From Salinilacihabitans rarus (GTDB taxonomy: Archaea; Halobacteriota; Halobacteria; Halobacteriales; Natrialbaceae), in NCBI RefSeq assembly GCF_024296665.1, contig NZ_CP100762.1, positions 2,790,001 through 2,854,000 on the forward strand: a DNA stretch of 64,000 nt, read 5' to 3'. The notes below the pieces were generated by a model that was not told the origin of the DNA, did no database searches, and was given only the letters and a program-made list of their open reading frames with translations. Within the stretch, counting starts at the first letter, position 1; each line of letters begins with the position of its first letter. Below are positions 1 through 64,000 of the stretch, piece by piece. A program made the translations under genes and the position numbers.

Positions 1-938
1 ACGCGCGCGACGACGTCGAGCGTGCCGGCGTCGACGAACGAGACGCGGTCGTCCTCGTAGGCGTCGACGGCGACGTGGGCGCCGCCGGGGGCGACGTCGA
101 CGAACGCCGTCGGCGTGCCAAGCGGGAGTCGCGTCTCGCGGGTCGGCCGCTCGCCGGCGAGGTCGACGACGGTCAGGCCGTCGCCCTCGGTGTCGGCGAC
201 GAACCAGCGGTCGTGGGCCGCCGACGCCGCGCCGCCGCGCGGGTTCGGCGCGTCGACGGTGGCGACGACGCGGCGCTCGGCGAGGTCGACGAACGAGACG
301 CTCCCGTCGTCGACGTCGTTGACGCCGAGCAGCCGGTAGCCGGGGGCGTACGACAGGTCCTGTGGCTCGCCCGGAACCGACAGTCGGTCCCGGACGTCGA
401 ACGGGGGGCGCCCGTCGAGGCGGACGACCGCGCCGTCGTCTTTCAGGGCGACCCACGGGTCGTCGCCGGCGTCGACGACGACGCCCGCGCCCTTGCCGAT
501 CGGCAGGTGGGCGACCGGCTCGAACCGGCCGTCGTCGCGGGCGTGCGTCCGCAACACCGTCACCCCGGGGCCGTCGTCGTCCGGCAGGTCGCCGTAGCCG
601 GTGACGTAGAGGTACCGGCCGTCGCGGGAGGCGGCGACGCCGATCGGCGCGGTACCGACCGCGTCGGTCCGGTCGAGGACGGACGACGAGCGCACGTCGA
701 CGGCCTCGACGGTCCCGGAGGAGGCGTACGCGAGGTACGCCCGTCGGCCCCGCGGGCCGAACGCGAGGCCGTGCGGGTGGCGACCCTCTCCGACGCGGGC
801 GACGAACTCGCACTCGCCGTCGTCTTCCTCGCGGCCGTCCACGTCGACCGCGGCGAACCCGCGGTCGCGCATCAGCTTCACGAACGCCAGTTCGCCCTCG
901 ACGCCGGCGGACGCGTCGGGCGGTGCGGGTCGTGACAT
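1..938 (-). CDS. YVTN-type beta-propeller protein, NirF/d1-like (partial, continues off the left edge)
   Basis: At least 312 residues are visible from the ATG at 938, and the frame is still open at base 1. The protein has no signal peptide and shows repeated propeller blades of the YVTN/d1 type (for example a GVAASRDGRYLYVTG blade and a VSFVDLAERRVVATVD blade). The gene begins 8 bp after the stop of the CuA-d1 gene, so the two are almost certainly co-transcribed. NirF and NirN, which act in heme d1 biogenesis, are propellers related to the d1 domain of NirS, so a d1-maturation role is plausible from context. That is inference: generic YVTN propellers are common and I see no diagnostic residue. 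An uncharacterised cytosolic propeller is the alternative. Confidence 0.8.
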   Translation of the reverse strand, partial: MSRPAPPDASAGVEGELAFVKLMRDRGFAAVDVDGREEDDGECEFVARVGEGRHPHGLAFGPRGRRAYLAYASSGTVEAVDVRSSSVLDRTDAVGTAPIGVAASRDGRYLYVTGYGDLPDDDGPGVTVLRTHARDDGRFEPVAHLPIGKGAGVVVDAGDDPWVALKDDGAVVRLDGRPPFDVRDRLSVPGEPQDLSYAPGYRLLGVNDVDDGSVSFVDLAERRVVATVDAPNPRGGAASAAHDRWFVADTEGDGLTVVDLAGERPTRETRLPLGTPTAFVDVAPGGAHVAVDAYEDDRVSFVDAGTLDVVAR

Positions 939-946
939 GCGTGTCG

Positions 947-2773
947 TCAGTCGACCTCGTACTTGTCCGCCCGGCGGCACGGGAACTTGCCCGTCACCGG
1001 CCGGAGGTCGGTCATCGCGTCGAGGTGTTCGCCGGTGTGGCTGTCGTAGACGTGGATCTCGCCCTCGGGCCAGTGGCTCACGAAGAGTTCCTGACCGTCG
1101 TTCGAGAAGATCGGGTGGATCGCGTGCTCGCTTCCCGTCTCGATCACGAGGTCATCGTCGACCTCGAGGGTCTCGCGGTCTATGGCGTACACCAACTGGT
1201 CGAGGTCGGGGTCGTCCCGGAGCGCGACGTCACACCAGACGTAGTCACAGTCGTGGTGATTGCGCAGGAACAGGCCGCCGCCGGGGACGTCGATGCGCTT
1301 CTCGACCTCCCAGGTCTCGGTGCTCCAGGCGGTCGTGACGTTCTCGTCGCCCAGGTGGGTCGTGAACGCGCGGTCGCGTTTCGGGTCGAGCGCGCCCGGG
1401 CCGGGGTGGGGAATCGCCCCGGTCTCGATGTTCGCGACGCGCTCTCGCTCCTCGAGGTCGACGACCGAGACGACGTCGTCGCTCTGGGCGGCGATCATGA
1501 AGTACCGCCCGTCCTTCGTGAAGAAGCCGTCGTGGAGCGTCCGCGCGCAGTCGATCTCGGCGACGACCGGGAACTCGTCGTCGGTGTAGTCGATCAGCCA
1601 CACCTCGCCCAGTTCCTTCAGCCCGGCGACGAACACCTCGTACTTCGGCGAGTCGTAGAGCGCACAGACCCGGCTCTCGACGTACTGGCCGTCGAGGTCG
1701 ATGCCGCGGGTGGAGATCTGCTTGATCGGCGAGAGGTCGTCCGCGTCCGTGATGAGGATCTGACCCGGGGTGTAGAAGCCGGCGGCGACGTACTGGCCGT
1801 CGTGGGACACCGCGATGTCGCGGGCGTCGGTGCCGGCACGGACGCGGGCGACGCGGTCGAGGCCCCACAGGTCGAGCTTGTAGATGTAGCCGTCGCGGGC
1901 CATCGTGTAGGCGTACGCCCCCTCGCGCTCGTTGTCGGGGAGCGTGTTCGGGAAGTCCATCACGTGGATGGCCTGCCCGACGTCCTCGATCCGGCCGATC
2001 ACCTCGTGGTTCGCCATGTCGATCATCGAAACCGACGCGTTGTCGCGCTCGACGACCACCATCATGTCGAGCAGGTCCTCGACGCCGTGTTGGGGGGCGT
2101 CGACGAGGTCGGACGCGGGAGTGAGCACCTCGTGGGTCTGTGCGATGTCCTCGAGGTTGTGGTAGTCGATCGAGTCGACGTCCTCGCCGACGAGGAGTTC
2201 GCCTTTCATCTGGGCGTGTCCGTCCCCGCAGTAGGTCGTACACTCGAAGGGGAAGACGCCCGTCTCGTCGGCGGTGAACTCGACGGAGTCGATCACCTCG
2301 TTCGGGTCCTCGTTTTTCGGGAGGACGGCGTGGAGGTCGTACGGCTCCGCGAGGTGCCAGTCGTGGACCTCGAAGTTCGAGTTCTCCTCGAAGGTCGACT
2401 CGACGAAGTCGATCCGGACGTTCGCCCCCTCGGAGACGTGTATCTCCTGGGGTTCGAACCCGAACTGGTAGGCGGTCAGCTCGAACGTCTCGACCGACTC
2501 GTCGTCGAACCCGCCGTCGTCGCCGTCCTCCGTGTCGTCGTCGCCGTCGTCGTCGCCGCTACACCCGGCGATGGCCGCGGTCCCGACGGCCGCCGTTCCA
2601 GCGAGGAACCGACGCCGCTGTGGCAGGTCGAGGTGTACGACGTCCGGGAAGTCGAGTTCGTCCTCGAACTCGAGTTTCTCGGCGATGTCGTGTGTCGCGC
2701 TCACGTACCGTTTCACCCGCTCTACGCTCTCTTCCGCGGTTTCGGCGCGTTCGCGATCGGATCTCTCTGACAT
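947..2773 (-). CDS. CuA cupredoxin - heme d1 (NirS-type) fusion, exported Tat lipoprotein; putative nitrite reductase
   Basis: 608 residues from the ATG at 2773. Residues 1-52 are a long charged N-terminal stretch. A twin-arginine signal (RRRFLAG at 53-59) follows, ending in a lipobox AGC (Cys71), then an Asp-rich linker. Residues about 95-200 form a cupredoxin with a complete CuA ligand set: Cys178-x3-Cys182-x3-His186-x2-Met189, with an upstream His near 148. Residues about 230-608 align closely with the d1 propeller of cytochrome cd1 nitrite reductase: the proximal-heme His (AIH, 270), both distal catalytic His (LHDG, 414; PHPG, 456), and the terminal TGKF motif. In NirS the electron-entry domain is a cytochrome c; here CuA takes that place. 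Expected location is the outer face of the membrane; likely chemistry is nitrite to NO, which is inferred. An in-frame ATG at 2866 is possible, but the 31 added residues look non-coding. Confidence 0.9.
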   Translation of the reverse strand: MSERSDRERAETAEESVERVKRYVSATHDIAEKLEFEDELDFPDVVHLDLPQRRRFLAGTAAVGTAAIAGCSGDDDGDDDTEDGDDGGFDDESVETFELTAYQFGFEPQEIHVSEGANVRIDFVESTFEENSNFEVHDWHLAEPYDLHAVLPKNEDPNEVIDSVEFTADETGVFPFECTTYCGDGHAQMKGELLVGEDVDSIDYHNLEDIAQTHEVLTPASDLVDAPQHGVEDLLDMMVVVERDNASVSMIDMANHEVIGRIEDVGQAIHVMDFPNTLPDNEREGAYAYTMARDGYIYKLDLWGLDRVARVRAGTDARDIAVSHDGQYVAAGFYTPGQILITDADDLSPIKQISTRGIDLDGQYVESRVCALYDSPKYEVFVAGLKELGEVWLIDYTDDEFPVVAEIDCARTLHDGFFTKDGRYFMIAAQSDDVVSVVDLEERERVANIETGAIPHPGPGALDPKRDRAFTTHLGDENVTTAWSTETWEVEKRIDVPGGGLFLRNHHDCDYVWCDVALRDDPDLDQLVYAIDRETLEVDDDLVIETGSEHAIHPIFSNDGQELFVSHWPEGEIHVYDSHTGEHLDAMTDLRPVTGKFPCRRADKYEVD

Positions 2774-3047
2774 AGTTTCGTGGGCGTCTCGGCGCGGTTC
2801 GCCCGCCCGAGCGACCGGCCCACGTCCACAATCTCCGATCACGCCGACGTGAAAGCGCGTCGTCATTCCCGACGAACAGAAACCCGGGGTGACATGATCG
2901 GGTAAACGTTAACAATCGTGCAGGATCCGCCCGCCGCTCCGGTGCCGTATTCGGCCACGCCGGTCCCGGGAGCGGACCTGTCGCGTCCGGACACATTCTC
3001 CGGCCGGGCGGAAAATACAGTTACGGCGGCGCGTCGAACGTCGCCCC

Positions 3048-3629
3048 ATGGTCGACCCCCTGGCTCTCGGCATCGCGGTCACGCTGACGCTGGCCGTCGC
3101 GGTCCTGCACTTCCTCCCGGGGCCGCCGTGGACGCCGCGCGAGGACGTCACCGACGAGGTGCTCGAACGACGCGCCCGGACCGTCTCCGAGACGGAGTTC
3201 CCGGCGCCGATGAACCGCGCCATCGGCGCCGGGGGCGGCGCCGTCGCCGTCGGCGGCGAGGCCGAGGGCGAACTCGAGGAAGGCGAGGAGGCCCCCGCCG
3301 AGGAGACGACGAGCCCCGCCGACATCCCCGACGACGAGGTCGAGAACTTCGACGTCGAGTACGTCAAGGAAGGCGAGACGGTCGCGGTGGCGAACAACGA
3401 GACGCTGCTGGAGGCCGGCGAGGACGAGGGCTGGGACCTCCCGTACGCCTGCCGGGAGGGGCAGTGTCTCTCCTGTGGCGGCCACGTCGTCGACGGCGAC
3501 GCCCGCGAGTACGTCGAACACGACGGCCAGGAGATGCTCGACGACGAGGAACTCGCGAACGGCTACGTGCTCACCTGCGTCGCCTACCCGCGCGGGGAGT
3601 TCTCGCTGGAGACGAGCGAGACGCCCTGA
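3048..3629 (+). CDS. membrane-anchored plant-type [2Fe-2S] ferredoxin
   Basis: 193 residues. An N-terminal hydrophobic helix (residues 5-24) is followed by a charged linker rich in Glu and Ala. A ferredoxin fold follows, with the cluster motif CREGQCLSC (C-x4-C-x2-C) and the fourth Cys in VLTCVAYP. It is larger than soluble haloarchaeal ferredoxins only because of the anchor and linker. A TATA-like AAAATACA near 3012-3019 lies about 30 bp before the ATG, which supports this start and a leaderless transcript. The gene is divergent from the CuA-d1 gene across 274 bp. A role as membrane-side electron carrier for redox enzymes is likely; its specific partner is unknown. Confidence 0.88.
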   Translation: MVDPLALGIAVTLTLAVAVLHFLPGPPWTPREDVTDEVLERRARTVSETEFPAPMNRAIGAGGGAVAVGGEAEGELEEGEEAPAEETTSPADIPDDEVENFDVEYVKEGETVAVANNETLLEAGEDEGWDLPYACREGQCLSCGGHVVDGDAREYVEHDGQEMLDDEELANGYVLTCVAYPRGEFSLETSETP

Positions 3630-3726
3630 CACGACGCTCTCGGGCTCGCCGGTCGAAGCGCTCGTTCGCCGGTCCGCGCGACCGAAATCGCCGCATTGAT
3701 ACGCTCACTTTTCGTTTCGAAATACA

Positions 3727-5244
3727 GTGACGGGGAGTTCCGACTCCGAGGACCGCTCGCCCGCCGACGTGGAGGACTCGCTCACGGAGGGCGCGCTCGG
3801 CCGCCCGCTGCTCCGGCTGGCGTGGCCCATCGTCGTCTTCCAGCTCCTGCAGGTGGCGTACAACCTCGCCGACACGCTCTGGCTCGGCCAGCTGTCGGCG
3901 GACGCCGTCGGCGCGATCAGCCTCGCCTTCCCCCTCGTCTTCCTGCTCATCGCCGTCGCCGGCGGCTTCACCACCGCGGGGAGCATTCTGGTCGCCCAGT
4001 ACACCGGCGCCGAGAGCGAGCGCTCGGCGGGCCTGTTCGCCGGCCAGACCATCGCGTTCGTCGGCCTGCTCGCGGTCGTCCTCGGCGCGGTCGGCTACTT
4101 CTACACCGGCCCCGCGCTGTCGCTGCTGCCGAGCGACCCCGAGACCGCCGCGAAGGTCATCCCGCTGGCGGCCGACTACATGCAGGTGTTCTTCCTCGGG
4201 CTCCCCTTCCTGTTCGGCTTCTACGTCTTCGAGGCGCTGATGCGTGGCTACGGCAACACGGTCACGCCGATGCGGCTGATGTTCGTCAGCGTCCTCATCA
4301 ACGTCCTCATCGACCCGTTTCTCATCTTCGGGTTCGCCGACAACCCCCTGTTCGGCTGGCTCGGCCTCGGCGGGCTGGAGGCGTCGCTGTACGCCGCCAC
4401 CGGCTTCACCGGCTACGGCGTCGCGGGCGCGGCGGTCGCCACCGTCTTCTCGCGCGGGGTCGCCTCGATCATCGGCTTCTACGTGCTGTTCGCGAGCGAG
4501 GTCGGCCCCGACGCCTCGCTCTCGCACCTGCGGCTGAACGCGGAGAACGTCTGGGAGATCACCCGGCTGGGCGTGCCGACGTCGCTCGAACAGTCGGCGA
4601 ACGCGCTCGCGCTCGTCGTGCTGACCGGCATGGTCGTCTCGTTTGCCCCGCCGGTCGTCGCCGCCTACGGCCTCGGTAATCGGCTCATCTCGCTTGTCTT
4701 CCTGCCCGCGCTCGGCCTCTCGCGGGCGACCGAGACGATGGTCGGCCAGAACCTCGGCGCCGACAGGCCCGAGCGCGCCGAGCGCGCCGTCCGCCTCTCG
4801 GCCGCCGCCGCCGGCGGGGTGATGATCGGCGTCGCCGTGATCGCCGTCGCCTTCGCGCGCCCGGTCAACGGGATCTTCATCGGTGCCGACGTCGAGGGCG
4901 CCGCGGAGACGGTCGCGCTCGCGACCGACTACCTGCGGATCCGCTCGGTCGAGTTCGCGTTCATCGGCGTGATGCAGGTCGTCCTCGGGGCGTTCCGCGG
5001 TGCCGGCAACACCAAGACCGCGATGGTCTTCTCGTGGCTCAACCTCTGGGGGGTCCGCGTTCCCGGCGTCTACGTCCTCGCGTTCGTCCTCGGCTGGGGC
5101 GCGACCGGCATCTGGGTCGGCATGAGCCTCGGTCACGTCGTCGGCGCGTTCGTCGCCGTCGCCTGGTTCCTCCGGGGGACGTGGAAGGAGTCCATCGTCG
5201 ACGACGCCCGCACGGACGCGGAGCCGGTCGCCGTCGACGAGTGA
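3727..5244 (+). CDS. MATE family efflux transporter
   Basis: 505 residues, GTG start. The protein has about twelve hydrophobic segments and the internal two-fold repeat of MATE exporters. Family signatures include LPLLRLAWPI-like helix 1 (LGRPLLRLAWPIVV) and a mid-protein GYGNTVTP loop, with the second-half counterpart GAFRGAGNTKTA. MATE proteins export cationic drugs or metabolites using Na+ or H+ gradients. A TTGATA-like element about 30 bp upstream of the GTG fits a leaderless start. The substrate cannot be predicted. It stands alone between the ferredoxin gene and the tRNA. Confidence 0.92.
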   Translation: MTGSSDSEDRSPADVEDSLTEGALGRPLLRLAWPIVVFQLLQVAYNLADTLWLGQLSADAVGAISLAFPLVFLLIAVAGGFTTAGSILVAQYTGAESERSAGLFAGQTIAFVGLLAVVLGAVGYFYTGPALSLLPSDPETAAKVIPLAADYMQVFFLGLPFLFGFYVFEALMRGYGNTVTPMRLMFVSVLINVLIDPFLIFGFADNPLFGWLGLGGLEASLYAATGFTGYGVAGAAVATVFSRGVASIIGFYVLFASEVGPDASLSHLRLNAENVWEITRLGVPTSLEQSANALALVVLTGMVVSFAPPVVAAYGLGNRLISLVFLPALGLSRATETMVGQNLGADRPERAERAVRLSAAAAGGVMIGVAVIAVAFARPVNGIFIGADVEGAAETVALATDYLRIRSVEFAFIGVMQVVLGAFRGAGNTKTAMVFSWLNLWGVRVPGVYVLAFVLGWGATGIWVGMSLGHVVGAFVAVAWFLRGTWKESIVDDARTDAEPVAVDE

Positions 5245-5318
5245 CGGTACCACGGCACGCGAAAGACGAGTAGCGAGTCACAACCGTTATTTACGATCGG
5301 TTGGTACGTACGAATCGA

Positions 5319-5391
5319 GGGCGCGTAGCTCAGTGGACAGAGTCCTTGGTTCCGGACCAAGATGCCGCGGGTTCAAATCCCGTCGCGCCCG
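5319..5391 (+). tRNA. tRNA-Arg (anticodon CCG)
   Basis: A full cloverleaf of 73 nt can be folded: acceptor GGGCGCG pairs with CGCGCCC (5384-5390), the D stem is GCTC/GAGT, the anticodon stem CTTGG/CCAAG (5345-5349, 5357-5361) encloses the loop TTCCGGA with anticodon CCG, and the T arm is GCGGG-TTCAAAT-CCCGT. The discriminator base is G, CCA is not encoded and there is no intron. A TATA-like TTATTTACG (5287-5295) lies about 27 bp upstream. The anticodon reads CGG, a common Arg codon in this GC-rich genome. Confidence 0.97.
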
Positions 5392-5494
5392 TGCAGCGAG
5401 GAACGAAGCGACGAGCGAACCGGCACGCTGGATTTGAAGTAGAGAACGGCGAGTGAGACGAGCCGTTCGCGTGGTTCGAATCCCGTCGCGCCCG
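5369..5494 (+). repeat. direct repeat of the tRNA-Arg 3' end (attachment-site-like scar)
   Basis: The last 23 bases of the tRNA (5369-5391) recur at 5472-5494 with two mismatches. The second copy lacks the rest of the tRNA. Between the copies lies about 80 bp that contains a hairpin with 7-bp arms (GAACGGC 5444-5450 and GCCGTTC 5462-5468). Duplicated tRNA 3' ends are the usual mark of integration by tyrosine recombinases, one copy being attL and the other attR. No integrase or cargo lies between them, so at most this is a collapsed remnant. Confidence 0.75.
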
Positions 5495-5660
5495 CTTTCT
5501 GCGACGACCGACCGGTGAGGGTACGCCCTCGGTCCGACGGGTTCGAGTTGCGTCGTCACGCCGTCCCGGCTTCCCCCGTAGTCGACAATGTCGTCGTGTC
5601 GCTCGACGTACGCGAGCCGCCAGTCCGGGTCGCTGACGGTCGCACCCGCGACCGGTCCGC

Positions 5661-6359
5661 TCACTCCGCGCGCTTGCTCGCGGAGGCGACCGTCTCGACG
5701 CCGGGGCTGTAGAGGGTGACGGGGTCGCCGTCGGGGACTGCGAAGCCGTTCGCGGCGAAGAGGCCGTTCTCCTCGACCTCGATCTCGCCCTCGTACAGCG
5801 GCCACGGCTCGTGGTCGACGTCGGCGTAGCGGAGGTCGCCGGCCGGCGACTCGGTGTAGTACCGGTACCGTTCGGTGAGGAATCGAGCGAGGGCGTCCTC
5901 GGCCGACAGCCGATCCCCGACCGGCCCGTACCGCGCCGCAAAGCGTACCGGTCTGGCCCCAGGGTGGCGCCGTCGGCTCCTGAACCGGACCCGGCCGTCG
6001 GCCCCGGTGAGGGTGATCCGCGCGTAGTAGTACGGGAGGTGGTGGAAGAGTCGGGCGCCACAGACCGCGGCGAGGCCGTCGGCGTCGAGGCTGAAGAAGT
6101 AGACGCCCGGCGTCCCGTCGCGGGTGACGTAGGTCCTGAGGTTGAGTTCGGGCAGCGCCACCCCCGTCCCGGCGGGACAGCGCCGCGGCCGCACGTCGAC
6201 GTTCGTGAACGGGACGACCGAGAGCCACGCCCGCCCGTCGCAGGTGTCGACCGTCAGCGTGTCGGGGACGTGGGCGTCGACGACCGCCGGGTCGACCGGC
6301 CAGTTGGCGAAGAGGACGTTACGCCAGCCCATCCGGAGCGAGAGGACCATGCCGGCCAC
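5661..6359 (-). CDS. DUF2071 / YqjF-like protein
   Basis: About 232 residues. The opening (MGWRNVLFANWPVDP) and the segment PELNLRTYV, followed by GVYFFSLDAD, are typical of the DUF2071 family, which is structurally related to acetoacetate decarboxylase. No catalytic role is established for the family. A TATTGTAC box lies about 29 bp upstream of the internal ATG at 6350, so the true start may be 6350 rather than 6359. The gene is divergent from a UspA gene, and the two share an inverted repeat in the intergenic region. It ends about 170 bp from the tRNA scar. Confidence 0.85.
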   Translation of the reverse strand: MAGMVLSLRMGWRNVLFANWPVDPAVVDAHVPDTLTVDTCDGRAWLSVVPFTNVDVRPRRCPAGTGVALPELNLRTYVTRDGTPGVYFFSLDADGLAAVCGARLFHHLPYYYARITLTGADGRVRFRSRRRHPGARPVRFAARYGPVGDRLSAEDALARFLTERYRYYTESPAGDLRYADVDHEPWPLYEGEIEVEENGLFAANGFAVPDGDPVTLYSPGVETVASASKRAE

Positions 6360-6370
6360 CCTACCGGCGC

Positions 6371-6390
6371 CCGGTACAATACTGTACCGG
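6371..6390. promoter_or_regulatory. inverted repeat in divergent DUF2071 / UspA promoter region
   Basis: Two 8-bp arms, CCGGTACA and TGTACCGG, flank a 4-bp centre between the divergently transcribed DUF2071 and UspA genes. It overlaps the likely TATA element of the DUF2071 gene and lies just upstream of the ACTTTACCC box (about 6398-6406) of the UspA gene. This position and symmetry suit a dimeric repressor site. The regulator is unknown. Confidence 0.55.
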
Positions 6391-6429
6391 CGGGGGTACT
6401 TTACCCGTGTCCGTGGAAACCTCCGAGCG

Positions 6430-6849
6430 ATGACGACCCACGTCCTCGTCCCGATGGACGGATCGCAAGCGGCCGAGCGGGCCTTCGAGTACGCGATGGA
6501 GCTCTACCCCGACGCCGACATCACCGTCCTCCACGTCGTCGACTCCTCGGCGGCGAGCGAGAAGACCGGACTGGCCTACGACGAGGCCGTCCAGCGGGGA
6601 CTGGAGGAACGGGCAGACGAGGTCTTCGAGCGCGCGCGGGACCTCGCGGCCGAGGCCGGATTCGACGGGGCGGTCCGCACCGAGACCGGCATCGGGTCGC
6701 CGGCGCGCTCGATCGTCGACAACGCCGAAGACGCCGACGCGGTGGTGATGGGGAGTCAGGGCCGTACCGGCGCCGCGCGCGTCCTCCTCGGCAGCGTCGC
6801 CGAGACGGTCGTCCGTGAGGCGCCGATCCCCGTGACCGTCGTCCGCTGA
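6430..6849 (+). CDS. universal stress protein, UspA family (single domain)
   Basis: 139 residues from the ATG at 6430. The Usp fold is clear: a beta-strand start TTHVLVPMDGS, and the ATP-binding signature near the C-terminus, GSQGRTGAARVLLGSVAE, which matches G-x2-G-x9-G-S/T. An ACTTTACCC promoter element about 28 bp upstream favours this start over the longer open frame. Usp proteins are cytosolic nucleotide-binding stress factors. The divergent neighbour is DUF2071. Confidence 0.93.
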   Translation: MTTHVLVPMDGSQAAERAFEYAMELYPDADITVLHVVDSSAASEKTGLAYDEAVQRGLEERADEVFERARDLAAEAGFDGAVRTETGIGSPARSIVDNAEDADAVVMGSQGRTGAARVLLGSVAETVVREAPIPVTVVR

Positions 6850-6917
6850 CGCCGTGGGCCCCGGCACGGCACAATTGCCGCGGCGTACTATAACGTCTCG
6901 CGTGGTCGTCCGTACCG

Positions 6918-8288
6918 ATGACTCGACCCACGTTCGGGTTCCTGACCCCGGAGAACGGGCCGCTGTTTACCGACCTGTACGAACTTCGCATGATGCAGGC
7001 GTACCACAACCGGGGACACGATCCGACGGCGACGTTCAGCCTGTTCTTCCGCGAGTTGCCCCCGAACCGCGGTTACACGGTGGCCGCCGGCCTCGAACAG
7101 GCCCTCCACTACGTCGAGAACCTCTCGTTCGGGGAACGCGCGATCGACTTCCTGAACGAACTCGGGTTCGACGACGCGTTCCTCTCGCGGCTTTCGGATC
7201 TCGAGTTCACCGGCGAGGTGCGCGCGCTCCCGGAGGGGACGCCGGCGTTCCCGAACGAACCGCTGCTCGAAGTCACGGCGCCGATCCTGCAGGCGCAACT
7301 CCTCGAGACGGCCGTCATCAACCAGATCGGCTACCAGACGCTGATCGCGACCAAGGCCAGCCGGATGCGGGACGTGATCGACCGCGAGGGGGACGACCAG
7401 CAGCTAGTCGACTTCGGCTCCCGGCGCGCCCACGGGACTGACGCGGGGGTGAAAGCGGCGCGGGCGGCGTACGTCGGCGGCTTCGACGGCACGTCGAACG
7501 CCGCCGCAGCCGAACTGTTCGGCATCCCCGCGTTCGGGACGATGGCTCACTCGTGGGTCCAGAGTTTCGATACCGAACGCGAGGCCTTCGAGACGTTCGT
7601 CGCCGAGTACGGCGCGGCGAGCGTCCTCCTGATCGACACCTACGACACGGTCGCCGGCGCCGAACTCGCGGCGGCGGTCGCCGACGAGGCGGACGTCGAC
7701 CTCCGGGGCGTTCGCCTCGACTCCGGCGACCTGCCGGCGCTCTCCCGGGCGGTCGCCGACGTCGCGCCCGACCTCGACCAGTTCATCTCCTCGGGGGTCG
7801 ACGAGTACGCGATCCGCGAGTTCTTCGAGCGCGACGGCGTGGCCGCGGGGTTCGGCCCGGGGACGGCGCTGGTCACGAGCACGGACGCGCCGAAGGTCGA
7901 GGCGGTCTACAAACTGGTTGCGGTCGAGCGAGACGGCGAGATGCGCCCGACGATGAAGCTCTCGACGGGGAAAGTGACGTACCCGGGCGCCAAGAGCGTC
8001 CGGCGCACCGAGGAGGAGGGCGTCTACGCCGGCGACGTCGTCGGCCTCCGGGACGAGGACCTGCCCGGCGAGGAGCAGCTTGTGACCGTCCTCGACGGCG
8101 GCGGGCGGGTCGCGCCGCTTCCGGACCTCGACGCCATCCGCGAGACCGCGGCCGAGCGGCGTCGAAAACTCCCCGCGGCCACTCGCCGCATCGAGGACCC
8201 CGAGCCCTACGAGGTCCGGATCGGCGACGGCCTGCGGGCGGAGACGGAGTCCCTTCGAGCGTCGCTCGAACGCGGGACCGGGCGCTGA
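6918..8288 (+). CDS. pncB: nicotinate phosphoribosyltransferase
   Basis: 456 residues. It converts nicotinate and PRPP to nicotinate mononucleotide in the NAD salvage (Preiss-Handler) pathway in the cytosol. The N-terminus (PLFTDLYELRMMQAY) is the family signature. The central DFGSRRAHGTDAG motif and the VRLDSGDL strand carry the substrate- and PRPP-binding residues, and a C-terminal STGKVTYPGAK region matches archaeal forms. A TACTATAAC box lies about 28 bp upstream of the ATG. It appears monocistronic. Confidence 0.95.
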   Translation: MTRPTFGFLTPENGPLFTDLYELRMMQAYHNRGHDPTATFSLFFRELPPNRGYTVAAGLEQALHYVENLSFGERAIDFLNELGFDDAFLSRLSDLEFTGEVRALPEGTPAFPNEPLLEVTAPILQAQLLETAVINQIGYQTLIATKASRMRDVIDREGDDQQLVDFGSRRAHGTDAGVKAARAAYVGGFDGTSNAAAAELFGIPAFGTMAHSWVQSFDTEREAFETFVAEYGAASVLLIDTYDTVAGAELAAAVADEADVDLRGVRLDSGDLPALSRAVADVAPDLDQFISSGVDEYAIREFFERDGVAAGFGPGTALVTSTDAPKVEAVYKLVAVERDGEMRPTMKLSTGKVTYPGAKSVRRTEEEGVYAGDVVGLRDEDLPGEEQLVTVLDGGGRVAPLPDLDAIRETAAERRRKLPAATRRIEDPEPYEVRIGDGLRAETESLRASLERGTGR

Positions 8289-8424
8289 GATTCGCGGCTC
8301 TCCCGCGCGCCCGCGGTATCCCGGTTGCGTCTCGCCGAATAAACGTACAGCATCGTTCCATCCGGCCGGTAATCGCTGTCCGATTCTATCACGGTTCGTC
8401 ACGAACGCACGGGTAGAGGCTACT

Positions 8425-8847
8425 ATGCCAGTCCAGAACCTCGCCCGAAGCGACGTGGTCACGGCATCCATCGACGCGTCGATCCGCGACCTCGCGACGA
8501 CCATGCGCGACGAGCGCGTCGGGAGCGTCGTCGTCACGGAGGCGGGCGCACCGGTCGGTATCGTGACGGACCGGGACCTGACGGTCCGCGTGCTGGCGAC
8601 CGACGCCGATCCGGCGGCGCTCGACGCCGCCGACGTGATGTCGCCGGACCTGCACGCGATCGGACCCGACGACGGCTTCTACCAGGCGACCGAGATGATG
8701 CGCCGGTACGGCGTCCGCCGGCTGCCGGTCGTCGACGACGACCGGAACCTGCGCGGGATCATCACGGCCGACGACCTGAACGAACTGCTGGCCGACGAGC
8801 ACCAGGAGATGGCCGGCGTCGTCCGGGCACAGCGGCCGCCGTACTGA
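8425..8847 (+). CDS. CBS-domain pair protein
   Basis: 140 residues made almost entirely of two CBS domains (about 1-60 and 70-130). Each has the GIVTDRDL or GIITADDLNE signature ending. Such stand-alone pairs bind adenine nucleotides and act as energy or redox sensors, sometimes controlling IMP dehydrogenase-like partners. No fused catalytic domain is present. It lies alone between pncB and a small unknown gene. Confidence 0.92.
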   Translation: MPVQNLARSDVVTASIDASIRDLATTMRDERVGSVVVTEAGAPVGIVTDRDLTVRVLATDADPAALDAADVMSPDLHAIGPDDGFYQATEMMRRYGVRRLPVVDDDRNLRGIITADDLNELLADEHQEMAGVVRAQRPPY

Positions 8848-8931
8848 CCGCTCGACGAGCGGTTCGTCGGGCGCGGTTCTGGCGGCCGGACGCCGGATCG
8901 CCGGCGGAGAAGCAGCGTCCGCGACCGGTGG

Positions 8932-9162
8932 TCAACTACGGGCCCGTACCGTGCGCGTCGCGCCGGACTCCGGGTCGACGTGGACGCGCCACGGCTCGCC
9001 GTCCGCGACGGCCGGGACGATCCACGTGCTGCTCGTCTGGTACGGCGTGTCCACGACGACGTCATCGCATCCCCTCTCGCGGAGCACGTCGTAGGCGAGC
9101 ACCGAGGCACCCGCCGCGGTCGAAACGGACGTCTCCCCGTGCGGGGCGGTGGAATGTTTCAT
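8932..9162 (-). CDS. small conserved-looking protein of unknown function
   Basis: 76 residues. I do not recognise a family. The reading frame has normal haloarchaeal composition and a good Shine-Dalgarno complement (CCCTCC at 9172-9177, reading GGAGGG on the coding strand) about 9 nt before the ATG, which supports a real gene. The sequence ends in a beta-rich segment WRVHVDPESGATRTV, and there is no signal peptide or membrane helix. It could be a small cytosolic regulator. Confidence 0.6.
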   Translation of the reverse strand: MKHSTAPHGETSVSTAAGASVLAYDVLRERGCDDVVVDTPYQTSSTWIVPAVADGEPWRVHVDPESGATRTVRARS

Positions 9163-9269
9163 ACAGAGTCACCCTCCAAGCGGTCGTGTTATCCCCACGC
9201 ACGCTTGAACCGGAACGCCGATTCTCGACCCGTGGGAACGCCGCGGCCAGCGGCGCGTGGACCACGGAT

Positions 9270-9839
9270 TCACCCGGGCAGGAACAGGTTGAGGACGGCC
9301 ACGAAGATTCCGGCGAGCCCCATCCGGACGCCGGCGACCGCCCAGTTCTGCTTCGAGATCGAGCCGAGGTACGCCCCGAAGCCGAACAGCAGTCCGACGC
9401 CGATCCCGACCGCGACCACGGTCGCCTGAAGCAGCGAGAACGCCGTCCCGTGTAGCAAGAACGGGAGCAGCGGGAGGATGATCCCGATGATCGGGCCGAT
9501 CCCGCTCGCGACGGCGTTGATCTTGCGCGCGCCGCGGCGGTCCCGCTGGAGTTTCGTGTCCTCCAGATCGGTCAGCATGGCGCGTTCGATGCGCATGAGT
9601 TCGGCCTGCTTCTCCGCGCGCTCGATCTCCCAGACGCTCCAGACGCCGGACGTGCCCAGTCCGACGGCCGCCCCGAGCCCGATCTGGAAGACGGTGGCGC
9701 CGTCGCTCACCCCCGACAGGTACGCGCCGACGACGACGCCGATACTCGTCAGCGTGCCGTCGAACCCGTTGGAGATGAAGTACCGGCGCGAGATCGACGC
9801 GACGTCCTCGTCGGCGAGCAGTTCCCGGAGGTCCGTCAT
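9270..9839 (-). CDS. VIT/CCC1-family membrane transporter
   Basis: 189 residues with four to five hydrophobic helices. It shows the family start SRRYFISNGFDGTLTSIGVVVGAY, with the conserved F-DG-T pattern in helix 1, and later paired helices. VIT1/CCC1 proteins move Fe2+ or Mn2+ out of the cytosol. The characteristic metal-binding Glu-rich cytosolic helix is present (EIERAEKQAELMRIERAM). The gene lies 16 bp upstream of a DUF211 gene on the same strand, so these two are probably an operon with DUF211 first. Confidence 0.85.
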   Translation of the reverse strand: MTDLRELLADEDVASISRRYFISNGFDGTLTSIGVVVGAYLSGVSDGATVFQIGLGAAVGLGTSGVWSVWEIERAEKQAELMRIERAMLTDLEDTKLQRDRRGARKINAVASGIGPIIGIILPLLPFLLHGTAFSLLQATVVAVGIGVGLLFGFGAYLGSISKQNWAVAGVRMGLAGIFVAVLNLFLPG

Positions 9840-9855
9840 CTCGTCTCCCCGTCGG

Positions 9856-10149
9856 TCACCGGTCCTGTGGCGTCTCGCTCTGTTCGGTCAGGCGCTCCCC
9901 GCAGACGACCTCGTCGATCGAGTGGATCGACCCGCCGAGGCCGTCGATCGTCTCCTCGATTTCCGGGAGGTCGACGTCGCCGCCCTCGACGGTGAGCTTG
10001 ATCGTGTCCACGTCCCGATCGGTCTCGACCAGCACGGCGTTGACGGCGTCGATGCCGGGACGGGCCGCGACGCGCTCGGCGAACTGGACGATGTCCGGTT
10101 CGTGTGGCTTCAGGAGGTCGAGGACGAGGCGGCGTATCGGTGCACTCAC
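9856..10149 (-). CDS. DUF211 family protein
   Basis: 97 residues from a GTG at 10149. The N-terminus IRRLVLDLLKPHEPDIVQF and the ferredoxin-like beta-alpha-beta pattern match DUF211, a small archaeal family of unknown function. A CCTCTAAGAA box about 25 bp upstream supports the GTG as a leaderless start, and the 40 extra residues of the longer frame look non-coding. It is followed after 16 bp by the VIT-type transporter, which suggests a shared metal-homeostasis role, but this is only context. Confidence 0.82.
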   Translation of the reverse strand: MSAPIRRLVLDLLKPHEPDIVQFAERVAARPGIDAVNAVLVETDRDVDTIKLTVEGGDVDLPEIEETIDGLGGSIHSIDEVVCGERLTEQSETPQDR

Positions 10150-10470
10150 AGTGGGCGTACGTCGATGCCCGACGTTCTTAGAGGTACCGTCGACGGCGAC
10201 CGCCGTTCGGCTCCATCCACCGCGATCCGACGCCGACGCCCGTGACGCCGATATATCAGAAATAATCACTGTGGTTTGCCATCCGCGGGATCGGCGACCG
10301 CTCTCGCGGCCGTCGTCGCGAATCGCCCGCCGGTGGCGACGTCACGCGCGTTCGATCGTTGGTGAGCGGGCACCTGCCGAAAATATCAATATTCTACCTC
10401 GTTATATACTTCTAACTAATATAAGAACTATTTAAATAATATAATATTGCAAGCGGTCTTACCCCGAGGC
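10150..10470. other. 320-bp intergenic region with a 70-bp AT-rich tract
   Basis: No gene is seen here. The left part holds the DUF211 promoter. Bases about 10380-10450 are strikingly AT-rich against a background near 70 percent GC, with several overlapping TATA-like elements (TATATA, TATTTAAAT, TATAATATT). They sit just upstream of the 48-residue peptide gene at 10471. The tract suggests either a strong or complex promoter or recently acquired DNA. Confidence 0.7.
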
Positions 10471-10617
10471 ATGTCCCACGAGGACAGCAACTCGACGGTT
10501 GCGACGTACCTGAAAGAGAACCCGCGGATGATCGGCGCCCTGTTCACGCTGGCGCTGCTGCTCGCGCAGGCGACGCCCGTTATGGCGAAAAACTCCTCGA
10601 CGCTGGGTGGTCCCTGA
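10471..10617 (+). CDS. 48-residue membrane peptide (DUF7503-like)
   Basis: ATG at 10471 to TGA at 10615-10617. The peptide has a charged N-terminus (MSHEDSNSTVATYLKENPRM), one hydrophobic helix (about residues 20-37) and a short tail ending in STLGGP. I recall similar haloarchaeal peptides, annotated DUF7503, beside CHAT and DUF7504 genes, so the match is from memory. Its stop codon abuts the stop of the convergent CHAT gene with no spacer. The long AT-rich promoter region implies high or tightly controlled expression. Function is unknown; a membrane-acting effector or sensor for the adjacent protease is a possibility. Confidence 0.72.
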   Translation: MSHEDSNSTVATYLKENPRMIGALFTLALLLAQATPVMAKNSSTLGGP

Positions 10618-12702
10618 TCAGTCGATCGGAAGTTCGTCGCTCCACAGCAGTTCGCCGCCGTACTCGACGGGAACCGCCGTCGGGCTAAAGAAGGATTTCA
10701 GCTGTTCTTTCGACACGTCGAACGTGTCGATCGTTCCCGAGTTGAGATATCGCTTCCCGATACCGGGAATGTGGGGTGTAAACAGCCCGCCGATGTCCAG
10801 ATCCGAATTCGGGAACGTCTCGATCGTCAACTCGAACTCGTCGTCGCCGTAGCGTTCGAGTTGACAGACGAGCGGCGTCGTGTTGACGCGCTCGGCCATC
10901 CGGAAGCCGCCGTCGCCGATCACGAGGTACTGGTTGCCGACGATCCGCCGGCGGCTGGCGATCTCGGTCGCCGCCCGCAGCGAGAAGCCGTCGGTGAGCA
11001 GTCGGGCGAACGTCGCGCCGATCTCGACGGCGGGGTCGTTCATCACCTCGCTTGCGGTCACGACGCCGCCGACGCAGCCGCCGTCGACGAGTCCCTCGCC
11101 CTGCCGGTAGGACTGGCAGCCGTTGAGGATGAACGCGTCGACGCCGTAGCCGCCGCCGGTCGTGGTATCGAAGTGGCCGTCCGGACAGGAGATGCCGTCG
11201 CCGGTGACGTGGCCGATGTAGTGGAGGAAGTCGATGTCCGCGTGCAACAGCTCCCGGATCTCCTCGGTCGTCGCGTCGTCGACGAACTCGACGGTCGAGC
11301 CCGCGTGTTCGAGGGCGCTGTAACAGTCGCGGACGGCGTCGCGCTCGGCGTGCATCCGCTCGTCGTTGACGACGACCGCCACCGATATCTCCCCGCTCCG
11401 TTTCGCGACGCGGTCCAGGCGGGCCTCGAACGAGTCGATGGTCGCCTTGTTCGCGGCGATCGGGTTCGAGTCGCCGACGAACGCCTGCTCGATCGAGTCC
11501 GTCCCCGGTACGTCCACGAAGGAGATACTCTCGCGCTCGACCGCCCCGCTCCGGAAGAAGTCCTCGATCGCGTCGGGCGTCTCGGGGATGGTGCCCAGCG
11601 GCGTCGGGTCGGGACACCTGACGATCGCGAGGTCGGCCGCCAAATACGGCAGCGACTCGACGTACTCGGGGTCGGGCTGGACGTCGGCGGTGAGCCGCCA
11701 CGTCGGGAGCAGCGGCTTGATACACCCGAACGGCACCTCGAGGTAGCGGGCGACGCGTTCGTCGATCGGGGCCTCGTACAGTGCCGCGAAGTCCGGCAGT
11801 TCGTCGGCTTCGCCCCGCCGCTCGAAGAGCCACCGCAACTGGTCGCGCTCGTGGAGGTGGATCTGGTAGTAGCCCTCGGTACGGGTGACACAGTCGAGGA
11901 AGAACACCTGCTGGAGCGTCTCGGCGACGCCGCGGTCGAACGCCTCGCCCTCGCCGTCGTCGAACGACCGCTCGGCGCCCGCGCTCACGAGTTTCGGTCG
12001 CGACCCGGGGACGACCTCGGCCCCGAGGTAGTACGCCAGCGGCGTCGCCGGGTAGAGGTAACGCGGGGAGGGTGGGAGCTGGAGCGTGATCCCCGAGTCG
12101 GGTTTCGAGAGGCCGTCGGGGATCGCGAGTTCGTCGCCGAGGTTCACCCGCGGCGGGTGGCCCCGCAGCGACGGGAACGACCGCTCGGGCGAGAGCGTCT
12201 GCAGCGAGTCGCCGAAGTACGACACCGCTTCGAGCATCGCGTACGGGTCGTCGGGCACCGTGATCTCGCTCGCCGGCCGGTCGTGGAACGATCGGATGCC
12301 GAGTTCGACCTCGGTCTCGTCTCCGAGCAGCAGCGAGGTCCGCTCGTCGTCGGAGAGCACCCGAATCGACGAGTCGACCCGGAAGTAGGTCTTGATCGAC
12401 CCCGTGACGTCGAACAGGTACTCGCCGTCCGGTAGCGCGAGCGGCTGGCCGTTGGTCACCTCGGAGACGAACTCGCCGTCGGCGGTCCAGACGTGGACGT
12501 CGCAGATGCTCTCGCACTCGATCGTCGAGGTCTCGAAGCGCACGGCCGACTCGACGGGGAAGTGGAAGTCCTCGGTCGGCGCCGGTTCGAGGTCGACGGG
12601 GTCGGGGAAGCCGAAGCCGATCGTCGAGCGCTCGATCGGGTCCCAGATTTCGAGGGTCCGCTCGCCCCGCGGCCGGATCTCCGGCTGTTTGACGTCGCTC
12701 AT
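10618..12702 (-). CDS. CHAT-domain caspase-like protease
   Basis: 694 residues. The C-terminal third carries a CHAT (caspase HetF associated with TPR) protease core: the catalytic His in FLHYIGH (His498) and the catalytic Cys in ILNGCQS (Cys529), with the expected roughly 30-residue spacing. The N-terminal 440 residues hold a beta-rich domain (about 1-140) and an alpha/beta region I do not recognise. The ATG at 12702 overlaps the stop of the upstream DUF7504-like gene as ATGA, so the genes are translationally coupled. CHAT proteases are peptidases used in several bacterial immune and death systems. The substrate here is unknown; the adjacent small peptide is a candidate. Confidence 0.85.
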   Translation of the reverse strand: MSDVKQPEIRPRGERTLEIWDPIERSTIGFGFPDPVDLEPAPTEDFHFPVESAVRFETSTIECESICDVHVWTADGEFVSEVTNGQPLALPDGEYLFDVTGSIKTYFRVDSSIRVLSDDERTSLLLGDETEVELGIRSFHDRPASEITVPDDPYAMLEAVSYFGDSLQTLSPERSFPSLRGHPPRVNLGDELAIPDGLSKPDSGITLQLPPSPRYLYPATPLAYYLGAEVVPGSRPKLVSAGAERSFDDGEGEAFDRGVAETLQQVFFLDCVTRTEGYYQIHLHERDQLRWLFERRGEADELPDFAALYEAPIDERVARYLEVPFGCIKPLLPTWRLTADVQPDPEYVESLPYLAADLAIVRCPDPTPLGTIPETPDAIEDFFRSGAVERESISFVDVPGTDSIEQAFVGDSNPIAANKATIDSFEARLDRVAKRSGEISVAVVVNDERMHAERDAVRDCYSALEHAGSTVEFVDDATTEEIRELLHADIDFLHYIGHVTGDGISCPDGHFDTTTGGGYGVDAFILNGCQSYRQGEGLVDGGCVGGVVTASEVMNDPAVEIGATFARLLTDGFSLRAATEIASRRRIVGNQYLVIGDGGFRMAERVNTTPLVCQLERYGDDEFELTIETFPNSDLDIGGLFTPHIPGIGKRYLNSGTIDTFDVSKEQLKSFFSPTAVPVEYGGELLWSDELPID

Positions 12703-13373
12703 AGCTGGAACCACCCCGTCGTGCGGCCGACGTCGTGGAGGTGCCAGCGCATCTCCGCCGGGAGCCGTCCGCGCTGTCTGAGTTCGATGCGCCCGTCGAA
12801 CAGGCCGGCGTACTCCTCGACCAGCCGGTCGTCGTCCTCGATCGGCAGGTGGTAGTGGGCCATTCCGCCGACGCCCTCGACGAGGTTCGCGACGATGCGG
12901 ACGAACCGCACGACGTCGTAGCGGTCGAACTCCTCGATGATCGGGCGCAGCGTCAGGACTCCCAGCCGCAGTTGTGCCGGTTCGAGGTCGTCGCGTCGCT
13001 CGTCGGAGTCGGCGATCGACTCGCAGATCCGGCTTTGCAGCGGGTGCAGCCGGTGGTCGAGCAGGGTCTCGTCGTCCGACGGCGTGCTCGTGCTCGACCC
13101 GGAGACGCTCCGCTGGAAGCCGTTTCGCACCGTGATCGACGTCGGCTCGGTGGCGTAGCCGGCGCGGAGGTAGTGGTCGGCGTCGGGTTCGAGGTCGAGA
13201 CAGACGAGGACCCGCTCGCGCGCGCCGCCGGTCCCGAGGAGCGTCCGCGAGGCGTGAAACGTCACCTCGGGCGCGACCGCGCCGGTGACCAGCAGGTTAC
13301 AGCCACGCGCTTTCAGCGTCGCCAGTCGCTCGCACACCGTGGGTGGAAGCTCGCCGTCGTCCCCACCGTTCAT
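12699..13373 (-). CDS. DUF7504-like protein, RecA-fold
   Basis: 224 residues. The N-terminal half (LKARGCNLLVTGAVAPEVTFHASRTLLG region, then RVLVCLDLEPD) resembles the degenerate RecA/KaiC-like fold of haloarchaeal DUF7504 proteins, although a canonical Walker A lysine is not seen. The C-terminal half contains LRPIIEEFDRYDVVRFVRIVANLV, helix-rich and possibly a dimerisation surface. It is the first gene of an operon with the CHAT protease. A clear TATA box (13400-13409) sits about 30 bp before the ATG. It is a probable sensor or adaptor of the protease, inferred from position. Confidence 0.72.
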   Translation of the reverse strand: MNGGDDGELPPTVCERLATLKARGCNLLVTGAVAPEVTFHASRTLLGTGGARERVLVCLDLEPDADHYLRAGYATEPTSITVRNGFQRSVSGSSTSTPSDDETLLDHRLHPLQSRICESIADSDERRDDLEPAQLRLGVLTLRPIIEEFDRYDVVRFVRIVANLVEGVGGMAHYHLPIEDDDRLVEEYAGLFDGRIELRQRGRLPAEMRWHLHDVGRTTGWFQL

Positions 13374-13399
13374 TCTCGCTTACCCTCTCTGTGAAACGA

Positions 13400-13409
13400 A
13401 TATAAATAA
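13400..13409 (-). promoter_or_regulatory. TATA box of the DUF7504-CHAT operon
   Basis: The coding strand reads ATTATTTATA, a near-ideal haloarchaeal TATA box. It is centred about 31 bp before the ATG at 13373, which implies a leaderless transcript. It is the strongest promoter-like element near the CHAT operon. Confidence 0.7.
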
Positions 13410-13486
13410 TGGGGTCGTCGGCCTGTCCGGAGCGGCCGACGAGGTGGGGCTTCAGCGAGGCGTCGGTGAGACGGGGCGCCGATGCG

Positions 13487-14512
13487 TCACGCGGAGGGTT
13501 CGGCCGCGACGGCCTCCTCGGCCTCCTCGGCCGCGGCCGCCGCCTGCTCGTCGAGCCACTGCTCGGCGTCGAGGGCGGCCATCGCGCCCGTCCCGGCGGC
13601 GGTGATCGCCTGCCGGTAGCGTGGGTCCATCACGTCGCCGGCGGCGAAGACGCCCTCGACGTTCGTGTGCGTCCCCTCGCCGGTCAGCAGGTGACCCGAC
13701 TCGTCGAGGTCGACCGCCGTCTCCTCGAGGAAGCCGGTGTTCGGCTCGTGGCCGATGGCGTAGAAGACGCCCTGGACGTCGACCTCCTCGTGTTCGACGT
13801 CCTCGCCGGCCTCCAGTTTCTCGGTCGGGTGGCCGTCGGGGTGGGAGACGAGGGTCGCGCCGGTCACGCCCGCCTCGCGCGAGCCGTGGATCTCGAGCAG
13901 TTCGCTGTTCCAGGCGAACTCGATCGCGTCGTGGTCGAGCGCGCGGCGGGCCATGATCTCCGAGGCGCGCAGTTCGTCCCGGCGGTGGACCACCGTGACG
14001 GAGTCGGCGAACTTCGCGAGGAAGAGCGCCTCCTCCATCGCGCTGTCGCCGCCGCCGATCACGAGCACGTCGTTGCCGCGGTGGAACGCGCCGTCGCAGG
14101 TCGCACAGGTCGAGAGGCCGTAGCCCATCAGGTCGTCCTCGCCGTCGGCGCCGACCCAGCGGGCGCTCGCGCCGGTCGCGACGATCAGCGACCGGGTCCG
14201 AACCGTCTCGCCGGTCGAGAGTTCGAGGGTGAACGGCCGCGAGTCGACCGCGGCCGACTCGACGAGGCCGTGCTCGAACTCGGCGCCGAAGCGTTCGGCC
14301 TGCTCGCGGCCCCGCTGGATCAGTTCCATCCCGCCGACGCCCTCGGGGAAGCCGAGGTAGTTCTCGACGTCGGTCGTCAGCGTCAGCTGACCGCCGGGTT
14401 CGTCGCCCTCGAGGACGAGGGGGTCGAGGTCGGCGCGAGCGGCGTACACCGCGGCCGACAGGCCCGCGATCCCCGACCCGGCGATCACCAGTTCTCGCGG
14501 TTCCTCGCTCAT
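13487..14512 (-). CDS. trxB: thioredoxin reductase
   Basis: 341 residues. It transfers electrons from NAD(P)H through FAD to thioredoxin. The FAD-binding GSGIAGLSAA motif lies at the N-terminus, the redox-active CATC in STCATCDGAF is in the middle, the nucleotide-binding GGGDSAMEEA follows, and the C-terminal FAD motif is VFAAGDV. The C-terminus has an Ala/Glu-rich tail. The ATG at 14512 overlaps the stop of trxA (ATGA), so both are made from one transcript. The longer in-frame region upstream is the trxA gene read out of frame. Confidence 0.95.
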   Translation of the reverse strand: MSEEPRELVIAGSGIAGLSAAVYAARADLDPLVLEGDEPGGQLTLTTDVENYLGFPEGVGGMELIQRGREQAERFGAEFEHGLVESAAVDSRPFTLELSTGETVRTRSLIVATGASARWVGADGEDDLMGYGLSTCATCDGAFHRGNDVLVIGGGDSAMEEALFLAKFADSVTVVHRRDELRASEIMARRALDHDAIEFAWNSELLEIHGSREAGVTGATLVSHPDGHPTEKLEAGEDVEHEEVDVQGVFYAIGHEPNTGFLEETAVDLDESGHLLTGEGTHTNVEGVFAAGDVMDPRYRQAITAAGTGAMAALDAEQWLDEQAAAAAEEAEEAVAAEPSA

Positions 14513-14871
14513 TCGTTCGTGTACCCCTCGATCATCGACTGGAGGCGGTCGGCGGGCAAGGCGCCGACCTGCTGTTCGACCTGCTCGCCGTCGGCGAACA
14601 GCACGAGCGTCGGGACGCCCCGGACGCCGTACTCGGCCGCTAGCGCGCCGTGCTGGTCGACGTCGACCTTCGCGATCGTCGCGTCGGTCTCGTCCGCCAG
14701 CCGCTCCAGGACGGGTTCGAGCATCCGGCACGGACCACACCACGTCGCGAAGAAGTCGACGAGCACGACGTCGCGCTCGTCGACGAGGTCGTCGAGGTGG
14801 GCGGCGCCGTCGACGTGCACCGGTTGGTCGAACGATCCTGCTGGCGAATCGGGAGTCGTATCGGTCGTCAT
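14509..14871 (-). CDS. trxA: thioredoxin
   Basis: 120 residues with the active site WCGPC in VDFFATWCGPCRML and the cis-proline loop GVRGVPTLVLF. It is a cytosolic dithiol reductase. The first 25 residues are an acidic extension. The gene is first in an operon with trxB. A CTTAAG TATA-like box at about 14897-14903 lies about 29 bp upstream, and an inverted repeat TATTG-CA-CAATA (14914-14925) sits just above it. The same promoter layout recurs in the sulfur cluster at 21.8 kb, which suggests common control. Confidence 0.95.
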   Translation of the reverse strand: MTTDTTPDSPAGSFDQPVHVDGAAHLDDLVDERDVVLVDFFATWCGPCRMLEPVLERLADETDATIAKVDVDQHGALAAEYGVRGVPTLVLFADGEQVEQQVGALPADRLQSMIEGYTNE

Positions 14872-14913
14872 CAGATCCTCGTTGTACCCTCGGGTGCTTA
14901 AGGGTTTTGTATG

Positions 14914-14925
14914 TATTGCACAATA
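14914..14925 (-). promoter_or_regulatory. ATTGTGC-type operator upstream of trxA-trxB
   Basis: A perfect 5-bp inverted repeat TATTG/CAATA around a 2-bp centre. A further half-site (GCAATAT, 14933-14939) lies a few bases upstream. The element sits just above the TATA-like box of trxA, and on the coding strand it contains ATTGTGCAAT. Related elements precede the genes starting at 21826, 23106, 26732 and 26974. Confidence 0.55.
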
Positions 14926-15107
14926 TAGCCACGCAATATCACGGCCGACGTCGTTCGGCCGACCGGGCGTCTCGTGGGCTACGAAGGGGAGTTACGGGCG
15001 ATACGCTATCGGTGGATGGGTTCGGGGCCCGTGCACGTAATTACCGAGGGGCACGCCCGACGGTCGCGAGATTGTACGAACTGTGAGATACCGACCTCGA
15101 ACGCCGA

Positions 15108-15737
15108 TCAGGCCGGGACGCGAAAGCGCGCGAAGTAGCCGATCCGGGTGCCGACCCGCTCGTCGAACCGGAACCCCGCGCGCTCGGCGCGTTCCCGGAG
15201 GGTTTCCGACGGGACGAAGTGCGGGTCGGGGAGCAGTTCGCCGACGACGAGGCGACCGCCCGGTCGCAGCACGCGGCGGAGTTCCCGCAACGCTCGCTCC
15301 CCGTCGGGGACCTCGCCGAGGACGGTGACGAGGTACGCGCCGTCGAAGCCGTCGTCGGCGTACGGGAGCGCCCGCGCGTCGCCGTGGACCGGTTCGAGGC
15401 GCCCGCCCCGGTCGCGGGCCCGCTCGCACGCGCGATCCAGCATCGGCCGCTGGACGTCGAGGGCGTGCAGCGTCCCGTCCGGTTCGAGCCACCGCGAGAC
15501 GGGAACCGCGTAGTAGCCCGTCCCCGGGCCGACTTCGAGGATGCGCTCGCCCGGCCGCGGGTCCAGCACCTCGCGCAGTCGCGACCGGGTGACGATCGGC
15601 CGCGGGAGGTCGAGCCAGCCGCGCTGGGAGTAGGGACACGGCGACGGGTTCCGCCGCCACCGGAGCGCGGCGACTCCGGCCAGCAGGGCGAGCGCCGACA
15701 GACCGCCGAGCAGTCGGGTCGTACGCCGGGAGGCCAT
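15108..15737 (-). CDS. class I SAM-dependent methyltransferase with N-terminal membrane anchor
   Basis: 209 residues. An N-terminal hydrophobic helix (LGGLSALALLAGVAAL, about 9-25) suggests membrane attachment. The Rossmann core follows, with the SAM motif I ILEVGPGTGYYAVPVS and the acidic strand-2 and strand-4 residues (LHALDVQ, DGAYLVTVLGEVP). The family is the UbiE/Methyltransf_11 group. The substrate is not evident. It stands alone between the trxA promoter and the DUF302 gene. Confidence 0.87.
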   Translation of the reverse strand: MASRRTTRLLGGLSALALLAGVAALRWRRNPSPCPYSQRGWLDLPRPIVTRSRLREVLDPRPGERILEVGPGTGYYAVPVSRWLEPDGTLHALDVQRPMLDRACERARDRGGRLEPVHGDARALPYADDGFDGAYLVTVLGEVPDGERALRELRRVLRPGGRLVVGELLPDPHFVPSETLRERAERAGFRFDERVGTRIGYFARFRVPA

Positions 15738-15813
15738 CGGCGGGGCGTTCGTCCCGGGCGGGCAAATCCCTTGGGTCCGGCGCTCGGCCGACGTTGCGAG
15801 TTCCGGGTCAACG

Positions 15814-16227
15814 GTGATCCGCCGCCGAGGCGTCTTGCACGGTGTGTCCTACACTCTGAACGAACGGGTCGAGGGCGAGTTCGACGACGTCGTCGCGGAG
15901 ACGGTCGACGCGCTCGAAGCGGAGGGATTCGGCGTTCTCTGTGACGTCGACGTGCGCGAGACGCTCACGGAGAAACTCGGCGAGGAGTTTCGCAACTACC
16001 GGATTCTGGGCGCGTGCAACCCCGGACTGGCACACGAGGGGCTGGAAGCGGAGATCGAACTCGGGGCGTTGCTCCCGTGTAACGTCGTCGTCTACGAGGA
16101 CGACGGTGACGTCGTCGTCAGCGCCGTCGACCCCGTGCAACTGCTCGACGTCGTGGACGACCCCGCGGTCGATCCGATCGGCGAGGACGCCCGCGAACGG
16201 TTCGAGCGCGCGCTCGCGGGGCTGTAG
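15814..16227 (+). CDS. DUF302 family protein
   Basis: 137 residues from a GTG at 15814; a second GTG at 15844 would give MSYTLNERV, the normal beginning of DUF302 proteins, and may be the real start. Family features are the GVLCDVDVRETL strand, the RILGACNPGLAHEGL loop and the ALLPCNVVVYE segment. DUF302 is a small cytosolic fold of unknown function, often beside redox and sulfur genes; Cys residues in the ACNPG and LPCNV loops are conserved in the family. It is convergent with the His-rich secreted peptide gene. Confidence 0.87.
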   Translation: MIRRRGVLHGVSYTLNERVEGEFDDVVAETVDALEAEGFGVLCDVDVRETLTEKLGEEFRNYRILGACNPGLAHEGLEAEIELGALLPCNVVVYEDDGDVVVSAVDPVQLLDVVDDPAVDPIGEDARERFERALAGL

Positions 16228-16228
16228 T

Positions 16229-16501
16229 CTAGCAGTTCGCTCCCGTACCGTGAGCGGCGCCGTGGCCCTCGTTCACGTGCTCACCCGGCGCGTGGTCGGC
16301 CGCGTGCACGCCGGGGACGTGGTCGCCCGCGTGTTCGGCCATCTGTCCGTACGCCCACGCGAACCGCTCGCCGCTCCCGTCCATCGCGCGGTCGGGCCCG
16401 TCGGCGGACGCGTTCGTCTCGGCGGTCACGACGGTCGCGGCCGCGAGGACCGCGACGACGACCGCGAGGATCAACAGCAGGCGCGTAGTTGTGGAGTTCA
16501 T
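16229..16501 (-). CDS. small secreted or membrane-anchored His-rich peptide
   Basis: About 90 residues. A Sec-type signal or anchor helix (residues 8-25) is followed by an exported segment of about 60 residues. Its last 35 residues contain seven His spaced roughly every 3-5 residues (EHAGDH, GVHAADH, GEH, GHGAAH), and it ends in a single Cys. No family is recognised. The His density suggests extracellular metal binding (Cu, Zn or Ni). A GTG one codon upstream (16504) is an alternative start. Confidence 0.7.
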   Translation of the reverse strand: MNSTTTRLLLILAVVVAVLAAATVVTAETNASADGPDRAMDGSGERFAWAYGQMAEHAGDHVPGVHAADHAPGEHVNEGHGAAHGTGANC

Positions 16502-16665
16502 CACGTTTCACCTCGGGCGTAGCTACGCGGGGGCCGTAGTTACGGCTGTGGGCGCGAACTCACTCCGGAGACCGTCCGAGAACGTTTTTGCGGCGATTTA
16601 ATCGTTTCTTTCACCGAAGATCGTTCGTCCGGGTCGGATTCGGCCGTCTCGTCCCGGCGGGCCGA

Positions 16666-17226
16666 TCAGGGCCGCCCTTCGAGGCGGTCGGCGGGGTAGA
16701 TGCGGTACGTCCGGCCCTGGGGCTCCCGGTACAGCAGTCCCCGCTTCTCCAGATCCGTGACGGTCTGGCTGACCTTGCTCTTCGAGAAGTCGGCGCGGTC
16801 CCTGAGTTCGATCTGGGTCAGCCCGGGCGATTCGAGCACTGGCTCTACGATCCGGCGCTCGTCGTCCGGCAGGACGTCGAGCACCCGCTCGGCGGCCGAC
16901 GACGCGGACGAGCGGCCCGCGTCCGCGTCGTCGGCGTCCACCGATTCGTCCTCGCGCGGCGTTCGGCCCGTTCCGGCGGGGGCGGCCGGAACGACCTGAT
17001 CGCGGACGACGAGGTAGACGCCCGCGACGACGCTCGCGACGAGGACCGTCCCGAGGAGGTACCACGCCGGGTGGGTCCCGTGCATCGCGGCGCCGCCGCC
17101 CATGTGCCCCATGGTCTCGTCGAGCGCCGCCCACCGGCGGTAGGCCCCCCACGTCGCGACCCCGCCGACGAGGAGGACCGCGCCGACCACGAGGGCGGCC
17201 GCGAGGTCGGTTCGGTTCCGGTTCAC
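16666..17226 (-). CDS. membrane-tethered winged-helix regulator with Met/His-rich outer loop
   Basis: 186 residues from a GTG at 17226. Two transmembrane helices (about 8-28 and 55-74) bracket an outer loop with the ligands M39, H41, M42, M48, H49 and H52. A Pro- and Asp-rich cytosolic linker follows, then a winged helix (about 115-180) with the recognition region TQIELRDRADFSKSKVSQTV and a wing GLLYREPQGRTYRIYP. The layout suits a one-component sensor that binds metal outside and DNA inside. A Cu signal is a guess from the Met/His loop. The GTG start fits the first helix; longer frames are non-coding. Confidence 0.8.
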   Translation of the reverse strand: MNRNRTDLAAALVVGAVLLVGGVATWGAYRRWAALDETMGHMGGGAAMHGTHPAWYLLGTVLVASVVAGVYLVVRDQVVPAAPAGTGRTPREDESVDADDADAGRSSASSAAERVLDVLPDDERRIVEPVLESPGLTQIELRDRADFSKSKVSQTVTDLEKRGLLYREPQGRTYRIYPADRLEGRP

Positions 17227-17409
17227 GGCTCGACAGTTATCGCCGACGGGCCCTACCTCTTGCGTTCGACGGACGCCGGGAGCGCCGCCGTCCGCGAGCG
17301 GGCGGCGATACCGGCCCGCTCGCGCCCGGACTCGGCCGGGTACCCGGACCGACCTTGAGCCGGCGCGCCCCACGCCTTTGCCCGTCGGCGGCGTAGGGCG
17401 GCGACGAGC

Positions 17410-18120
17410 ATGGACGCGGACAGAGACTCGGCGAAGGACGTCGACCCGACCGACGCCGACCACCGGGAGGTCGGCAGCGGACTGCTCGAAACCGACATGG
17501 GGCCGAGTTCGGCGGTGGCACACCTCTACCGCGGGGAGATCCACCGGATGCGATTCTGGCGCGAGCGGCTCGATCAGACGACCTACTGGGCGATCGTCAT
17601 CATGAGCGCGATCCTGACGTGGACCTTTTCGAGCCAGAACAATCCCCACTACGTCCTGCTGTTCGGCGCGGCGTCGCTGGTGGCGTTCCTGGTCATCGAG
17701 GCACGACGCTACCGCGGCTACGACGTCTGGCGCGGGCGCGTCCGCACGCTCCAGCGGAACGTCTTCGCCTACGGGCTCGACCCCTCCGCCGGCGTCGAGG
17801 ACCCCGAGTGGCGGCGGCGGCTGAGCGAGGACTACCGGCGGCCGGCGATGAAGATCGCCGCCGAGGAGGCGATCGCACACCGCCTGCGCCGGGTCTACCT
17901 GCTGCTGTTCACGATCATCCTCGGCGCGTGGGCCGTCCGGGTCGCCGCCTTCGCGGACGCGCCGTGGCCCCAGAGCGCCGCAGTCGGGGAGATTCCGGGC
18001 CTCGCGGTCACCGCGGTCGTCGCCGTCGGCTACCTCCTCGCGCTGGCCGTCGCGCTCCGGCCCCGTCGCTGGCAGGCCGAGGACGAACTCCACTCGCGGG
18101 ACGTCGGCCGGAATCGGTGA
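17410..18120 (+). CDS. DUF2270 membrane protein
   Basis: 236 residues. The protein has an acidic N-terminal segment and the family signature AVAHLYRGEIHRMRFWRERLDQTTYWAI. Four membrane helices follow (about 58-75, 77-95, 160-180, 195-215), with a cytosolic domain between the pairs that includes QRNVFAYGLDP. DUF2270 is common in haloarchaea and has no known function. The stop lies 3 bp from the stop of the convergent bat-type regulator. Confidence 0.88.
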   Translation: MDADRDSAKDVDPTDADHREVGSGLLETDMGPSSAVAHLYRGEIHRMRFWRERLDQTTYWAIVIMSAILTWTFSSQNNPHYVLLFGAASLVAFLVIEARRYRGYDVWRGRVRTLQRNVFAYGLDPSAGVEDPEWRRRLSEDYRRPAMKIAAEEAIAHRLRRVYLLLFTIILGAWAVRVAAFADAPWPQSAAVGEIPGLAVTAVVAVGYLLALAVALRPRRWQAEDELHSRDVGRNR

Positions 18121-18123
18121 CCG

Positions 18124-18771
18124 TCACGGCCGCGGCGCGACGTGTTCCTCGACGAACCAGCGGGCGATCTTCCCCTCCGCCCGGTGGAGGACGTCGCTGC
18201 AGGTCGCCTTCGAGACGTCGAGGACGTCCGCCACCGCCGTGAGCGTCGTCCGGCGGGGGACGTCGTAGTAGCCCTCCTCGAGGGCGACGAGGAACACCTC
18301 CCGCTGGCGGTCGGTCAGGAGGTCGTCGTCGCGGTCGCCGTCGACGTCCCGGACGTACTCGATGCGGTAGGCGATGCCGCTCTCTTCGAGGTGCGTCCCG
18401 AGTTCGGAGAGGCGCTCGCCGCTGGTCGTCAGTTCCCACGTGGCCTCGCCGTCGCGGATCTCGAACGGCGTTTCGAGTGGCACCCCCGCGCGGACCGTCG
18501 GCGCGAGCAACGCCGGGTTCGTCGCCTCGATCTGGAGCAGCGCCGCGTCGCCGCGCTTCCAGAGCAACTCGAGTTCGCGGACGTCCTCGCACTCGGCGGC
18601 GGCCGAGAGTACGGGCACCGGGTTCGACGCCGCCACCTCGATCACGCCGACGGCGCCGGACGGCGCCGTCAGCAGCGAGATGACGCGGAAGGTGACCTCG
18701 GGCCAGGCCGTCGACACCTCGTGAATCCAGAGCTCCTCGGGGACCGAGACGACGAGTTTCGCGCGGGGCAT
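18124..18771 (-). CDS. bat-type (bacterio-opsin activator-like) HTH regulator
   Basis: 215 residues from the ATG at 18771. The C-terminal HTH_10 domain is clear: LTDRQREVFLVALEEGYYDVPRR, then the second helix VADVLDVSKATCSDVLHRAEGKI. The N-terminal 150 residues are the usual sensory half of the family. Cys residues are few (AECEDV and the one in the HTH), so an Fe-S motif like that of NarO is not seen. It is divergent from the heme-copper-oxidase-like gene, and is the natural candidate to control it. Confidence 0.88.
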   Translation of the reverse strand: MPRAKLVVSVPEELWIHEVSTAWPEVTFRVISLLTAPSGAVGVIEVAASNPVPVLSAAAECEDVRELELLWKRGDAALLQIEATNPALLAPTVRAGVPLETPFEIRDGEATWELTTSGERLSELGTHLEESGIAYRIEYVRDVDGDRDDDLLTDRQREVFLVALEEGYYDVPRRTTLTAVADVLDVSKATCSDVLHRAEGKIARWFVEEHVAPRP

Positions 18772-18809
18772 ACCCGTCGGTCGGTGACGCGCGGGCGTAG
18801 GAGGTGTTG

Positions 18810-18821
18810 CTAACATGTTCG
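18810..18821. promoter_or_regulatory. NarO-like binding site
   Basis: The bases CTAACATGTTCG match, with one mismatch, the partial palindrome CGAACATGTTCG that I recall as the NarO-linked element at denitrification promoters in Haloferax volcanii. It lies between the divergent bat-type regulator and the oxidase-like gene, 58 bp before the ATG at 18879. The core AACATGTT is a perfect palindrome. Confidence 0.5.
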
Positions 18822-18878
18822 ACCGACCGTGTGATGTTCGCGGGAACGGCTACGCCGCTTCGGTTCGGACGGGTACGT

Positions 18879-20177
18879 ATGTCGGAGTCAACGTCGGAGC
18901 GGGACGGCAGCCGCGAGCCGTCGCTCCCGACGACGCCGTTTCACGTCCTCGGGATCGCCTTCCTGCTGGCCGGGTTCGCGCTCGCCCTCTACCAGGGGCT
19001 CCAGGAGTTCGCCCTCGTCCCCCGGGTGTCGTGGATCACGTGGACCCACATCCACTTCGTCACCGTCGGGGCGTTCACCCAGTTGCTGTTCGGGACGCTC
19101 CCGCGGCTGACAGCCCGGCGGCTCGGAGTCGAGTCGCCCTCGCGGCGGTACGAGCGGGCGAGTTTCCTCGGGCTGAACGCCGCGTTGCTCGCCGCGTGGT
19201 ACGGTCGGGCGTTCGGCGAACCGCTCTGGTTCGACGTCGGCCTCGCGACGCTGTGGCTGCTCACCCTCGCGCTGCTGGTCGTCCTCCTCGCGACGGTCCG
19301 TCGCGCCGGCTGCGCTCGCGACCCCACGATCGGCTTCTACCTCCTCTCGCCGCTTGTCTACCTGATCGGCCTCACCTTCGCGTTCGGGCTGTTCAGCCAC
19401 GCGTGGGACCTCCCCGGCGGCTGGTACGGCCTCCGCGAGGGCCACGTCCACGCCAACGCGTGGGGCTTTCTCGGGCTGGCCGCGATCGGCACGCTGTACG
19501 ACGTCTTCCCGCGGCTCGTCGACCTCGACGCCGACGTGGGCGTCGACCGACTGCGGCGCTACTCGTTCCCGCTGTTCGCGGTCGGCATCCTCCCGCTGGC
19601 GTTCGGCCCGGTGCTCGGCATGGGGCGGACGGTCACCGCCGCCGGACTCCTGCTGTACGCCGTCGGCTACCTCCTGTACGTCGCCTCGCTCGTCCGGGCC
19701 TATCGCGCGGGGACGCCGAACGGCACCGCGCTGTGGGTACTCGTCGCGCAGGCGTGGATCCTCGGCCCCGCGGGGTTCGCCCCGTTCATCCTCTTCGGGG
19801 TCCCCCTCGGCATCCCCGATGCGTGGATCGAGACCGGCGCGCTGCACTTTTTCTTCCTCGGGTGGGCGCTCCCGGTCGCGCTGGCCGGCGCGTTGCTGTA
19901 CGTCGGTAGCCGGGAGGGGCCAACCGACGGCGCCGGCTACGGCGGCCACCCCCTCGTCCCCGACGGCGGCGTGCCGTCCGTGGTCGGGGCGCCGACGGTG
20001 CTGGCCTGGAACGTGGCGGTGTTGCTGATCGGCGTCGGCTTCTTCTATCAGGATCAGGCGTGGTCGGCGTCCCTGCACGCGGTCGGCTACGCCGTCGTCC
20101 TCGCGGTCTGGGGGTACTACCTCGCGCGGATCGCGGGCCGGTGGCGGACGGCGCGCGCCGTCGCGGCGACCGCCTGA
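18879..20177 (+). CDS. twelve-helix membrane protein related to heme-copper oxidase subunit I (NnrS/cbb3-like)
   Basis: 432 residues from the ATG at 18879, with about twelve membrane helices. Two internal copies of an HxH-x4-G-x7-GTL motif are present: His57/His59 (HIH...FGTLPRL) and His190/His192 (HVH...IGTLYDVFPRL). They resemble the heme-ligand helices of cbb3-type subunit I and related NnrS-like proteins. The full set of oxidase ligands is not obvious, so it may bind heme without being a terminal oxidase. An NO-related or respiratory role fits the NarO-like box upstream. The alternative is an uncharacterised cytochrome-like membrane protein. Confidence 0.7.
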   Translation: MSESTSERDGSREPSLPTTPFHVLGIAFLLAGFALALYQGLQEFALVPRVSWITWTHIHFVTVGAFTQLLFGTLPRLTARRLGVESPSRRYERASFLGLNAALLAAWYGRAFGEPLWFDVGLATLWLLTLALLVVLLATVRRAGCARDPTIGFYLLSPLVYLIGLTFAFGLFSHAWDLPGGWYGLREGHVHANAWGFLGLAAIGTLYDVFPRLVDLDADVGVDRLRRYSFPLFAVGILPLAFGPVLGMGRTVTAAGLLLYAVGYLLYVASLVRAYRAGTPNGTALWVLVAQAWILGPAGFAPFILFGVPLGIPDAWIETGALHFFFLGWALPVALAGALLYVGSREGPTDGAGYGGHPLVPDGGVPSVVGAPTVLAWNVAVLLIGVGFFYQDQAWSASLHAVGYAVVLAVWGYYLARIAGRWRTARAVAATA

Positions 20178-20178
20178 G

Positions 20179-21417
20179 TCAGTTCCGCCCCGCGAACGCC
20201 TCGGGGAGGCGGGCGTACGCCTCGGCGGTCGCGGCGAGGGCGTCGACGGTGGTGTACTCGTCGCAGGCGTGGGCCGTGTCGGTCGCGACCGCGAACTCGA
20301 CGGTCGGGATGCCGGCGTTGCGCAGGCGCTTGGCGTCGCCGCCGCCGGTCGCGCTGCGCCGATATACCCGCTCGTCGAGGACCGCCCGCGCGGCGGTCGT
20401 CGTCGCGGCGACCACCGGCGACTCCGGGTCCTCGTAGGTGCCGATGCTCCAGCTGACGTCCGCGACGGAGACGCCGCCGTGGTCGTCGAGCCACTCGCGG
20501 ACCGCCGCGAGCACGTCGGGCGTCTCGACGCCGGCGGTCAGCCGGACGTCGAGTTCCGCGCGGGCGGCCCGGGGGACGCTGTTGACGCTCTCGCCGCCCT
20601 CGATCGTCCCGAGGTTGACCGTCGGCCGCTCGAACAGCCGTCGGGCGGTCGTCTCGCCCATCGACCGCGCGTAGTAGTCGACGGACTCCTCGACGATCGG
20701 CTCGACGGCCGGCGGGATCGGCGGCGAGCGCTCCGCGAGGCGCGTCCGGACCGTCTCGACGGCCGCCCAGAGCCGGTCGATCGCGTTCTCGCCGAGCATC
20801 GGCCGCGAGCCGTGGGCGGCCTCGCCCGTCGCCTCGAGGGTCAGCCAGATGCTCCCCCGGTCGGCCACCGTGATCGACGGGGGGCCTCCGGTGGCCGTCG
20901 GCTCGCCGATCACGCACGCGTCGGCGTCAAGCCGGCCGGCGTCGAGCAGCGCGCCCACGCCGGCGTCGCCGCCGACCTCCTCGTCGGCGACGAACGCGAA
21001 CGCGAGGGTCACCGGCGGCCGCGTTCCGGCTTCGACGTACGCGCGGGCGACGTGGAGCATCGCGGCGATGGCACCTTTCATGTCGGTCGCGCCGCGGCCG
21101 TAGACGCGGTCGCCGACCCGCTCGCCGAGCGGGTCGAACGACCAGCCGTCGGGGTCGACGGGGACGACGTCGAGGTGGCCGAGAAAGAGCAGGGTCTCCT
21201 CGCGCTCGCCCGGGAGCGTCGCGAGCAGGTTCGGCTTCGCCGGGTCGGCGGCGACGCGTTCGGTTTCGAGGCCGAGGTCGGCGAGAGACGATTCGAGCCA
21301 GCCGACGACCTCGCGGGTGTCTCCCGGCGGGTTCGTCGTGTCGAACCCGAGGAGGTCGAGCGTCGTCGCCGCGAGGTCGTCCTCGTCGGGTCGACGGACC
21401 GCTTCGGGGACGCTCAC
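20179..21417 (-). CDS. M20 family metallohydrolase (ArgE/DapE type)
   Basis: 412 residues. Zinc ligands of the M20 family are visible: LLFLGHLDVVP (His and following Asp), YGRGATDMKGA (bridging Asp), DEEVGGDAG (Glu pair), and the C-terminal THAC-like segment DTAHACDEYTTVD (His). The lid domain contains GEAAHGSRPMLGENAI. These enzymes hydrolyse N-acyl amino acids or peptides; substrate cannot be predicted. It is convergent with the oxidase-like gene and 4 bp past the stop of the HTH regulator gene. Confidence 0.92.
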   Translation of the reverse strand: MSVPEAVRRPDEDDLAATTLDLLGFDTTNPPGDTREVVGWLESSLADLGLETERVAADPAKPNLLATLPGEREETLLFLGHLDVVPVDPDGWSFDPLGERVGDRVYGRGATDMKGAIAAMLHVARAYVEAGTRPPVTLAFAFVADEEVGGDAGVGALLDAGRLDADACVIGEPTATGGPPSITVADRGSIWLTLEATGEAAHGSRPMLGENAIDRLWAAVETVRTRLAERSPPIPPAVEPIVEESVDYYARSMGETTARRLFERPTVNLGTIEGGESVNSVPRAARAELDVRLTAGVETPDVLAAVREWLDDHGGVSVADVSWSIGTYEDPESPVVAATTTAARAVLDERVYRRSATGGGDAKRLRNAGIPTVEFAVATDTAHACDEYTTVDALAATAEAYARLPEAFAGRN

Positions 21418-21421
21418 GGGT

Positions 21422-21826
21422 CTAGCCGTCGACGGCGACGGGGCGTTCGTCGGCCTGCTCGTACTTGTCCTCGAACTCCTGGATGAGCTGGCCCATCTTG
21501 GCGTACCAGTCGTTGAGCAGCCGCTGCATGTCGTCTGCGATCTTCGACGGGTCCGTCGGCGAGTAGACGTGGTAGTAGCCGCCCTGATCGTAGTTGACCT
21601 GCTCTTTCTGGATGAATCCGGCGCCGAGCAGCCGCTGGATCGATCGGTAGGTCGTCGAGCGTTCCCGGTCGACCGCCTCGGCGACGTCGTCGATCGTCAA
21701 CGGCTCGTCGCTCTCGACGAGCACCTGAAAACACTCCTTGTCCAGCTGTTTCAACCCGTGGAAACACTCCAGTAACCCCTCGCACACCATCTCCTGTCGT
21801 AGTTGTTCGGCCATCGAATCCGGCAT
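21422..21826 (-). CDS. TrmB-like winged-helix regulator with N-terminal cysteines (putative sulfur regulator)
   Basis: 134 residues. The winged helix (about 28-95) contains PLTIDDVAEAVDRERSTTYRSIQRLL and a wing with GGYYHVYSP. A coiled C-terminal helix with WYAKMGQLIQEFEDKYEQ is a likely dimer contact. Cys15, Cys21 and Cys32 cluster before and within the first helix and could sense persulfide or thiol redox state. The promoter has a CATAAG box (21857-21862) about 33 bp upstream, with an ATTGCACA element above it. It is the only regulator within the sulfur cluster, so it probably controls it and itself. Confidence 0.82.
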   Translation of the reverse strand: MPDSMAEQLRQEMVCEGLLECFHGLKQLDKECFQVLVESDEPLTIDDVAEAVDRERSTTYRSIQRLLGAGFIQKEQVNYDQGGYYHVYSPTDPSKIADDMQRLLNDWYAKMGQLIQEFEDKYEQADERPVAVDG

Positions 21827-21876
21827 TTTCCCGTTTCGAGGTAGGAGCTACGGGGGCATAAGGGTTTTGTGAAAAC

Positions 21877-21885
21877 TGTGCAATT
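21877..21885 (-). promoter_or_regulatory. ATTGTGC-type operator upstream of the sulfur-cluster regulator
   Basis: TGTGCAATT on the plus strand, so AATTGCACA on the coding strand. It is followed by a CACAAAACCCTTATG block that closely matches the ACAAAACCCTTAAG block upstream of trxA. The shared element-plus-TATA arrangement suggests one regulator acts on both promoters. Confidence 0.5.
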
Positions 21886-21924
21886 CTGGACGCGCCGCCC
21901 GCGGGTGGGGGCGCGGCGACGCGA

Positions 21925-22953
21925 TCAGTCCGCGGTCGCGACGGTTCCCTGCGACTCCTCGCGGAGGGTGGAGATCGTGCTGACGATGACGGCGCCGCTG
22001 ACCATGATCGCCGACAGGAAGATCAGCCCCAGACCGACGGTGTTCAGGATCTCGATGCCGAGGTAGTCGCCGAGTTGCTGGAAGGCGACGGCGACGCTGC
22101 CACCGAGCAGCATCAGGCCGAAGTAGACCTTGATGTCGCCCTCGTCGACGATGCTCGTCGAGGCCGACCCGATGCGCGCGCCGAGGGCGCTGCCCGCGAG
22201 CAGCGGGGCGACGATCGAGAGGTCGACGCCGCCGTCCATCGCGTAGAGGTACGAGCCGATCCCGCCCGAGAAGACGATCTCGAACAGGTCGGTCCCGACC
22301 GCGACGGGGACGGGGACCCCGATGAGGTAGAACATCGCGGGCATGCGGATGAAGCCGCCGCCGACGCCGAGGAAGCCCGAGAGGACCCCGGTGGCGAAGG
22401 CGACGCCGAGGACCATCCACAGCGACACCTGAATGCCGCCGCGGATCGTCATCATCGGCGGGACGCGGTACGACTGGATCGTCTTCGCGATGTCCGGGAT
22501 GTCGTCCGGATCGATCTCGGCGTCGGGGTCGTGGCCGCCGCCGCCACCGCCGTCGCCTTTCAGCGCGTTGCGGGTGACGAAGAGGCCGATGCCGCCCAGC
22601 AACAGGACGTACGTGACCCCGATGACGGAGCCGGCGAGGCCGAGGTCTTCGAGGTAGTAGACGCCCATGCGCCCGACTTCGATGCCGACCGCGGTGCCGA
22701 GGATCATCAGGCCGCCGAGTTTGTAGTCGACCTGCCCGAGGTCGTGGTGTTTCAGCGTCGCGATGACCGCCGTCCCGAAGACGAACGCCATGCCGCTACC
22801 GACGGCGACCGGGGCGGGGTAGCCCATCACGAGCAATGCGGGCGTGACGAGGAACGACCCCCCCATCCCGAAGAAGCCGAACAGGACCCCGACCATGAAC
22901 CCGAAGCTGACGAACACCGTCAGCATCGTCGTGCTAATTCCTAGTGGATCCAT
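21925..22953 (-). CDS. TauE/SafE family sulfite or organosulfonate exporter
   Basis: 342 residues with about nine membrane helices in two related halves, each starting with a Gly-rich pattern: FGFFGMGGSFLVTPAL in the first and SGFLGVGGGFIRMPAM in the second. A cytosolic loop of about 50 residues (GGGGGHDPDAEIDPDDIPD) separates the halves. The family exports sulfite, thiosulfate or related anions. The ATG lies 3 bp after the stop of a 49-residue membrane peptide gene. It stands in a cluster of sulfur-transfer genes. Confidence 0.92.
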   Translation of the reverse strand: MDPLGISTTMLTVFVSFGFMVGVLFGFFGMGGSFLVTPALLVMGYPAPVAVGSGMAFVFGTAVIATLKHHDLGQVDYKLGGLMILGTAVGIEVGRMGVYYLEDLGLAGSVIGVTYVLLLGGIGLFVTRNALKGDGGGGGGHDPDAEIDPDDIPDIAKTIQSYRVPPMMTIRGGIQVSLWMVLGVAFATGVLSGFLGVGGGFIRMPAMFYLIGVPVPVAVGTDLFEIVFSGGIGSYLYAMDGGVDLSIVAPLLAGSALGARIGSASTSIVDEGDIKVYFGLMLLGGSVAVAFQQLGDYLGIEILNTVGLGLIFLSAIMVSGAVIVSTISTLREESQGTVATAD

Positions 22954-22956
22954 CGA

Positions 22957-23106
22957 TCACTCACTCGAAAGTTTTTCGACCACGGTCCGTCCGGCTACTC
23001 GTTCGATGGCGCCGTACCCAACGTAGAGGACGATGGCCTCCACGAGGACCGTGCCAACGAGCGTCGCTGCTTCCATGCTCAGCCCGAGCGATTCGCCGCC
23101 GATCAT
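22957..23106 (-). CDS. 49-residue membrane peptide upstream of TauE (DUF7512-like)
   Basis: The peptide has a Gly- and Ser-rich N-terminus (MIGGESLGLSM), one long hydrophobic helix (residues about 11-33, ATLVGTVLVEAIVLYVGYGA) and a short charged tail ending in EKLSSE. The gene is 3 bp before the TauE ATG, so it is co-translated and may be an accessory subunit of the exporter. I recall such peptides next to haloarchaeal TauE genes, annotated DUF7512, but this is from memory. Its promoter holds a TATA-like GTTAATAAC at 23187-23195. Confidence 0.75.
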   Translation of the reverse strand: MIGGESLGLSMEAATLVGTVLVEAIVLYVGYGAIERVAGRTVVEKLSSE

Positions 23107-23206
23107 AGGTGACGATCACCCGAGCCGTTCCGTTCCGGTTGTGTACGGATCATGCTTTTCTGCTCAACATCCCCTAACCGGGTGGTGTTAATAACGCTTT
23201 TGGGAA

Positions 23207-23219
23207 ATGTGCACAATAT
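23207..23219 (-). promoter_or_regulatory. ATTGTGC-type operator upstream of the TauE operon
   Basis: The coding strand reads ATATTGTGCACAT, with a TGTGCACA palindrome at its core. It lies directly above the TATA-like GTTAATAAC (23187-23195). The half-site ATTGTGC is the same as in the trxA promoter. Confidence 0.5.
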
Positions 23220-23358
23220 TACTACGAGGAATCTCATCGCTATCCAATGGGAATATCGGAATAACTTATGCAGATATAGCTCCCGTTCGACTCCCCGCGC
23301 GATCCGCCGAGAACGGGCCCGAATTCGCTCGCGCGCGCCTGTCGGCGCGGCGACGGGT

Positions 23359-24525
23359 TTACGCCGGCGCCGCGGCGATCATCGCGACGTAGCCGACGAC
23401 GAACGCCACGACGAACGAGCCGGCCCACGCGGCGCCGGTCAGGAGCAGTTTCCGCCGGCTCACCCCGGAGCGGCCGCCGACGGCGTAGCCGCTGCCGACG
23501 ATGGCGCTCACGACGATCTGGTTGAACGAGACCGGGACGCCGATCAGCACCGCGGTCTGGGCGATGAGAAACGACGGCACCAGCGTCGAGATCGATCGGC
23601 GCGGGCCGAGCGAGGAGTAGTCCTGCGAGAGCGACTTGATCATCCGCGGCGCGCCGGTCCACGAGCCGATCAACAGTCCGAGGCCGCCGCCGGCGAGCGC
23701 CGCCGTCGCCGGGAGCGCCACCTGGTCGAGCAAGGGCAGCAGGGGGCCGACCGCGAGCCCGACCTGACTGCCGCCGGCGGAGAACGCCACGAGCGCGCCG
23801 AGGGCGAGCAGGAACCCCCGCAGGGCCCCCGCCTGGTCCCGGACGACCGCCTGCCGGAGGGCGAGCGCGACCGCGCCGGCGGCGACGACGGTGGCGACGA
23901 CGCCGCCGGGAACCGCCGCCGGGAGGTGCGTCCGGCCCGCGCCCGCGAGCGACCCGCTCGCGCCCGGGAGCGTGAACTGGAGGTTCGCGAGGACGGCGGC
24001 CACGAGCGCGCCCAGCAGCGGCACGCTGACGCGTTCGGGGACGTCGGACCGGGGCAGGAGGCTCGCCAGCCCGTAGGCGATGCCGCCGCCGACGACGGGC
24101 GTGAGCGCCCACATCGCGCCGATCTGGCGGTACTTCGGCCACGCGGGGTCGCCGCCGAGCGCGAGGCCGACGCCGACGACCGCGCCGGTGACGGTAAACG
24201 CCGTCGCGATCGGGTAACCGGTGTAGATGCCGACGGCCATGAGCCCCGCGCCGACCGCGAGCGCGACGATGACCCCCGCCGCCGGCAACTCGACGCCGGT
24301 GACGAGCCCCCGGCCGACGGCGTCGGAGACGTTGCCGCCCTGGGTCGCCGCCCCGAGGAAGCCGAAGACGCCGACGACGAACGCCGCGCGCATCGTCGAG
24401 ATGGCGTTCGCGCCGACGGCGGGGGCAAACGGCGTCGCGCCGCTCGACCCGGCGCCGATCACCCACGCCATGAACGCGCTCGCGGCGGTCGCGAGCAGAA
24501 ACAGGACGAGTGTCGTTAGTTCCAT
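23359..24525 (-). CDS. PiT-family inorganic anion permease (phosphate or sulfate)
   Basis: 388 residues with about ten helices. The two repeats of the PHO4/PiT family are visible: SSGATPFAPAVGANAISTMRAA in the first half and TGAPRMIKSLSQDYSSLGPRRSIS, with GVPVSFNQIVVSAIVGSGYA, in the second. Members usually carry phosphate with H+ or Na+. CysP-type members carry sulfate. The sulfur-gene setting makes sulfate, sulfite or thiosulfate plausible. Its stop is 250 bp upstream of the TauE operon promoter, and it reads in the same direction as the YedE genes. Confidence 0.88.
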   Translation of the reverse strand: MELTTLVLFLLATAASAFMAWVIGAGSSGATPFAPAVGANAISTMRAAFVVGVFGFLGAATQGGNVSDAVGRGLVTGVELPAAGVIVALAVGAGLMAVGIYTGYPIATAFTVTGAVVGVGLALGGDPAWPKYRQIGAMWALTPVVGGGIAYGLASLLPRSDVPERVSVPLLGALVAAVLANLQFTLPGASGSLAGAGRTHLPAAVPGGVVATVVAAGAVALALRQAVVRDQAGALRGFLLALGALVAFSAGGSQVGLAVGPLLPLLDQVALPATAALAGGGLGLLIGSWTGAPRMIKSLSQDYSSLGPRRSISTLVPSFLIAQTAVLIGVPVSFNQIVVSAIVGSGYAVGGRSGVSRRKLLLTGAAWAGSFVVAFVVGYVAMIAAAPA

Positions 24526-24563
24526 CTGCGTAATAGAAGTGACCGCGTCGGTCGTCGCGGCGA

Positions 24564-25022
24564 TCAGTCGGCGCCGGTCGGCGCGGCCTCGTCGACGGCC
24601 TGCCGACTGCGCCAGACCCCCTGGAGGTACGCGCCGGCGAACATGCCGGCGAGCGCCCAGAGGATGGTGACGTTACCGATGCCGAGGCTGGCGTAGGCGG
24701 CGCCCGGGCAGATGCCCGACAGCCCCCAGCCGACGCCGAAGACCGCGCCGCCGATCAGGACGTTGCGGTCGAACGACTTCAGCCGGCGGCTGTAGGCCTT
24801 CCCGGTCAGGGGCGCGGGCTTGCCCAGCCGCGGCATGATCGCGAAGGCGATGCCGGTGACGATCGCCGCGCCGAACATGACGAACAACAGCCCGAAGTCG
24901 GTGAACTGGAGGAAGTCCAGTACGACCTCGGGGCGGGCCATGTGGCTGAAGCCGAGGCCGAACCCGAAGATCAGGCCGCCGACGAGGATCAGCGGCATGA
25001 ACAGGGGGTGGCGGTCGCTCAT
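24564..25022 (-). CDS. YeeE/YedE family sulfur transport protein, half A
   Basis: 152 residues with four to five membrane helices. The family motif GWGLSGICPGAAYASLG carries the Cys that in YeeE contacts thiosulfate. It is one of two half-length units: the next gene encodes the partner, and together they match one full-length YeeE/YedE. The gene begins two bases before the stop of its partner ends, so they are co-translated. It probably imports thiosulfate or another sulfane sulfur. Confidence 0.9.
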   Translation of the reverse strand: MSDRHPLFMPLILVGGLIFGFGLGFSHMARPEVVLDFLQFTDFGLLFVMFGAAIVTGIAFAIMPRLGKPAPLTGKAYSRRLKSFDRNVLIGGAVFGVGWGLSGICPGAAYASLGIGNVTILWALAGMFAGAYLQGVWRSRQAVDEAAPTGAD

Positions 25023-25023
25023 G

Positions 25024-25515
25024 CTACGGACTCACCCCCAGCGCGGCGACCAGTTGCGCGGTCACGATCGCGACCGTCAGGAACGTGATCACGCCGACGA
25101 TCGACGTCTTCGACGCGGAGCCGACCCCGCAGACGCCGTGACCCGACGTACAGCCCTTGCCGATGCGGGTGCCGATCCCGACGAAGAGGCCGCCGAGCAG
25201 CAGCCGCCAGGGCTGGACGTCGGTCGTCCACGCGCCGCCCTGCCAGAAGACGGCGTAGACCGCCGCTCCGAGGACGATCCCCACCGAGAAGACGACACGC
25301 CAGTCCCGCGAGGCGCGGTACCGCTGGAACCGCGACTGGTCGGAGACGTACGACAGCGTCGACTCGAGGAACGTGCTGGCGCCGGCGATGATCCCGGTCC
25401 CGAGGTAGATGACCGCCGCGCCGAGGCCGACCAGCAGCCCCCCTACGGCGTACCGATAGATGCCGTTAGGGAACGGCTGATCGACGAGCGCGAGCGGGAC
25501 GATCTCGGCTACCAT
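25024..25515 (-). CDS. YeeE/YedE family sulfur transport protein, half B
   Basis: 163 residues with four membrane helices. The motif GKGCTSGHGVCGVGSASKTS carries two Cys and is the YeeE signature. It lies 11 bp after the rhodanese-MBL gene and directly before half A. In bacterial YeeE, conserved Cys residues in each half pass thiosulfate through the membrane. The split into two proteins is normal for this group and is not a frameshift, since both parts have their own start codon. Confidence 0.9.
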   Translation of the reverse strand: MVAEIVPLALVDQPFPNGIYRYAVGGLLVGLGAAVIYLGTGIIAGASTFLESTLSYVSDQSRFQRYRASRDWRVVFSVGIVLGAAVYAVFWQGGAWTTDVQPWRLLLGGLFVGIGTRIGKGCTSGHGVCGVGSASKTSIVGVITFLTVAIVTAQLVAALGVSP

Positions 25516-25526
25516 TTGCAGTCCGA

Positions 25527-26732
25527 TCAGTCACCCGTCAGGGCGTCCTGGCTGGCTGCGCAGTTGTTCGGGCCGAGTTCGAGGGTGAACGCTTCCTCCT
25601 CGTCGTCGACGTCCTGCTGGCCGAGGTTCGTCGGGATGATCTCCTCGTAGTTGGCCGGCCGCGGCGGCATGTCCGAGAGGATCAGCTCGACGAAATCGTC
25701 CTCGTCCATCGTCAGCGCGTCCATCTCCTCCTCTAGCTGGCCGATCGGCGCGGTGTAGGTGCCGTCGTCGGCGGCCTCGGCCGCGTCGCTGAAGTGCGCG
25801 CCGCCGATCAGGGTCTCGTCGGGCAGGGTGAGCACGCGCTCCTGGAGCGACTCGTAGAGCTGGCGCGCGGCGTCGGGTGCGCCCTCGTCGCCCTCTTCGA
25901 GGTCGGGGCGGGCGACGCTCTCGGTGAACAGGCCGTCGCCGGTCGCCAGCAGTTCGCCGTCGATCAGGTAGGAGGTCATCCCGGAGGTGTGACCGGGCGT
26001 GTAGACCGTCTCGATCGTCGCGTCGCCGACCGCGAACTCGTCGCCGTCGTCCGCGAGGGTCACGTCGTCGGCGTAGGTGACGCCGCGGTCGACCGACGCC
26101 TCGGGGATGACGCCTTCGACGCCCTCGGCGTCGAGGTCGCGGACGCCCGAGAGGTGGTCGGCGTGGATGTGCGTGTCGATGGCGTAGGTCAGGTCGACGC
26201 CGAGTTCCTCGGCGTCTTCGAGGTAGCGGTCGGTGAACGCTCGCAGGGGGTCGATCACCGCGGCCTCGTCGCCGTCGACGAGCAGGTACGCGAGACAGCC
26301 GCTGGAGGGGCGCTGGTACTGGTAGAGCGTGCCGGCGCCGTCGTAGCGGCCGACCTCGACGCGCTCGTAGATCGAGGCCCAGCCGTTCATGCCCTCCTCG
26401 AGGTGGTGTACGTCGTAGTCGCGCTCGGCGAGCGCGCCGGCGACGTACTCGCTGGCGCCGCCTTTCGCACACAGCACCGTGACCTCGCGGTCGTCGGGGA
26501 TCTCGGCGAGGACGTCGTCGTCGATCTCGTCCTCGAGGAACTCGAAGTACGGGACGTTGATCGACTCGACTGTCTCGCCCTCGATGCGCCACTCGTCGTA
26601 GTCCGACGTCATCCGCGTATCGAGGATCGTGACGTCCTCTCCCTCATCAATACGGTTTTTAAGCTCTTCGGGAGCGACCGATTCGACGGGAACATCCGGA
26701 GTCGGGAAGTCCATGTCGTCCATGTTGTGCAT
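25527..26732 (-). CDS. rhodanese - metallo-beta-lactamase fusion (persulfide dioxygenase-like)
   Basis: 401 residues. An N-terminal rhodanese domain (about 14-125) has the active-site Cys88 in TVLCAKGGAS. A beta-lactamase fold follows (about 130-360) with the metal-binding THIHADHLSG (His188, His190, Asp192, His193) and the later HTSGMT and GDGLF strands. Such proteins oxidise glutathione- or other low-molecular-weight persulfides to sulfite. The domain order is opposite to CstB-type enzymes, where the rhodanese is C-terminal. A CATAAG box about 25 bp upstream supports the ATG at 26732 as a leaderless start. It heads the YedE operon. Confidence 0.92.
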   Translation of the reverse strand: MHNMDDMDFPTPDVPVESVAPEELKNRIDEGEDVTILDTRMTSDYDEWRIEGETVESINVPYFEFLEDEIDDDVLAEIPDDREVTVLCAKGGASEYVAGALAERDYDVHHLEEGMNGWASIYERVEVGRYDGAGTLYQYQRPSSGCLAYLLVDGDEAAVIDPLRAFTDRYLEDAEELGVDLTYAIDTHIHADHLSGVRDLDAEGVEGVIPEASVDRGVTYADDVTLADDGDEFAVGDATIETVYTPGHTSGMTSYLIDGELLATGDGLFTESVARPDLEEGDEGAPDAARQLYESLQERVLTLPDETLIGGAHFSDAAEAADDGTYTAPIGQLEEEMDALTMDEDDFVELILSDMPPRPANYEEIIPTNLGQQDVDDEEEAFTLELGPNNCAASQDALTGD

Positions 26733-26782
26733 CCGGGTGTACTGGACGGACCCACATAAGAGTTTGCATAGTATTTCCTTGA

Positions 26783-26794
26783 TTACGCAATACT
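26783..26794 (-). promoter_or_regulatory. ATTGTGC-related operator upstream of the persulfide dioxygenase gene
   Basis: The coding strand reads AGTATTGCGTAA, a variant of the ATTGTGC element found at trxA and TauE. It lies about 25 bp above the CATAAG box at 26755-26760. A second related segment, ATACTATGCAAAC (about 26763-26775), lies between the two. Confidence 0.4.
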
Positions 26795-26930
26795 AACGAT
26801 CGGCCATGACGGAGCGACCGCGCTCGAACTCGGCGCTATCACACGATCTTTGGCGTACACGCGAACTAGTAGAACTGTACGGCTGTTCGGTCCACCTGCA
26901 AGAACCGACATTCTTTTATTGGATGCACCG

Positions 26931-26939
26931 TTATTGTGC
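26931..26939 (+). promoter_or_regulatory. ATTGTGC element at the tusA promoter
   Basis: TTATTGTGC lies just below the likely TATA box TTTTATT (26914-26920), so it would overlap the transcription start of the tusA-dsrE operon. Its half-site is the same as in the other sulfur promoters. Being below the TATA box would suit repression. Confidence 0.45.
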
Positions 26940-26973
26940 GGTAGCTCCAATACAGAGCAACCACGAACCAACT

Positions 26974-27219
26974 ATGAGCACGGAATTCAACGTCACGGAG
27001 ACGCTCGACGTGAAAGGCGCATCGTGTCCGATGCCGGTCGTGAAGACGAAGAACGCGATCGACGACCTCGGCGAGGGCGACGTCCTCGAGGTCCTGGCGA
27101 CCGACTCGGGCAGCATGAGCGACATCCAGGGGTGGGCCGACGGTACCCCCGGCGTCAGCCTCCTCGATCAGGTCGAGGACGGCGACGTCTACAGACACTA
27201 CGTCGAGAAGACCGAGTGA
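26974..27219 (+). CDS. TusA family sulfurtransferase
   Basis: 81 residues with the TusA signature LDVKGASCPMPVVKTKNAI, whose Cys18 in the CPMP motif accepts persulfide sulfur. TusA proteins carry sulfur between donors (rhodaneses, DsrE) and acceptors in thiolation and cofactor assembly. The start at 26974 gives the standard TusA length. The gene is divergent from the persulfide dioxygenase operon and 1 bp before the DsrE-like gene. Confidence 0.94.
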   Translation: MSTEFNVTETLDVKGASCPMPVVKTKNAIDDLGEGDVLEVLATDSGSMSDIQGWADGTPGVSLLDQVEDGDVYRHYVEKTE

Positions 27220-27220
27220 A

Positions 27221-27802
27221 ATGAGCACGGAGACGGACGAGTCCGGCGGGGAACCCGAGGCGCTCGACGAGGACGCGCTCCGCGCGCGCGTCGAGGAACT
27301 CGACGACCGGCTGGCGGAACTCGAAGCGGCAACGGGCGACGAGCAGAAGAAGATGACCATCGTCGCCACGAAGGGGAGTTTCGACATGGCCTACCCGCCG
27401 CTGATCCTCGCGAGTACGGCCGCCGCCTTCGGCTGGGAGGTCGTGGTCTTCCACACCTTCTGGGGGCTCGACATCCTCCACGAGGAGAAGTCGAAGAACC
27501 TCAAGCTGAGCGCCGTCGGCAACCCGAACATGCCGATGCCGAACGCGCTCGCGGCCCTGCCGGGGATGGACTCGATGGCGACGAAGATGATGCAAAAGCG
27601 CATCGACGAGAACGGCACCGCGACGATCGAGGAGCTGATCGAACTCTCGCTCGAAAGCGGCGTCGACCTGCAGGCCTGCCAGATGACCATCGAGCTGATG
27701 GAGTACGACGAGGACGACTTCTACGACGGCGTCACCACCGGCGTAGGCGCGGCGACCGCGCTCCAGCACATGGCCGAATCCGACGTCCAGTTGCTGGTCT
27801 GA
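27221..27802 (+). CDS. DsrE/DsrF/DrsH-like protein
   Basis: 193 residues. The N-terminal 35 residues form a charged coiled coil (LRARVEELDDRLAELEAA). The DsrE-like domain then runs to the end, with KMTIVATKGSFDMAYPPLILAS, a loop with several Met, and ESGVDLQACQMTIELM, whose Cys is the probable sulfur-carrying residue. It likely receives or gives sulfur to TusA, the gene just upstream. The coiled-coil part suggests oligomer formation. Confidence 0.9.
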   Translation: MSTETDESGGEPEALDEDALRARVEELDDRLAELEAATGDEQKKMTIVATKGSFDMAYPPLILASTAAAFGWEVVVFHTFWGLDILHEEKSKNLKLSAVGNPNMPMPNALAALPGMDSMATKMMQKRIDENGTATIEELIELSLESGVDLQACQMTIELMEYDEDDFYDGVTTGVGAATALQHMAESDVQLLV

Positions 27803-27922
27803 GACGTTCCCGGTGACGCGACCTCCCGGTAGCACCGAGTTCCGACCACCGCGGCCGCGGCGAGCGCGGGCGCGAGTCCGAACGGTTCGAGCCGACGTCC
27901 GTACCCGATTCTGCCGTCCGCG

Positions 27923-28558
27923 TCACGCCTCCAGGACGTGATCCAGTAACTTCGCCTGGGCGGTCGCGAGGTGTTCTCTGAACGTCGCCGACGAGATTTC
28001 GAGTTCGGCGGCGACCTGCGCGGCGTTGGCCGAGCGCGGGTGCGCGAAGTACCCCATCTCGTGGGCGGTGTGGAGGACCTGTCGTTGCCGGGCGGTCAGG
28101 CCGCTTCCGTCGAGGACGAGCGGACCGTCGTCGCTCCGGTCGGGACCCGATCGGGTCAGCCGCCGGATCGCCACGTCGTCGAACGCCCGATCGAGTTCGC
28201 TCACGACGTCGCGGACCTCGTCGACGTCGCTCGCGTAGAACGAGAGCACGAGCGCGCCGTCGACGGCGTGGACGTCCCACACCGGGTGGCCCGTCTCCTC
28301 GACGACCTCGCAGACGCACCCCTGGCGGGCCTCGCGAGCGTACTGGTAGACGGTCCGCGAGTCGTACGAGAACGCCTCCTCGAACTCGCGGGCGGTGACC
28401 TCGGCGTCGGTGGCGAACTCCTCGATCACCCGCCCGGAGCGGTCGGCGGGCGCGCTCCGGGCGACGTCCGTGACTCGCGCGCCGTCCGTCGTCAGGGGGG
28501 CGAGCTGGCAGTGTTCGGGGCTTCCGACGTACACCTCCACCCGGATCCTCGACGCCAT
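27923..28558 (-). CDS. NarO-like bat-type regulator with CxCx7H motif
   Basis: 211 residues. The C-terminal HTH (about 150-208: LTARQRQVLHTAHEMGYFAHPRS, then VAAELEISSATFREHL) is of the bacterio-opsin activator type. The N-terminal part carries Cys17, Cys81, Cys83 and His91, arranged C-x63-C-x-C-x7-H. The Haloferax anaerobic regulator NarO is described with C-xn-C-x-C-x7-C, so only the last ligand differs. The gene is divergent from the nitrate reductase operon, which is its likely target. A CTTTATGC box about 28 bp upstream supports the ATG at 28558. It may hold an oxygen-sensitive Fe-S cluster. Confidence 0.88.
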   Translation of the reverse strand: MASRIRVEVYVGSPEHCQLAPLTTDGARVTDVARSAPADRSGRVIEEFATDAEVTAREFEEAFSYDSRTVYQYAREARQGCVCEVVEETGHPVWDVHAVDGALVLSFYASDVDEVRDVVSELDRAFDDVAIRRLTRSGPDRSDDGPLVLDGSGLTARQRQVLHTAHEMGYFAHPRSANAAQVAAELEISSATFREHLATAQAKLLDHVLEA

Positions 28559-28743
28559 GGGGTGGTCTGCCCACGTCCGGCCGCATAAAGGGCCACGGTA
28601 GCGTGGGGGCCGTCATATCCCCGTCCGCGGCTTCACGTAGCGGTGTGACAGTACGGCACCTGCGGGTCCTCGTGCGCCCGCCGTCCGGGCGGCTCACCGG
28701 CGGATCCGTGGAGCGCCCGCGACGCCCGGCCGGCGCCGTCGAC

Positions 28744-28750
28744 GGAGGGG
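28744..28750 (+). promoter_or_regulatory. Shine-Dalgarno sequence of the nitrate reductase operon
   Basis: GGAGGGG ends 4 nt before the ATG at 28755 and is a clear anti-16S match. Most single-gene promoters in this window look leaderless, so this fits a transcript with an untranslated leader starting at a TATA-like TCATATCC near 28612-28620. Confidence 0.5.
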
Positions 28751-28754
28751 CGCG

Positions 28755-29351
28755 ATGAGGCGGGAACTCCTCGTTATCGGCGCGGTAGTCGCCAGCGTAC
28801 TGCTGCCGATGTGGTTCGTCGCGATGCAGGGCGAACCGCCGTCGGAGGAGATCGCGATCGATCGGAGCGTCTCCGACATCCGGCCGCTCGACGGGTTCGT
28901 CGACGCGCCGAACAAGCTCTCGCCGAGTCAGGTCGGCACGATCGTCTGGATCGCGCTGTTCGCGCTCGTCGGCGTCCTCGCCGCCGCCCACCGGTTCATG
29001 AACTACGCCGTCCGCCCGAGCGCCGAGCGGACCGAGGGGGCGGCGGAGACCGACGGCGGTCGGACCGGCACGTCCTGGCTCGCGACGGACGAACGCTGGG
29101 TCGTCGAGTACGCCCGCCCCGCCGAACAGGCCGAGGGGCTGATCGCCATGGCCGGGTTGACGATCGTCGCGATCGTCTTCGCCGCGCTGTTCATCGGCGA
29201 GTACCTGACGCTCGCACGCACCCAGTACTTCGGCGTCTACGCCGCCGCGATGTTCCTCGCGCTCGCCGGGTCGACCGTCGCCTACTACGCGTGGTTCATG
29301 CCCCACGTCGAGGTGGCCGAGTACCGCGACCACCGCCGGGGTGAACGATGA
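28755..29351 (+). CDS. membrane protein, first gene of the nar operon (narA position)
   Basis: 198 residues with four membrane helices (about 5-24, 62-80, 127-150 and 158-178) and an outer segment of about 40 residues after the first helix (SDIRPLDGFVDAPNKLSP). It resembles no well-characterised family that I can name. In Haloferax mediterranei the nar operon starts with a membrane gene called narA, before Rieske (narB) and cytochrome b (narC), and the order here is the same. Its stop overlaps the start of the Rieske gene by 4 bp, so it is made with the complex. Confidence 0.72.
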   Translation: MRRELLVIGAVVASVLLPMWFVAMQGEPPSEEIAIDRSVSDIRPLDGFVDAPNKLSPSQVGTIVWIALFALVGVLAAAHRFMNYAVRPSAERTEGAAETDGGRTGTSWLATDERWVVEYARPAEQAEGLIAMAGLTIVAIVFAALFIGEYLTLARTQYFGVYAAAMFLALAGSTVAYYAWFMPHVEVAEYRDHRRGER

Positions 29352-29995
29352 GCGACGACGCCGACGGCTCGCGTCCGGGCTGTCCCGGTGAGTGCGAGGG
29401 GACGTCGGCGCCCCGGCGGCCGTCGCTGTTCACCGACGACCGCGCCGAACTGGGCAGGCGCGACGTCGCGAAGGTGCTCGCGACGATCGGCGGGCTGACC
29501 GCCCTCGGGAGCCTCGCCGTCCCGCTGGCGGGGCTGACGCGCGTGTTCGAGCGCGGCTACAGCGGCCCGATCTACGGCGACGGCGTCGCCCTCGTCGACG
29601 AGGAGGGCGAACCGGTCGACGAGAACGCGCTCGCCGTCGGCGAGCACATGACCGTCTTCCCCGAGCCGCGACCCGGGATCGCCGACGCGCCCACGCTGCT
29701 CGTCCGCTTCGAGGAGGACGCCTACGGCGGCGAGACGAAACTGGAGTTCACCATCGGCGGCTACGCCGCCTACTCGAAGGTCTGTCCGCACGCGGGGTGT
29801 ATGGTCTCCGACCGGGACGACTCGGTCCTCGTCTGCCCGTGTCACTCCGGCAAGTTCGACCCCCTCACGGGCGCCGAGGTGGTCGGCGGCCCGCCGCCGC
29901 GGCCGCTCCCCCAGCTTCCGCTGACGTTCTCGGCGGAGGGCGCGCTGATCGCCGCGGGCGACTTCGACGGGGCCGTCGGCCCCGGTGGTGGGTGA
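29348..29995 (+). CDS. narB: Rieske iron-sulfur protein of the nitrate reductase complex
   Basis: 215 residues. A twin-arginine anchor (GRRDVAKVL, Arg37-38) precedes one helix (about 43-62). The Rieske motif is complete: C146-P-H148 and C163-x2-H166, with the extra Cys151 and Cys165 that form the stabilising disulfide. The N-terminus has a short Cys-containing segment (CPGECEG). It transfers electrons from quinol through the cytochrome b to NarGH. Starts and stops overlap with both neighbours (ATGA and TGATG), which shows translational coupling. Confidence 0.92.
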
Positions 29996-31416
29996 TGGCC
30001 GCCGACGGGCGGTCCGCGACCGGGCGCGTCGTCGACGCCGGCAGACGCGCCTACGGCTGGGTCGACGCCAGGCTGGACCTCGACCGCGACGCGACGCTGC
30101 TCGGAAAGGCGTTCCCCGCCGAGGACTCGTTCCTGCTGGGCGAGGTGGCGCTGTTTTGCTTCCTCGTGCTCGTGCTGTCCGGGATCTTCCTCGGCTTCTT
30201 CTTCGAACCGAGCACGACCGAGGTCGAGTACGAGGGAAGCGTCGACGAGTTCCAGGGCGAGGAGCTTCCGGCCTCCTACGTCAGCGTCCTGAACGTCACC
30301 TACGACGTCCCCTTCGGCATGTTCCTCCGGCGGATACACCACTGGGCGGCGCACTTCTTCGTCGCCTCGCTGGGGTTGCACATGTTGCGGGTGTTCTTCA
30401 CCGGCGCCTACCGCAACCCCCGGGAGCCCAACTGGCTGGTCGGGAGCGGCCTCGCGGTGCTCGCGATGGGCGCCGCCTACACGGGGTACGCGCTGCCCTA
30501 CGACGAGTTCGCCAGCACGGCGACCGGAATCGGGTTCAACGTCGTGCAGTCGATCCCGGTGATCGGGGAGACGTCGGCCGACATCGTCTTCGGCGGACGA
30601 TTCCCGTCGAGCGCGACGATCCCGCGGCTGTACTTCCTGCACGTGCTCGTGATCCCGGCGACGATCGGCGTGCTCCTGGCGGCGCACCTGTGGATCCTCG
30701 TCCGGCAGAAACACACCGAAGCGCCCCGCGACGGCGACGTGACCGGCGGGGACGAACGCGTCGACCGGGACGACGACGGCGTCGTCGTCGGGCTGCCGGC
30801 GTACCCGAACCAGACGGCGGTGAGCGCGGTCGTCTTCTTCCTGACGCTCGCGGCGCTGTCGCTGCTCGCGGGGTTCCTGCCGGTCCACAACGTCGCCGAG
30901 TACGGGCCGAACGACCCCGCCTCGACGCCCGAACTCATCATGCCCGACTGGTTTCTCATGTGGGGGTACGGCTTCCTGAAGCTGATCCCCTCCTGGATGA
31001 GCTTCGACGTCCCGCTGGTCGGCGTACACGTCAGCTCCGAGTTCCTCGGCGGCGTCGTCCTGCCGGGGCTTGTCTTTCTCGCCGTGTTCGTCTGGCCGTT
31101 CGTCGACTACGAGTCGGAGCCGACTCACTTCACCGCCGACCCGCTCGAACGCCCCTGGCAGACCGCGGTCGGGGTCGCGGGCGTCGTCTTCGTGATGATC
31201 GCCTCGCTGGCCGGGATGGACGTGATCCTCGCCGACGTCCTCGGGACGGACTCGACGGCGCTGCACGCGCCGCTGACGGTGGCGCTGTTCGTCGGACCGC
31301 TCGTCGCCGGCGCGATCACCTACTGGACGCTCGGCGGGTTCGGCGAGGAGGGTGGGGGCGGCGACCCGGTAGCGGCCGACGGCGCCGGTGACGAGGAGGT
31401 GACCGGCGGTGAGTGA
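29995..31416 (+). CDS. narC: cytochrome b of the nitrate reductase complex
   Basis: 473 residues from the ATG at 29995. Its N-terminal half has four helices with the heme b ligand pairs: [23 protein letters not shown], and the later [19 protein letters not shown]. The C-terminal half contains the [16 protein letters not shown] segment with quinol-site features, then three more helices. It combines the b6 and subunit IV parts in one chain. With the Rieske protein it forms a quinol-oxidising module for nitrate respiration, in place of NarI. A frame running further upstream is shadow reading of narB. Confidence 0.93.
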
Positions 31417-31645
31417 GGGCGAGCGCCGGGCCGTCGCGCTCTCGCCGCGCGCGTACGGCTGGCTCGACCGGACGACGAAGCTTCTCGGCGTGGCCCTCGT
31501 CGGGGCCGGCCTCGAGGTCGGCGGCGGCACCGCGGGCGGGGTGATCCTCGCGGTCGCGGGCGCTGCAGCCGCGCTCGCGACCGTCTTCGTACAGCGAGAC
31601 GACGAACGGGACCGATCGACCGACGGAGATCCGACGAATGAGTGA
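31409..31645 (+). CDS. small membrane protein between narC and narG
   Basis: 78 residues, GTG start overlapping the end of narC by 8 bp, and its end overlaps narG by 8 bp. One to two helices are present ([14 protein letters not shown] and [19 protein letters not shown]), and the tail is acidic. A small open frame sits at the same position in the Haloferax mediterranei nar operon. It may be a structural or assembly part of the complex. No motif is recognised. Confidence 0.75.
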
Positions 31646-34600
31646 TCGAGAGCACGACACCGAGGAGGCGAACCGCGAGGAAACCGACCGCAGTCGCGCG
31701 ACCGCCGACCGGCGATCGTTCCTGCAGGGGATCGGCGCGAGCGCCGTTCTCGGCGCGACGGGCGGCGCGCTGGCCGACGACCTGTTCGCGATGGAGCGGC
31801 TACAGGTCGTCGACGACCCCATCGGCAACTACCCCTACCGCGAGTGGGAGGACCTCTACCGCGAGAAGTGGGAGTGGGACGACGTCGCGAGGAGCACCCA
31901 CAGCGTCAACTGCACGGGGTCGTGTTCCTGGGACGTCTACGTCAAGAACGGACAGGTGTGGCGCGAGGAGCAGGCCGCCGACTACCCGACGTTCGACGAC
32001 GACCTCCCGAACCCCAACCCGCGTGGCTGTCAGAAAGGCGCCTGCTACACCGACTACGTCAACGCCGACCACCGCATCACCACCCCGCTGCGCCGAACCG
32101 GCGAGCGCGGCGAGGGCAAGTGGGAACAGCTCTCGTGGGACGAGGCGCTGACCGAAATCGCCGAGAAGGTCGTCGACGAGGTCGAGGCGGGCAACTACGA
32201 CGCCATCTCGGGGTTCACGCCGATTCCGGCGATGAGCCCGGTCTCCTTTGCCTCCGGCTCGCGGCTGCTCAACCTGCTGGGTGGGGTCTCACACTCGTTT
32301 TACGACTGGTACTCGGACCTGCCGCCGGGGCAGCCGATCACGTGGGGCGTCCAGACCGACAACGCCGAGAGCGCCGACTGGTACAACGCCGACTACCTGA
32401 TCGCCTGGGGCTCGAACGTCAACGTCACCCGGATCCCAGACGCCAAGTACTTCCTCGACGCGGGGTACAACGGCACCAAACGGGTCGGGATCTTCACCGA
32501 CTACTCGCAGACGGCCATCCACTGCGACGAGTGGCTCTCGCCGGACCCGGGCACCGACTCGCTGCTGGCGCTCGGGATGGCCCGGACCATCGTCGAGGAG
32601 GACCTCTACGACGAGGCCCACCTCAAAGAACAGACCGACATGCCACTGCTCGTCCGCGAGGACACCGGGAAGTTCCTCCGGGTCGCCGACGTGCCGGGGC
32701 TGGGCGGGGACGTCGACCGTCCCGAACACGCGATGGTCATGCGCGACGGGGGCGGCGACCTCCGCGTCGCGCCGGCGTCGCTTGGCGACCGCGACGGCAA
32801 GAACGACCCCGACGCGAGCATCGAACTCGGCTTCGACCCGCGACTCGACGTCGACGGGACGGCCGAGACGGGGGACGGAAGCGTCGCGGTGCGGTCGGTC
32901 TGGAACCGCCTGCGCGAGGAACTCGACGAGTACACGCCGTCGTACGTCCACGAGGAGACCGGCGTCGGCGAGCGGACCTACCAGCGGGTCGCCCGGGAGT
33001 TCGCGACGGTCGACCGGGCGAAGATCATCCACGGCAAGGGCGTCAACGACTGGTACCACAACGACCTCGGCAACCGCGCCATCCAACTGCTCGTCACGCT
33101 GACCGGCAATCTGGGTCGTCAGGGGACCGGCCTCGACCACTACGTCGGACAGGAGAAGATCTGGACCTACGAGGGGTGGCAGAAGCTCACGTTCCCGACC
33201 GGGGACGTCCGCGGCGTCGCGACCGCGCTGTGGACCTACTACCACGCCGGCATCCTCGACCGGGTGGAGACCGGAACCGCCGAGCGGATCGAGGAGGCGA
33301 TCGATCGCGGGTGGATGCCGCTGTACCCCGAGGAGCGCGAGGACGGCTCGCGACCCGACCCGAGCGTCCTGTTCGTCTGGCGTGGCAACTACTTCAACCA
33401 GTCCAAAGGCGGCGCGGCGATCCAGGAGAACCTGTGGCCGAAACTCGACCTCGTGGTCGACGTCAACTTCCGGATGGACTCCTCGGCGCTGTACGCCGAC
33501 ATCGTGCTCCCGACGGCGAGCCACTACGAGAAGTACGACCTGTCGATGACGGACATGCACACGTACGTCCACCCGTTTACCCCCGCCGTCGAACCGCTCG
33601 GCGACGCGAAGTCCGACTGGCAGATCTTCCGCGACCTCGCGGCGAAGATTCAGGAACTCGCCCGCGAGCGCGGCGTCGAACCCGTCCCCGATCGGTCGTT
33701 CGACCGCGAGATCGATCCGACCACCGTCTACGACGACTTCGTCCGCGACTGGGAGACCGGCGAGGAGGGCGCTCTGGAGGACGACCGCGCGGCCTGCGAG
33801 TTCATTCTCGAACACTCCGAGGAGACCAACCCGGAGGGAAGCGACGAGCGGATCACCTTCGAGGACACCGACGAGCAGCCCCGGCGGTTCCTGGCGGCGA
33901 GCGACCACTGGACCTCGCCGATCGAGGACGGCGAGGCGTACACCCCCTGGAAGCGGTTCGTTCGGGGGAAACGCCCCTGGCCGACGTACACGGGTCGCCA
34001 GCAGTACTACATCGACCACGACTGGTTCCTCGACTTCGGCGAGGAGTTGCCGACGTTCAAGGCGCCGCCCGAGCCACAGGACCCCGAGGAGTATCCGCTG
34101 CGGTACAACACGCCCCACGGCCGGTGGTCGATCCACTCGACGTGGCGCGACAACGAGACGATGCTCAGGCTCCAGCGGGGCGAGCCGCTGGTCTACCTCC
34201 ACCCCGAGGACGCCGCCGAGCGCGGCATCGAGAACGGCGACACGGTCAGAGTCTACAACGGCTTCGACTCGGTCGAGTTGCAGGCGAAGATCTACCCGAG
34301 CAGCGAACCGGGCGTCGCGCGGATGTACTTCGCCTGGGAACGGTTCCAGTTCCCGAACCGCGGCAACTTCAACACGCTCGTCGGCATGTACCTGAAGCCG
34401 ACGCAACTGATCCAGTACCCGGAGGAGACCGGCGAACACCTCTCGTTCGTCCCCAACTACTGGGGGCCGACCGGGGTGAACAGCGACGCCCGCGTCGAGG
34501 TCGAGTTCGTCGAGGCCGGCCCGCGCCGCGAGGAGGGCGGCGAGGACGTGCCGGACGGGCTGTCGGTCCCCGAGGCCGCCGCGGAGGACGCCGGCGACGG

Positions 34601-34682
34601 TAACGAGACGGACGCCGGAAACCGGACGGACGCCGACGGCGCCGACAACGCGACCGAGGGCGAGGGAGGTGAGGGGACGTGA
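31638..34682 (+). CDS. narG: respiratory nitrate reductase catalytic subunit (molybdopterin)
   Basis: 1014 residues. Twin-arginine export signal DRRSFLQGIGA (Arg25-26) places the active site outside, as in archaeal pNar. The Fe-S cluster FS0 ligands are His88, Cys92, Cys96 and Cys131 (HSVNCTGSC, and GCQKGAC). The Mo-ligand region VQTDNAESADWYNADYLIAWGSN contains the Asp typical of NarG. A C-terminal 45-residue acidic tail is rich in Asp, Glu and Gly. It reduces nitrate to nitrite with electrons from NarH. The gene overlaps both neighbours. Confidence 0.97.
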   Translation: MSDREHDTEEANREETDRSRATADRRSFLQGIGASAVLGATGGALADDLFAMERLQVVDDPIGNYPYREWEDLYREKWEWDDVARSTHSVNCTGSCSWDVYVKNGQVWREEQAADYPTFDDDLPNPNPRGCQKGACYTDYVNADHRITTPLRRTGERGEGKWEQLSWDEALTEIAEKVVDEVEAGNYDAISGFTPIPAMSPVSFASGSRLLNLLGGVSHSFYDWYSDLPPGQPITWGVQTDNAESADWYNADYLIAWGSNVNVTRIPDAKYFLDAGYNGTKRVGIFTDYSQTAIHCDEWLSPDPGTDSLLALGMARTIVEEDLYDEAHLKEQTDMPLLVREDTGKFLRVADVPGLGGDVDRPEHAMVMRDGGGDLRVAPASLGDRDGKNDPDASIELGFDPRLDVDGTAETGDGSVAVRSVWNRLREELDEYTPSYVHEETGVGERTYQRVAREFATVDRAKIIHGKGVNDWYHNDLGNRAIQLLVTLTGNLGRQGTGLDHYVGQEKIWTYEGWQKLTFPTGDVRGVATALWTYYHAGILDRVETGTAERIEEAIDRGWMPLYPEEREDGSRPDPSVLFVWRGNYFNQSKGGAAIQENLWPKLDLVVDVNFRMDSSALYADIVLPTASHYEKYDLSMTDMHTYVHPFTPAVEPLGDAKSDWQIFRDLAAKIQELARERGVEPVPDRSFDREIDPTTVYDDFVRDWETGEEGALEDDRAACEFILEHSEETNPEGSDERITFEDTDEQPRRFLAASDHWTSPIEDGEAYTPWKRFVRGKRPWPTYTGRQQYYIDHDWFLDFGEELPTFKAPPEPQDPEEYPLRYNTPHGRWSIHSTWRDNETMLRLQRGEPLVYLHPEDAAERGIENGDTVRVYNGFDSVELQAKIYPSSEPGVARMYFAWERFQFPNRGNFNTLVGMYLKPTQLIQYPEETGEHLSFVPNYWGPTGVNSDARVEVEFVEAGPRREEGGEDVPDGLSVPEAAAEDAGDGNETDAGNRTDADGADNATEGEGGEGT

Positions 34683-35764
34683 GTTCCGACGGCGACCCCG
34701 CCTTCCAGGTCGACCTCGCCGACGGCATCGACCACCAGGTCGCGATGGTGATGGACCTGAACAAGTGCATCGGCTGTCAGACCTGCACGGTCGCGTGCAA
34801 GACGCTGTGGACCCGCGGGGGCGGCCGCGAGTACATGTACTGGAACAACGTCGAGACCCGACCCGGCGAGGGTTACCCTCGCGACTGGGAGGGCTCCGGC
34901 GGCGGCTGGCAGGGCGACGATCCGGACGGCGAGGGCGGCCAGCCCCCCGAAGAGCGCAGCGTCGGCAACGTCCGGCCCAAGCGCGACTTCGGCGGCGACT
35001 GGGCGTTCAACCACGACTCGGTGTTCTACGACGGAACCGACGAACCGCTGCGCCCGCAGGCCGACCCCGAGTGGGGGCCCAACTGGGACGAGGACGAGGG
35101 CGGCGGCGAGTACCCCAACTCCTACTACTTCTACCTGCCCCGGATCTGCAACCACTGTACGCACCCCTCCTGCGTCGAGGCCTGTCCGCGCTCGGCGCTG
35201 TACAAGCGATCCGAAGACGGCATCGTGCTGGTCGACCAGGAGCGCTGTCGCGGCTACCGCTACTGCGTCGAGGGCTGTCCCTACGACAAGGTCTACTACA
35301 ACGCGATGACCAAGCTGTCGGAGAAGTGCATCTTCTGTTACCCCCGCATCGAGGGGGCGGGTCCCGACGACGAGGTCCACGGCCCCGCCTGCGCGACCGA
35401 GTGTCCGCCACAGCTACGGTTCGTCGGCTTCCTCGACGACGAGGACGGCCCCATCTACCGGCTCGTCGAGGAGTGGGAGGTCGCCGTGCGCCTCCACCCT
35501 GAGTACCGCACGCAGCCCAACGTGTACTACATCCCGCCGTACGCCCCGCCCCAGCACAACGACGACGGCGAGACCGTCGACGTCGACCGCATCCCCCGCG
35601 AGTACCTCCGCGAACTGTTCGGCCCGGCGGTCAACGACGCGCTCGACACCATCGAACGCGAGCGCGAGACCGTCATGCAGGGCGGCGAGAGCGAACTGAT
35701 GGAGCTGCTGATCCACACCGACTACGCCGAGCAGTACCGCCTCGAGGTGTTCGACGGTGACTGA
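34679..35764 (+). CDS. narH: nitrate reductase electron-transfer subunit (four Fe-S clusters)
   Basis: 361 residues, GTG start overlapping narG. Four cysteine groups are present: CIGCQTCTVAC, CNHCTHPSCVEACP, CRGYRYCVEGCP and CIFC...CATEC. In the third group a Tyr takes the position of one Cys, so that cluster would be [3Fe-4S], as in other NarH where a Trp sits there. No export signal is present, so it is carried across with NarG. It links the heme subunit to the Mo centre. Confidence 0.96.
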   Translation: MSSDGDPAFQVDLADGIDHQVAMVMDLNKCIGCQTCTVACKTLWTRGGGREYMYWNNVETRPGEGYPRDWEGSGGGWQGDDPDGEGGQPPEERSVGNVRPKRDFGGDWAFNHDSVFYDGTDEPLRPQADPEWGPNWDEDEGGGEYPNSYYFYLPRICNHCTHPSCVEACPRSALYKRSEDGIVLVDQERCRGYRYCVEGCPYDKVYYNAMTKLSEKCIFCYPRIEGAGPDDEVHGPACATECPPQLRFVGFLDDEDGPIYRLVEEWEVAVRLHPEYRTQPNVYYIPPYAPPQHNDDGETVDVDRIPREYLRELFGPAVNDALDTIERERETVMQGGESELMELLIHTDYAEQYRLEVFDGD

Positions 35765-36584
35765 CGGCGGGCGCGCCCGCGGGTTCGCCCCCCTCGTGGT
35801 CGCCGTGGCGGTCTGTCTCGTCGCGTTCACCGTGCTCGTCCCGACGCTCGGCGAGGGGCGCCCGGCAAACGAGATCGCGCTCGTCGACCTCTCGGACGAC
35901 CGCGACCCCGCCTCGCCGACCGCCGAGGCGTGGGACGACGTTCCGACGACGGACGTGCCGATGGCGAGCGCGCAGGCGGACGTCCCGAACGCCGAGGACG
36001 TGACCGTCGAGTCGGTCGCCGTCGAGGCCGCCAGCACCGACGACCGGCTGTACCTCCGGCTGTCGTGGAACGACTCGACCGTCGACGACGAGAGCGGCGC
36101 GCCCGAGGCGTTCGCGGACGCGGTCGCGGTCCAGTTGCCCACCGACGGCACCGAACAGCCCCCGATCACGATGGGCGGCGACGACAACACCGTGAACGTC
36201 TGGTACTGGAACGCCCGGGCGGGCGGACAGGAACTGCTCGCCGGCGGCCCGGGGACGACGACGGCGCTGGGGAACTCGACGGTCGAGACCGAGGCGGTCC
36301 GCGACGGCGACCGCTGGCGCGTCGTCTTCGTGCGCGACCGCACGGTCGACGGGGCCGACAACCGGACGGCGATCGGCGGCGACCGCGACGTCGACGTCTC
36401 GCTTGCGGCCTGGAACGGGTCGAACGCCGAGCGAGCCGGCCAGAAGAGCGTCAGCGAGTGGTACTACCTCCCGTTCGGGCCGGGCCCGGCGGGGCCGCCA
36501 TACGAGGCGATCCTCTGGACGGTCGCCGGCCTCGCCGTCGCCGTCGTGATCGCCGTGACCATCCTCGGCGTCAGGAGGACCTGA
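35757..36584 (+). CDS. ethylbenzene dehydrogenase-type heme b subunit (gamma-like)
   Basis: 275 residues. A helix near residue 10-30 and another at the C-terminus (PPYEAILWTVAGLAVAVVIAVTIL) anchor it, with a beta-sandwich domain between. The Met in PPITMGGDDNTVNVWYW and the Lys in AGQKSVSEW are at positions that serve as heme ligands in EbdC and related gamma subunits. It corresponds to the gene between narH and narJ in haloarchaeal nar operons. It may carry electrons from the Rieske protein to NarH. Confidence 0.82.
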   Translation: MTDGGRARGFAPLVVAVAVCLVAFTVLVPTLGEGRPANEIALVDLSDDRDPASPTAEAWDDVPTTDVPMASAQADVPNAEDVTVESVAVEAASTDDRLYLRLSWNDSTVDDESGAPEAFADAVAVQLPTDGTEQPPITMGGDDNTVNVWYWNARAGGQELLAGGPGTTTALGNSTVETEAVRDGDRWRVVFVRDRTVDGADNRTAIGGDRDVDVSLAAWNGSNAERAGQKSVSEWYYLPFGPGPAGPPYEAILWTVAGLAVAVVIAVTILGVRRT

Positions 36585-36586
36585 CC

Positions 36587-37312
36587 GTGAGCGAACGCAC
36601 GGACCGGGACGTCGGCGGGTTCGAGGTGGACGAGCCAGCGGCCGCCCGCGGTGCCCTCTACGCGCTGCTGGCACGCGGGTTCGAGGCGCCGGGCGAGCGG
36701 TTCGCCGCGGCGGCCGCCGACGGGACGCTCGCGGCGACGTGCGAGCGCCTGCTCGCGGCGTCCGCCCTCGACGTCGACGCCCCGACCCTCGACACCGCGG
36801 ACGACCGCCGGACGCTCCAGGCACGCTACAACGACCTGTTCGTCACCGGCTACGTCGAGTACGAGGACCGCACCGACGGCACCCTCGACGCGACCGGGCC
36901 GGCCGTCTCGCTGTACGAGTCGTCCTACCGGTCCGACGTCGCCTGGACCGACGTCAACCTCGACCTCGCGCGGGCGTACGAGTACTTCGGGCTCGCCGTC
37001 GACGAGTCGCGCCGGGAGCACCACGACCACCTCCGACTCCAACTGGAGTTCGCGGGGTACCTCGCCCGGCGGGAGGCGGCCGTCTCGGCGGACGCCGCCG
37101 GCGCGAGGCTCGACCTGCACGACCGCCACCTGCGGTACGTCGCCGCGGGCGTGGCCGAGCGCCTCGACGCCGAGCCGGGAACGGGCCTGTACGGCGACCT
37201 CGGACGGCTCCTGGACCGGTTCACGGCGGCCGATCGGGCGGACCTCGTCGAGCGCCTCGACGACGGCGGCGTGGGCGCGGGCCGCCCCGACGCCGGGGGT
37301 GGCGACCGGTGA
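36587..37312 (+). CDS. narJ: nitrate reductase chaperone (NarJ/TorD family)
   Basis: 241 residues from a GTG at 36587. All-helical TorD-like fold with the family segments RGALYALLARGFEAP and LQARYNDLFVTGYVEYEDR, and a central SLYESSYRSD motif. The family assists Mo cofactor insertion and proofreads the Tat signal of NarG before export. The stop overlaps the next gene by 4 bp. Confidence 0.88.
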   Translation: MSERTDRDVGGFEVDEPAAARGALYALLARGFEAPGERFAAAAADGTLAATCERLLAASALDVDAPTLDTADDRRTLQARYNDLFVTGYVEYEDRTDGTLDATGPAVSLYESSYRSDVAWTDVNLDLARAYEYFGLAVDESRREHHDHLRLQLEFAGYLARREAAVSADAAGARLDLHDRHLRYVAAGVAERLDAEPGTGLYGDLGRLLDRFTAADRADLVERLDDGGVGAGRPDAGGGDR

Positions 37313-38196
37313 GTTCCCGCTCGCTCGGCGCGGACGCGGCCGCGTTCGTCCGGCTGGTCGAACGCGCCGGCGACCGCGCGCGCACGGCCCTCCCCCTCTC
37401 CGTCCGGGAGGGCGCGGGGGCGCTCGCGCTCGCGACCGTCGGCGCGGCGCTCCTCGTTCGGCTGGTCGTCGAGGCGCCGGTCGACGGCGCCCCGGTCGTC
37501 GGCCTCCGGAGGCCGGCCGCCGCGGCCGCCCTCGCGGGGACGGCGGTCGCCGCGCTCGGGCTGGCGACCGTCGCACGACGCGACGCGGGCGCGTTCGGCC
37601 TCGTCCTCGTCGCCGTCTTCGCCGGGGCGGCCGCGGCCGACGACGCGGCCGTCGTGCCGGCGACGGGCGCGCTCCTCCTTGGCGCCGCCGCGGTCGTCGC
37701 CCCCGCCCTCGAACGGCGGCCGAACGACCTCGCGGCCCCCGCCGTCGCCGCCCTCGCGCTCGTCGCGCTCGTCGCGTCGGCACTCGCGTTCCTGGGGATC
37801 GAACCGCCGTCGCTGCGCCCGCTCGGCTCGCGCGCGTGGCTGCTCGCGCTCGCGGCCCTCGGCGGCGTCGCGCTCGAACGCCGGGACGGCGCCGCCGTCG
37901 CCCTCGGGCTGGTCGCCGCCGCGGGCGTCGCGTGGGCGGGAGCCGCCGCGCCCTTCGCGTTCGGGGCGGCGGCCCTGATCGCCGGCGGCGTCGTCGGCGC
38001 GCCGGGGGTCGCGGTCGCGCTCGCGGTCGGCGGCGCGGTCGCCGGCGCCGTCGCGTTCGCACGGGCGGGCGAGCGCGCCCGTTCGCTCGGCGCCGGCGTC
38101 CTGCTCGCGACCGGCGTCCCGGTCGGCATCGCGGCGGGGCTCGCCGCCGTCGTCGGCCTCGCGCTCGTCCGCGGACCCGGAGGTGAGCGGTCGTGA
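37309..38196 (+). CDS. polytopic membrane protein in the nar operon, unknown function
   Basis: 295 residues, GTG start overlapping narJ. It is very rich in Ala, Leu and Val, and nearly all of the protein is hydrophobic helices, about eight to nine, joined by short Arg-containing loops. No cofactor-binding residues or motifs were recognised. Its place between narJ and the HEAT gene makes an assembly or transport role possible. A nitrate/nitrite transporter would need recognisable MFS motifs, which I do not see. Confidence 0.72.
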   Translation: MSSRSLGADAAAFVRLVERAGDRARTALPLSVREGAGALALATVGAALLVRLVVEAPVDGAPVVGLRRPAAAAALAGTAVAALGLATVARRDAGAFGLVLVAVFAGAAAADDAAVVPATGALLLGAAAVVAPALERRPNDLAAPAVAALALVALVASALAFLGIEPPSLRPLGSRAWLLALAALGGVALERRDGAAVALGLVAAAGVAWAGAAAPFAFGAAALIAGGVVGAPGVAVALAVGGAVAGAVAFARAGERARSLGAGVLLATGVPVGIAAGLAAVVGLALVRGPGGERS

Positions 38197-39032
38197 AAGA
38201 CCCCGACGAGGCCACCGACGGGCCGCCGGACCCGCAACTCGACCCCGAGCGCAGCCCCGGCTTCGGGGCGGATCCGGACGGACTCGAGAGCATCGAGGTG
38301 AGCCGGCCGGACGTGACCATCGGCGAGGCGACGCCGCGGGAACTCACCGCGAGCGACACCGAACCGCTCGCCGACGAGCCGACCGAGCGCGTCCTCGCGC
38401 TGCTCTCGGGCGACGACCCGGTCGAGCGGCGGCGGGCCGCGCTCGCGCTCGCGGACGGCCCCGACGACGACGTCGTCGACGAGGCGCTCGCGCGGGCGGT
38501 CGCGTCGGACGCCGACGCGGACGTCCGCCAGTTCGCGGTCGAGGCCCTCGGCAAACGCGGCGGCGAGGTCGCGTCGGCGGCGGCACGTTCCGCGCTCGCG
38601 GACGGGAACCCGTGGGTGCGCGCGGAGGCCGTCGTCGCGCTCGACCGGATCGACCGCGAGGCCAACGCCGACGCCGTCGACCGCGCGCTCGGGGACGACC
38701 ACCACGCCGTCCGGCGCAACGCGGCTATCTCCGCGTTCAAGCGCCGCGGCGAGGGCGCCATCGAGGTGTTGCTCGAACAGGCCGACGACGAGAGCGAACG
38801 CGTCCGCGAGTGGGCGGCGCACCTGCTGGCGGGCGTCGACGACGACCGGGCGCGCGAGAAACTCCGCGCGCTGGCCGCCGACGAGGCCGAAGCCGAGGTC
38901 GTCCGCGCGACGGCGGCGCGCTCGCTGGCGGCCGACCCCGCGCGCTTCCGCCGGACGTTCCGCGGCGCGCTCTCGGACCGTCGGCGGACGATGCGCGGCG
39001 AAGACGTGCTCAACCGAACGCCGGACCTGTAA
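38193..39032 (+). CDS. HEAT-repeat protein in the nar operon
   Basis: 279 residues, GTG start overlapping the previous gene. The first 65 residues are acidic and low in structure. From about residue 70 to 265 there are five to six HEAT units of about 31 residues, such as ADADVRQFAVEALGKRGGE and NPWVRAEAVVALDRIDREA. HEAT solenoids bind partner proteins. Here it likely acts in assembly or maturation of the nitrate reductase. It ends 2 bp before the Mrp-like gene. Confidence 0.85.
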   Translation: MKDPDEATDGPPDPQLDPERSPGFGADPDGLESIEVSRPDVTIGEATPRELTASDTEPLADEPTERVLALLSGDDPVERRRAALALADGPDDDVVDEALARAVASDADADVRQFAVEALGKRGGEVASAAARSALADGNPWVRAEAVVALDRIDREANADAVDRALGDDHHAVRRNAAISAFKRRGEGAIEVLLEQADDESERVREWAAHLLAGVDDDRAREKLRALAADEAEAEVVRATAARSLAADPARFRRTFRGALSDRRRTMRGEDVLNRTPDL

Positions 39033-39034
39033 CC

Positions 39035-40330
39035 GTGACACGTGACGCACACACCCCGAACGCGAGTGGCGCCGACGAACCGGACGGCGACGTTCGAGAG
39101 CGCGTCGAGGCGGCGCTCCGGCGGGTCGTCGATCCGGACGTGGGGACGAACGTGATCGAAGCCGGACTGGTCGAACGGATCCGCGTCGACCGCGAGGCGG
39201 ACGCGGCGCCGGCGGTGACCGTCGAGGTGGCCCTCGACGGGTTCGACGCTCGCGACGGCCGGTCGGTGATGGACGCGATGCTCCGGTCGGTCCGCCACGA
39301 GGGGATCGAACGGGTCCGCGTCGAGCCCGCCGCGGCACCCCCGAGCGAGGGACGGACGGCGGGCGTCGCCGGCTTCGACGCCGTGATCGCCGTCGCGAGC
39401 GCGAAAGGCGGCGTCGGCAAGTCGACCGTGGCGACGCACCTCGCCTGCGGGCTGGCCGCCGACCGCTCGGTCGCCCTGTTCGACGCCGACGTCCACGGCC
39501 CGAACGCGCCGTCGCTGCTGGGCGCGACCGGACCCGTCCGCTCGGACGACGAGGGCCACCCGCTGGCGATCGACGCCGGCGGCCTCGAGATCATGAGCGT
39601 CGGCCTGATGGAGGAGGGGGCGCCGCTGGCCTGGCGCGGCGCGATGGTCCACGACGCGGTGACGGAACTGTTCCGCGAGACGGCCTGGGAGGCGAGCGAC
39701 GTGCTCGTGATCGACCTGCCGCCGGGCACCGGCGACGTCGTGTTGACGACGCTCGACGAGGTGCCGGTCGACGGCGTGCTGTTCGTGACCACGCCGTTTC
39801 ACGCCAGCGTCGCCGACACCCGCCGGAGCCTCGCGCTGTTCCGCGAGAACGGCGTGTCGGTGATCGGCACCGTGCGGAACATGGCCTACAGCGAGTGTTC
39901 CCACTGCGGGGAGCGCGAACCGCTGTTCGAGCCGACGGACGCCGGAGGAGACGACTCGATCGACGCGGCGACGGTCGCCGAACTGCCGTTCGACCGCGCC
40001 CTCCAGCGGACCGCCGAGCCCGGCGTCGCGCCCGACGCCGTCGAACCGGTGGTCGAGGCGGTCGCGGACCTGCTCGGGCCGGCGGCCGTCCCCGACGCGG
40101 CCGTCGACATCAGGGGGCTGTCCCCGGGCGAACGGCGGGAACGGGTTCGAACCGCCTTCGAGTCGACCGCGCCGGGTGACCCGTTCGTCCTCGCGAGCGA
40201 CCGCGACCCGTCGCCGGTACGCGGGTTCCTCGCGGACGTCGCGGGGGTCGACGAGCGCGACGGCTTCCCGAGGTTCGACGTCGAGCGCGCCTCGCTCGGG
40301 ACGTGGCTGCTCCGGACGGTCAGGCCCTGA
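39035..40330 (+). CDS. MIP18 - Mrp/ApbC P-loop - DUF2249 fusion protein
   Basis: 431 residues from a GTG at 39035. Residues about 18-100 are a MIP18 (DUF59) domain (VVDPDVGTNVIEAGLV). Residues about 113-345 are an Mrp/ApbC ATPase with deviant Walker A SAKGGVGKST (122-131) and the CxxC pair Cys288/Cys291 (ECSHCGE) used to carry Fe-S clusters. Residues about 356-431 match DUF2249 (DIRGLSPGERRERV, then APGDPFVLASDRDPSPV, then W-L-L-R at the end). It probably loads Fe-S clusters into the nitrate reductase. It closes the operon. Confidence 0.88.
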   Translation: MTRDAHTPNASGADEPDGDVRERVEAALRRVVDPDVGTNVIEAGLVERIRVDREADAAPAVTVEVALDGFDARDGRSVMDAMLRSVRHEGIERVRVEPAAAPPSEGRTAGVAGFDAVIAVASAKGGVGKSTVATHLACGLAADRSVALFDADVHGPNAPSLLGATGPVRSDDEGHPLAIDAGGLEIMSVGLMEEGAPLAWRGAMVHDAVTELFRETAWEASDVLVIDLPPGTGDVVLTTLDEVPVDGVLFVTTPFHASVADTRRSLALFRENGVSVIGTVRNMAYSECSHCGEREPLFEPTDAGGDDSIDAATVAELPFDRALQRTAEPGVAPDAVEPVVEAVADLLGPAAVPDAAVDIRGLSPGERRERVRTAFESTAPGDPFVLASDRDPSPVRGFLADVAGVDERDGFPRFDVERASLGTWLLRTVRP

Positions 40331-40336
40331 CGCCGA

Positions 40337-41185
40337 TCAGCTCATCCGGGACGGCGGCACGATCAGCACGTTGCCGTTCGCCCGGGCGACGACCTGCTCG
40401 GAGACGCTGCCGATCAGCAGGCGGCGCAGTCGGCTGTGACCGCGCGAGCCGAGCAGGATCACCGTCGGATCGACCGCCGCCTCGGTCGCGAGGATCTCCT
40501 CGGCGGGCTTGCCCTCGCGCACCTGCGTCGTCGTCTCGATCCCCCACTCTTCGAGGTCGGCCGCGAGGTCGTCGAGGCGCGTCTCGGGGTCCTCGACGGC
40601 CGCGTCCGTCCGCCGCTGCTCGGGGCCGGCGACGTGGAGCAGCGTCGCCTCCTGGGTCGCATCCTTGAGGTGGCGGAACTGCTCGAACGCCCGTTCGGCG
40701 TTCTCCGAGAAGTCCGTCGCGTACAGCACGCGCTGGAAGAGGTGCTCGCGGACGACCTCGTGGTCGCCGTCGTCCTCGGCGATGCGCTCGATCAGCAACG
40801 GCGCGACGGTCGTCCGCGCGATGTTGCGCGCGGTGCTGCCGATCAGCCGCCGTTCGAGCGGGCTCTGCCCGCGCGAGCCGACGATCACGAGGTCGGCGCG
40901 GATTCGCTCGGCGAGGCCGTTGATCCGCCGGTGGGGCGTGCCGCGGACGACGTGCGTCTCGACGTCGAAGCCCGCCTCCTCGAAGAGTCGGCGCTGGGCC
41001 GCGAGCGCGCGCTCGCGTTGCTCGTCGAAGTTGATGCCCGGCATCCCGTAGTGGACGTTCGCGCTCAGGACGGTGATCAGGTGTACCTCGTCGATCCCGA
41101 TGCGTTCGAGGCACTCGAGGCAGGTCCGCGAGGAAATCGCCGTCTCGCTCGCCTCGGAGAGGTCGGTCGCGAATATGGCCCTCAT
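40337..41185 (-). CDS. tandem-domain universal stress protein
   Basis: 282 residues from the ATG at 41185, made of two Usp domains (about 1-140 and 147-282). The ATP-binding signatures are VGSRGQSPLERRLIGSTARN in domain one and LGSRGHSRLRRLLIGSVSEQ in domain two. It is convergent with the Mrp fusion gene. The promoter has a AATATTCAT element about 30 bp upstream. Two-domain Usp proteins bind ATP as a pseudo-dimer and respond to stress. An earlier in-frame ATG (41212) adds nine residues that overlap the promoter and is less likely. Confidence 0.93.
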   Translation of the reverse strand: MRAIFATDLSEASETAISSRTCLECLERIGIDEVHLITVLSANVHYGMPGINFDEQRERALAAQRRLFEEAGFDVETHVVRGTPHRRINGLAERIRADLVIVGSRGQSPLERRLIGSTARNIARTTVAPLLIERIAEDDGDHEVVREHLFQRVLYATDFSENAERAFEQFRHLKDATQEATLLHVAGPEQRRTDAAVEDPETRLDDLAADLEEWGIETTTQVREGKPAEEILATEAAVDPTVILLGSRGHSRLRRLLIGSVSEQVVARANGNVLIVPPSRMS

Positions 41186-41453
41186 AGTCGGAGGAAGGGG
41201 CCGACGACACATGAATATTGCGCGTAATTCCCACTATCGCACACATCGTGTCGCCGGCCCGCAGTTCCTTTCCGCGCGATTCGGTTCCGACGGGACGGAA
41301 CTCGCTGGCGTCCCCGCCGCTCGAAGGTCGGGGTAGGGCTCCCCGTCGGCGTCGACGGCCGGCGTACGACCGCCCAACGGCTATCTCGCCTGCCGTGTAA
41401 CCCCCTCCGACGCGGCGCCGTCCGCGGATCCGCGTGCGGCCCGGTGAACGCCC

Positions 41454-42725
41454 ATGCAAGACCTGAACGTCGCGCTGGTGACGATCGGCGGCCTGACGCT
41501 GGTGTTGAGCCTGATCGCCGGCCTGCTGCACGACAAGTCTTACCTCCTGTCGGAGCCGCTGGCGGCGCTGCTGCTCGGCGTGGTCGTCGGCCCGGCCGGG
41601 CTGGACCGCCTCGGGGTCGCCGGTCTCGGGGACCCGCACGTCGTCGCCGAGCAGTTCGCGCGCCTCACCGTCGGCGTCGCCGTCGTCGGCCTCGCGCTGC
41701 GGCTGCCGCGGGGGTACTTCCGCGAGCACGCGACGGGGATGGCGGTCGTCCTCGGCCCGGGGATGGCGGGGATGTGGCTCGTCAGCGGCCTGCTGGCGTA
41801 CGCGCTGCTCGACCTGTCGTTCTGGGTCGCGATGCTGCTCGGGGCGGTGGTGACGCCCACCGACCCGGTACTCGCGGGAACCATCGTCACGGGGGCGACG
41901 GCCGAACGGAACATCGCCGCGGAGACCCGCCACGTGCTCTCCGCGGAGGCGGGCGCGAACGACGGCCTCGCGTACCCGTTCGTCTTCCTCTCGATACTGG
42001 CCCTCGAACACCCGCCGGCGACGGCACTTCGCGACTGGCTGACCGAGACGCTGCTCTGGGAGGTCGGCGCGGCGGTGGTCCTCGGGCTGGCGGTCGGCGC
42101 CGCGGCCGGCCGGCTCGAACGCTGGTCCCGCGAGCACGAGTACCTCGAGGAGACGTCGATGCTGACGGTCACGGTGGCGCTGACGTTCGCCGTCCTCGGC
42201 GGCGTCAAACTCCTCGGCAGCGACGGCATCCTCGCGGCGTTCGTCGCTGGGCTCGCGTTCAACCGGCTCGCCGACGCGCGTGACGAGGCCGACGAGCAGC
42301 GGGTCCAGGAGACGCTCACGCGGCTGTTCACCTTCCCCGTCCTCGTCGTCTTCGGCGTCGTCCTCCCGTGGGACGGGTGGGCGTCGCTGGGGTGGACCGG
42401 CGTCGCGCTCGCCGTCGGCGTCCTGCTGTTGCGCCGGGTCCCGATGGTGATCGCGTTCCGCTGGTTCGTCGAGCCACTCGAGAACGCGCTCGACGCGCTC
42501 TTCGCGGGCTGGTTCGGCCCGATCGGCATCGCGGCGCTGTTCTACGCGATGGTCGCGCTCCGCGAGGTCGGCCACGAGGTGGTCTGGACGGCCGCCAGCC
42601 TCGTCATCGCTGGCTCGATCGTCGTCCACGGCCTCACGTCGACGCCGTTCACGAAGCTCTACGGGCGGGTGGCCGAGCGCGCGGGGCCGCGTCAGGGCGC
42701 GGCCGCGGCACCGACCGAGAAGTGA
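41454..42725 (+). CDS. Na+/H+ antiporter, CPA1/NhaP type
   Basis: 423 residues with about twelve helices. The family-type ion-binding segments are VVTPTDPVLAGTIVTG (TDPV motif) and SAEAGANDGLAYPFVFL (ND pair, the key Asp). A C-terminal short cytosolic tail ends in APTEK. It exchanges Na+ or K+ for H+ to keep cytosolic ion balance. It is preceded by about 270 bp without genes. No regulatory domain (such as RCK) is fused. Confidence 0.93.
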   Translation: MQDLNVALVTIGGLTLVLSLIAGLLHDKSYLLSEPLAALLLGVVVGPAGLDRLGVAGLGDPHVVAEQFARLTVGVAVVGLALRLPRGYFREHATGMAVVLGPGMAGMWLVSGLLAYALLDLSFWVAMLLGAVVTPTDPVLAGTIVTGATAERNIAAETRHVLSAEAGANDGLAYPFVFLSILALEHPPATALRDWLTETLLWEVGAAVVLGLAVGAAAGRLERWSREHEYLEETSMLTVTVALTFAVLGGVKLLGSDGILAAFVAGLAFNRLADARDEADEQRVQETLTRLFTFPVLVVFGVVLPWDGWASLGWTGVALAVGVLLLRRVPMVIAFRWFVEPLENALDALFAGWFGPIGIAALFYAMVALREVGHEVVWTAASLVIAGSIVVHGLTSTPFTKLYGRVAERAGPRQGAAAAPTEK

Positions 42726-42775
42726 GGCGACGGCCGGGCCAAGCTATTTCGACGCGCGTCGGGTAGACGGCCACC

Positions 42776-43465
42776 ATGACCACGACGTTCGACCCCGACG
42801 CGGTCGAGGCGGTCGCGTTCGACTCCTACGGCACGCTCGTCGACGTCGACGCGGTCGTCGACTCCCTCGCCGAACACGTCGCCGAACCGGAACTGGTGGC
42901 GACGATCTGGCGGGAGCGGTCGCTCGCGTACGCGATCGTCGGCGACGCGGTCGGCGAGTACGACGCCTTCTACGAGTTGAACCGCCACGCGCTGCGGTAC
43001 GCGCTCGAAACCGCCGGCGCCGACGTCGACGAGGCCGACCGCGAGGCGATCCTCTCGACGTACCGCGACCTGCCCGCCTTCGACGACGTCCGCGGCGGGA
43101 TCGAGCGGCTTCGCGAGGCCGGCTACGAGTGCTACGTCGTCTCGAACGGGGACGCGGCGATGCTGGAGTCGACGATCGAGGGGGCGGGTCTCGGTGACCT
43201 CCTCGCCGGGACCGTCAGCGCCGACGAGGTCGAGCGGTTCAAACCCCGCCCGCGGCTGTACCGCCACGCCGCCGACCGGATCGGCGCGCCGCCGGCGTCG
43301 CTCGCGTACGTCGCCGCGGGCTGGTGGGACGTCCCCGGCGCGATCACCGCCGGGATGCAGGGGGTGTGGCTCGACCGGGCGGACGGCCGCTGGGGGCCGT
43401 ACGAGGTCGACCCGGACCTGCGGATCGAGAGCGTCCACGACCTCGCCGACGAACTCGGCGCGTGA
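42776..43465 (+). CDS. haloacid dehalogenase, type II-like hydrolase
   Basis: 229 residues. Motif I FDSYGTLVDV holds the nucleophilic Asp, motif II is VVSNGD, the conserved Lys is in ERFKPRPRLY, and the last motif is VAAGWWDVPGA, where the Asp binds Mg2+ or substrate. The cap and the ending match the L-2-haloacid dehalogenase group of the HAD superfamily; real substrate is uncertain. Its stop overlaps the start of the next gene by 4 bp. Confidence 0.9.
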   Translation: MTTTFDPDAVEAVAFDSYGTLVDVDAVVDSLAEHVAEPELVATIWRERSLAYAIVGDAVGEYDAFYELNRHALRYALETAGADVDEADREAILSTYRDLPAFDDVRGGIERLREAGYECYVVSNGDAAMLESTIEGAGLGDLLAGTVSADEVERFKPRPRLYRHAADRIGAPPASLAYVAAGWWDVPGAITAGMQGVWLDRADGRWGPYEVDPDLRIESVHDLADELGA

Positions 43466-44196
43466 TCGGTGCCGATCCCGTCGCGGTCCTCACGCCGACG
43501 TTCGCGGTCGGCCTCGCGGTCGTCCACCTGTTCGGCGCGCGACTCCTCTCGCTGGACGTGATCCCGCGCAGTCCGTGGCTGTCGCTGGCCGGCGGCGTCT
43601 CGGTCGCGTACGTCTTCGTCCACGTGTTGCCCGAACTCGCGGCGGCCGCCGAGACGATCGAGCGCAGCGAGAGCGCGCTCGCGGCGATCGAGTACCACGT
43701 CTACCTCGTCGTCCTGACGGGGTTCGTCGCCTTCTTCGGCCTCGAACGGTACGTCCGCGAGGCGAGCGGCGAGGGCGACGGCGAGCGGGAACCGGACGGC
43801 GTCTTCTGGCTCCACACAGCCTCCTTCGGGGCGTACAACGCGCTCGTCGGCTACCTGCTCGTCCACCGCGACGAGCGCGGCGTCACGGCGCTCGCGCTCT
43901 TTTTCGTCGCGATGGCGCTGCACTTCGTCGTCAACGACTACGGCCTCCGCTCGCACCACGGGCGGACCTACCACCGGTACGGCCGGTGGGTGCTCGCCGG
44001 GGCGGTGCTCGTCGGCTTCGCGGTCGGGTACACCGGCCCCGTGAGCGAGGTCCTCGTGGCGGTCCTGTTCGCGTTCCTCGCCGGCGGCGTCATCCTGAAC
44101 GTGATGAAAGAGGAACTGCCCTCGGAGCGCCGGAGCCGCTTCTGGGCGTTCGCCGGCGGCGTCGCGGGCTACGCGCTCGTCCTGCTGGCGATCTGA
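43462..44196 (+). CDS. eight-helix membrane protein, ZIP-transporter-like
   Basis: 244 residues from a GTG at 43462, with about seven to eight membrane helices. YVFVHVLPEL in the second helix and ALHFVVNDYGLRSHHG in the central region place His and Asp within or next to membrane segments, as in metal carriers. I could not match the HNxxD or HExPHE signatures of classic ZIPs, so the assignment is weak. The stop codon overlap with the dehalogenase implies co-translation, though functions look unrelated. The next gene is a P-type metal ATPase. Confidence 0.55.
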   Translation: MIGADPVAVLTPTFAVGLAVVHLFGARLLSLDVIPRSPWLSLAGGVSVAYVFVHVLPELAAAAETIERSESALAAIEYHVYLVVLTGFVAFFGLERYVREASGEGDGEREPDGVFWLHTASFGAYNALVGYLLVHRDERGVTALALFFVAMALHFVVNDYGLRSHHGRTYHRYGRWVLAGAVLVGFAVGYTGPVSEVLVAVLFAFLAGGVILNVMKEELPSERRSRFWAFAGGVAGYALVLLAI

Positions 44197-44237
44197 GCCG
44201 ACCGTTTATCCCGTTCGAACGCGCAGGGTACGGCAAC

Positions 44238-46685
44238 GTGACCGATCGACGGAGCCGTGACGACCGCTGTACGCTGTGTGGGACGGCCCTCGCCGGGTCG
44301 GCCGTCGAGGCGGACGCCGGCGAGCGGTTCTGCTCGTCCGGCTGTCGCGACGTCGCCGCCCTGTACGGGAGCGACGCGGACGAGGCGGACGCCGACAGCG
44401 AGCGCCCGCGCTCGGACGGCACCGTCCGCACGTTCCTGCGCGTCGACGGGATGCACTCGGCGACCTGCGAGGCGTACCTCGAATCGGTCGCCGAGGCCGA
44501 GGACGGCGTCGTCGACGCGGCGGCCAGTTACGTCACCGAGACGGTCCGGGTCGACCACGACCCCGACCGCGTCTCGCCGGCCGCCCTCGAAGCGACGCTG
44601 ACCACGACCGGCTACACGGCCTACCGCCGCGACGAGGCGGCCGCCGCCGACGGCGAGACGGGCGGCACCCGCCGGTCCCGGGAGGTGACGGGGATGCGAA
44701 AACGCCGGGCCGACGACGTCTTCGAGATGCGGTACGTCGTCGGCGTCGTCTTCGGCTCGTTCCTGCTGTTGCCCTACGTGGCGGTGCTCTACCCGGTCTA
44801 CCTCTCGTCGTTCGCCGACTGGGGGATGCTGGCGCTGTTCGGCGAGGCGTTTACCGGCCTCGACGAACCGCTGTTCCTCTCGGCGTTTTTCGTCCTGACG
44901 GGCATCGTCCTCTATCTGACCGGGATGCCGCTGCTGCGGGGGGCGTACGTCGGCCTGAAGATGCGCCGGCCGAACGCGGCGCTGCTCGCGGCGCTCACCA
45001 TCGTCGGCGCCTACGCCTACGGCACCCTCGCGGGCGTGACCGGCGGGCTCGACGTCTACTACGATCTGACGGTCGCCGTCGCGGCGGTCGTGATGGCCGC
45101 CTCGTTCTACGAGGCGACGGCCAAGCGCCGGGCGACGGACCGCCTCACCGACCTCACGGTCTCGCAGGTCGACGAGGCCCGCCTGTACGACGCCGACGGG
45201 ACGACGGCGACGGTCCCCGTCGAGGAGGTGGCCGCCGGCGACCGCGTGCTCGTCCGCCGGGGCGAGCGCGTCCCGGTCGACGGCACCCTCGCGGAGGGGT
45301 CGTGTACGGTCGACGAGGCCGTCGTCACGGGCGAGTCGCTCCCGGTCGCGAAGGAGGCCGGCGACGCGGTCGTCGGCGGGTCGGTCGTCACCGACGGCGC
45401 CGCGGTCGTCGACGCGGGCGAACGGACGACGAGCAGCATCGACCGGCTCACGCGGGCCGTCTGGGACGTCCAGAGCGCCGACCACGGCGTCCAGCGCCGC
45501 GCCGACGACCTCGCCTCGCGGCTCGCCCCGCTCGTCGTCGGCGCCGCCGTCGTCGTCGGCGCGGGGACGCTCGCGCTCGGCGCCGACCCGACGGCCGCCG
45601 CGATGGCGTCGCTGCTGACGCTCGTCGTCGCGAGCCCGTGGGGGCTCGGCTTCGCGGCGTCGCTCTCGGTCGCCGCCAGCATCGAGGAGGCCGTAGAGCG
45701 GGGGCTCGTCGTCTTCGACGAGACGGTCTTCGAGCGCCTCCGCGCGGTCGACGTCGTCGTCTTCGACAAGACGGGGACGCTCACCGCCGGCCGCACGGAG
45801 GTACTCGAAGCGGACGCCCCCGCGGACCTCCTGCGGGCCGCCGCCGCGCTGGAGGAGCGGGCGTCCCACCCCGCCGCCGAGGCCATCGCGAGCGCGTTCG
45901 CGGGAGAGGGGACCCGGGCGGACGGCGGTTCGCTGGCGGACGACGTTCGCGTGTGCGACTTCCGGAGCCACGCGACGGGCGTCGAGGGGGTCGTCGACGG
46001 GCGGCGTACCCTCGTCGGCCACCCCGACCTCTTCGCCGAGCGCGGGTGGACGGTCGACGAGGCGCTCGAACGCCGCGTCGCGGACGCCCGCGGGGTCGGC
46101 CGCCTGCCGGTCGTCGTCGGCCGCGACGGCGCCGCGGAGGGCGTCGTCGTCGTCGGCGACGAACCCCGTGCGGGCTGGGAGGAGACGGTGACGAGCCTGC
46201 ACGAGAGCGGCCGCGAGGTCGTCGTGCTCACCGGCGACGACGAGGCCGCCGCCGACGCCTTCGCGCGCCACCCGGCCGTCGACCGCGTCTTCGCGGGCGT
46301 CCCGCCCGACGGGAAGACCGCCGCCGTCCGCCGCCTGCGCGCCGGGAACCGCGTCGCGATGGTCGGCGACGGGACGAACGACGCGCCCGCGCTCGCGGCG
46401 GCGGACCTCGGGATCTCGCTGGGCGGCGGCACCGCGCTGGCGGCCGACGCGGCGGATCTGGCGATCGTCGACGACGACCTCGCGGCCGTCGAGCGGGCGT
46501 TCGCGCTCTCGGCCGCGGCGGGCGAGCGCCTCGACCGGAATCTCCGGCTGGCGGGCGCGTACAACGCGGTCGCGATCCCCGCGGCGCTGCTGGGCGTTCT
46601 CAACCCGCTGGTCGCGATGGTCGGCGTCGTCGCGACCGGCGCGCTCGTCGCCGCGAGCGCCTGGCGGCCGCTCCTCGAGGAGTAG
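44238..46685 (+). CDS. CcoI/FixI-like P1B-type ATPase with altered metal-path motifs
   Basis: 815 residues from a GTG at 44238. The N-terminus has a zinc-finger-like Cys cluster (Cys11-x2-Cys14, Cys32-x3-Cys36), as in CcoI/CopA2 ATPases. A heavy-metal domain follows with GMHSATC (residues 71-77), so the first Cys of the usual CxxC is Ser. The transmembrane ion-path motif, CPC in Cu pumps, is SPW (466-468). All catalytic elements are intact: TGES (364-367), DKTGT (Asp510), HP in ASHPAAEA and GDGTNDAP. It probably pumps an ion, but perhaps not Cu+. The closing YN in the last helices is kept. Confidence 0.88.
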   Translation: MTDRRSRDDRCTLCGTALAGSAVEADAGERFCSSGCRDVAALYGSDADEADADSERPRSDGTVRTFLRVDGMHSATCEAYLESVAEAEDGVVDAAASYVTETVRVDHDPDRVSPAALEATLTTTGYTAYRRDEAAAADGETGGTRRSREVTGMRKRRADDVFEMRYVVGVVFGSFLLLPYVAVLYPVYLSSFADWGMLALFGEAFTGLDEPLFLSAFFVLTGIVLYLTGMPLLRGAYVGLKMRRPNAALLAALTIVGAYAYGTLAGVTGGLDVYYDLTVAVAAVVMAASFYEATAKRRATDRLTDLTVSQVDEARLYDADGTTATVPVEEVAAGDRVLVRRGERVPVDGTLAEGSCTVDEAVVTGESLPVAKEAGDAVVGGSVVTDGAAVVDAGERTTSSIDRLTRAVWDVQSADHGVQRRADDLASRLAPLVVGAAVVVGAGTLALGADPTAAAMASLLTLVVASPWGLGFAASLSVAASIEEAVERGLVVFDETVFERLRAVDVVVFDKTGTLTAGRTEVLEADAPADLLRAAAALEERASHPAAEAIASAFAGEGTRADGGSLADDVRVCDFRSHATGVEGVVDGRRTLVGHPDLFAERGWTVDEALERRVADARGVGRLPVVVGRDGAAEGVVVVGDEPRAGWEETVTSLHESGREVVVLTGDDEAAADAFARHPAVDRVFAGVPPDGKTAAVRRLRAGNRVAMVGDGTNDAPALAAADLGISLGGGTALAADAADLAIVDDDLAAVERAFALSAAAGERLDRNLRLAGAYNAVAIPAALLGVLNPLVAMVGVVATGALVAASAWRPLLEE

Positions 46686-46688
46686 CGA

Positions 46689-47378
46689 TCAGTCCGCGGT
46701 CCGGTTCTCGGCCCGGTCGGGGCCGGCCCCGTTCCCGGGCGCGTCGATCGGCGCGCCGGGGTCGCGGTCGCCGGTGACCGGTTCGCCGACCGAGTCCCCG
46801 GCGATCGAGCGCGCGATTTCGGCCGTCTCGGGGCCGCCGAGGCTGCTCGCGCGCTCGCGCACCTCGCGGATCGACGCGGCGTCGACGCCGCGCTCGCGCA
46901 GGACGTCCGCGGGGAGGCCGTCGGCGGTGGCCGCCGCCGCCGCGACCTGTCGCTCCACGGCCCGCGTCTCCGCTTCTATCGTCGCGACCTCCGCGCGGTA
47001 CCGGCCCTCGCCGATCTCGCCCGCCTCGCGGGCGGCCTCCAGTTCGTCGAGTCGCGTCTCCAGTTCGTCGAGTCGCGCGTCGGCCGCCGCGACGCGCTCG
47101 GCGACGACGTCGGCCCGCTCCTGGTCGGTTTCGGCGTTCGCGACCGCGACGCCGTGTGACCGCTCGGCCACCTCGCCGTGCAGTTCCGCCCCCTGAACGC
47201 CGACGACGCCCGCGAGGCGTTCGCCGGGCCGGACGCCGTCGTCGCTCGCGTTCACATCTCCTGTGGTCCCGTCGCCCTGGACGCCACCGGCCGCGAACCC
47301 GCCCGCCGCGGCGAAGGGGACCGCCGCCAGCGCGACGGCGGCCGCGAGCGCCAGCGCGATCGACGTGCTCCGTCTCAT
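46689..47378 (-). CDS. exported coiled-coil protein, unknown function
   Basis: 229 residues. A Sec-type signal (residues 5-25, ending in AAA-GG) is followed by a mostly helical part with the heptad-like run ARLDELETRLDELEAA. The C-terminal part is rich in Pro, Gly and Asp. I recall a similar arrangement in haloarchaea (DUF7096) next to membrane-bound regulators like the following gene, but this is from memory. Function unknown; perhaps an outer partner or target of that regulator. Confidence 0.72.
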   Translation of the reverse strand: MRRSTSIALALAAAVALAAVPFAAAGGFAAGGVQGDGTTGDVNASDDGVRPGERLAGVVGVQGAELHGEVAERSHGVAVANAETDQERADVVAERVAAADARLDELETRLDELEAAREAGEIGEGRYRAEVATIEAETRAVERQVAAAAATADGLPADVLRERGVDAASIREVRERASSLGGPETAEIARSIAGDSVGEPVTGDRDPGAPIDAPGNGAGPDRAENRTAD

Positions 47379-47515
47379 TGCGCGGTCGTACGGACTCGCC
47401 CGCCATATACGTCCGCGATCGTGATCCCGGTTCGACGACCGTCAACGCCGTTCAACGCCGTTTTCGACGCGACGCGGGCGGGCGATTTCGCGGCGTTTCG
47501 TTCGCGCATCGTTTG

Positions 47516-48583
47516 TCACTCGTCGGACTCGTCCTCGTCGGGCAACGAGAGCACGTTCTCCCGGCCGAGGCGGAACGACTCCAGTTTCCCCGCCTCGCGC
47601 AGGCCGGTCACGACCTTGCTCGTCTTCGCGTCGGTCCAGCCGAGTTCGGAGACGACCTCCTGTTGTTTCATCCGGCCGCCACGCTCCTCGACGAGGCGGA
47701 GCACCTGCTCCTCGTTGCTCAGGAGGTCGGTCGCGGGCTCCTCGCCCGCCGGGGGCTCGGCTCGCCCGCCGCGGTCGTCGCCGCGGTCGTCGTCGTCCGT
47801 CCGCGTGGCGAGCGGGGCCCTGCGCTCGTGGGTACGGTACCAGTAGACCGCCGCGACGCCGACCGCGCCGACGAGCGTCGCGGCCGCGACGAGCGCGAGT
47901 CCCGGCCCCGCCGGTGAGACGACGACCCGCGGCTCCCCGGCGACGAAGTCCGTCCGTCCGCCCCGCCAGATGACCGCCCGCTCGCGCCGGTCGTCCGGGT
48001 CCGGGGCGACCGCGTCGAGTTCGTACCCCTCGGGCCACGCGATCAGCAGCCGCGTCCCGTCGTCGAGGTAGATCCCCTCGACGGCGTCGCCGACGCGCAG
48101 TTCGTCGCCCTCGACGGCGGCGAACCCGCGCCAGACGAACGTGTACCTGACGACGCCGTACTCCCGCGGGACCGACTGTCGCTCGGTTTCGACGGCGAAC
48201 TCGTCGGCCGACATCTCCCGGCCGGTCGCCTCGCTCGCCGCCGCGACGGTCTCCTCCATGCGGCCGGCGAACTCCCCGACGTGTCCCTCGGAGTCGTTCT
48301 CGACGTCGCTCCTGAGCGACTCGAACGCCGCCTCGCTCTCCTCGTCGTCCAGACGAATCCAGAACTCGAGGGTCCACTCCGCGTCGCCGTTCTCTCGGAC
48401 GGCGACGTCCATTCGCACCTCGTCCGCGTCGACCTCGTCGAACTGCGGGGCGAGGGCGTCCTGTGACCCCGCCGGATCGGCGGCCGCGGCGGGGGCCGGA
48501 ACCGCCCCCGCGAGGACGGTCGCGATCACCAGCACCGCCGCGAGACCGACGCGAACGCGCATACGGGTCGGTGTTCGTATCAT
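47516..48583 (-). CDS. membrane-tethered winged-helix regulator (DUF7345/DUF7343-like)
   Basis: 355 residues. A signal sequence (about 8-35) is followed by a large outer beta-rich domain (residues about 40-240), a membrane helix (AGPGLALVAAATLVGAVGVAAVYWY, about 240-262), a charged linker, and a C-terminal winged helix (about 290-350) with MKQQEVVSELGWTDAKTSKVVTGL. The fold arrangement is that of haloarchaeal regulators with an external sensor and cytosolic DNA-binding domain. A second ATG at 48562 may be the real start. Its neighbours are exported or membrane proteins, which are probable targets. Confidence 0.82.
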   Translation of the reverse strand: MIRTPTRMRVRVGLAAVLVIATVLAGAVPAPAAAADPAGSQDALAPQFDEVDADEVRMDVAVRENGDAEWTLEFWIRLDDEESEAAFESLRSDVENDSEGHVGEFAGRMEETVAAASEATGREMSADEFAVETERQSVPREYGVVRYTFVWRGFAAVEGDELRVGDAVEGIYLDDGTRLLIAWPEGYELDAVAPDPDDRRERAVIWRGGRTDFVAGEPRVVVSPAGPGLALVAAATLVGAVGVAAVYWYRTHERRAPLATRTDDDDRGDDRGGRAEPPAGEEPATDLLSNEEQVLRLVEERGGRMKQQEVVSELGWTDAKTSKVVTGLREAGKLESFRLGRENVLSLPDEDESDE

Positions 48584-48620
48584 CGCTTAAATCGTCCGAA
48601 AGTCGTTCGTTCGCTCGGTT

Positions 48621-48971
48621 CTACACGCCGGGGACGCCGAACGCGCCGACGCCGACGCCGAAGAGACCGTCGAGGACGGACAGGATGACGGCCGCCGCGA
48701 GCCAGGCGACGACGCCGATCAGCGCGGCCGTCGCCCACCCGCCGGGGTACCGCCGCTCGATCACCCAGACCCAGGCGACCAGCGCGAGCAGCGGTCCGAC
48801 GAGCGGGACCCAGGCGGTTAGCGCCCACGCGAGCGCCCCGACGAGGGCCGTCACGACCGCGTGGCCGTAGTCCTCGACGCCGACGATGATCGTCGCGCCG
48901 ACGAAGATAGCCAGTCCGCCGACGAGCAGCGCGACGACGAACGCGACGATCGATCCGACGAAGGGAACCAT
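48621..48971 (-). CDS. four-helix membrane protein, paralog 1
   Basis: 116 residues from the ATG at 48971, with four hydrophobic helices. It contains YGHAVVTALVGALAWALTAWVPLVGPLLALVAWVWVIERRY-type segments and ends in FGVPGV. The downstream gene (49049-49417) has the same layout, so the two are a tandem duplication. Families like this are common in haloarchaea and of unknown role. An in-frame extension upstream would read through the neighbouring gene and is rejected. Confidence 0.78.
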   Translation of the reverse strand: MVPFVGSIVAFVVALLVGGLAIFVGATIIVGVEDYGHAVVTALVGALAWALTAWVPLVGPLLALVAWVWVIERRYPGGWATAALIGVVAWLAAAVILSVLDGLFGVGVGAFGVPGV

Positions 48972-49048
48972 TTCGTGACTCCCTTTCGAACTGGAAGGTA
49001 AAGTTGTGGTGGTCTCGGGAGCGGAGCATCGGCGAGAACCGGCGGCCG

Positions 49049-49417
49049 TCAGGCCCCCGGCACGCCGAGCGCGCCCGCCGCGCCGAGGCCGAGCAGGTCG
49101 AGCGCCGCGAGGGCGACGACCGCGGCGGCCCAGGCGGCGACGCCGATCGCGGCCGAGCGGAGCCAGCCGCTCCGGTAGCGCCACCGGACGACGCCGACCC
49201 AGGCGACGAGCGCCAGGAGGCCGCCCAGCAGCGGTACCGGCTCGAACAGCGCCCAGACGAGCGCGCCGAGCAGCGCGGTGACCACCGCGTCCGCGTAGCT
49301 CCGCGCCTCCGCCACCGCGTAGGCGCCGGCGTGGATCGCGGCGCCGCCGAGCAACAGGCTCGCCGCGAACGTCACCAGACGATCATCGAGGCCGACGGCG
49401 GCCGGAGTAGCCGGCAT
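49049..49417 (-). CDS. four-helix membrane protein, paralog 2
   Basis: 122 residues, with the pattern YADAVVTALLGALVWALFEPVPLLGGLLALVAWVGV and the ending LGVPGA, matching the previous gene almost helix by helix. There is a clear 78-bp gap between the two genes. Together with the exported acidic protein at 49441 they form a local set of small envelope proteins. No cofactor motif seen. Confidence 0.78.
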   Translation of the reverse strand: MPATPAAVGLDDRLVTFAASLLLGGAAIHAGAYAVAEARSYADAVVTALLGALVWALFEPVPLLGGLLALVAWVGVVRWRYRSGWLRSAAIGVAAWAAAVVALAALDLLGLGAAGALGVPGA

Positions 49418-49440
49418 AGGTTGGGGGATGGCGTGTCGGA

Positions 49441-49797
49441 CTACGCGTCCTCGTCGTCACCGTCGTCGGCGTCACTCGGCGTCACGTCGCTGATGGCGTC
49501 GCCGAGCGGGCCGCCGAGGTCGCCGCTCAGGAACGCCGTGATCCGGTCGTGGATCTGGCTGACGTGATCGGGCACCTGGTCGGGGAGGTCGACCGGGGGC
49601 CCGCGAACGCCGTCGGCGTTACCGTTGGCGTTCTCTGCGGGTGCGTTCTCTGCGGGTGCGTTCCCGGGGTGTTCGTCCGCGTGCTGTTCGCTGTCGTTGG
49701 CGGCGTCCGCGGGCGCGTTCCCGGGGGCCGCGGCGGCCACGCCGGCGGTCACCACGAGCACCGCGAACGCGATCGCGAGCAGTTTCGTTCGGATCAT
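49441..49797 (-). CDS. small exported protein with NAPAE repeats
   Basis: 118 residues from the ATG at 49797. It has a Sec signal (about 4-23, ending AAAA-PG). Repeats GNAPAD, GNAPAEN and APAEN follow, then a segment with LPDQVPDHVSQIHDRITAFLSG and an acidic tail. The function is unknown; the low-complexity part suggests surface exposure. It is the first gene of the minus-strand run of envelope proteins that ends at 46689. Confidence 0.72.
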   Translation of the reverse strand: MIRTKLLAIAFAVLVVTAGVAAAAPGNAPADAANDSEQHADEHPGNAPAENAPAENANGNADGVRGPPVDLPDQVPDHVSQIHDRITAFLSGDLGGPLGDAISDVTPSDADDGDDEDA

Positions 49798-50076
49798 GCT
49801 GCACTCGATCGTCGGGGGTCGGACCGACTTCAACCCGGTCGGAAGTGGACGCCGTTTTCCGACGTTTGACGGACGTTTGCGCCCGTTTGTCGCGCTTTTC
49901 GGTACGATTCGAACGGCGTTGAATCGGCGAAAACGTGTCGTTCGGGCGGCGACCGAACCGCCTGCCGTCCGGGGTCCACCTCGATCCCTCGCTCGCCGGC
50001 CGGCCGAGTGCCGATCGTTCTCGATTTCTGGAAATCGGTGTCGCGTCTTATCCGCAGTTAGTTCGAACGTCTAGGC

Positions 50077-50667
50077 GTGATGACCCCCCGGAGTCCCCCC
50101 GCGGCGACGCCCGACCGCCCGCTGCCGCCCGTTCGCCTCGTCGACGACGAGGGGGTCACCGTGCGCGTCAGGCCGTACCGGCCGTCGGATCGCGATCGGC
50201 TGTTCGAGATGTACGAGGACTTCGACCCGAACCACCGCGCGCAGGGCATCCCGCCGCTGACCGCTACCCGACGGGAGAACTGGCTCGACCGCCTGCTCGA
50301 GGAGGGGACGAACTTCGTCGCCGAGCGCGAGGGACGGATCGTCGGCCACAGCCTCTACGTCCCGAGTTCGCGCCCGGAGCCCGAACTCGCGGTGTTCGTC
50401 CACCAGGCGTTCCACGGCCGCGGCATCGGGACGGCGCTGTGTGAGTGCGTCGTCGCCTCCGCGGCCGCTCGCGGGCGCGACGCGCTCGTGCTCGAAGTCG
50501 AACAGTGCAACCGCGTCGCCGTCCGCCTCTACCGCTCGCTCGGGTTCGAGACGGTCGAGACCCGGCGGGGCGAGATGCAGATGCGTCTGCCGCTGTCCCC
50601 CGCCGACGCGATCCGCGTCCGGATTCCGGCCGCCGCGGCGACCCGTGACTGGCGGCCGGCGGACTAG
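50077..50667 (+). CDS. GNAT family N-acetyltransferase
   Basis: 196 residues. The acetyl-CoA-binding motif A is AFHGRGIGTALCECVVASA, preceded by the strand PELAVFVHQ. The next motif is VAVRLYRSLGFETV. The N-terminal 25 residues are Pro-rich. GNAT enzymes acetylate amino groups on small molecules or proteins; the substrate is not evident. Its stop overlaps the stop of the convergent PadR gene within a CTAG tetranucleotide. Confidence 0.92.
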   Translation: MMTPRSPPAATPDRPLPPVRLVDDEGVTVRVRPYRPSDRDRLFEMYEDFDPNHRAQGIPPLTATRRENWLDRLLEEGTNFVAEREGRIVGHSLYVPSSRPEPELAVFVHQAFHGRGIGTALCECVVASAAARGRDALVLEVEQCNRVAVRLYRSLGFETVETRRGEMQMRLPLSPADAIRVRIPAAAATRDWRPAD

Positions 50668-50951
50668 TCCCCCGCGAGGTCGTCGAGATAGCCGTCCTCC
50701 CACTCGCGCCGATCCTCGATCTCTCGCCGGCCCCGGTCGGTGAGCGAGTAGACGTTCGTCCGCCGGTCGAGTGCCCCCTTCTCGATCAACCCCTTCTCGA
50801 CGAGTTCGTCGAGGTTCGGGTAGAGCCGGCCGTGGTGGACCTCCGAGGAGTAGTAGCTCTCGAGTTCGTCCCTGATCGCGAGCCCGTGGGGGTCGTCGAG
50901 CCCCGCGGTCACGTACAGGAGGTCGCGCTGGAAGGCGGTGAGATCGTACAT
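50664..50951 (-). CDS. PadR family winged-helix regulator (short)
   Basis: 95 residues. The PadR fold is clear: LTAFQRDLLYVTAGLDDPHGLAIRDELESYY, then the recognition part VHHGRLYPNLDELVEKGLIEKG and the wing DRRTNVYSLTDRGRREI. It is a dimeric DNA-binding protein; its ligand is unknown. It is convergent with the GNAT gene and may control it or itself. Confidence 0.93.
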   Translation of the reverse strand: MYDLTAFQRDLLYVTAGLDDPHGLAIRDELESYYSSEVHHGRLYPNLDELVEKGLIEKGALDRRTNVYSLTDRGRREIEDRREWEDGYLDDLAGD

Positions 50952-51129
50952 CGTCCGTCACGTTGTTCCTCTGACAGTCACCACTGTAAGTCTCTCCCGC
51001 GATTCGGTCGACAGTCACGCTCGCCGACCCGTTCGCCCGCGGCGAGGGGGTTCCTCGCTCGTCGTCGGACCGCGCCGTATGCGCGTCACCGTTCTGGCGA
51101 CGGGCGAGACCATCGAAGGCCGGGCCGAC

Positions 51130-52095
51130 TCACTCCCCGCGAGACGCGACGCTCGGCGCCTCGAACTCCGGGAGTCGGGCTTCGATCCCTTCGCGGTCGT
51201 CTTCGAGCCACTCCGGGAGGGTCAGGCGCGAGCCGAGGTTCTCCACGTCCTCGTCGACCGCGAAGCCGGGGCCCGTGGTCGCCACCTCGAAGAGGACGCC
51301 GCCGGGTTCGCGCGAGTAGATCGATCGGAAGTACTTCCGGTCGACGACCCCGGTGACGGTCAGCCCGCGGTCGGCGAACGCCTCGCGCCAGCGCTCCTGT
51401 TCCTCGACGTCGCTCGCCTCGAACGCGACGTGGTGGACCGTCCCGACGCCCGTCTGCCCGCGGTCGGCGTCGGTCTCGACGAGGTCGACGACCGATCCCG
51501 GCCCGCCCCCTGCCGCGCGGTACCGTCGGCGGCCGTCCGCCTCGGCCTCGAACTCGTAGCCGAGGACCGCCGCGAGCACGGACGCGGTCGGCTCGAACGA
51601 CGCGACCGCGAGCGTGACGGAGTGGAAGCCGCGAAGCTGACGCTCCTCGGGGACGGGCCCGTCGGTCCACGGCGTCGCGTCCGACTCGCGGGCCGCGTCG
51701 CTCGCGACGAGTTCGAGGCCGACGCCGTCGGGGTCGGCGAACCGGAGGACGGGGTCGCCGAACCGTTCGGCTCGGTCGACGTCGACCCCCGCCGATTCGA
51801 GCCGATCGACCCAGTAGTCGAGCGCGTCCGGGGGGATCAGGTACGCGGCGTCGCGGGTCTGTCCGGCGCCGAACCGACCCCGCGGACCGCCGTCGGTCCA
51901 CGGGAAGAAGGTGACGTTGGTTCCGGGCGTCCCCTCGCGGTCGCCGAAGTAGAAGTGGTACGTCCCCGGGTCGTCGTGGTTGACCGTCCGCTTGACGAAC
52001 CGCAGGCCGAGCGTCCCGACGTAGAAGTCGGCGTTCTCCCGTGGGTCGCCCGCGATGGCGGTCACGTGGTGCAGGCCGGGCGTCGTCGGTGTCAT
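51130..52095 (-). CDS. VOC family ring-cleaving dioxygenase-like protein
   Basis: 321 residues from the ATG at 52095. Two pairs of VOC modules can be seen (first LHHVTAIAGDPRENADFYVGTLG with a metal His, second GFHSVTLAVAS and TVHHVAFEASD). The C-terminus contains IYSREPGGVLFEVATTGPGF with the metal-binding Glu. It matches the MhqO/YkcA type of putative ring-cleaving dioxygenases, which respond to quinones. A longer frame adds a non-coding N-terminus. Confidence 0.9.
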   Translation of the reverse strand: MTPTTPGLHHVTAIAGDPRENADFYVGTLGLRFVKRTVNHDDPGTYHFYFGDREGTPGTNVTFFPWTDGGPRGRFGAGQTRDAAYLIPPDALDYWVDRLESAGVDVDRAERFGDPVLRFADPDGVGLELVASDAARESDATPWTDGPVPEERQLRGFHSVTLAVASFEPTASVLAAVLGYEFEAEADGRRRYRAAGGGPGSVVDLVETDADRGQTGVGTVHHVAFEASDVEEQERWREAFADRGLTVTGVVDRKYFRSIYSREPGGVLFEVATTGPGFAVDEDVENLGSRLTLPEWLEDDREGIEARLPEFEAPSVASRGE

Positions 52096-52351
52096 GGGAG
52101 GCGGTACGGGCCCGAGGCAGGTAGGGGTTGCTCGGACGCCGGCGTCACCCGGTTGCGTCGGGGATACCGTCGCCCGGTTCGGCGAACGGTTCACGCTCGC
52201 TGAACCGTAAGCCGGCCGGCACGTCCCGTGCGAGCCGCGGCGTTCACGGCGCGAAAACGGCGCCGAACGGTTCGTAAACCGTCTTGCCGCCAGTAAAGAG
52301 TTTCAACGGAGGCGGACGTTCATGGGGCCCTGACGCCGAGCGCGGGACACG

Positions 52352-53110
52352 ATGCGACCGAAACCGACTCACGTCGCGATACGCGAATCGTTCGGCGGTC
52401 GAGAACGCGTCCGCGCGATGAGCAAACTGGTGCTCGCGGCGTTCTCGACCGTCTTCGTGCTGTATCTGCTCGCGCTCCTCCCGGGGATCGACCGGCTGCT
52501 CCCCGAGACGCGCGTCTCCGTCGCCGCGCTCGCGAGCGCCGTGGCGACGTTCGCCGTCGTCGCGCTGCTGTGGTACCTCGCGTCGGGGCTCGCGGCGCTC
52601 GTCCGGACCCTGCTCGCGCCGCGGGACCTCGCGGCCAACGTCGCCTCGATCGTCCACTGGGTCGTCGTGCTCGTCGCGGTGCTGGTCGCCCACCGGGGCC
52701 TCGCGCCCGCGGTCGTCCCGCTGCTCGGGGAGGCGGCCTGGGCGTACGACGTCGCGTTCCTGCTGGTCGCGCTGGCGCCGCTCTCGTTCGTCGCGGCCGT
52801 GCTGTACGTCACCCTCGACCCGGCCGCGGACCTGATCGCCGGCCGGGTCGCCGGCGAGCAGTCGGCGGAAGCCAACGGCGGGAGTGCGAGTACGGACGGA
52901 CGCGACGACGACTCGCGCCGCCGGATCGACGTCGGCCCCGAGCGGCCGGCGTCGAACACGCAGTCGAACTCGGACGACGAAACGGCGGACGGCGGTGACG
53001 ACGCCGACGATGCGGTCGGGGACGGTGTCGCCGGGACCGGCGACAAAGCCGGCGGCGACGAGTCGGCCGAACCGAGCGACGACCCGGCTGACGAAACCGA
53101 CGAGCGATAG
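52352..53110 (+). CDS. membrane protein with acidic cytosolic tail
   Basis: 252 residues with four membrane helices (about 26-46, 57-80, 103-120 and 128-155) and a 90-residue tail dominated by Asp, Glu, Ser and Gly. The start may be the ATG at 52352 or the internal ATG of MSKLVLAAF (about 52418), which directly precedes the first helix. Function is unknown. It is followed by a reductase gene with no obvious link. Confidence 0.7.
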   Translation: MRPKPTHVAIRESFGGRERVRAMSKLVLAAFSTVFVLYLLALLPGIDRLLPETRVSVAALASAVATFAVVALLWYLASGLAALVRTLLAPRDLAANVASIVHWVVVLVAVLVAHRGLAPAVVPLLGEAAWAYDVAFLLVALAPLSFVAAVLYVTLDPAADLIAGRVAGEQSAEANGGSASTDGRDDDSRRRIDVGPERPASNTQSNSDDETADGGDDADDAVGDGVAGTGDKAGGDESAEPSDDPADETDER

Positions 53111-53196
53111 CACGGTCCGTCGCGGGTACTCCCCGTCCCGGCGCGGATGGTGTCGATTCGAGAAACTATTTACTGCCGCCGACACACTCGACGGAT

Positions 53197-54282
53197 ATGT
53201 ACGACTTCGTCGTGGTCGGCGTCGGCCCGCCGGGCGCGCGCTTCGCCCGGCGCGCGGCCGCGGAGGGGTACGACGTACTCGCCCTCGAAAAGGGGCGGAT
53301 CGGCGAGCCGCTGGCGTGTTCGGGCCACGTCAGCACCGACGTCTGGTCGTTCGCCGGCGCGGACGCCCGCGCGGCCCTCCTCCAGAACGAGGTCCGCGGC
53401 GCCCGGTTCCACGTCGGCGGCCCGGGCAGCGACTCGTACCCGTTCTACAAGCGCGAGGTCGTCTCGAACGTCATCGACCGCGTCGGCCTCGACCGCCACC
53501 TCGCGGACCGCGCCCGGGAGGCGGGCGCGGACGTCCGCGAGGGCCACACCGTCACCGAAGTCGACGAGCGCCGCGACCGCGTCCGCGTGACCGCGACGGG
53601 CCCGGACGGCGTCGAGACCTACGAGGCGAAGATGGTCGCCGGCTGCGACGGCCCGCGCTCGCGGGTGCGCGACGCCCTCTCGCTGCCCGAACCCGGCGAA
53701 CTCCTCCACGGCGTGCTCGCGTTCGACGAGGACCCCGACGACGAGGAGTTCGTCGACGTCCACCTCACCGCGCCGCGCTTCTTCGCGTGGCGCATCCCCC
53801 GCGGCGAGGCCGGCGTCGAGTACGGGCTGGCCGCGCCGCCGGGCGCCCACGTCGGCAAGCACTTCGAGGACCTGATCGACGGCTACGAGGTCGACGTCTC
53901 GGGTCGCTGCTCGGGCGCGATCCCGATCGGCCCGCCCGAGCGGGTCACCTCCCGGCGAGGCTTCCTGATCGGCGACGCGGCCGCCCAGACCAAGCCGTTC
54001 ACCGGCGGCGGCATCCTCTACGGGATGACCTGTGCCGACCACGCCGTCCGCGAGATCGACCCCGACCGGCCGACGACGCTCGCCGCCTACGAACACGCGT
54101 GGCGGGCCGACCTCGAACGCGACATCCGGCTCGGCCACCTGCTTCGCCGGGCCTACTCGCTGCCCGAACCCGTCCAGCGGCTCGGCCTCGGGGCGCTCTC
54201 CGGCGAGATCGGGGTCCACATGGACCGGCCGACGTCGGTCCTCTCGGTCGAGCACCTGAAGGCGACGCTCACGAGGTCGTAA
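53197..54282 (+). CDS. FAD-dependent geranylgeranyl reductase-like protein
   Basis: 361 residues. The FAD-binding Rossmann start is MYDFVVVGVGPPGARFARRAA (GxGxxG with Pro). The CSGHVSTDVW segment matches the YxWxFPx-type cavity region of the archaeal group, and DGPRSRVRDAL and GDAAAQTKPFTGGGILYG are the other FAD motifs. These enzymes saturate the isoprenoid chains of archaeal lipids or quinones. The gene is single, with a TATA-like TATTTACTG about 30 bp before the start. Confidence 0.92.
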   Translation: MYDFVVVGVGPPGARFARRAAAEGYDVLALEKGRIGEPLACSGHVSTDVWSFAGADARAALLQNEVRGARFHVGGPGSDSYPFYKREVVSNVIDRVGLDRHLADRAREAGADVREGHTVTEVDERRDRVRVTATGPDGVETYEAKMVAGCDGPRSRVRDALSLPEPGELLHGVLAFDEDPDDEEFVDVHLTAPRFFAWRIPRGEAGVEYGLAAPPGAHVGKHFEDLIDGYEVDVSGRCSGAIPIGPPERVTSRRGFLIGDAAAQTKPFTGGGILYGMTCADHAVREIDPDRPTTLAAYEHAWRADLERDIRLGHLLRRAYSLPEPVQRLGLGALSGEIGVHMDRPTSVLSVEHLKATLTRS

Positions 54283-54294
54283 CCGCTCGACCCG

Positions 54295-54729
54295 TTACCG
54301 CCCGAGGAGGCTGCCGTCGGCGTACTTCTCCTCGTACTCGCGTTCGTCGGCGACGAGCATGAGGATTCCCTCGACGATGCCGAGCAGCGCCGGAATGCCG
54401 GTCCAGAAGAAACACAGGTAGATCAACCCGAGCTTCACGTTGCCCTGATAGAACTTGTGCGCGCCGAGTCCACCGAGCAACAGGGCGAGGACGCCGGCGG
54501 CGATCTGGTCCGAACTCGAACCGCCGGTCAGGTCGGGTTGTCGTACCCCACACTCGGGACAGACCTCCGCCTGTTTGGCGATCAACTCGCCGCAGTCGAC
54601 GCAGTACTTCTGGTTCTCGCCGCGCTCCTCGTACGCGCCTTCGAGCGGCTTCGTCTGGTTGACACCGCAGTTCGAACAGAGTTCGGCCTGATCGTCGATT
54701 TCGGCGCCGCAGTTCACACAGTGTTTCAT
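54295..54729 (-). CDS. double zinc-ribbon TM2-domain protein
   Basis: 144 residues. Two N-terminal zinc ribbons: CVNCGAEI...CSNCG, and CVDCGELI...CPECG. The TM2 domain follows (GVLALLLGGLGAHKFYQGNVKLGLIYL and PALLGIVEGI). A TATTTACAA box about 29 bp upstream supports the ATG at 54729. TM2 proteins are membrane proteins of unclear role; the ribbons probably contact nucleic acid or protein. Confidence 0.92.
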   Translation of the reverse strand: MKHCVNCGAEIDDQAELCSNCGVNQTKPLEGAYEERGENQKYCVDCGELIAKQAEVCPECGVRQPDLTGGSSSDQIAAGVLALLLGGLGAHKFYQGNVKLGLIYLCFFWTGIPALLGIVEGILMLVADEREYEEKYADGSLLGR

Positions 54730-54779
54730 CACTGTGTTTCACGTCTCAGCCGGATTGTAAATACCTGTCCTCCGGGCCG

Positions 54780-55223
54780 TCAGTACTCGTCGTTTACGTA
54801 CAGTAACGTTCCGGCAGCGACCGCGTAGACGGCACCGACCGCCACCACCGGGAGCGCCGCCTCGAAGAGCAGGCGCGCGACGCCGAGGCCGTAGCCGTAG
54901 CCAAGCGCCGCGCCGGTCGCCGTTCGAACGGGGTTGGTGCCGCGGCGGTCGGTGAACGTCGTGACCGTCCAGTCGACGAGTGCCGGTGCGGGAACCGCGG
55001 CGACGACGGCAAGGCCCGTGACCGCGCCGGGAGCGAGGAAGTAAGCGAGCACCCCCAGCGCGATTCCGGGATAGACGCCCGTACAGCGGGCACAGAGTCT
55101 GATCCGCCGGCCGAAGACCACCGGCGCGTAGCACCGGTACCACTCCTCGGGTTCGTGGTGCGAGAGGACGTACCGTCGGGTCTCGGCGAGGCCCTCCCCG
55201 AGTTCCGCCGGATCGAGTCCCAC
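54780..55223 (-). CDS. DUF2085 membrane protein
   Basis: 147 residues. The family motif is CYAPVVFGRRIRLCARCTGVYPG, with the two-Cys pair CARC after a first Cys, and HHEPEEWYRC nearby. Four membrane helices follow. DUF2085 is widespread, function unknown, and the Cys/His pattern suggests a bound metal or cofactor. The gene is 48 bp from the TM2 gene, on the same strand. Confidence 0.88.
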   Translation of the reverse strand: MGLDPAELGEGLAETRRYVLSHHEPEEWYRCYAPVVFGRRIRLCARCTGVYPGIALGVLAYFLAPGAVTGLAVVAAVPAPALVDWTVTTFTDRRGTNPVRTATGAALGYGYGLGVARLLFEAALPVVAVGAVYAVAAGTLLYVNDEY

Positions 55224-55322
55224 ACGCGAGGGTCGCGCCGATGTCAGTTGAACGTGTGGGTTCGCGCCGCGCGACCCTCGCCTGCGGTGCTCGGCGTTCC
55301 GATCGAACGTCGCCTTCGCCGC

Positions 55323-56420
55323 TCAGGCGTCCGGGTACTCGGGGAGCCGTGCGGACGGCTCCGACCCCTCGACGAACGGGAGGGCGGTCCGGCGGGCGGG
55401 GACCGCCGCGCCGTCGACGCGCACCGCGAGGGCCTCGTCTGCGAGGTCGAACTCGACCAGCGCGAGCGCGACCGGCGCCTCGCGGATCGGGCTGGTCCCC
55501 GCGCGGGTCACCTCGCCGACGGTCGCGTCGCCGGCGACGACGGCCGCGCCGTCTTCGGGAACCGCGTCCGCTTCGACCGTCAGCCCGACGAGCCGTCGGC
55601 TGGGCTGGCCGCGGTTCTCGACGCGCGAGACGACCTCCTGACCGACGTAACAGCCCTTCTCGAAGTCGAGTGCGACCCGCAGGCCGAGCACGTTCGGGAC
55701 CGTCCCCGCGAGTTCGGTCGCGAACAGTGGCGTGCCCGCTTCGAGCGTGAGGGTGTCCCAGGTGCGGTAGCCGAACGGGGCGGCGTTCATCCCGCGGGTC
55801 AGGAGGTCGTCGAAGACCGTCCCGGCGTCGGCGGCCGCGCAGACGACCTCGTAGCTCTCCTCGCCGGCGGGTGCGTCGGTGCGGATCACGCTCACGCCCG
55901 CCTCGCCGATCGAGCCGCGGACGAACGAGAGGCGCCGGTCGGGGGAGGCGGCGCCGCCGAGGACGCTCGCGACCTTCTCGGTCGCCGTCGGGCCGTGGAC
56001 GCCGAAGACGGCGAACTCGTCGGTCGCCTCGCGGATCTCGACGTCCTGGATGAACACCTTCCCGGACCAGTCGGCCGCCAGCGCCCCGGCGCGGTCGGGC
56101 GCGGTGAACAGCAGCAGGCGCTCGCCGGCGTTGTAGACGTACAGTTCGTGCTCGATCCGTCCCTGCGGGTCGAGCACGAGCGCGTAGCAGCCCTCCCCGT
56201 CCTCGCTCGGGACGCGGTTGGTGACGACGTTGTCGACGTACTCGACGCGGTCGTCGCCCTCGACGACGACGACCCCGTAGGCGGGTTCGAACAGGCCGAC
56301 GGCGTTGCGGACGGCGCGGTGGGCGCGCTCGGGCCGCCCGTAGTGGTCGACGACCCGCCGGCCGGCGCGCTCGCCGAACGTCGCGCCGAGGTCCTCGTGT
56401 GCCGACTCGATGACGCTCAT
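55323..56420 (-). CDS. YgfZ/GcvT-like folate-binding Fe-S protein
   Basis: 365 residues. GcvT fold with the YgfZ motif KGCYVGQEVVSR, whose Cys is required in YgfZ for Fe-S repair. The N-terminal part resembles aminomethyltransferases (YDHYGRPERAHRAVRNAVGLFE). YgfZ uses tetrahydrofolate-like cofactor and helps maintain some Fe-S enzymes. The promoter is not obvious. The gene is single. Confidence 0.92.
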   Translation of the reverse strand: MSVIESAHEDLGATFGERAGRRVVDHYGRPERAHRAVRNAVGLFEPAYGVVVVEGDDRVEYVDNVVTNRVPSEDGEGCYALVLDPQGRIEHELYVYNAGERLLLFTAPDRAGALAADWSGKVFIQDVEIREATDEFAVFGVHGPTATEKVASVLGGAASPDRRLSFVRGSIGEAGVSVIRTDAPAGEESYEVVCAAADAGTVFDDLLTRGMNAAPFGYRTWDTLTLEAGTPLFATELAGTVPNVLGLRVALDFEKGCYVGQEVVSRVENRGQPSRRLVGLTVEADAVPEDGAAVVAGDATVGEVTRAGTSPIREAPVALALVEFDLADEALAVRVDGAAVPARRTALPFVEGSEPSARLPEYPDA

Positions 56421-56486
56421 GGGGAACCGGAGGCGTCGGAGCCTCTCGGGCGTTTCGGTGTCGCGTCACCCGCCGCTCGCCGCCAG

Positions 56487-56783
56487 TCAGAAGGGCATCC
56501 GCCGGCGGAGCCAGTCGGCGATCGACTCCTCGTCCTCGACGGTCGGTTCGTCGGGGATCACCCGGTCGGCGGGCTTGATCACGGTCCGGTCGGTGCTGGC
56601 GTCGACGACGATCAGGTCGTCGTCTTTCAGCGTCGCCAGCGCCGCCTCGAGTTCGTCGATGCCGACGGACACCGCCGCCCGGAGTTCGAAGATGGTCATC
56701 CCGTCTTCGGCTCGATTGACGAGCACGTCGAGCACCGCAACCTGCGTCGCCTCCCGGTCCCGGTACTCACGCTTCGCTCTCAT
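56487..56783 (-). CDS. small winged-helix-like protein (DUF6432-type)
   Basis: 98 residues. A MarR-like wHTH can be drawn from EATQVAVLDVLVNRAEDGMT to ALATLKDDDLIVV. The tail ends in WLRRRMPF. I recall this as the haloarchaeal family DUF6432, but this is from memory. It starts after TCATCC-type leader near the divergent zinc-ribbon gene, suggesting a DNA-binding role. Confidence 0.78.
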   Translation of the reverse strand: MRAKREYRDREATQVAVLDVLVNRAEDGMTIFELRAAVSVGIDELEAALATLKDDDLIVVDASTDRTVIKPADRVIPDEPTVEDEESIADWLRRRMPF

Positions 56784-56895
56784 CCACGTGGATATTCGTC
56801 GACCCGGGATTTGACGTTTGCCGTTACCGTCGACCCTGTCAACCGACCTATCGGATTCGGTACGTTTTTCATACTAGGCTTGGTACAGTGGAGCA

Positions 56896-57624
56896 ATGGT
56901 CGTGCGATGTTCGCTGCTCGGGCACGACTTCGGCGACCCCGAGGTCGAACGCGAGCGGGAAGAACGGGGCAGCGAGGTCGTCGTGGTCGTCACCGAGTTC
57001 GAGGAGTGTGACCGCTGTGGCGAGCGTCACGTCCTCAGCGAGAACACCGAGGTGACGAGCCTCGACGCCGGGGCGGGGGCGGACGACGAGGCCGACGCCG
57101 ACGCGGCCGAGGGCTTCGACGACGGATCCGGGGTACCGACCGACGAACAGGGCGACCCGATCACCGACGACGCCGAGATACTCGACGACGGGCCGACCGC
57201 CTCCGAGCGCGGCCACGGCGAGTGGCCCGACTCCGACGACGTCGGCCCGCCGGTCGGCGCGCGGGACGAACCCGCCGCCTGGCCCGACGCCGACGACGGT
57301 GCCAGCGACGTCGACGTCGGCGAGGCGTTCTCCTTCGAGGAGGACGACCCCGTCGACGCGGCCGAGGACGACGCCGTCTTCGTCGACGCCGACCCGGACC
57401 CGGCCGAGGTCCAGACCGAGGCCGAGACGGGCGAGGCCGACACCGGCATCGCCAGCCCCGGCGCGGCGCCGGCGCCCGGCGAGAGCGCCCCGCGGGAGAG
57501 CGTCCCCACCGAGTTCTTCTGCCCGCGCTGTGAGTTCGTCGCCCCCGGCGACCGGGGGTCCTTGCGCCCCGGCGACATCTGCCCCGAGTGTCGCAAGGGC
57601 TACCTCGGCGAGCGCGAGCGCTGA
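56896..57624 (+). CDS. protein with zinc-binding ends and a long acidic linker (DUF7093-like)
   Basis: 242 residues. The N-terminal 45 residues contain VVRCSLLGHDFGDP and CDRCGERHV (Cys pairs); the C-terminal 45 contain FFCPRCEFV and CPECRKGYL. The middle about 150 residues are Asp/Glu/Ala-rich and lack structure. The two ends form a split zinc-ribbon layout. I recall haloarchaeal DUF7093 proteins with this shape. Function is unknown; nucleic acid or RNA polymerase binding is possible. Confidence 0.8.
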   Translation: MVVRCSLLGHDFGDPEVEREREERGSEVVVVVTEFEECDRCGERHVLSENTEVTSLDAGAGADDEADADAAEGFDDGSGVPTDEQGDPITDDAEILDDGPTASERGHGEWPDSDDVGPPVGARDEPAAWPDADDGASDVDVGEAFSFEEDDPVDAAEDDAVFVDADPDPAEVQTEAETGEADTGIASPGAAPAPGESAPRESVPTEFFCPRCEFVAPGDRGSLRPGDICPECRKGYLGERER

Positions 57625-57727
57625 CGGCCCCCTCGCAGGGGGCCGACGCGACCGCTCTCGCTCCTGTCGACGGACGAAAACGTTGGCTATGAAAAGAGGT
57701 ATACACGCCCACGTGTACCATCGAGCC

Positions 57728-58111
57728 ATGAAGGAGTACAAGATGCGTCGCGGCGAACACCTCGAAGACCGTATCCCCGACATGGAAGCCACCGTCGAGG
57801 AGTACTTCGGCTCGATCACGAGCACGGAGGAGTACAAGGGCAGCGAGCTGTACGTCGTCGACGAACCCGACAACCCCGTCTTCGAGCGGATCGTCGTCGG
57901 GGCCGTCCAGTACTCCGGCAAGAAGGACAAACTCGGCGTCGAGTTCTACGAACGCGACCCCACCGAACTCGGCCCCGACGAACTCGAGGCCGCCGGCGAG
58001 GCCGTCTCCGCGAAGAACGAGTTCCTGCTCGAAGCCACGGGCCGGGACGCGAAGGCCCGCCGCGACTCGCTGAAGCGCTCGGTCGAGGACGACCCGGACC
58101 ACGACTTCTGA
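57728..58111 (+). CDS. DUF5611 family protein
   Basis: 127 residues from the ATG at 57728 (MKEYKMRRGEHLEDRIPDM). It has the family pattern EEYFGSITSTEEYKGSELYVV and GKKDKLGVEFYERDPTEL. A GGTATACAC box about 27 bp upstream supports this start and leaderless translation. The family is conserved in haloarchaea with no assigned function. It is a small, soluble, beta-rich protein. Confidence 0.9.
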   Translation: MKEYKMRRGEHLEDRIPDMEATVEEYFGSITSTEEYKGSELYVVDEPDNPVFERIVVGAVQYSGKKDKLGVEFYERDPTELGPDELEAAGEAVSAKNEFLLEATGRDAKARRDSLKRSVEDDPDHDF

Positions 58112-58237
58112 GGACTCACCGTTCGTGTTGCGTGCGGCCGCGGAGCGACCGCACTCGGCAAACGCTTGCCAAAAACCTCCGCCTTTCGCTCCACTCGCTT
58201 CGCCCGTTCCGGGTCGGTCGTCGGCCCGCTCTCCCGG

Positions 58238-58717
58238 TCAGTCCCGGTTCTCGCGGCGCCGGTGGACCGAGATGACGCCCGCGCTGGCGTCGCCGTACCG
58301 AACGTCGACCACGTCGCCGACCTCGACTTCGTTGAAGTCAGAGCGGACGACCGGGGCGGCCCGACAGCCCTCCGCCTCGCCCGGGCCGGCCAGCGACTCG
58401 CCACAGCCCCGGACGGCAAAGCGGACGGTCTCGAACTGTCCGTCGAGTTCGCTCGCGAGGGCCTCCGAGACGACCAGCGGGTCGTCCGTTCCGATCTCCG
58501 GGGCCAGCGGCTCGCGGATCTCGCCGTCGTAGTACGGCCCCTCGTCGGGATCGAACCGCCGGACGGCGAGTTCGTCCCGGGCGCTTCCGTCGCTCGCCTG
58601 CACGACCTTCTCGACGATCTCGACCCTGTCGGCGAGTCCGAGGCGGGTCGCACAGCCCGCGAACGCGACCGTCGGCGCGGAGACGAGGAACGCTCGTCGG
58701 TTCACTACCTCCCCCAC
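58238..58717 (-). CDS. Tat-exported lipoprotein, unknown
   Basis: 159 residues. NRRAFLVSAPTVAFAGCAT is a twin-arginine signal with lipobox, so the mature protein begins at the Cys near residue 22. The body is beta-rich with YYDGEIREPLAPEIG and an extra Cys pair (RGCGES and GCRAA) that may form a disulfide. GTG starts at 58717 or 58705 are both possible. No family is recognised. Confidence 0.82.
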   Translation of the reverse strand: MGEVVNRRAFLVSAPTVAFAGCATRLGLADRVEIVEKVVQASDGSARDELAVRRFDPDEGPYYDGEIREPLAPEIGTDDPLVVSEALASELDGQFETVRFAVRGCGESLAGPGEAEGCRAAPVVRSDFNEVEVGDVVDVRYGDASAGVISVHRRRENRD

Positions 58718-58794
58718 TCTGGGGCGTCGCCGAGTACTTTTCCCCTGCGGCCGACTCCGAAACCCCTAAGCGCGCGTCGGCGAACCCTCGGGCG

Positions 58795-58983
58795 ATGAAG
58801 CTCCGGACGTTCCTCGTCGCGACGGCTGTCGCCCACGCGGGCCTCGCGGTCGGCGTGACGGTCCACGCGAACGCGACCGACCGCGACCCCGGCAGGTGGC
58901 CGCTTCTCACCCTCGTCTTCGGCGTGTTCGGGGCCGCAGGCTACCTCCGCTCGGATGACGCGGCGAAGTCGGGACGACGTTGA
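58795..58983 (+). CDS. small two-helix membrane protein
   Basis: 62 residues. Two hydrophobic stretches (LRTFLVATAVAHAGLAVGV and WPLLTLVFGVFGAAGYL) joined by a short outer loop containing NATDRDPGR, and a basic tail. No family is recognised. A divergent lipoprotein gene sits 77 bp away. A CGAAACCCCTAAG element about 30 bp upstream of the ATG supports the start. Confidence 0.65.
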   Translation: MKLRTFLVATAVAHAGLAVGVTVHANATDRDPGRWPLLTLVFGVFGAAGYLRSDDAAKSGRR

Positions 58984-59174
58984 TCGCTCGGCCGTGTGCC
59001 GGAACGCCGGCGTCGTCGGCCGCCGCCACCCCGCCGGCCCGCGCGCCGCCGTCGAATCGATCGTCGGCCTGCATTTCGGGCGGGCGTATCAGGCGGTGTC
59101 GCCGTCGATGGGACTCACCGTGACCTGCGACGCGGCGAACCGGACGATAGGCCGTGGAGCGTGCCGGTTGCGGC

Positions 59175-60644
59175 TCAGGCGAGGAAGACGTGTCGCGGCC
59201 GGTCGGCGAGCACGTCCCGACCCCACTCGACGGTCTCCCCGAACTCGTCGCTGCGGAAGAACGCCATCGCGTCCTCGCGGGAGTCCCAGCGGCTGGCGAT
59301 GAACGTGTCGTTCTCGTCCTCGCGGTTGACGAGCAGGTCGCTCTTCCGGTGGCCCTCCATGTCCGCCAGCACGTCGGCGACCTCCTCGAAGGTCTCGACG
59401 AACTCCTCGCGGTAGTCGGGTTTGACCGTGTAGAACATCCCCATCGTCCCCCACGAGTCCTCGTCGTCGCCGGCCTGCCGGACGATTTCGGGGAGGTCGG
59501 CGAGAAAGCCCGCCGCGGTGTTCGCCGCCTGTTCGGTCTCCCAGAGGCTGACGACCGCCGTCTCGGAGGCGCCGGTCTCGGACTCGTAGACCGCGGTTTT
59601 GACGTGGGTGTCGTAGTGGTCGAAGTTCGACCGCAGGCCCTCGACCTCCTCGAACAGGTCGTCGGGGTCGGCCGCCGAGTAGAGGACGACCGCGTGGACG
59701 TCCTCGCCGTGGGGCGTGCCGGCGTAGACGCCCATCTCGTCGAGTTCGTCGCGGACCCCGTCGTCGCCGGTGCCGTGGCCGTGCGGGTGGCCGCCCTCGT
59801 CCGCGCCGTGGGACGACCCGTGGCCGCGTGCGGACCCGCCGTGTGGGTCGGTCGCGGCCGCCTCGGGCACCCGCTCGCCGGCGAGGTACGCCCCGAGGTT
59901 CTCGGGGGCGAGTCGGCGGCCGAAGCGGAAGCGGCCGAACTCGCCAAAGCGGGAACTCGCGGGGTCGAAGCGCATCTCGTAGAGCAGGTCCTTGACGTCG
60001 GTGGGATCGTCGGCGAAGAGCGTGACGCCCCACTCGTGGTCGTCGAAGCCGACGCTGCCGGTGATGATCTGGCTGACGCGGCCGGCGTAGCCCTTACCGA
60101 TCTCGCCGTGAGAGCCCATGTACTCGGCGCGCTCGTCGAACGGCGTGTCGTACCAGTTCCACTCCGGCCCCCGGCGCTTGTCCATCGGGTAGAAGGTGAC
60201 GTACTCGGCGTCGGGAATCTCGGGTTTCAGCTTCGACTCGATGTAGCTTTCGAGCCCGGCATCCACGTTCTCGGGGTTCTCGAAGTACTCCTGTGAGACG
60301 TAACCCGACACCTCGGTCACCGAGAGGTAGGAGTCGACCCGCTCGGTGAACTCGGCGACGGCGGTCCGCTCGAACTGCCGTTCGAGGGCCTCCAGCTCGG
60401 CGATCGACGGCCGCAGGTGTACCAGCATGAGGTCGGCCTCGTGGCCGACGACCGCGTAGGTGGCCGACGCGCCCTCCGCGGCGTCGTCGACGCGCTCGCG
60501 GGCCGTGAGGTAGTCGATCCCCTCGTCGATCGCCCGCTCGCGGCGGTGGTCGGGTGCCTCCCGCCAGGCGTCCCAGTCGACCGAGCGGAAGTCGTGGAGG
60601 GCGTACCAGCCCTCGGCCGTCCGTGGCGGTCTCCGTCGTTCCAT
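59175..60644 (-). CDS. HemQ (chlorite dismutase-like) - ABM domain fusion, PitA-like
   Basis: 489 residues from the ATG at 60644. The N-terminal 250 residues are a chlorite dismutase-fold domain, with the conserved heme-side His in GSHGEIGKGYAGR and the typical FYPMDKRR motif. A linker of about 40 residues is rich in His, Gly and Asp. The C-terminal about 190 residues are an ABM-like ferredoxin fold. Coproheme decarboxylase (HemQ) activity is possible; the same fusion is known in Haloferax as PitA. A longer upstream frame is not supported. Confidence 0.92.
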   Translation of the reverse strand: MERRRPPRTAEGWYALHDFRSVDWDAWREAPDHRRERAIDEGIDYLTARERVDDAAEGASATYAVVGHEADLMLVHLRPSIAELEALERQFERTAVAEFTERVDSYLSVTEVSGYVSQEYFENPENVDAGLESYIESKLKPEIPDAEYVTFYPMDKRRGPEWNWYDTPFDERAEYMGSHGEIGKGYAGRVSQIITGSVGFDDHEWGVTLFADDPTDVKDLLYEMRFDPASSRFGEFGRFRFGRRLAPENLGAYLAGERVPEAAATDPHGGSARGHGSSHGADEGGHPHGHGTGDDGVRDELDEMGVYAGTPHGEDVHAVVLYSAADPDDLFEEVEGLRSNFDHYDTHVKTAVYESETGASETAVVSLWETEQAANTAAGFLADLPEIVRQAGDDEDSWGTMGMFYTVKPDYREEFVETFEEVADVLADMEGHRKSDLLVNREDENDTFIASRWDSREDAMAFFRSDEFGETVEWGRDVLADRPRHVFLA

Positions 60645-60815
60645 ACCCGCGAGTTCGGGCGGAGCACAAAAGAACGAACGGTTTCCGCGCCGCGGCCGGA
60701 CCCGTCGTTTCGAGGGCCGCGAAACGGCCACATCGGGCCGCTCTCGGCCGCGAATCCGGTACGTCGTCACCCCGACCGAAACCCTTTACCCTCGTCCGTT
60801 TAAATCACAGGTCAC

Positions 60816-61337
60816 ATGCGGAAAAGTGGGCCGCCGAAAGGACTCATCGCCTATCTCGTGCTCGAACTGCTCGAGGAGAAACCGCGGTACGGGTACGAGA
60901 TCCTCAAGGAGATCCGCGACATCAGCGGCGGCCACTGGGAGCCCTCGTACGGCTCGGTCTACCCCATCCTCTACAAGTTCGAGGAGAAAGGGTGGGCAGA
61001 GCGGATCGACCGCGAGGACGAACCCGACCGGAAGTACTTCGAACTCACGGACGCGGGCCACGAGGAACTCGCCGAGCGCCGCGAGTCCAGCGCGGAGAAG
61101 GCCCGCGACTTCGCCGACGTCATCCTCGGGTTCTTCCACGTCTACGCCGCGTTCTCGACCGACGAGCGCTTCGAGATTCCGGAACTGGAAGCCGAGTGGC
61201 GCTTCGACGAGACGTTCAGCGCCTGGATCGTCGAACAGGTCGTTCGCCACCACGAACACTACTTCGACACCGAGTTCGAGCGCACCGACGAGACGCCGGA
61301 GGAGTTCTACGACCGACAGGGCGTCGACCACGAGTGA
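60816..61337 (+). CDS. PadR family winged-helix regulator (long)
   Basis: 173 residues. PadR domain (about 1-85: KGLIAYLVLELLEEKPRYGYEILKEI, then GSVYPILYKFEEKGWAE and DRKYFELTDAGHEEL), followed by a C-terminal helical dimer domain typical of the longer group. It is divergent from HemQ-ABM and 11 bp from the stop of the S2P gene. It may control the HemQ gene, which it faces, but no operator was noted. Confidence 0.93.
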   Translation: MRKSGPPKGLIAYLVLELLEEKPRYGYEILKEIRDISGGHWEPSYGSVYPILYKFEEKGWAERIDREDEPDRKYFELTDAGHEELAERRESSAEKARDFADVILGFFHVYAAFSTDERFEIPELEAEWRFDETFSAWIVEQVVRHHEHYFDTEFERTDETPEEFYDRQGVDHE

Positions 61338-61348
61338 CTCGCCCCCGA

Positions 61349-63181
61349 TCAGCCGGCGAGTAACTGCGGCCCGAACAGCATCGTCAGGAAGCTGATCAGC
61401 ATCGTCAGACCGACGGTCGTCGTCACGACCCGGACCATCCCGCGGGTGGCCTCGATCGGGAGCCGCGAGATGACGGCCTCGGTGCTCGTCCGGAGGATGT
61501 GCCCGCCGTCGAGCGGGAACGCCGGGACGCAGTTGAAAAAGCCCAGTTGGACGTTGATCCAGCCGGTCCAGAACAGCGCGTTCGCGAGCCCGAAGACCAC
61601 CCAGTCGCCGAGCAACGCGAGCGGCCCCTGCACCTGATAGAAGTTCTCGATGCCGCCGACGAAGCCGGCGAAGTTGAACGGGAAGACGCCGACGACCGAC
61701 GCCAGCGGCAGGAACAGCGCGAGACCGATCTTTCCGAGGAAGCTGTCGGCGACCTCGGCGCCGGCGCCGTCGCCGCCGAGCGCGGCGAGGAACTGGTCTG
61801 CGGGGTAGGCTTCGACGCCGATCGCCGTCGCCGAGAACCCGGAGACGCCGGGCGTCCCGAGGATGCCGAGGAAGCCGGCGTCGGTCCGGGGGTGCTCGCC
61901 GAGGGTGACCTCGTAGGAGACGCGCTCGCCGTCGCGGTAGCCGGCGACGGCGACCGTCTCGCCGGGCTCGCGGTCCGACAGCGCCCCCGCGAGTTCCTCG
62001 TACGCGTAGATCCGCTCGCCGTCGAACTCGGTGATCACGAGGTTCGCCCCGCCCGGGGCGCCGCTCGCGGCCAGCGGGCCGTCGGCGTCGACCTCGACCG
62101 CGGCGCCGATCGGCACCTCGCGGTCGACGCGGTCGCCGCCGTCGGCGCGCTCGATCGTCAGCGTGACGACCTCCGCGTCGCCGACGGCCGCCAGCAGGCC
62201 GTCCTCGGTCGCGATCGACTCACCGTCGACCGCGAGGATCGAGTCGCCGACCGCGAGGTCGGCCGGGTTCGTCGACGCGGCCGCCGTCACGACCAGCGAG
62301 CGCTCGATCGTTACCGTCTCCTCGCCGTTGCGCTCGACGGTGATCGTCTCGCCCTCCGCGGCGTCGAGGCGTTCGAGGAGGTGGTCGTTGTCCGCGACGG
62401 CGACCCCGTCGATTGCGGTGATCCGGTCGTTCGGCTGGACGCCCGCGTCCGCCGCCGGCGAGCCGGGGGCGACGCCGCCGACCGCGGCGCCCGGGGCGAC
62501 GGCGATCGAGCCGGCGACCGGGCCGAAAAGCAGCGCGAACGCGACGACCGTGACCGCGAAGTTGAACGTGACGCCGGCGGCGAACATCCGGGTCTGCCCG
62601 CCGCGGGAGGCCTGCTTGCTGCTCTCCTGGTTGGGTTCGACGAACGCGCCGATCGGGAGGATCGCGAGGGTCGCGACGCCCATCGACTCGATGTCGATGC
62701 CCTCGACGCGACAGAGCAGGCCGTGGCCGCCCTCGTGGACGACGAGGCCGACGAGCAGGCCGATCACGATGCCGGGCGCCGCCGACAGCGGCAGGAAGTC
62801 GTTGACGCCGGGGATGACGAGGGCGTTGCGGGGTTGCTGGACCGGCGAGGCGGGCTGTGGGTTGGTGAGCGTGCCGACGGCGACGATCACGAGGAAGACG
62901 AACATGCTCACCATCACGACGAGGGCGATGCCGACGCCGAGGTTCGCCCACGCGCGCCAGAACCGCTTCGGCCGGGAGAGCCGGTCGAGTAGCTCCCGGC
63001 CCCGTTTCGTGTGAATCGTCAGGATCGGCCCCTGCGTCCCGACGTACGACGGGAGGAGGCCTCGCTGGCGGAGGGCGACGATCGCGAACCAGTAGACGGC
63101 GACGCCGGCCAGAACCCACGTGAGCGTGCTCGAACCGGTCACGTCGGGAACGCCGACCGCCGCCGGGGGACCGTACTCCAT
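61349..63181 (-). CDS. site-2 protease family membrane metalloprotease with PDZ domains
   Basis: 610 residues. The zinc-binding motif is HEGGH (in VVHEGGHGLLC), with the third ligand in PAFPLDGGHIL. About six or more membrane helices are present. Two PDZ-like domains lie between the catalytic helices (VGGVAPGSPAADAGVQPNDRITAIDG, and the DSILAVDGESI region). These proteases cut membrane-embedded substrates in regulated proteolysis. Its stop is convergent with the PadR gene. Confidence 0.93.
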   Translation of the reverse strand: MEYGPPAAVGVPDVTGSSTLTWVLAGVAVYWFAIVALRQRGLLPSYVGTQGPILTIHTKRGRELLDRLSRPKRFWRAWANLGVGIALVVMVSMFVFLVIVAVGTLTNPQPASPVQQPRNALVIPGVNDFLPLSAAPGIVIGLLVGLVVHEGGHGLLCRVEGIDIESMGVATLAILPIGAFVEPNQESSKQASRGGQTRMFAAGVTFNFAVTVVAFALLFGPVAGSIAVAPGAAVGGVAPGSPAADAGVQPNDRITAIDGVAVADNDHLLERLDAAEGETITVERNGEETVTIERSLVVTAAASTNPADLAVGDSILAVDGESIATEDGLLAAVGDAEVVTLTIERADGGDRVDREVPIGAAVEVDADGPLAASGAPGGANLVITEFDGERIYAYEELAGALSDREPGETVAVAGYRDGERVSYEVTLGEHPRTDAGFLGILGTPGVSGFSATAIGVEAYPADQFLAALGGDGAGAEVADSFLGKIGLALFLPLASVVGVFPFNFAGFVGGIENFYQVQGPLALLGDWVVFGLANALFWTGWINVQLGFFNCVPAFPLDGGHILRTSTEAVISRLPIEATRGMVRVVTTTVGLTMLISFLTMLFGPQLLAG

Positions 63182-63227
63182 CGGTGTTACTTCCGGGGGG
63201 CGCTTTCAAATGGCTTTTGTCTGTCCC

Positions 63228-64000
63228 TCAGCGCTCGCGGCGAAGCCTGTCGACGACGAACTCCCGGTCGACGTTCGCGAGGAACGGCCCCAGCTTCGGC
63301 CCCTGCTCCTCGTCGAAGAACAGGCGGTAGCCGGCGGCGAAAAAGTCGCCGACGGGGACGTCGTGACGTTTCGCGGTCTCGTAGATCTCGCCCTGGATCT
63401 CGTCGGGGCCGTGGCCCGCCGCGACGAAGTCGGCCAGTTCGTCGAGGGCGTCCTCGGTCGCCGCGTCGAACTCGTGGTCCGGCAGTTCCGAGCGCTTGAG
63501 TTCGTAGTCGAACTGGTTGCCCGTCCGGCGGGCCCACGTGCGGGCGCGTTCGACGCGTTCGAGGGCGTCCTCGATGGCCCACTCGGGGGCGTCCTCGGGA
63601 ACGTGGCCCTCCCGGCGGGCGATCTTCTCGCGCAGGTCGGGGTCGTCGGTCATCCCCAGCACCGCGGCGAACGTGTACGGGAGGCGGAGCCGCTCTTCGC
63701 GGGGTTCCTCGACCACGAGCGGGTACACCCGCTCGGCGAACGCCCGCTCGTCCTCGCTCGCGTCGACCTCGCCGAAGTAGATCGCCTCGAACCGGTCGAA
63801 CTCGTCGACCAGCAGGTCGAGGCGTTCGACGCTGAAGTCCCGGGCCTTCGAGGGGTCTTTCGCGAAGAAGTACCGCAGCACCTCGGGTTCGAGCAGTTCG
63901 AGGACGTCGGAGACGAGGATGACGTTGCCCGCCGAGGAGGAGAACGGTTCGCCGTCGAGGGTGAACCACTCGTAGACCATCGGCACCGGCGGTTCGATCC
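63228..64000 (-). CDS. lysS: class I lysyl-tRNA synthetase, C-terminal part (runs off the right edge)
   Basis: At least 257 residues are visible, and the frame is still open at base 64000, where it reads PPVPMVYEWF. The KMSKS-like loop is FSSSAGNVI, and the helical anticodon-binding part follows. Archaeal LysRS are often class I, and the residue pattern (GEPFSSSAGNV, RYFFAKDPSKARDF) matches those. It attaches lysine to tRNA-Lys in the cytosol. An apparent internal ATG at 63986 is not the gene start. Confidence 0.92.
   Translation of the reverse strand, partial: IEPPVPMVYEWFTLDGEPFSSSAGNVILVSDVLELLEPEVLRYFFAKDPSKARDFSVERLDLLVDEFDRFEAIYFGEVDASEDERAFAERVYPLVVEEPREERLRLPYTFAAVLGMTDDPDLREKIARREGHVPEDAPEWAIEDALERVERARTWARRTGNQFDYELKRSELPDHEFDAATEDALDELADFVAAGHGPDEIQGEIYETAKRHDVPVGDFFAAGYRLFFDEEQGPKLGPFLANVDREFVVDRLRRER

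Follow-up and report, generated by a model that had tools for sequence, protein, structure and literature searches.

Background

Exported Fe-S molybdoenzymes need completion in the cytoplasm before Tat export, and chaperones of the NarJ/TorD type are known. Relatives of Mrp and Nbp35 are Fe-S carriers, among them the plastid and mitochondrial protein HCF101, which has the domain order FSCA(DUF59)-Mrp-DUF971 and serves photosystem I, and Ind1, which serves complex I (PMC7980591). The domain of unknown function DUF2249 has been studied in Thermus, where DrpA consists of DUF2249 and DrpB of DUF1858 plus two DUF2249 domains, and both genes were deleted in a 2018 study (PMC6282519). The drpAB double mutant still made NarG with activity of about a tenth, the expression of nar and dnr was altered in DrpA/DrpB mutants, and DUF2249 was proposed as a nitrate sensor with an additional effect on maturation, DrpA being periplasmic (PMC6282519). 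In Haloferax mediterranei, according to a 2024 report, the nar operon encodes a P-loop iron-sulfur carrier with a DUF2249 domain, E6P09_17415, which was induced under denitrification with a log2FC of 3.60; the same report places stand-alone DUF2249 genes near nar, nir and nor (PMC11218638). The fusion and a functional link were thus on record already (PMC11218638, PMC6282519), and the suggestion of the original prediction that the gene described here could supply a first functional clue for DUF2249 was not supported. A client-dedicated Fe-S factor inside the operon of an exported molybdoenzyme was not found described in the literature on these systems.

Domain organization of the fusion protein

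The window, which is the whole stretch of 64,000 nucleotides that was analysed, contains an open frame on the plus strand (39035..40330; 431 aa) which starts with a GTG codon 2 bp past the stop of a HEAT-repeat gene and joins MIP18, Mrp and DUF2249 domains. These three domains, with the Walker A and CxxC motifs, had been called from the sequence by the original prediction and all three were above their Pfam cut-offs. The MIP18 domain (FeS_assembly_P, DUF59, PF01883; 39095..39229 +, residues 21-65) passed only just, with 26.4 bits against a curated cut-off of 23.5, while the Mrp/NUBPL P-loop NTPase domain (PF10609; 39380..40027 +, residues 116-331) reached 205.3 bits for NUBPL/ParA against 27.1. 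Both the deviant Walker A KGGVGKST (39404..39427 +, residues 124-131) and the CxxC motif (CSHC; 39896..39907 +, residues 288-291), presumed to provide Fe-S ligands, are intact, and the Mrp domain would be a putative [4Fe-4S] carrier and ATPase. Like most of the fusions, this one has SA before the Walker A, where housekeeping Mrp has SG. The C-terminal DUF2249 domain (40103..40327 +, residues 357-431) was confirmed by a profile search with a significant match to PF10006 over residues 357-419 (41.1 bits, E 1.6e-10, cut-off 29.5). Pfam gave no DUF971 match in the fusion, which has DUF2249 instead, the TusA profile PF01206 was absent among its Pfam matches, and the equivalog cut-off for MrpORP (NF041136) was not reached (177 versus 450 bits).

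The nar operon around the fusion

The placement of the gene in a nitrate reductase operon was borne out by matches to TIGR03479, TIGR03478, TIGR03477 and the chaperone model TIGR03482, all above cut-off. On the plus strand, the operon begins with a NarA-like small membrane protein (28755..29351) and continues with a Rieske protein (29348..29995), a cytochrome b subunit (29992..31416), the NarG catalytic alpha subunit (31638..34682; TIGR03479, with a Tat-like RRSFL motif), the NarH iron-sulfur beta subunit (34679..35764; TIGR03478), a heme-b gamma subunit (35757..36584; TIGR03477), a NarJ/TorD-type chaperone (36587..37312; TIGR03482, PF02613), a membrane protein without Pfam family (37309..38196) and the HEAT-repeat protein (38193..39032) directly upstream of the fusion. 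A divergent HTH regulator of the DmsR/NarO type (27923..28558, minus strand; DmsR_N, HTH_10) precedes the operon, and the gene downstream (40337-41212, minus strand) is convergent, so that the fusion closes the operon here. The solved structure nearest to NarG was that of PcrA, a perchlorate reductase. The window genome (haloarchaeal, 3.62 Mb contig) encodes two ordinary Mrp proteins in addition to the fusion, which therefore looks dedicated.

Just upstream of nar is a sulfur-trafficking cluster (24564-27802) of two YeeE-type Sulf_transp genes, a rhodanese-metallo-beta-lactamase gene, a TusA gene (about 26974-27219, plus strand) and a DsrE-like gene.

Recurrence with nar among haloarchaea

A survey of 243 Halobacteriales genomes identified 51 NarH loci. 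In 41 of them the fusion lies on the strand of NarH, at a distance of 3.2-4.2 kb downstream. The genome-level association between NarH and the fusion gave a Fisher p of 3e-28, with genomes counted without kinship correction. Dozens of genomes show the same three domains and gene order, so that the fusion is neither a chance product nor an assembly artefact. This linkage, together with the conserved block of TorD/NarJ, membrane protein, HEAT and fusion genes, supports by context the proposed role in maturing anaerobic Fe-S/Mo enzymes. The same gene order, with annotation, was present in Haloferax larsenii and Halomicrobium urmianum. Genome G212 carries a truncated orphan copy of the fusion (L106:8360-9094), which matches from residue 168 only, its N-terminal part being either absent or in another frame; a MobA-like gene comes next.

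Three of the ten NarH loci without the fusion were set aside, two at contig ends (G046, where the contig stops just past HEAT, and G165, where the locus is divided between contigs) and one with a broken gene (G111). The other seven nar operons lacked the fusion though the stretch was covered, and these were four loci in genus g51, each with two stand-alone DUF2249 genes nearby, and those of G012, G155 and L089, with neither fusion nor DUF2249 nearby. No DUF2249 match was present anywhere in the genomes of G012 and G155, which have a nar operon all the same, and the fusion is therefore not indispensable. L089 (G000:C1:3324000-3343000) is a second nar operon of the window genome, with NarG 70% and NarH 66% identical to the first, in which HEAT is kept, the Mrp-DUF2249 gene is absent and a DUF998 gene and an integrase follow. 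Outside the haloarchaea, no fusion was seen at E 1e-58 in a phylum sample of 393 genomes, and among the plasmid matches listed no non-haloarchaeal fusion covered DUF2249.

Fusions beside other molybdoenzymes

Twenty-seven more strong fusion matches in the 243 genomes were located away from canonical NarH. Twenty such loci were inspected for gene context, and 19 adjoined an operon, here termed type B, that encodes distinct alpha and beta subunits and, as far as the sequence of each locus reaches, also has gamma and HEAT genes and a gene for a TorD-type chaperone. The HEAT gene keeps its place next to the fusion in nar and type B operons alike. In type C operons, found in Natrialbaceae and others, the ATPase gene immediately precedes that of a larger alpha subunit. 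In comparisons with solved structures the B alpha (L053) scored 424 bits with the anammox NxrA (7b04) and 267 with PcrA, and the C alpha (L007) matched NxrA at 756 bits along almost its entire length, against 173 bits for the window NarG. The B and C enzymes are type II DMSO-reductase-like molybdoenzymes and, as judged by similarity only, NXR-like.

The loci L053-L071 on the one hand and L007-L021 and L073-L080 on the other hold two type II molybdoenzyme families, whose alphas (one each tested) match NxrA far better than NarG/PcrA. A 212-aa protein without Pfam family is encoded between HEAT and fusion in one B-type operon (L053:7296-7934).

The MIP18 domain scored 40.5 and 43.9 bits in type B relatives and fell under the Pfam cut-off in the type C relative L007 (15.8 bits), which also gave no Pfam match to DUF2249. 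A profile built without type C proteins located DUF2249 at the C-terminal end of all type C proteins, at scores that ranged between clear and marginal, and had no match in housekeeping Mrp; compared profile against profile, the type C C-terminal end and DUF2249 matched at 96% and 94%.

The fusion therefore recurs with three type II molybdoenzyme families, and the proposed tie to nitrate reductase stands as linkage, in 41 of the 51 NarH loci, and fails as exclusivity, since the same family also accompanies two further kinds of type II molybdoenzyme operon. A nar-specific role was ruled out by the fusions adjoining NxrA-like operons. The recurrence suggests that the protein probably helps to fit metal cofactors before export and does not serve nitrate reductase alone.

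Predicted fold and subfamilies of DUF2249

The DUF2249 domain modelled alone gave a pLDDT of 93.7, and its top matches by Foldseek and VIA-align were TusA-family chains. The VIA Z scores were 9.1 and 8.9 for the YeeD part of 8k1r/8j4c, 7.8 for the SirA-like 3hz7 and 7.7 for the TusA of 3lvj, an IscS-TusA complex, where values below 8 can be common and only the two best rows listed exceed 8. Smr, IF3-C and Alba domains, which have the same general arrangement, ranked below the TusA-family chains, and an IF3-like/TusA-like fold is confidently predicted for DUF2249. Sequence-profile comparison between TusA and DUF2249 was weak (48% over 35 columns), no solved structure matched DUF2249 by sequence, and the cysteine at the TusA sulfur-carrier position (CPxP) was present in no DUF2249 sequence examined. 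The match to the IscS-TusA complex and the true TusA and DsrE-like genes 1.0-1.8 kb upstream of the window nar operon are consistent with DUF2249 docking a cysteine desulfurase or sulfur relay through a TusA-like contact with IscS/SufS, which would make the Mrp part a scaffold at the sulfur source and not at the client. The missing TusA cysteine argues against this explanation, which we regard as rather improbable, and docking to the client enzyme or its assembly partners is preferred here.

The nar-type DUF2249 set and stand-alone DUF2249 proteins were related at 98.6% by hhalign. Stand-alone proteins have two conserved histidines (in RH and in D-H-D/E-P) that are missing from the nar-type fusion domain, where the residue before D/E-P was Arg in 34/34 domains compared with His in 25/28 stand-alones; the two-His feature is a trait of the stand-alone, DrpA-like subfamily and not a Pfam criterion. 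These differences bear on whether DUF2249 could be a sensory or regulatory module for nitrate, NO or oxygen, by which the fusion would couple Fe-S supply to the respiratory state in the manner proposed for Thermus DrpA/DrpB. The shifts in nar and dnr expression in the Thermus mutants favor such a module, as do the stand-alone genes near nar, nir and nor, which were also seen near nar in our haloarchaeal loci. The loss of the histidines makes a His-based sensor site unlikely in the fusion, and in the drpAB mutant activity is impaired as well, although NarG is present (PMC6282519); a sensory role was accordingly given little probability compared with client docking.

A partner-specific His/Arg signature of DUF2249 was also considered and is weakened by the proteins of L070-L072, which carry a nar-like SDRDP and group with the nar fusions, while L070 and L071 adjoin a B-type enzyme. 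The window genome has three consecutive stand-alone DUF2249 genes (L090:8152-9036; G000:C1 about 158150-159040), and about four tandem DUF2249-like units per frame were seen in several haloarchaea (L151, L152).

Phylogeny of the fusion family and the CxxC motif

In a maximum-likelihood phylogeny of 94 P-loop domains, read as unrooted, the 17 housekeeping Mrps included were set apart from the fusions at 100/100. Groups C1 and C2 formed clades and A (nar-type) and B nearly so, and the clades tracked operon type with few exceptions, including three proteins from B-type settings that fell inside the nar group. All 77 fusions had S[A/T/S]KGGVGK versus SGKGGVGK in the housekeeping copies. The simplest reading is that one ancient fusion may have diversified along with its enzymes.

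A CxxC or CxC motif was kept in all 60 of the A, B and C2 fusions compared, while CxxC was lost in 17/17 fusions of the C1 clade, which kept Walker A and DUF2249 and still adjoin a molybdoenzyme. Cluster carriage by the CxxC motif is thus not universal, and the loss in C1 leaves room for a chaperone or Mo-cofactor role. The fusion would then be a MinD/ArsA-like chaperone ATPase that acts with TorD/NarJ in cofactor insertion or client folding rather than in Fe-S delivery, its CxxC being vestigial. Such a role would also fit the mobA gene (molybdenum cofactor guanylyltransferase) that comes after the fusion in Haloferax larsenii, as well as the common trait of the three partner enzymes, all of which are type II molybdoenzymes accompanied by a TorD-type or NarJ-like protein. 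We consider it unlikely given the retention of the motif in the other groups, the fusion of MIP18, an Fe-S assembly domain, in types A and B, and the Fe-S carriage by Mrp/Nbp35 relatives (PMC7980591).

Proposed role and comparison with known systems

The reading that we hold to be somewhat probable is that the fusion is a client-dedicated maturation ATPase of the HCF101/Ind1 type for exported type II molybdoenzymes, with DUF2249 as its docking domain. In this reading, the Mrp domain, with its P-loop ATPase and CxxC, would be the carrier of a [4Fe-4S] cluster, MIP18 would help to hand the cluster on, and DUF2249, TusA-like and without the sulfur-carrier cysteine, would dock the ATPase to the client, which may be apo-NarG/NarH or a platform of the chaperone and HEAT protein; a sulfur donor would be the alternative docking target. 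In concert with NarJ/TorD and the HEAT protein, the fusion would finish the Fe-S centres of NarGH, and perhaps its Mo centres, while the enzyme is still cytoplasmic and awaits Tat export. More tentatively, and by analogy, DUF2249-Mrp could be a general maturation module for exported haloarchaeal type II molybdoenzymes (nitrate reductase and two nitrite-oxidoreductase-like families), that is, a small operon-encoded analogue of the CIA machinery (HEAT, MIP18 and Nbp35) in which the cysteine-less TusA-like domain may be the client adaptor and stand-alone DUF2249 proteins may do the same job in trans. Because the fusion tracks three molybdoenzyme families, DUF2249 function becomes testable in the genetically tractable Haloferax.

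Among described proteins, E6P09_17415 of H. mediterranei is very likely the orthologue of the window fusion, judged by its published description, and the available portion of that report has nothing on MIP18, HEAT, fold, mechanism or operons of other molybdoenzymes (PMC11218638). Thermus DrpA/DrpB are likewise DUF2249 proteins with a link to nar, and nitrate reductase is not fully active without them, but they have no Mrp fusion and were proposed as nitrate sensors, with DrpA in the periplasm (PMC6282519). Housekeeping ApbC/Mrp carriers (8zkc, 3kb1, 2ph1) share the P-loop domain, Walker A and CxxC but lack DUF2249, form the separate 100/100 clade and have SG where the fusions have SA/ST before KGGVGK. 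The TusA and YeeD sulfur carriers share the predicted fold of DUF2249, although their catalytic CPxP cysteine is absent from it and sequence similarity is weak. The eukaryotic CIA system (NBP35/CFD1, CIA2/MIP18 and the HEAT protein MMS19) has the same parts list of Mrp, MIP18 and HEAT, a resemblance of parts only. Ind1/NUBPL is also a client-dedicated Fe-S factor of the Mrp family, but is without MIP18 or DUF2249 and has complex I as its client. HCF101 shares the N-terminal MIP18, the Mrp NTPase and an extra C-terminal domain, and its Fe-S client is likewise a dedicated one, photosynthetic or respiratory (PMC7980591), while its extra domain is a DUF971 with CxCxxC instead of DUF2249 and the fusion is archaeal and encoded in the operon of its presumed client. 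Among prokaryotes, the fusion may be the counterpart of HCF101 and Ind1.
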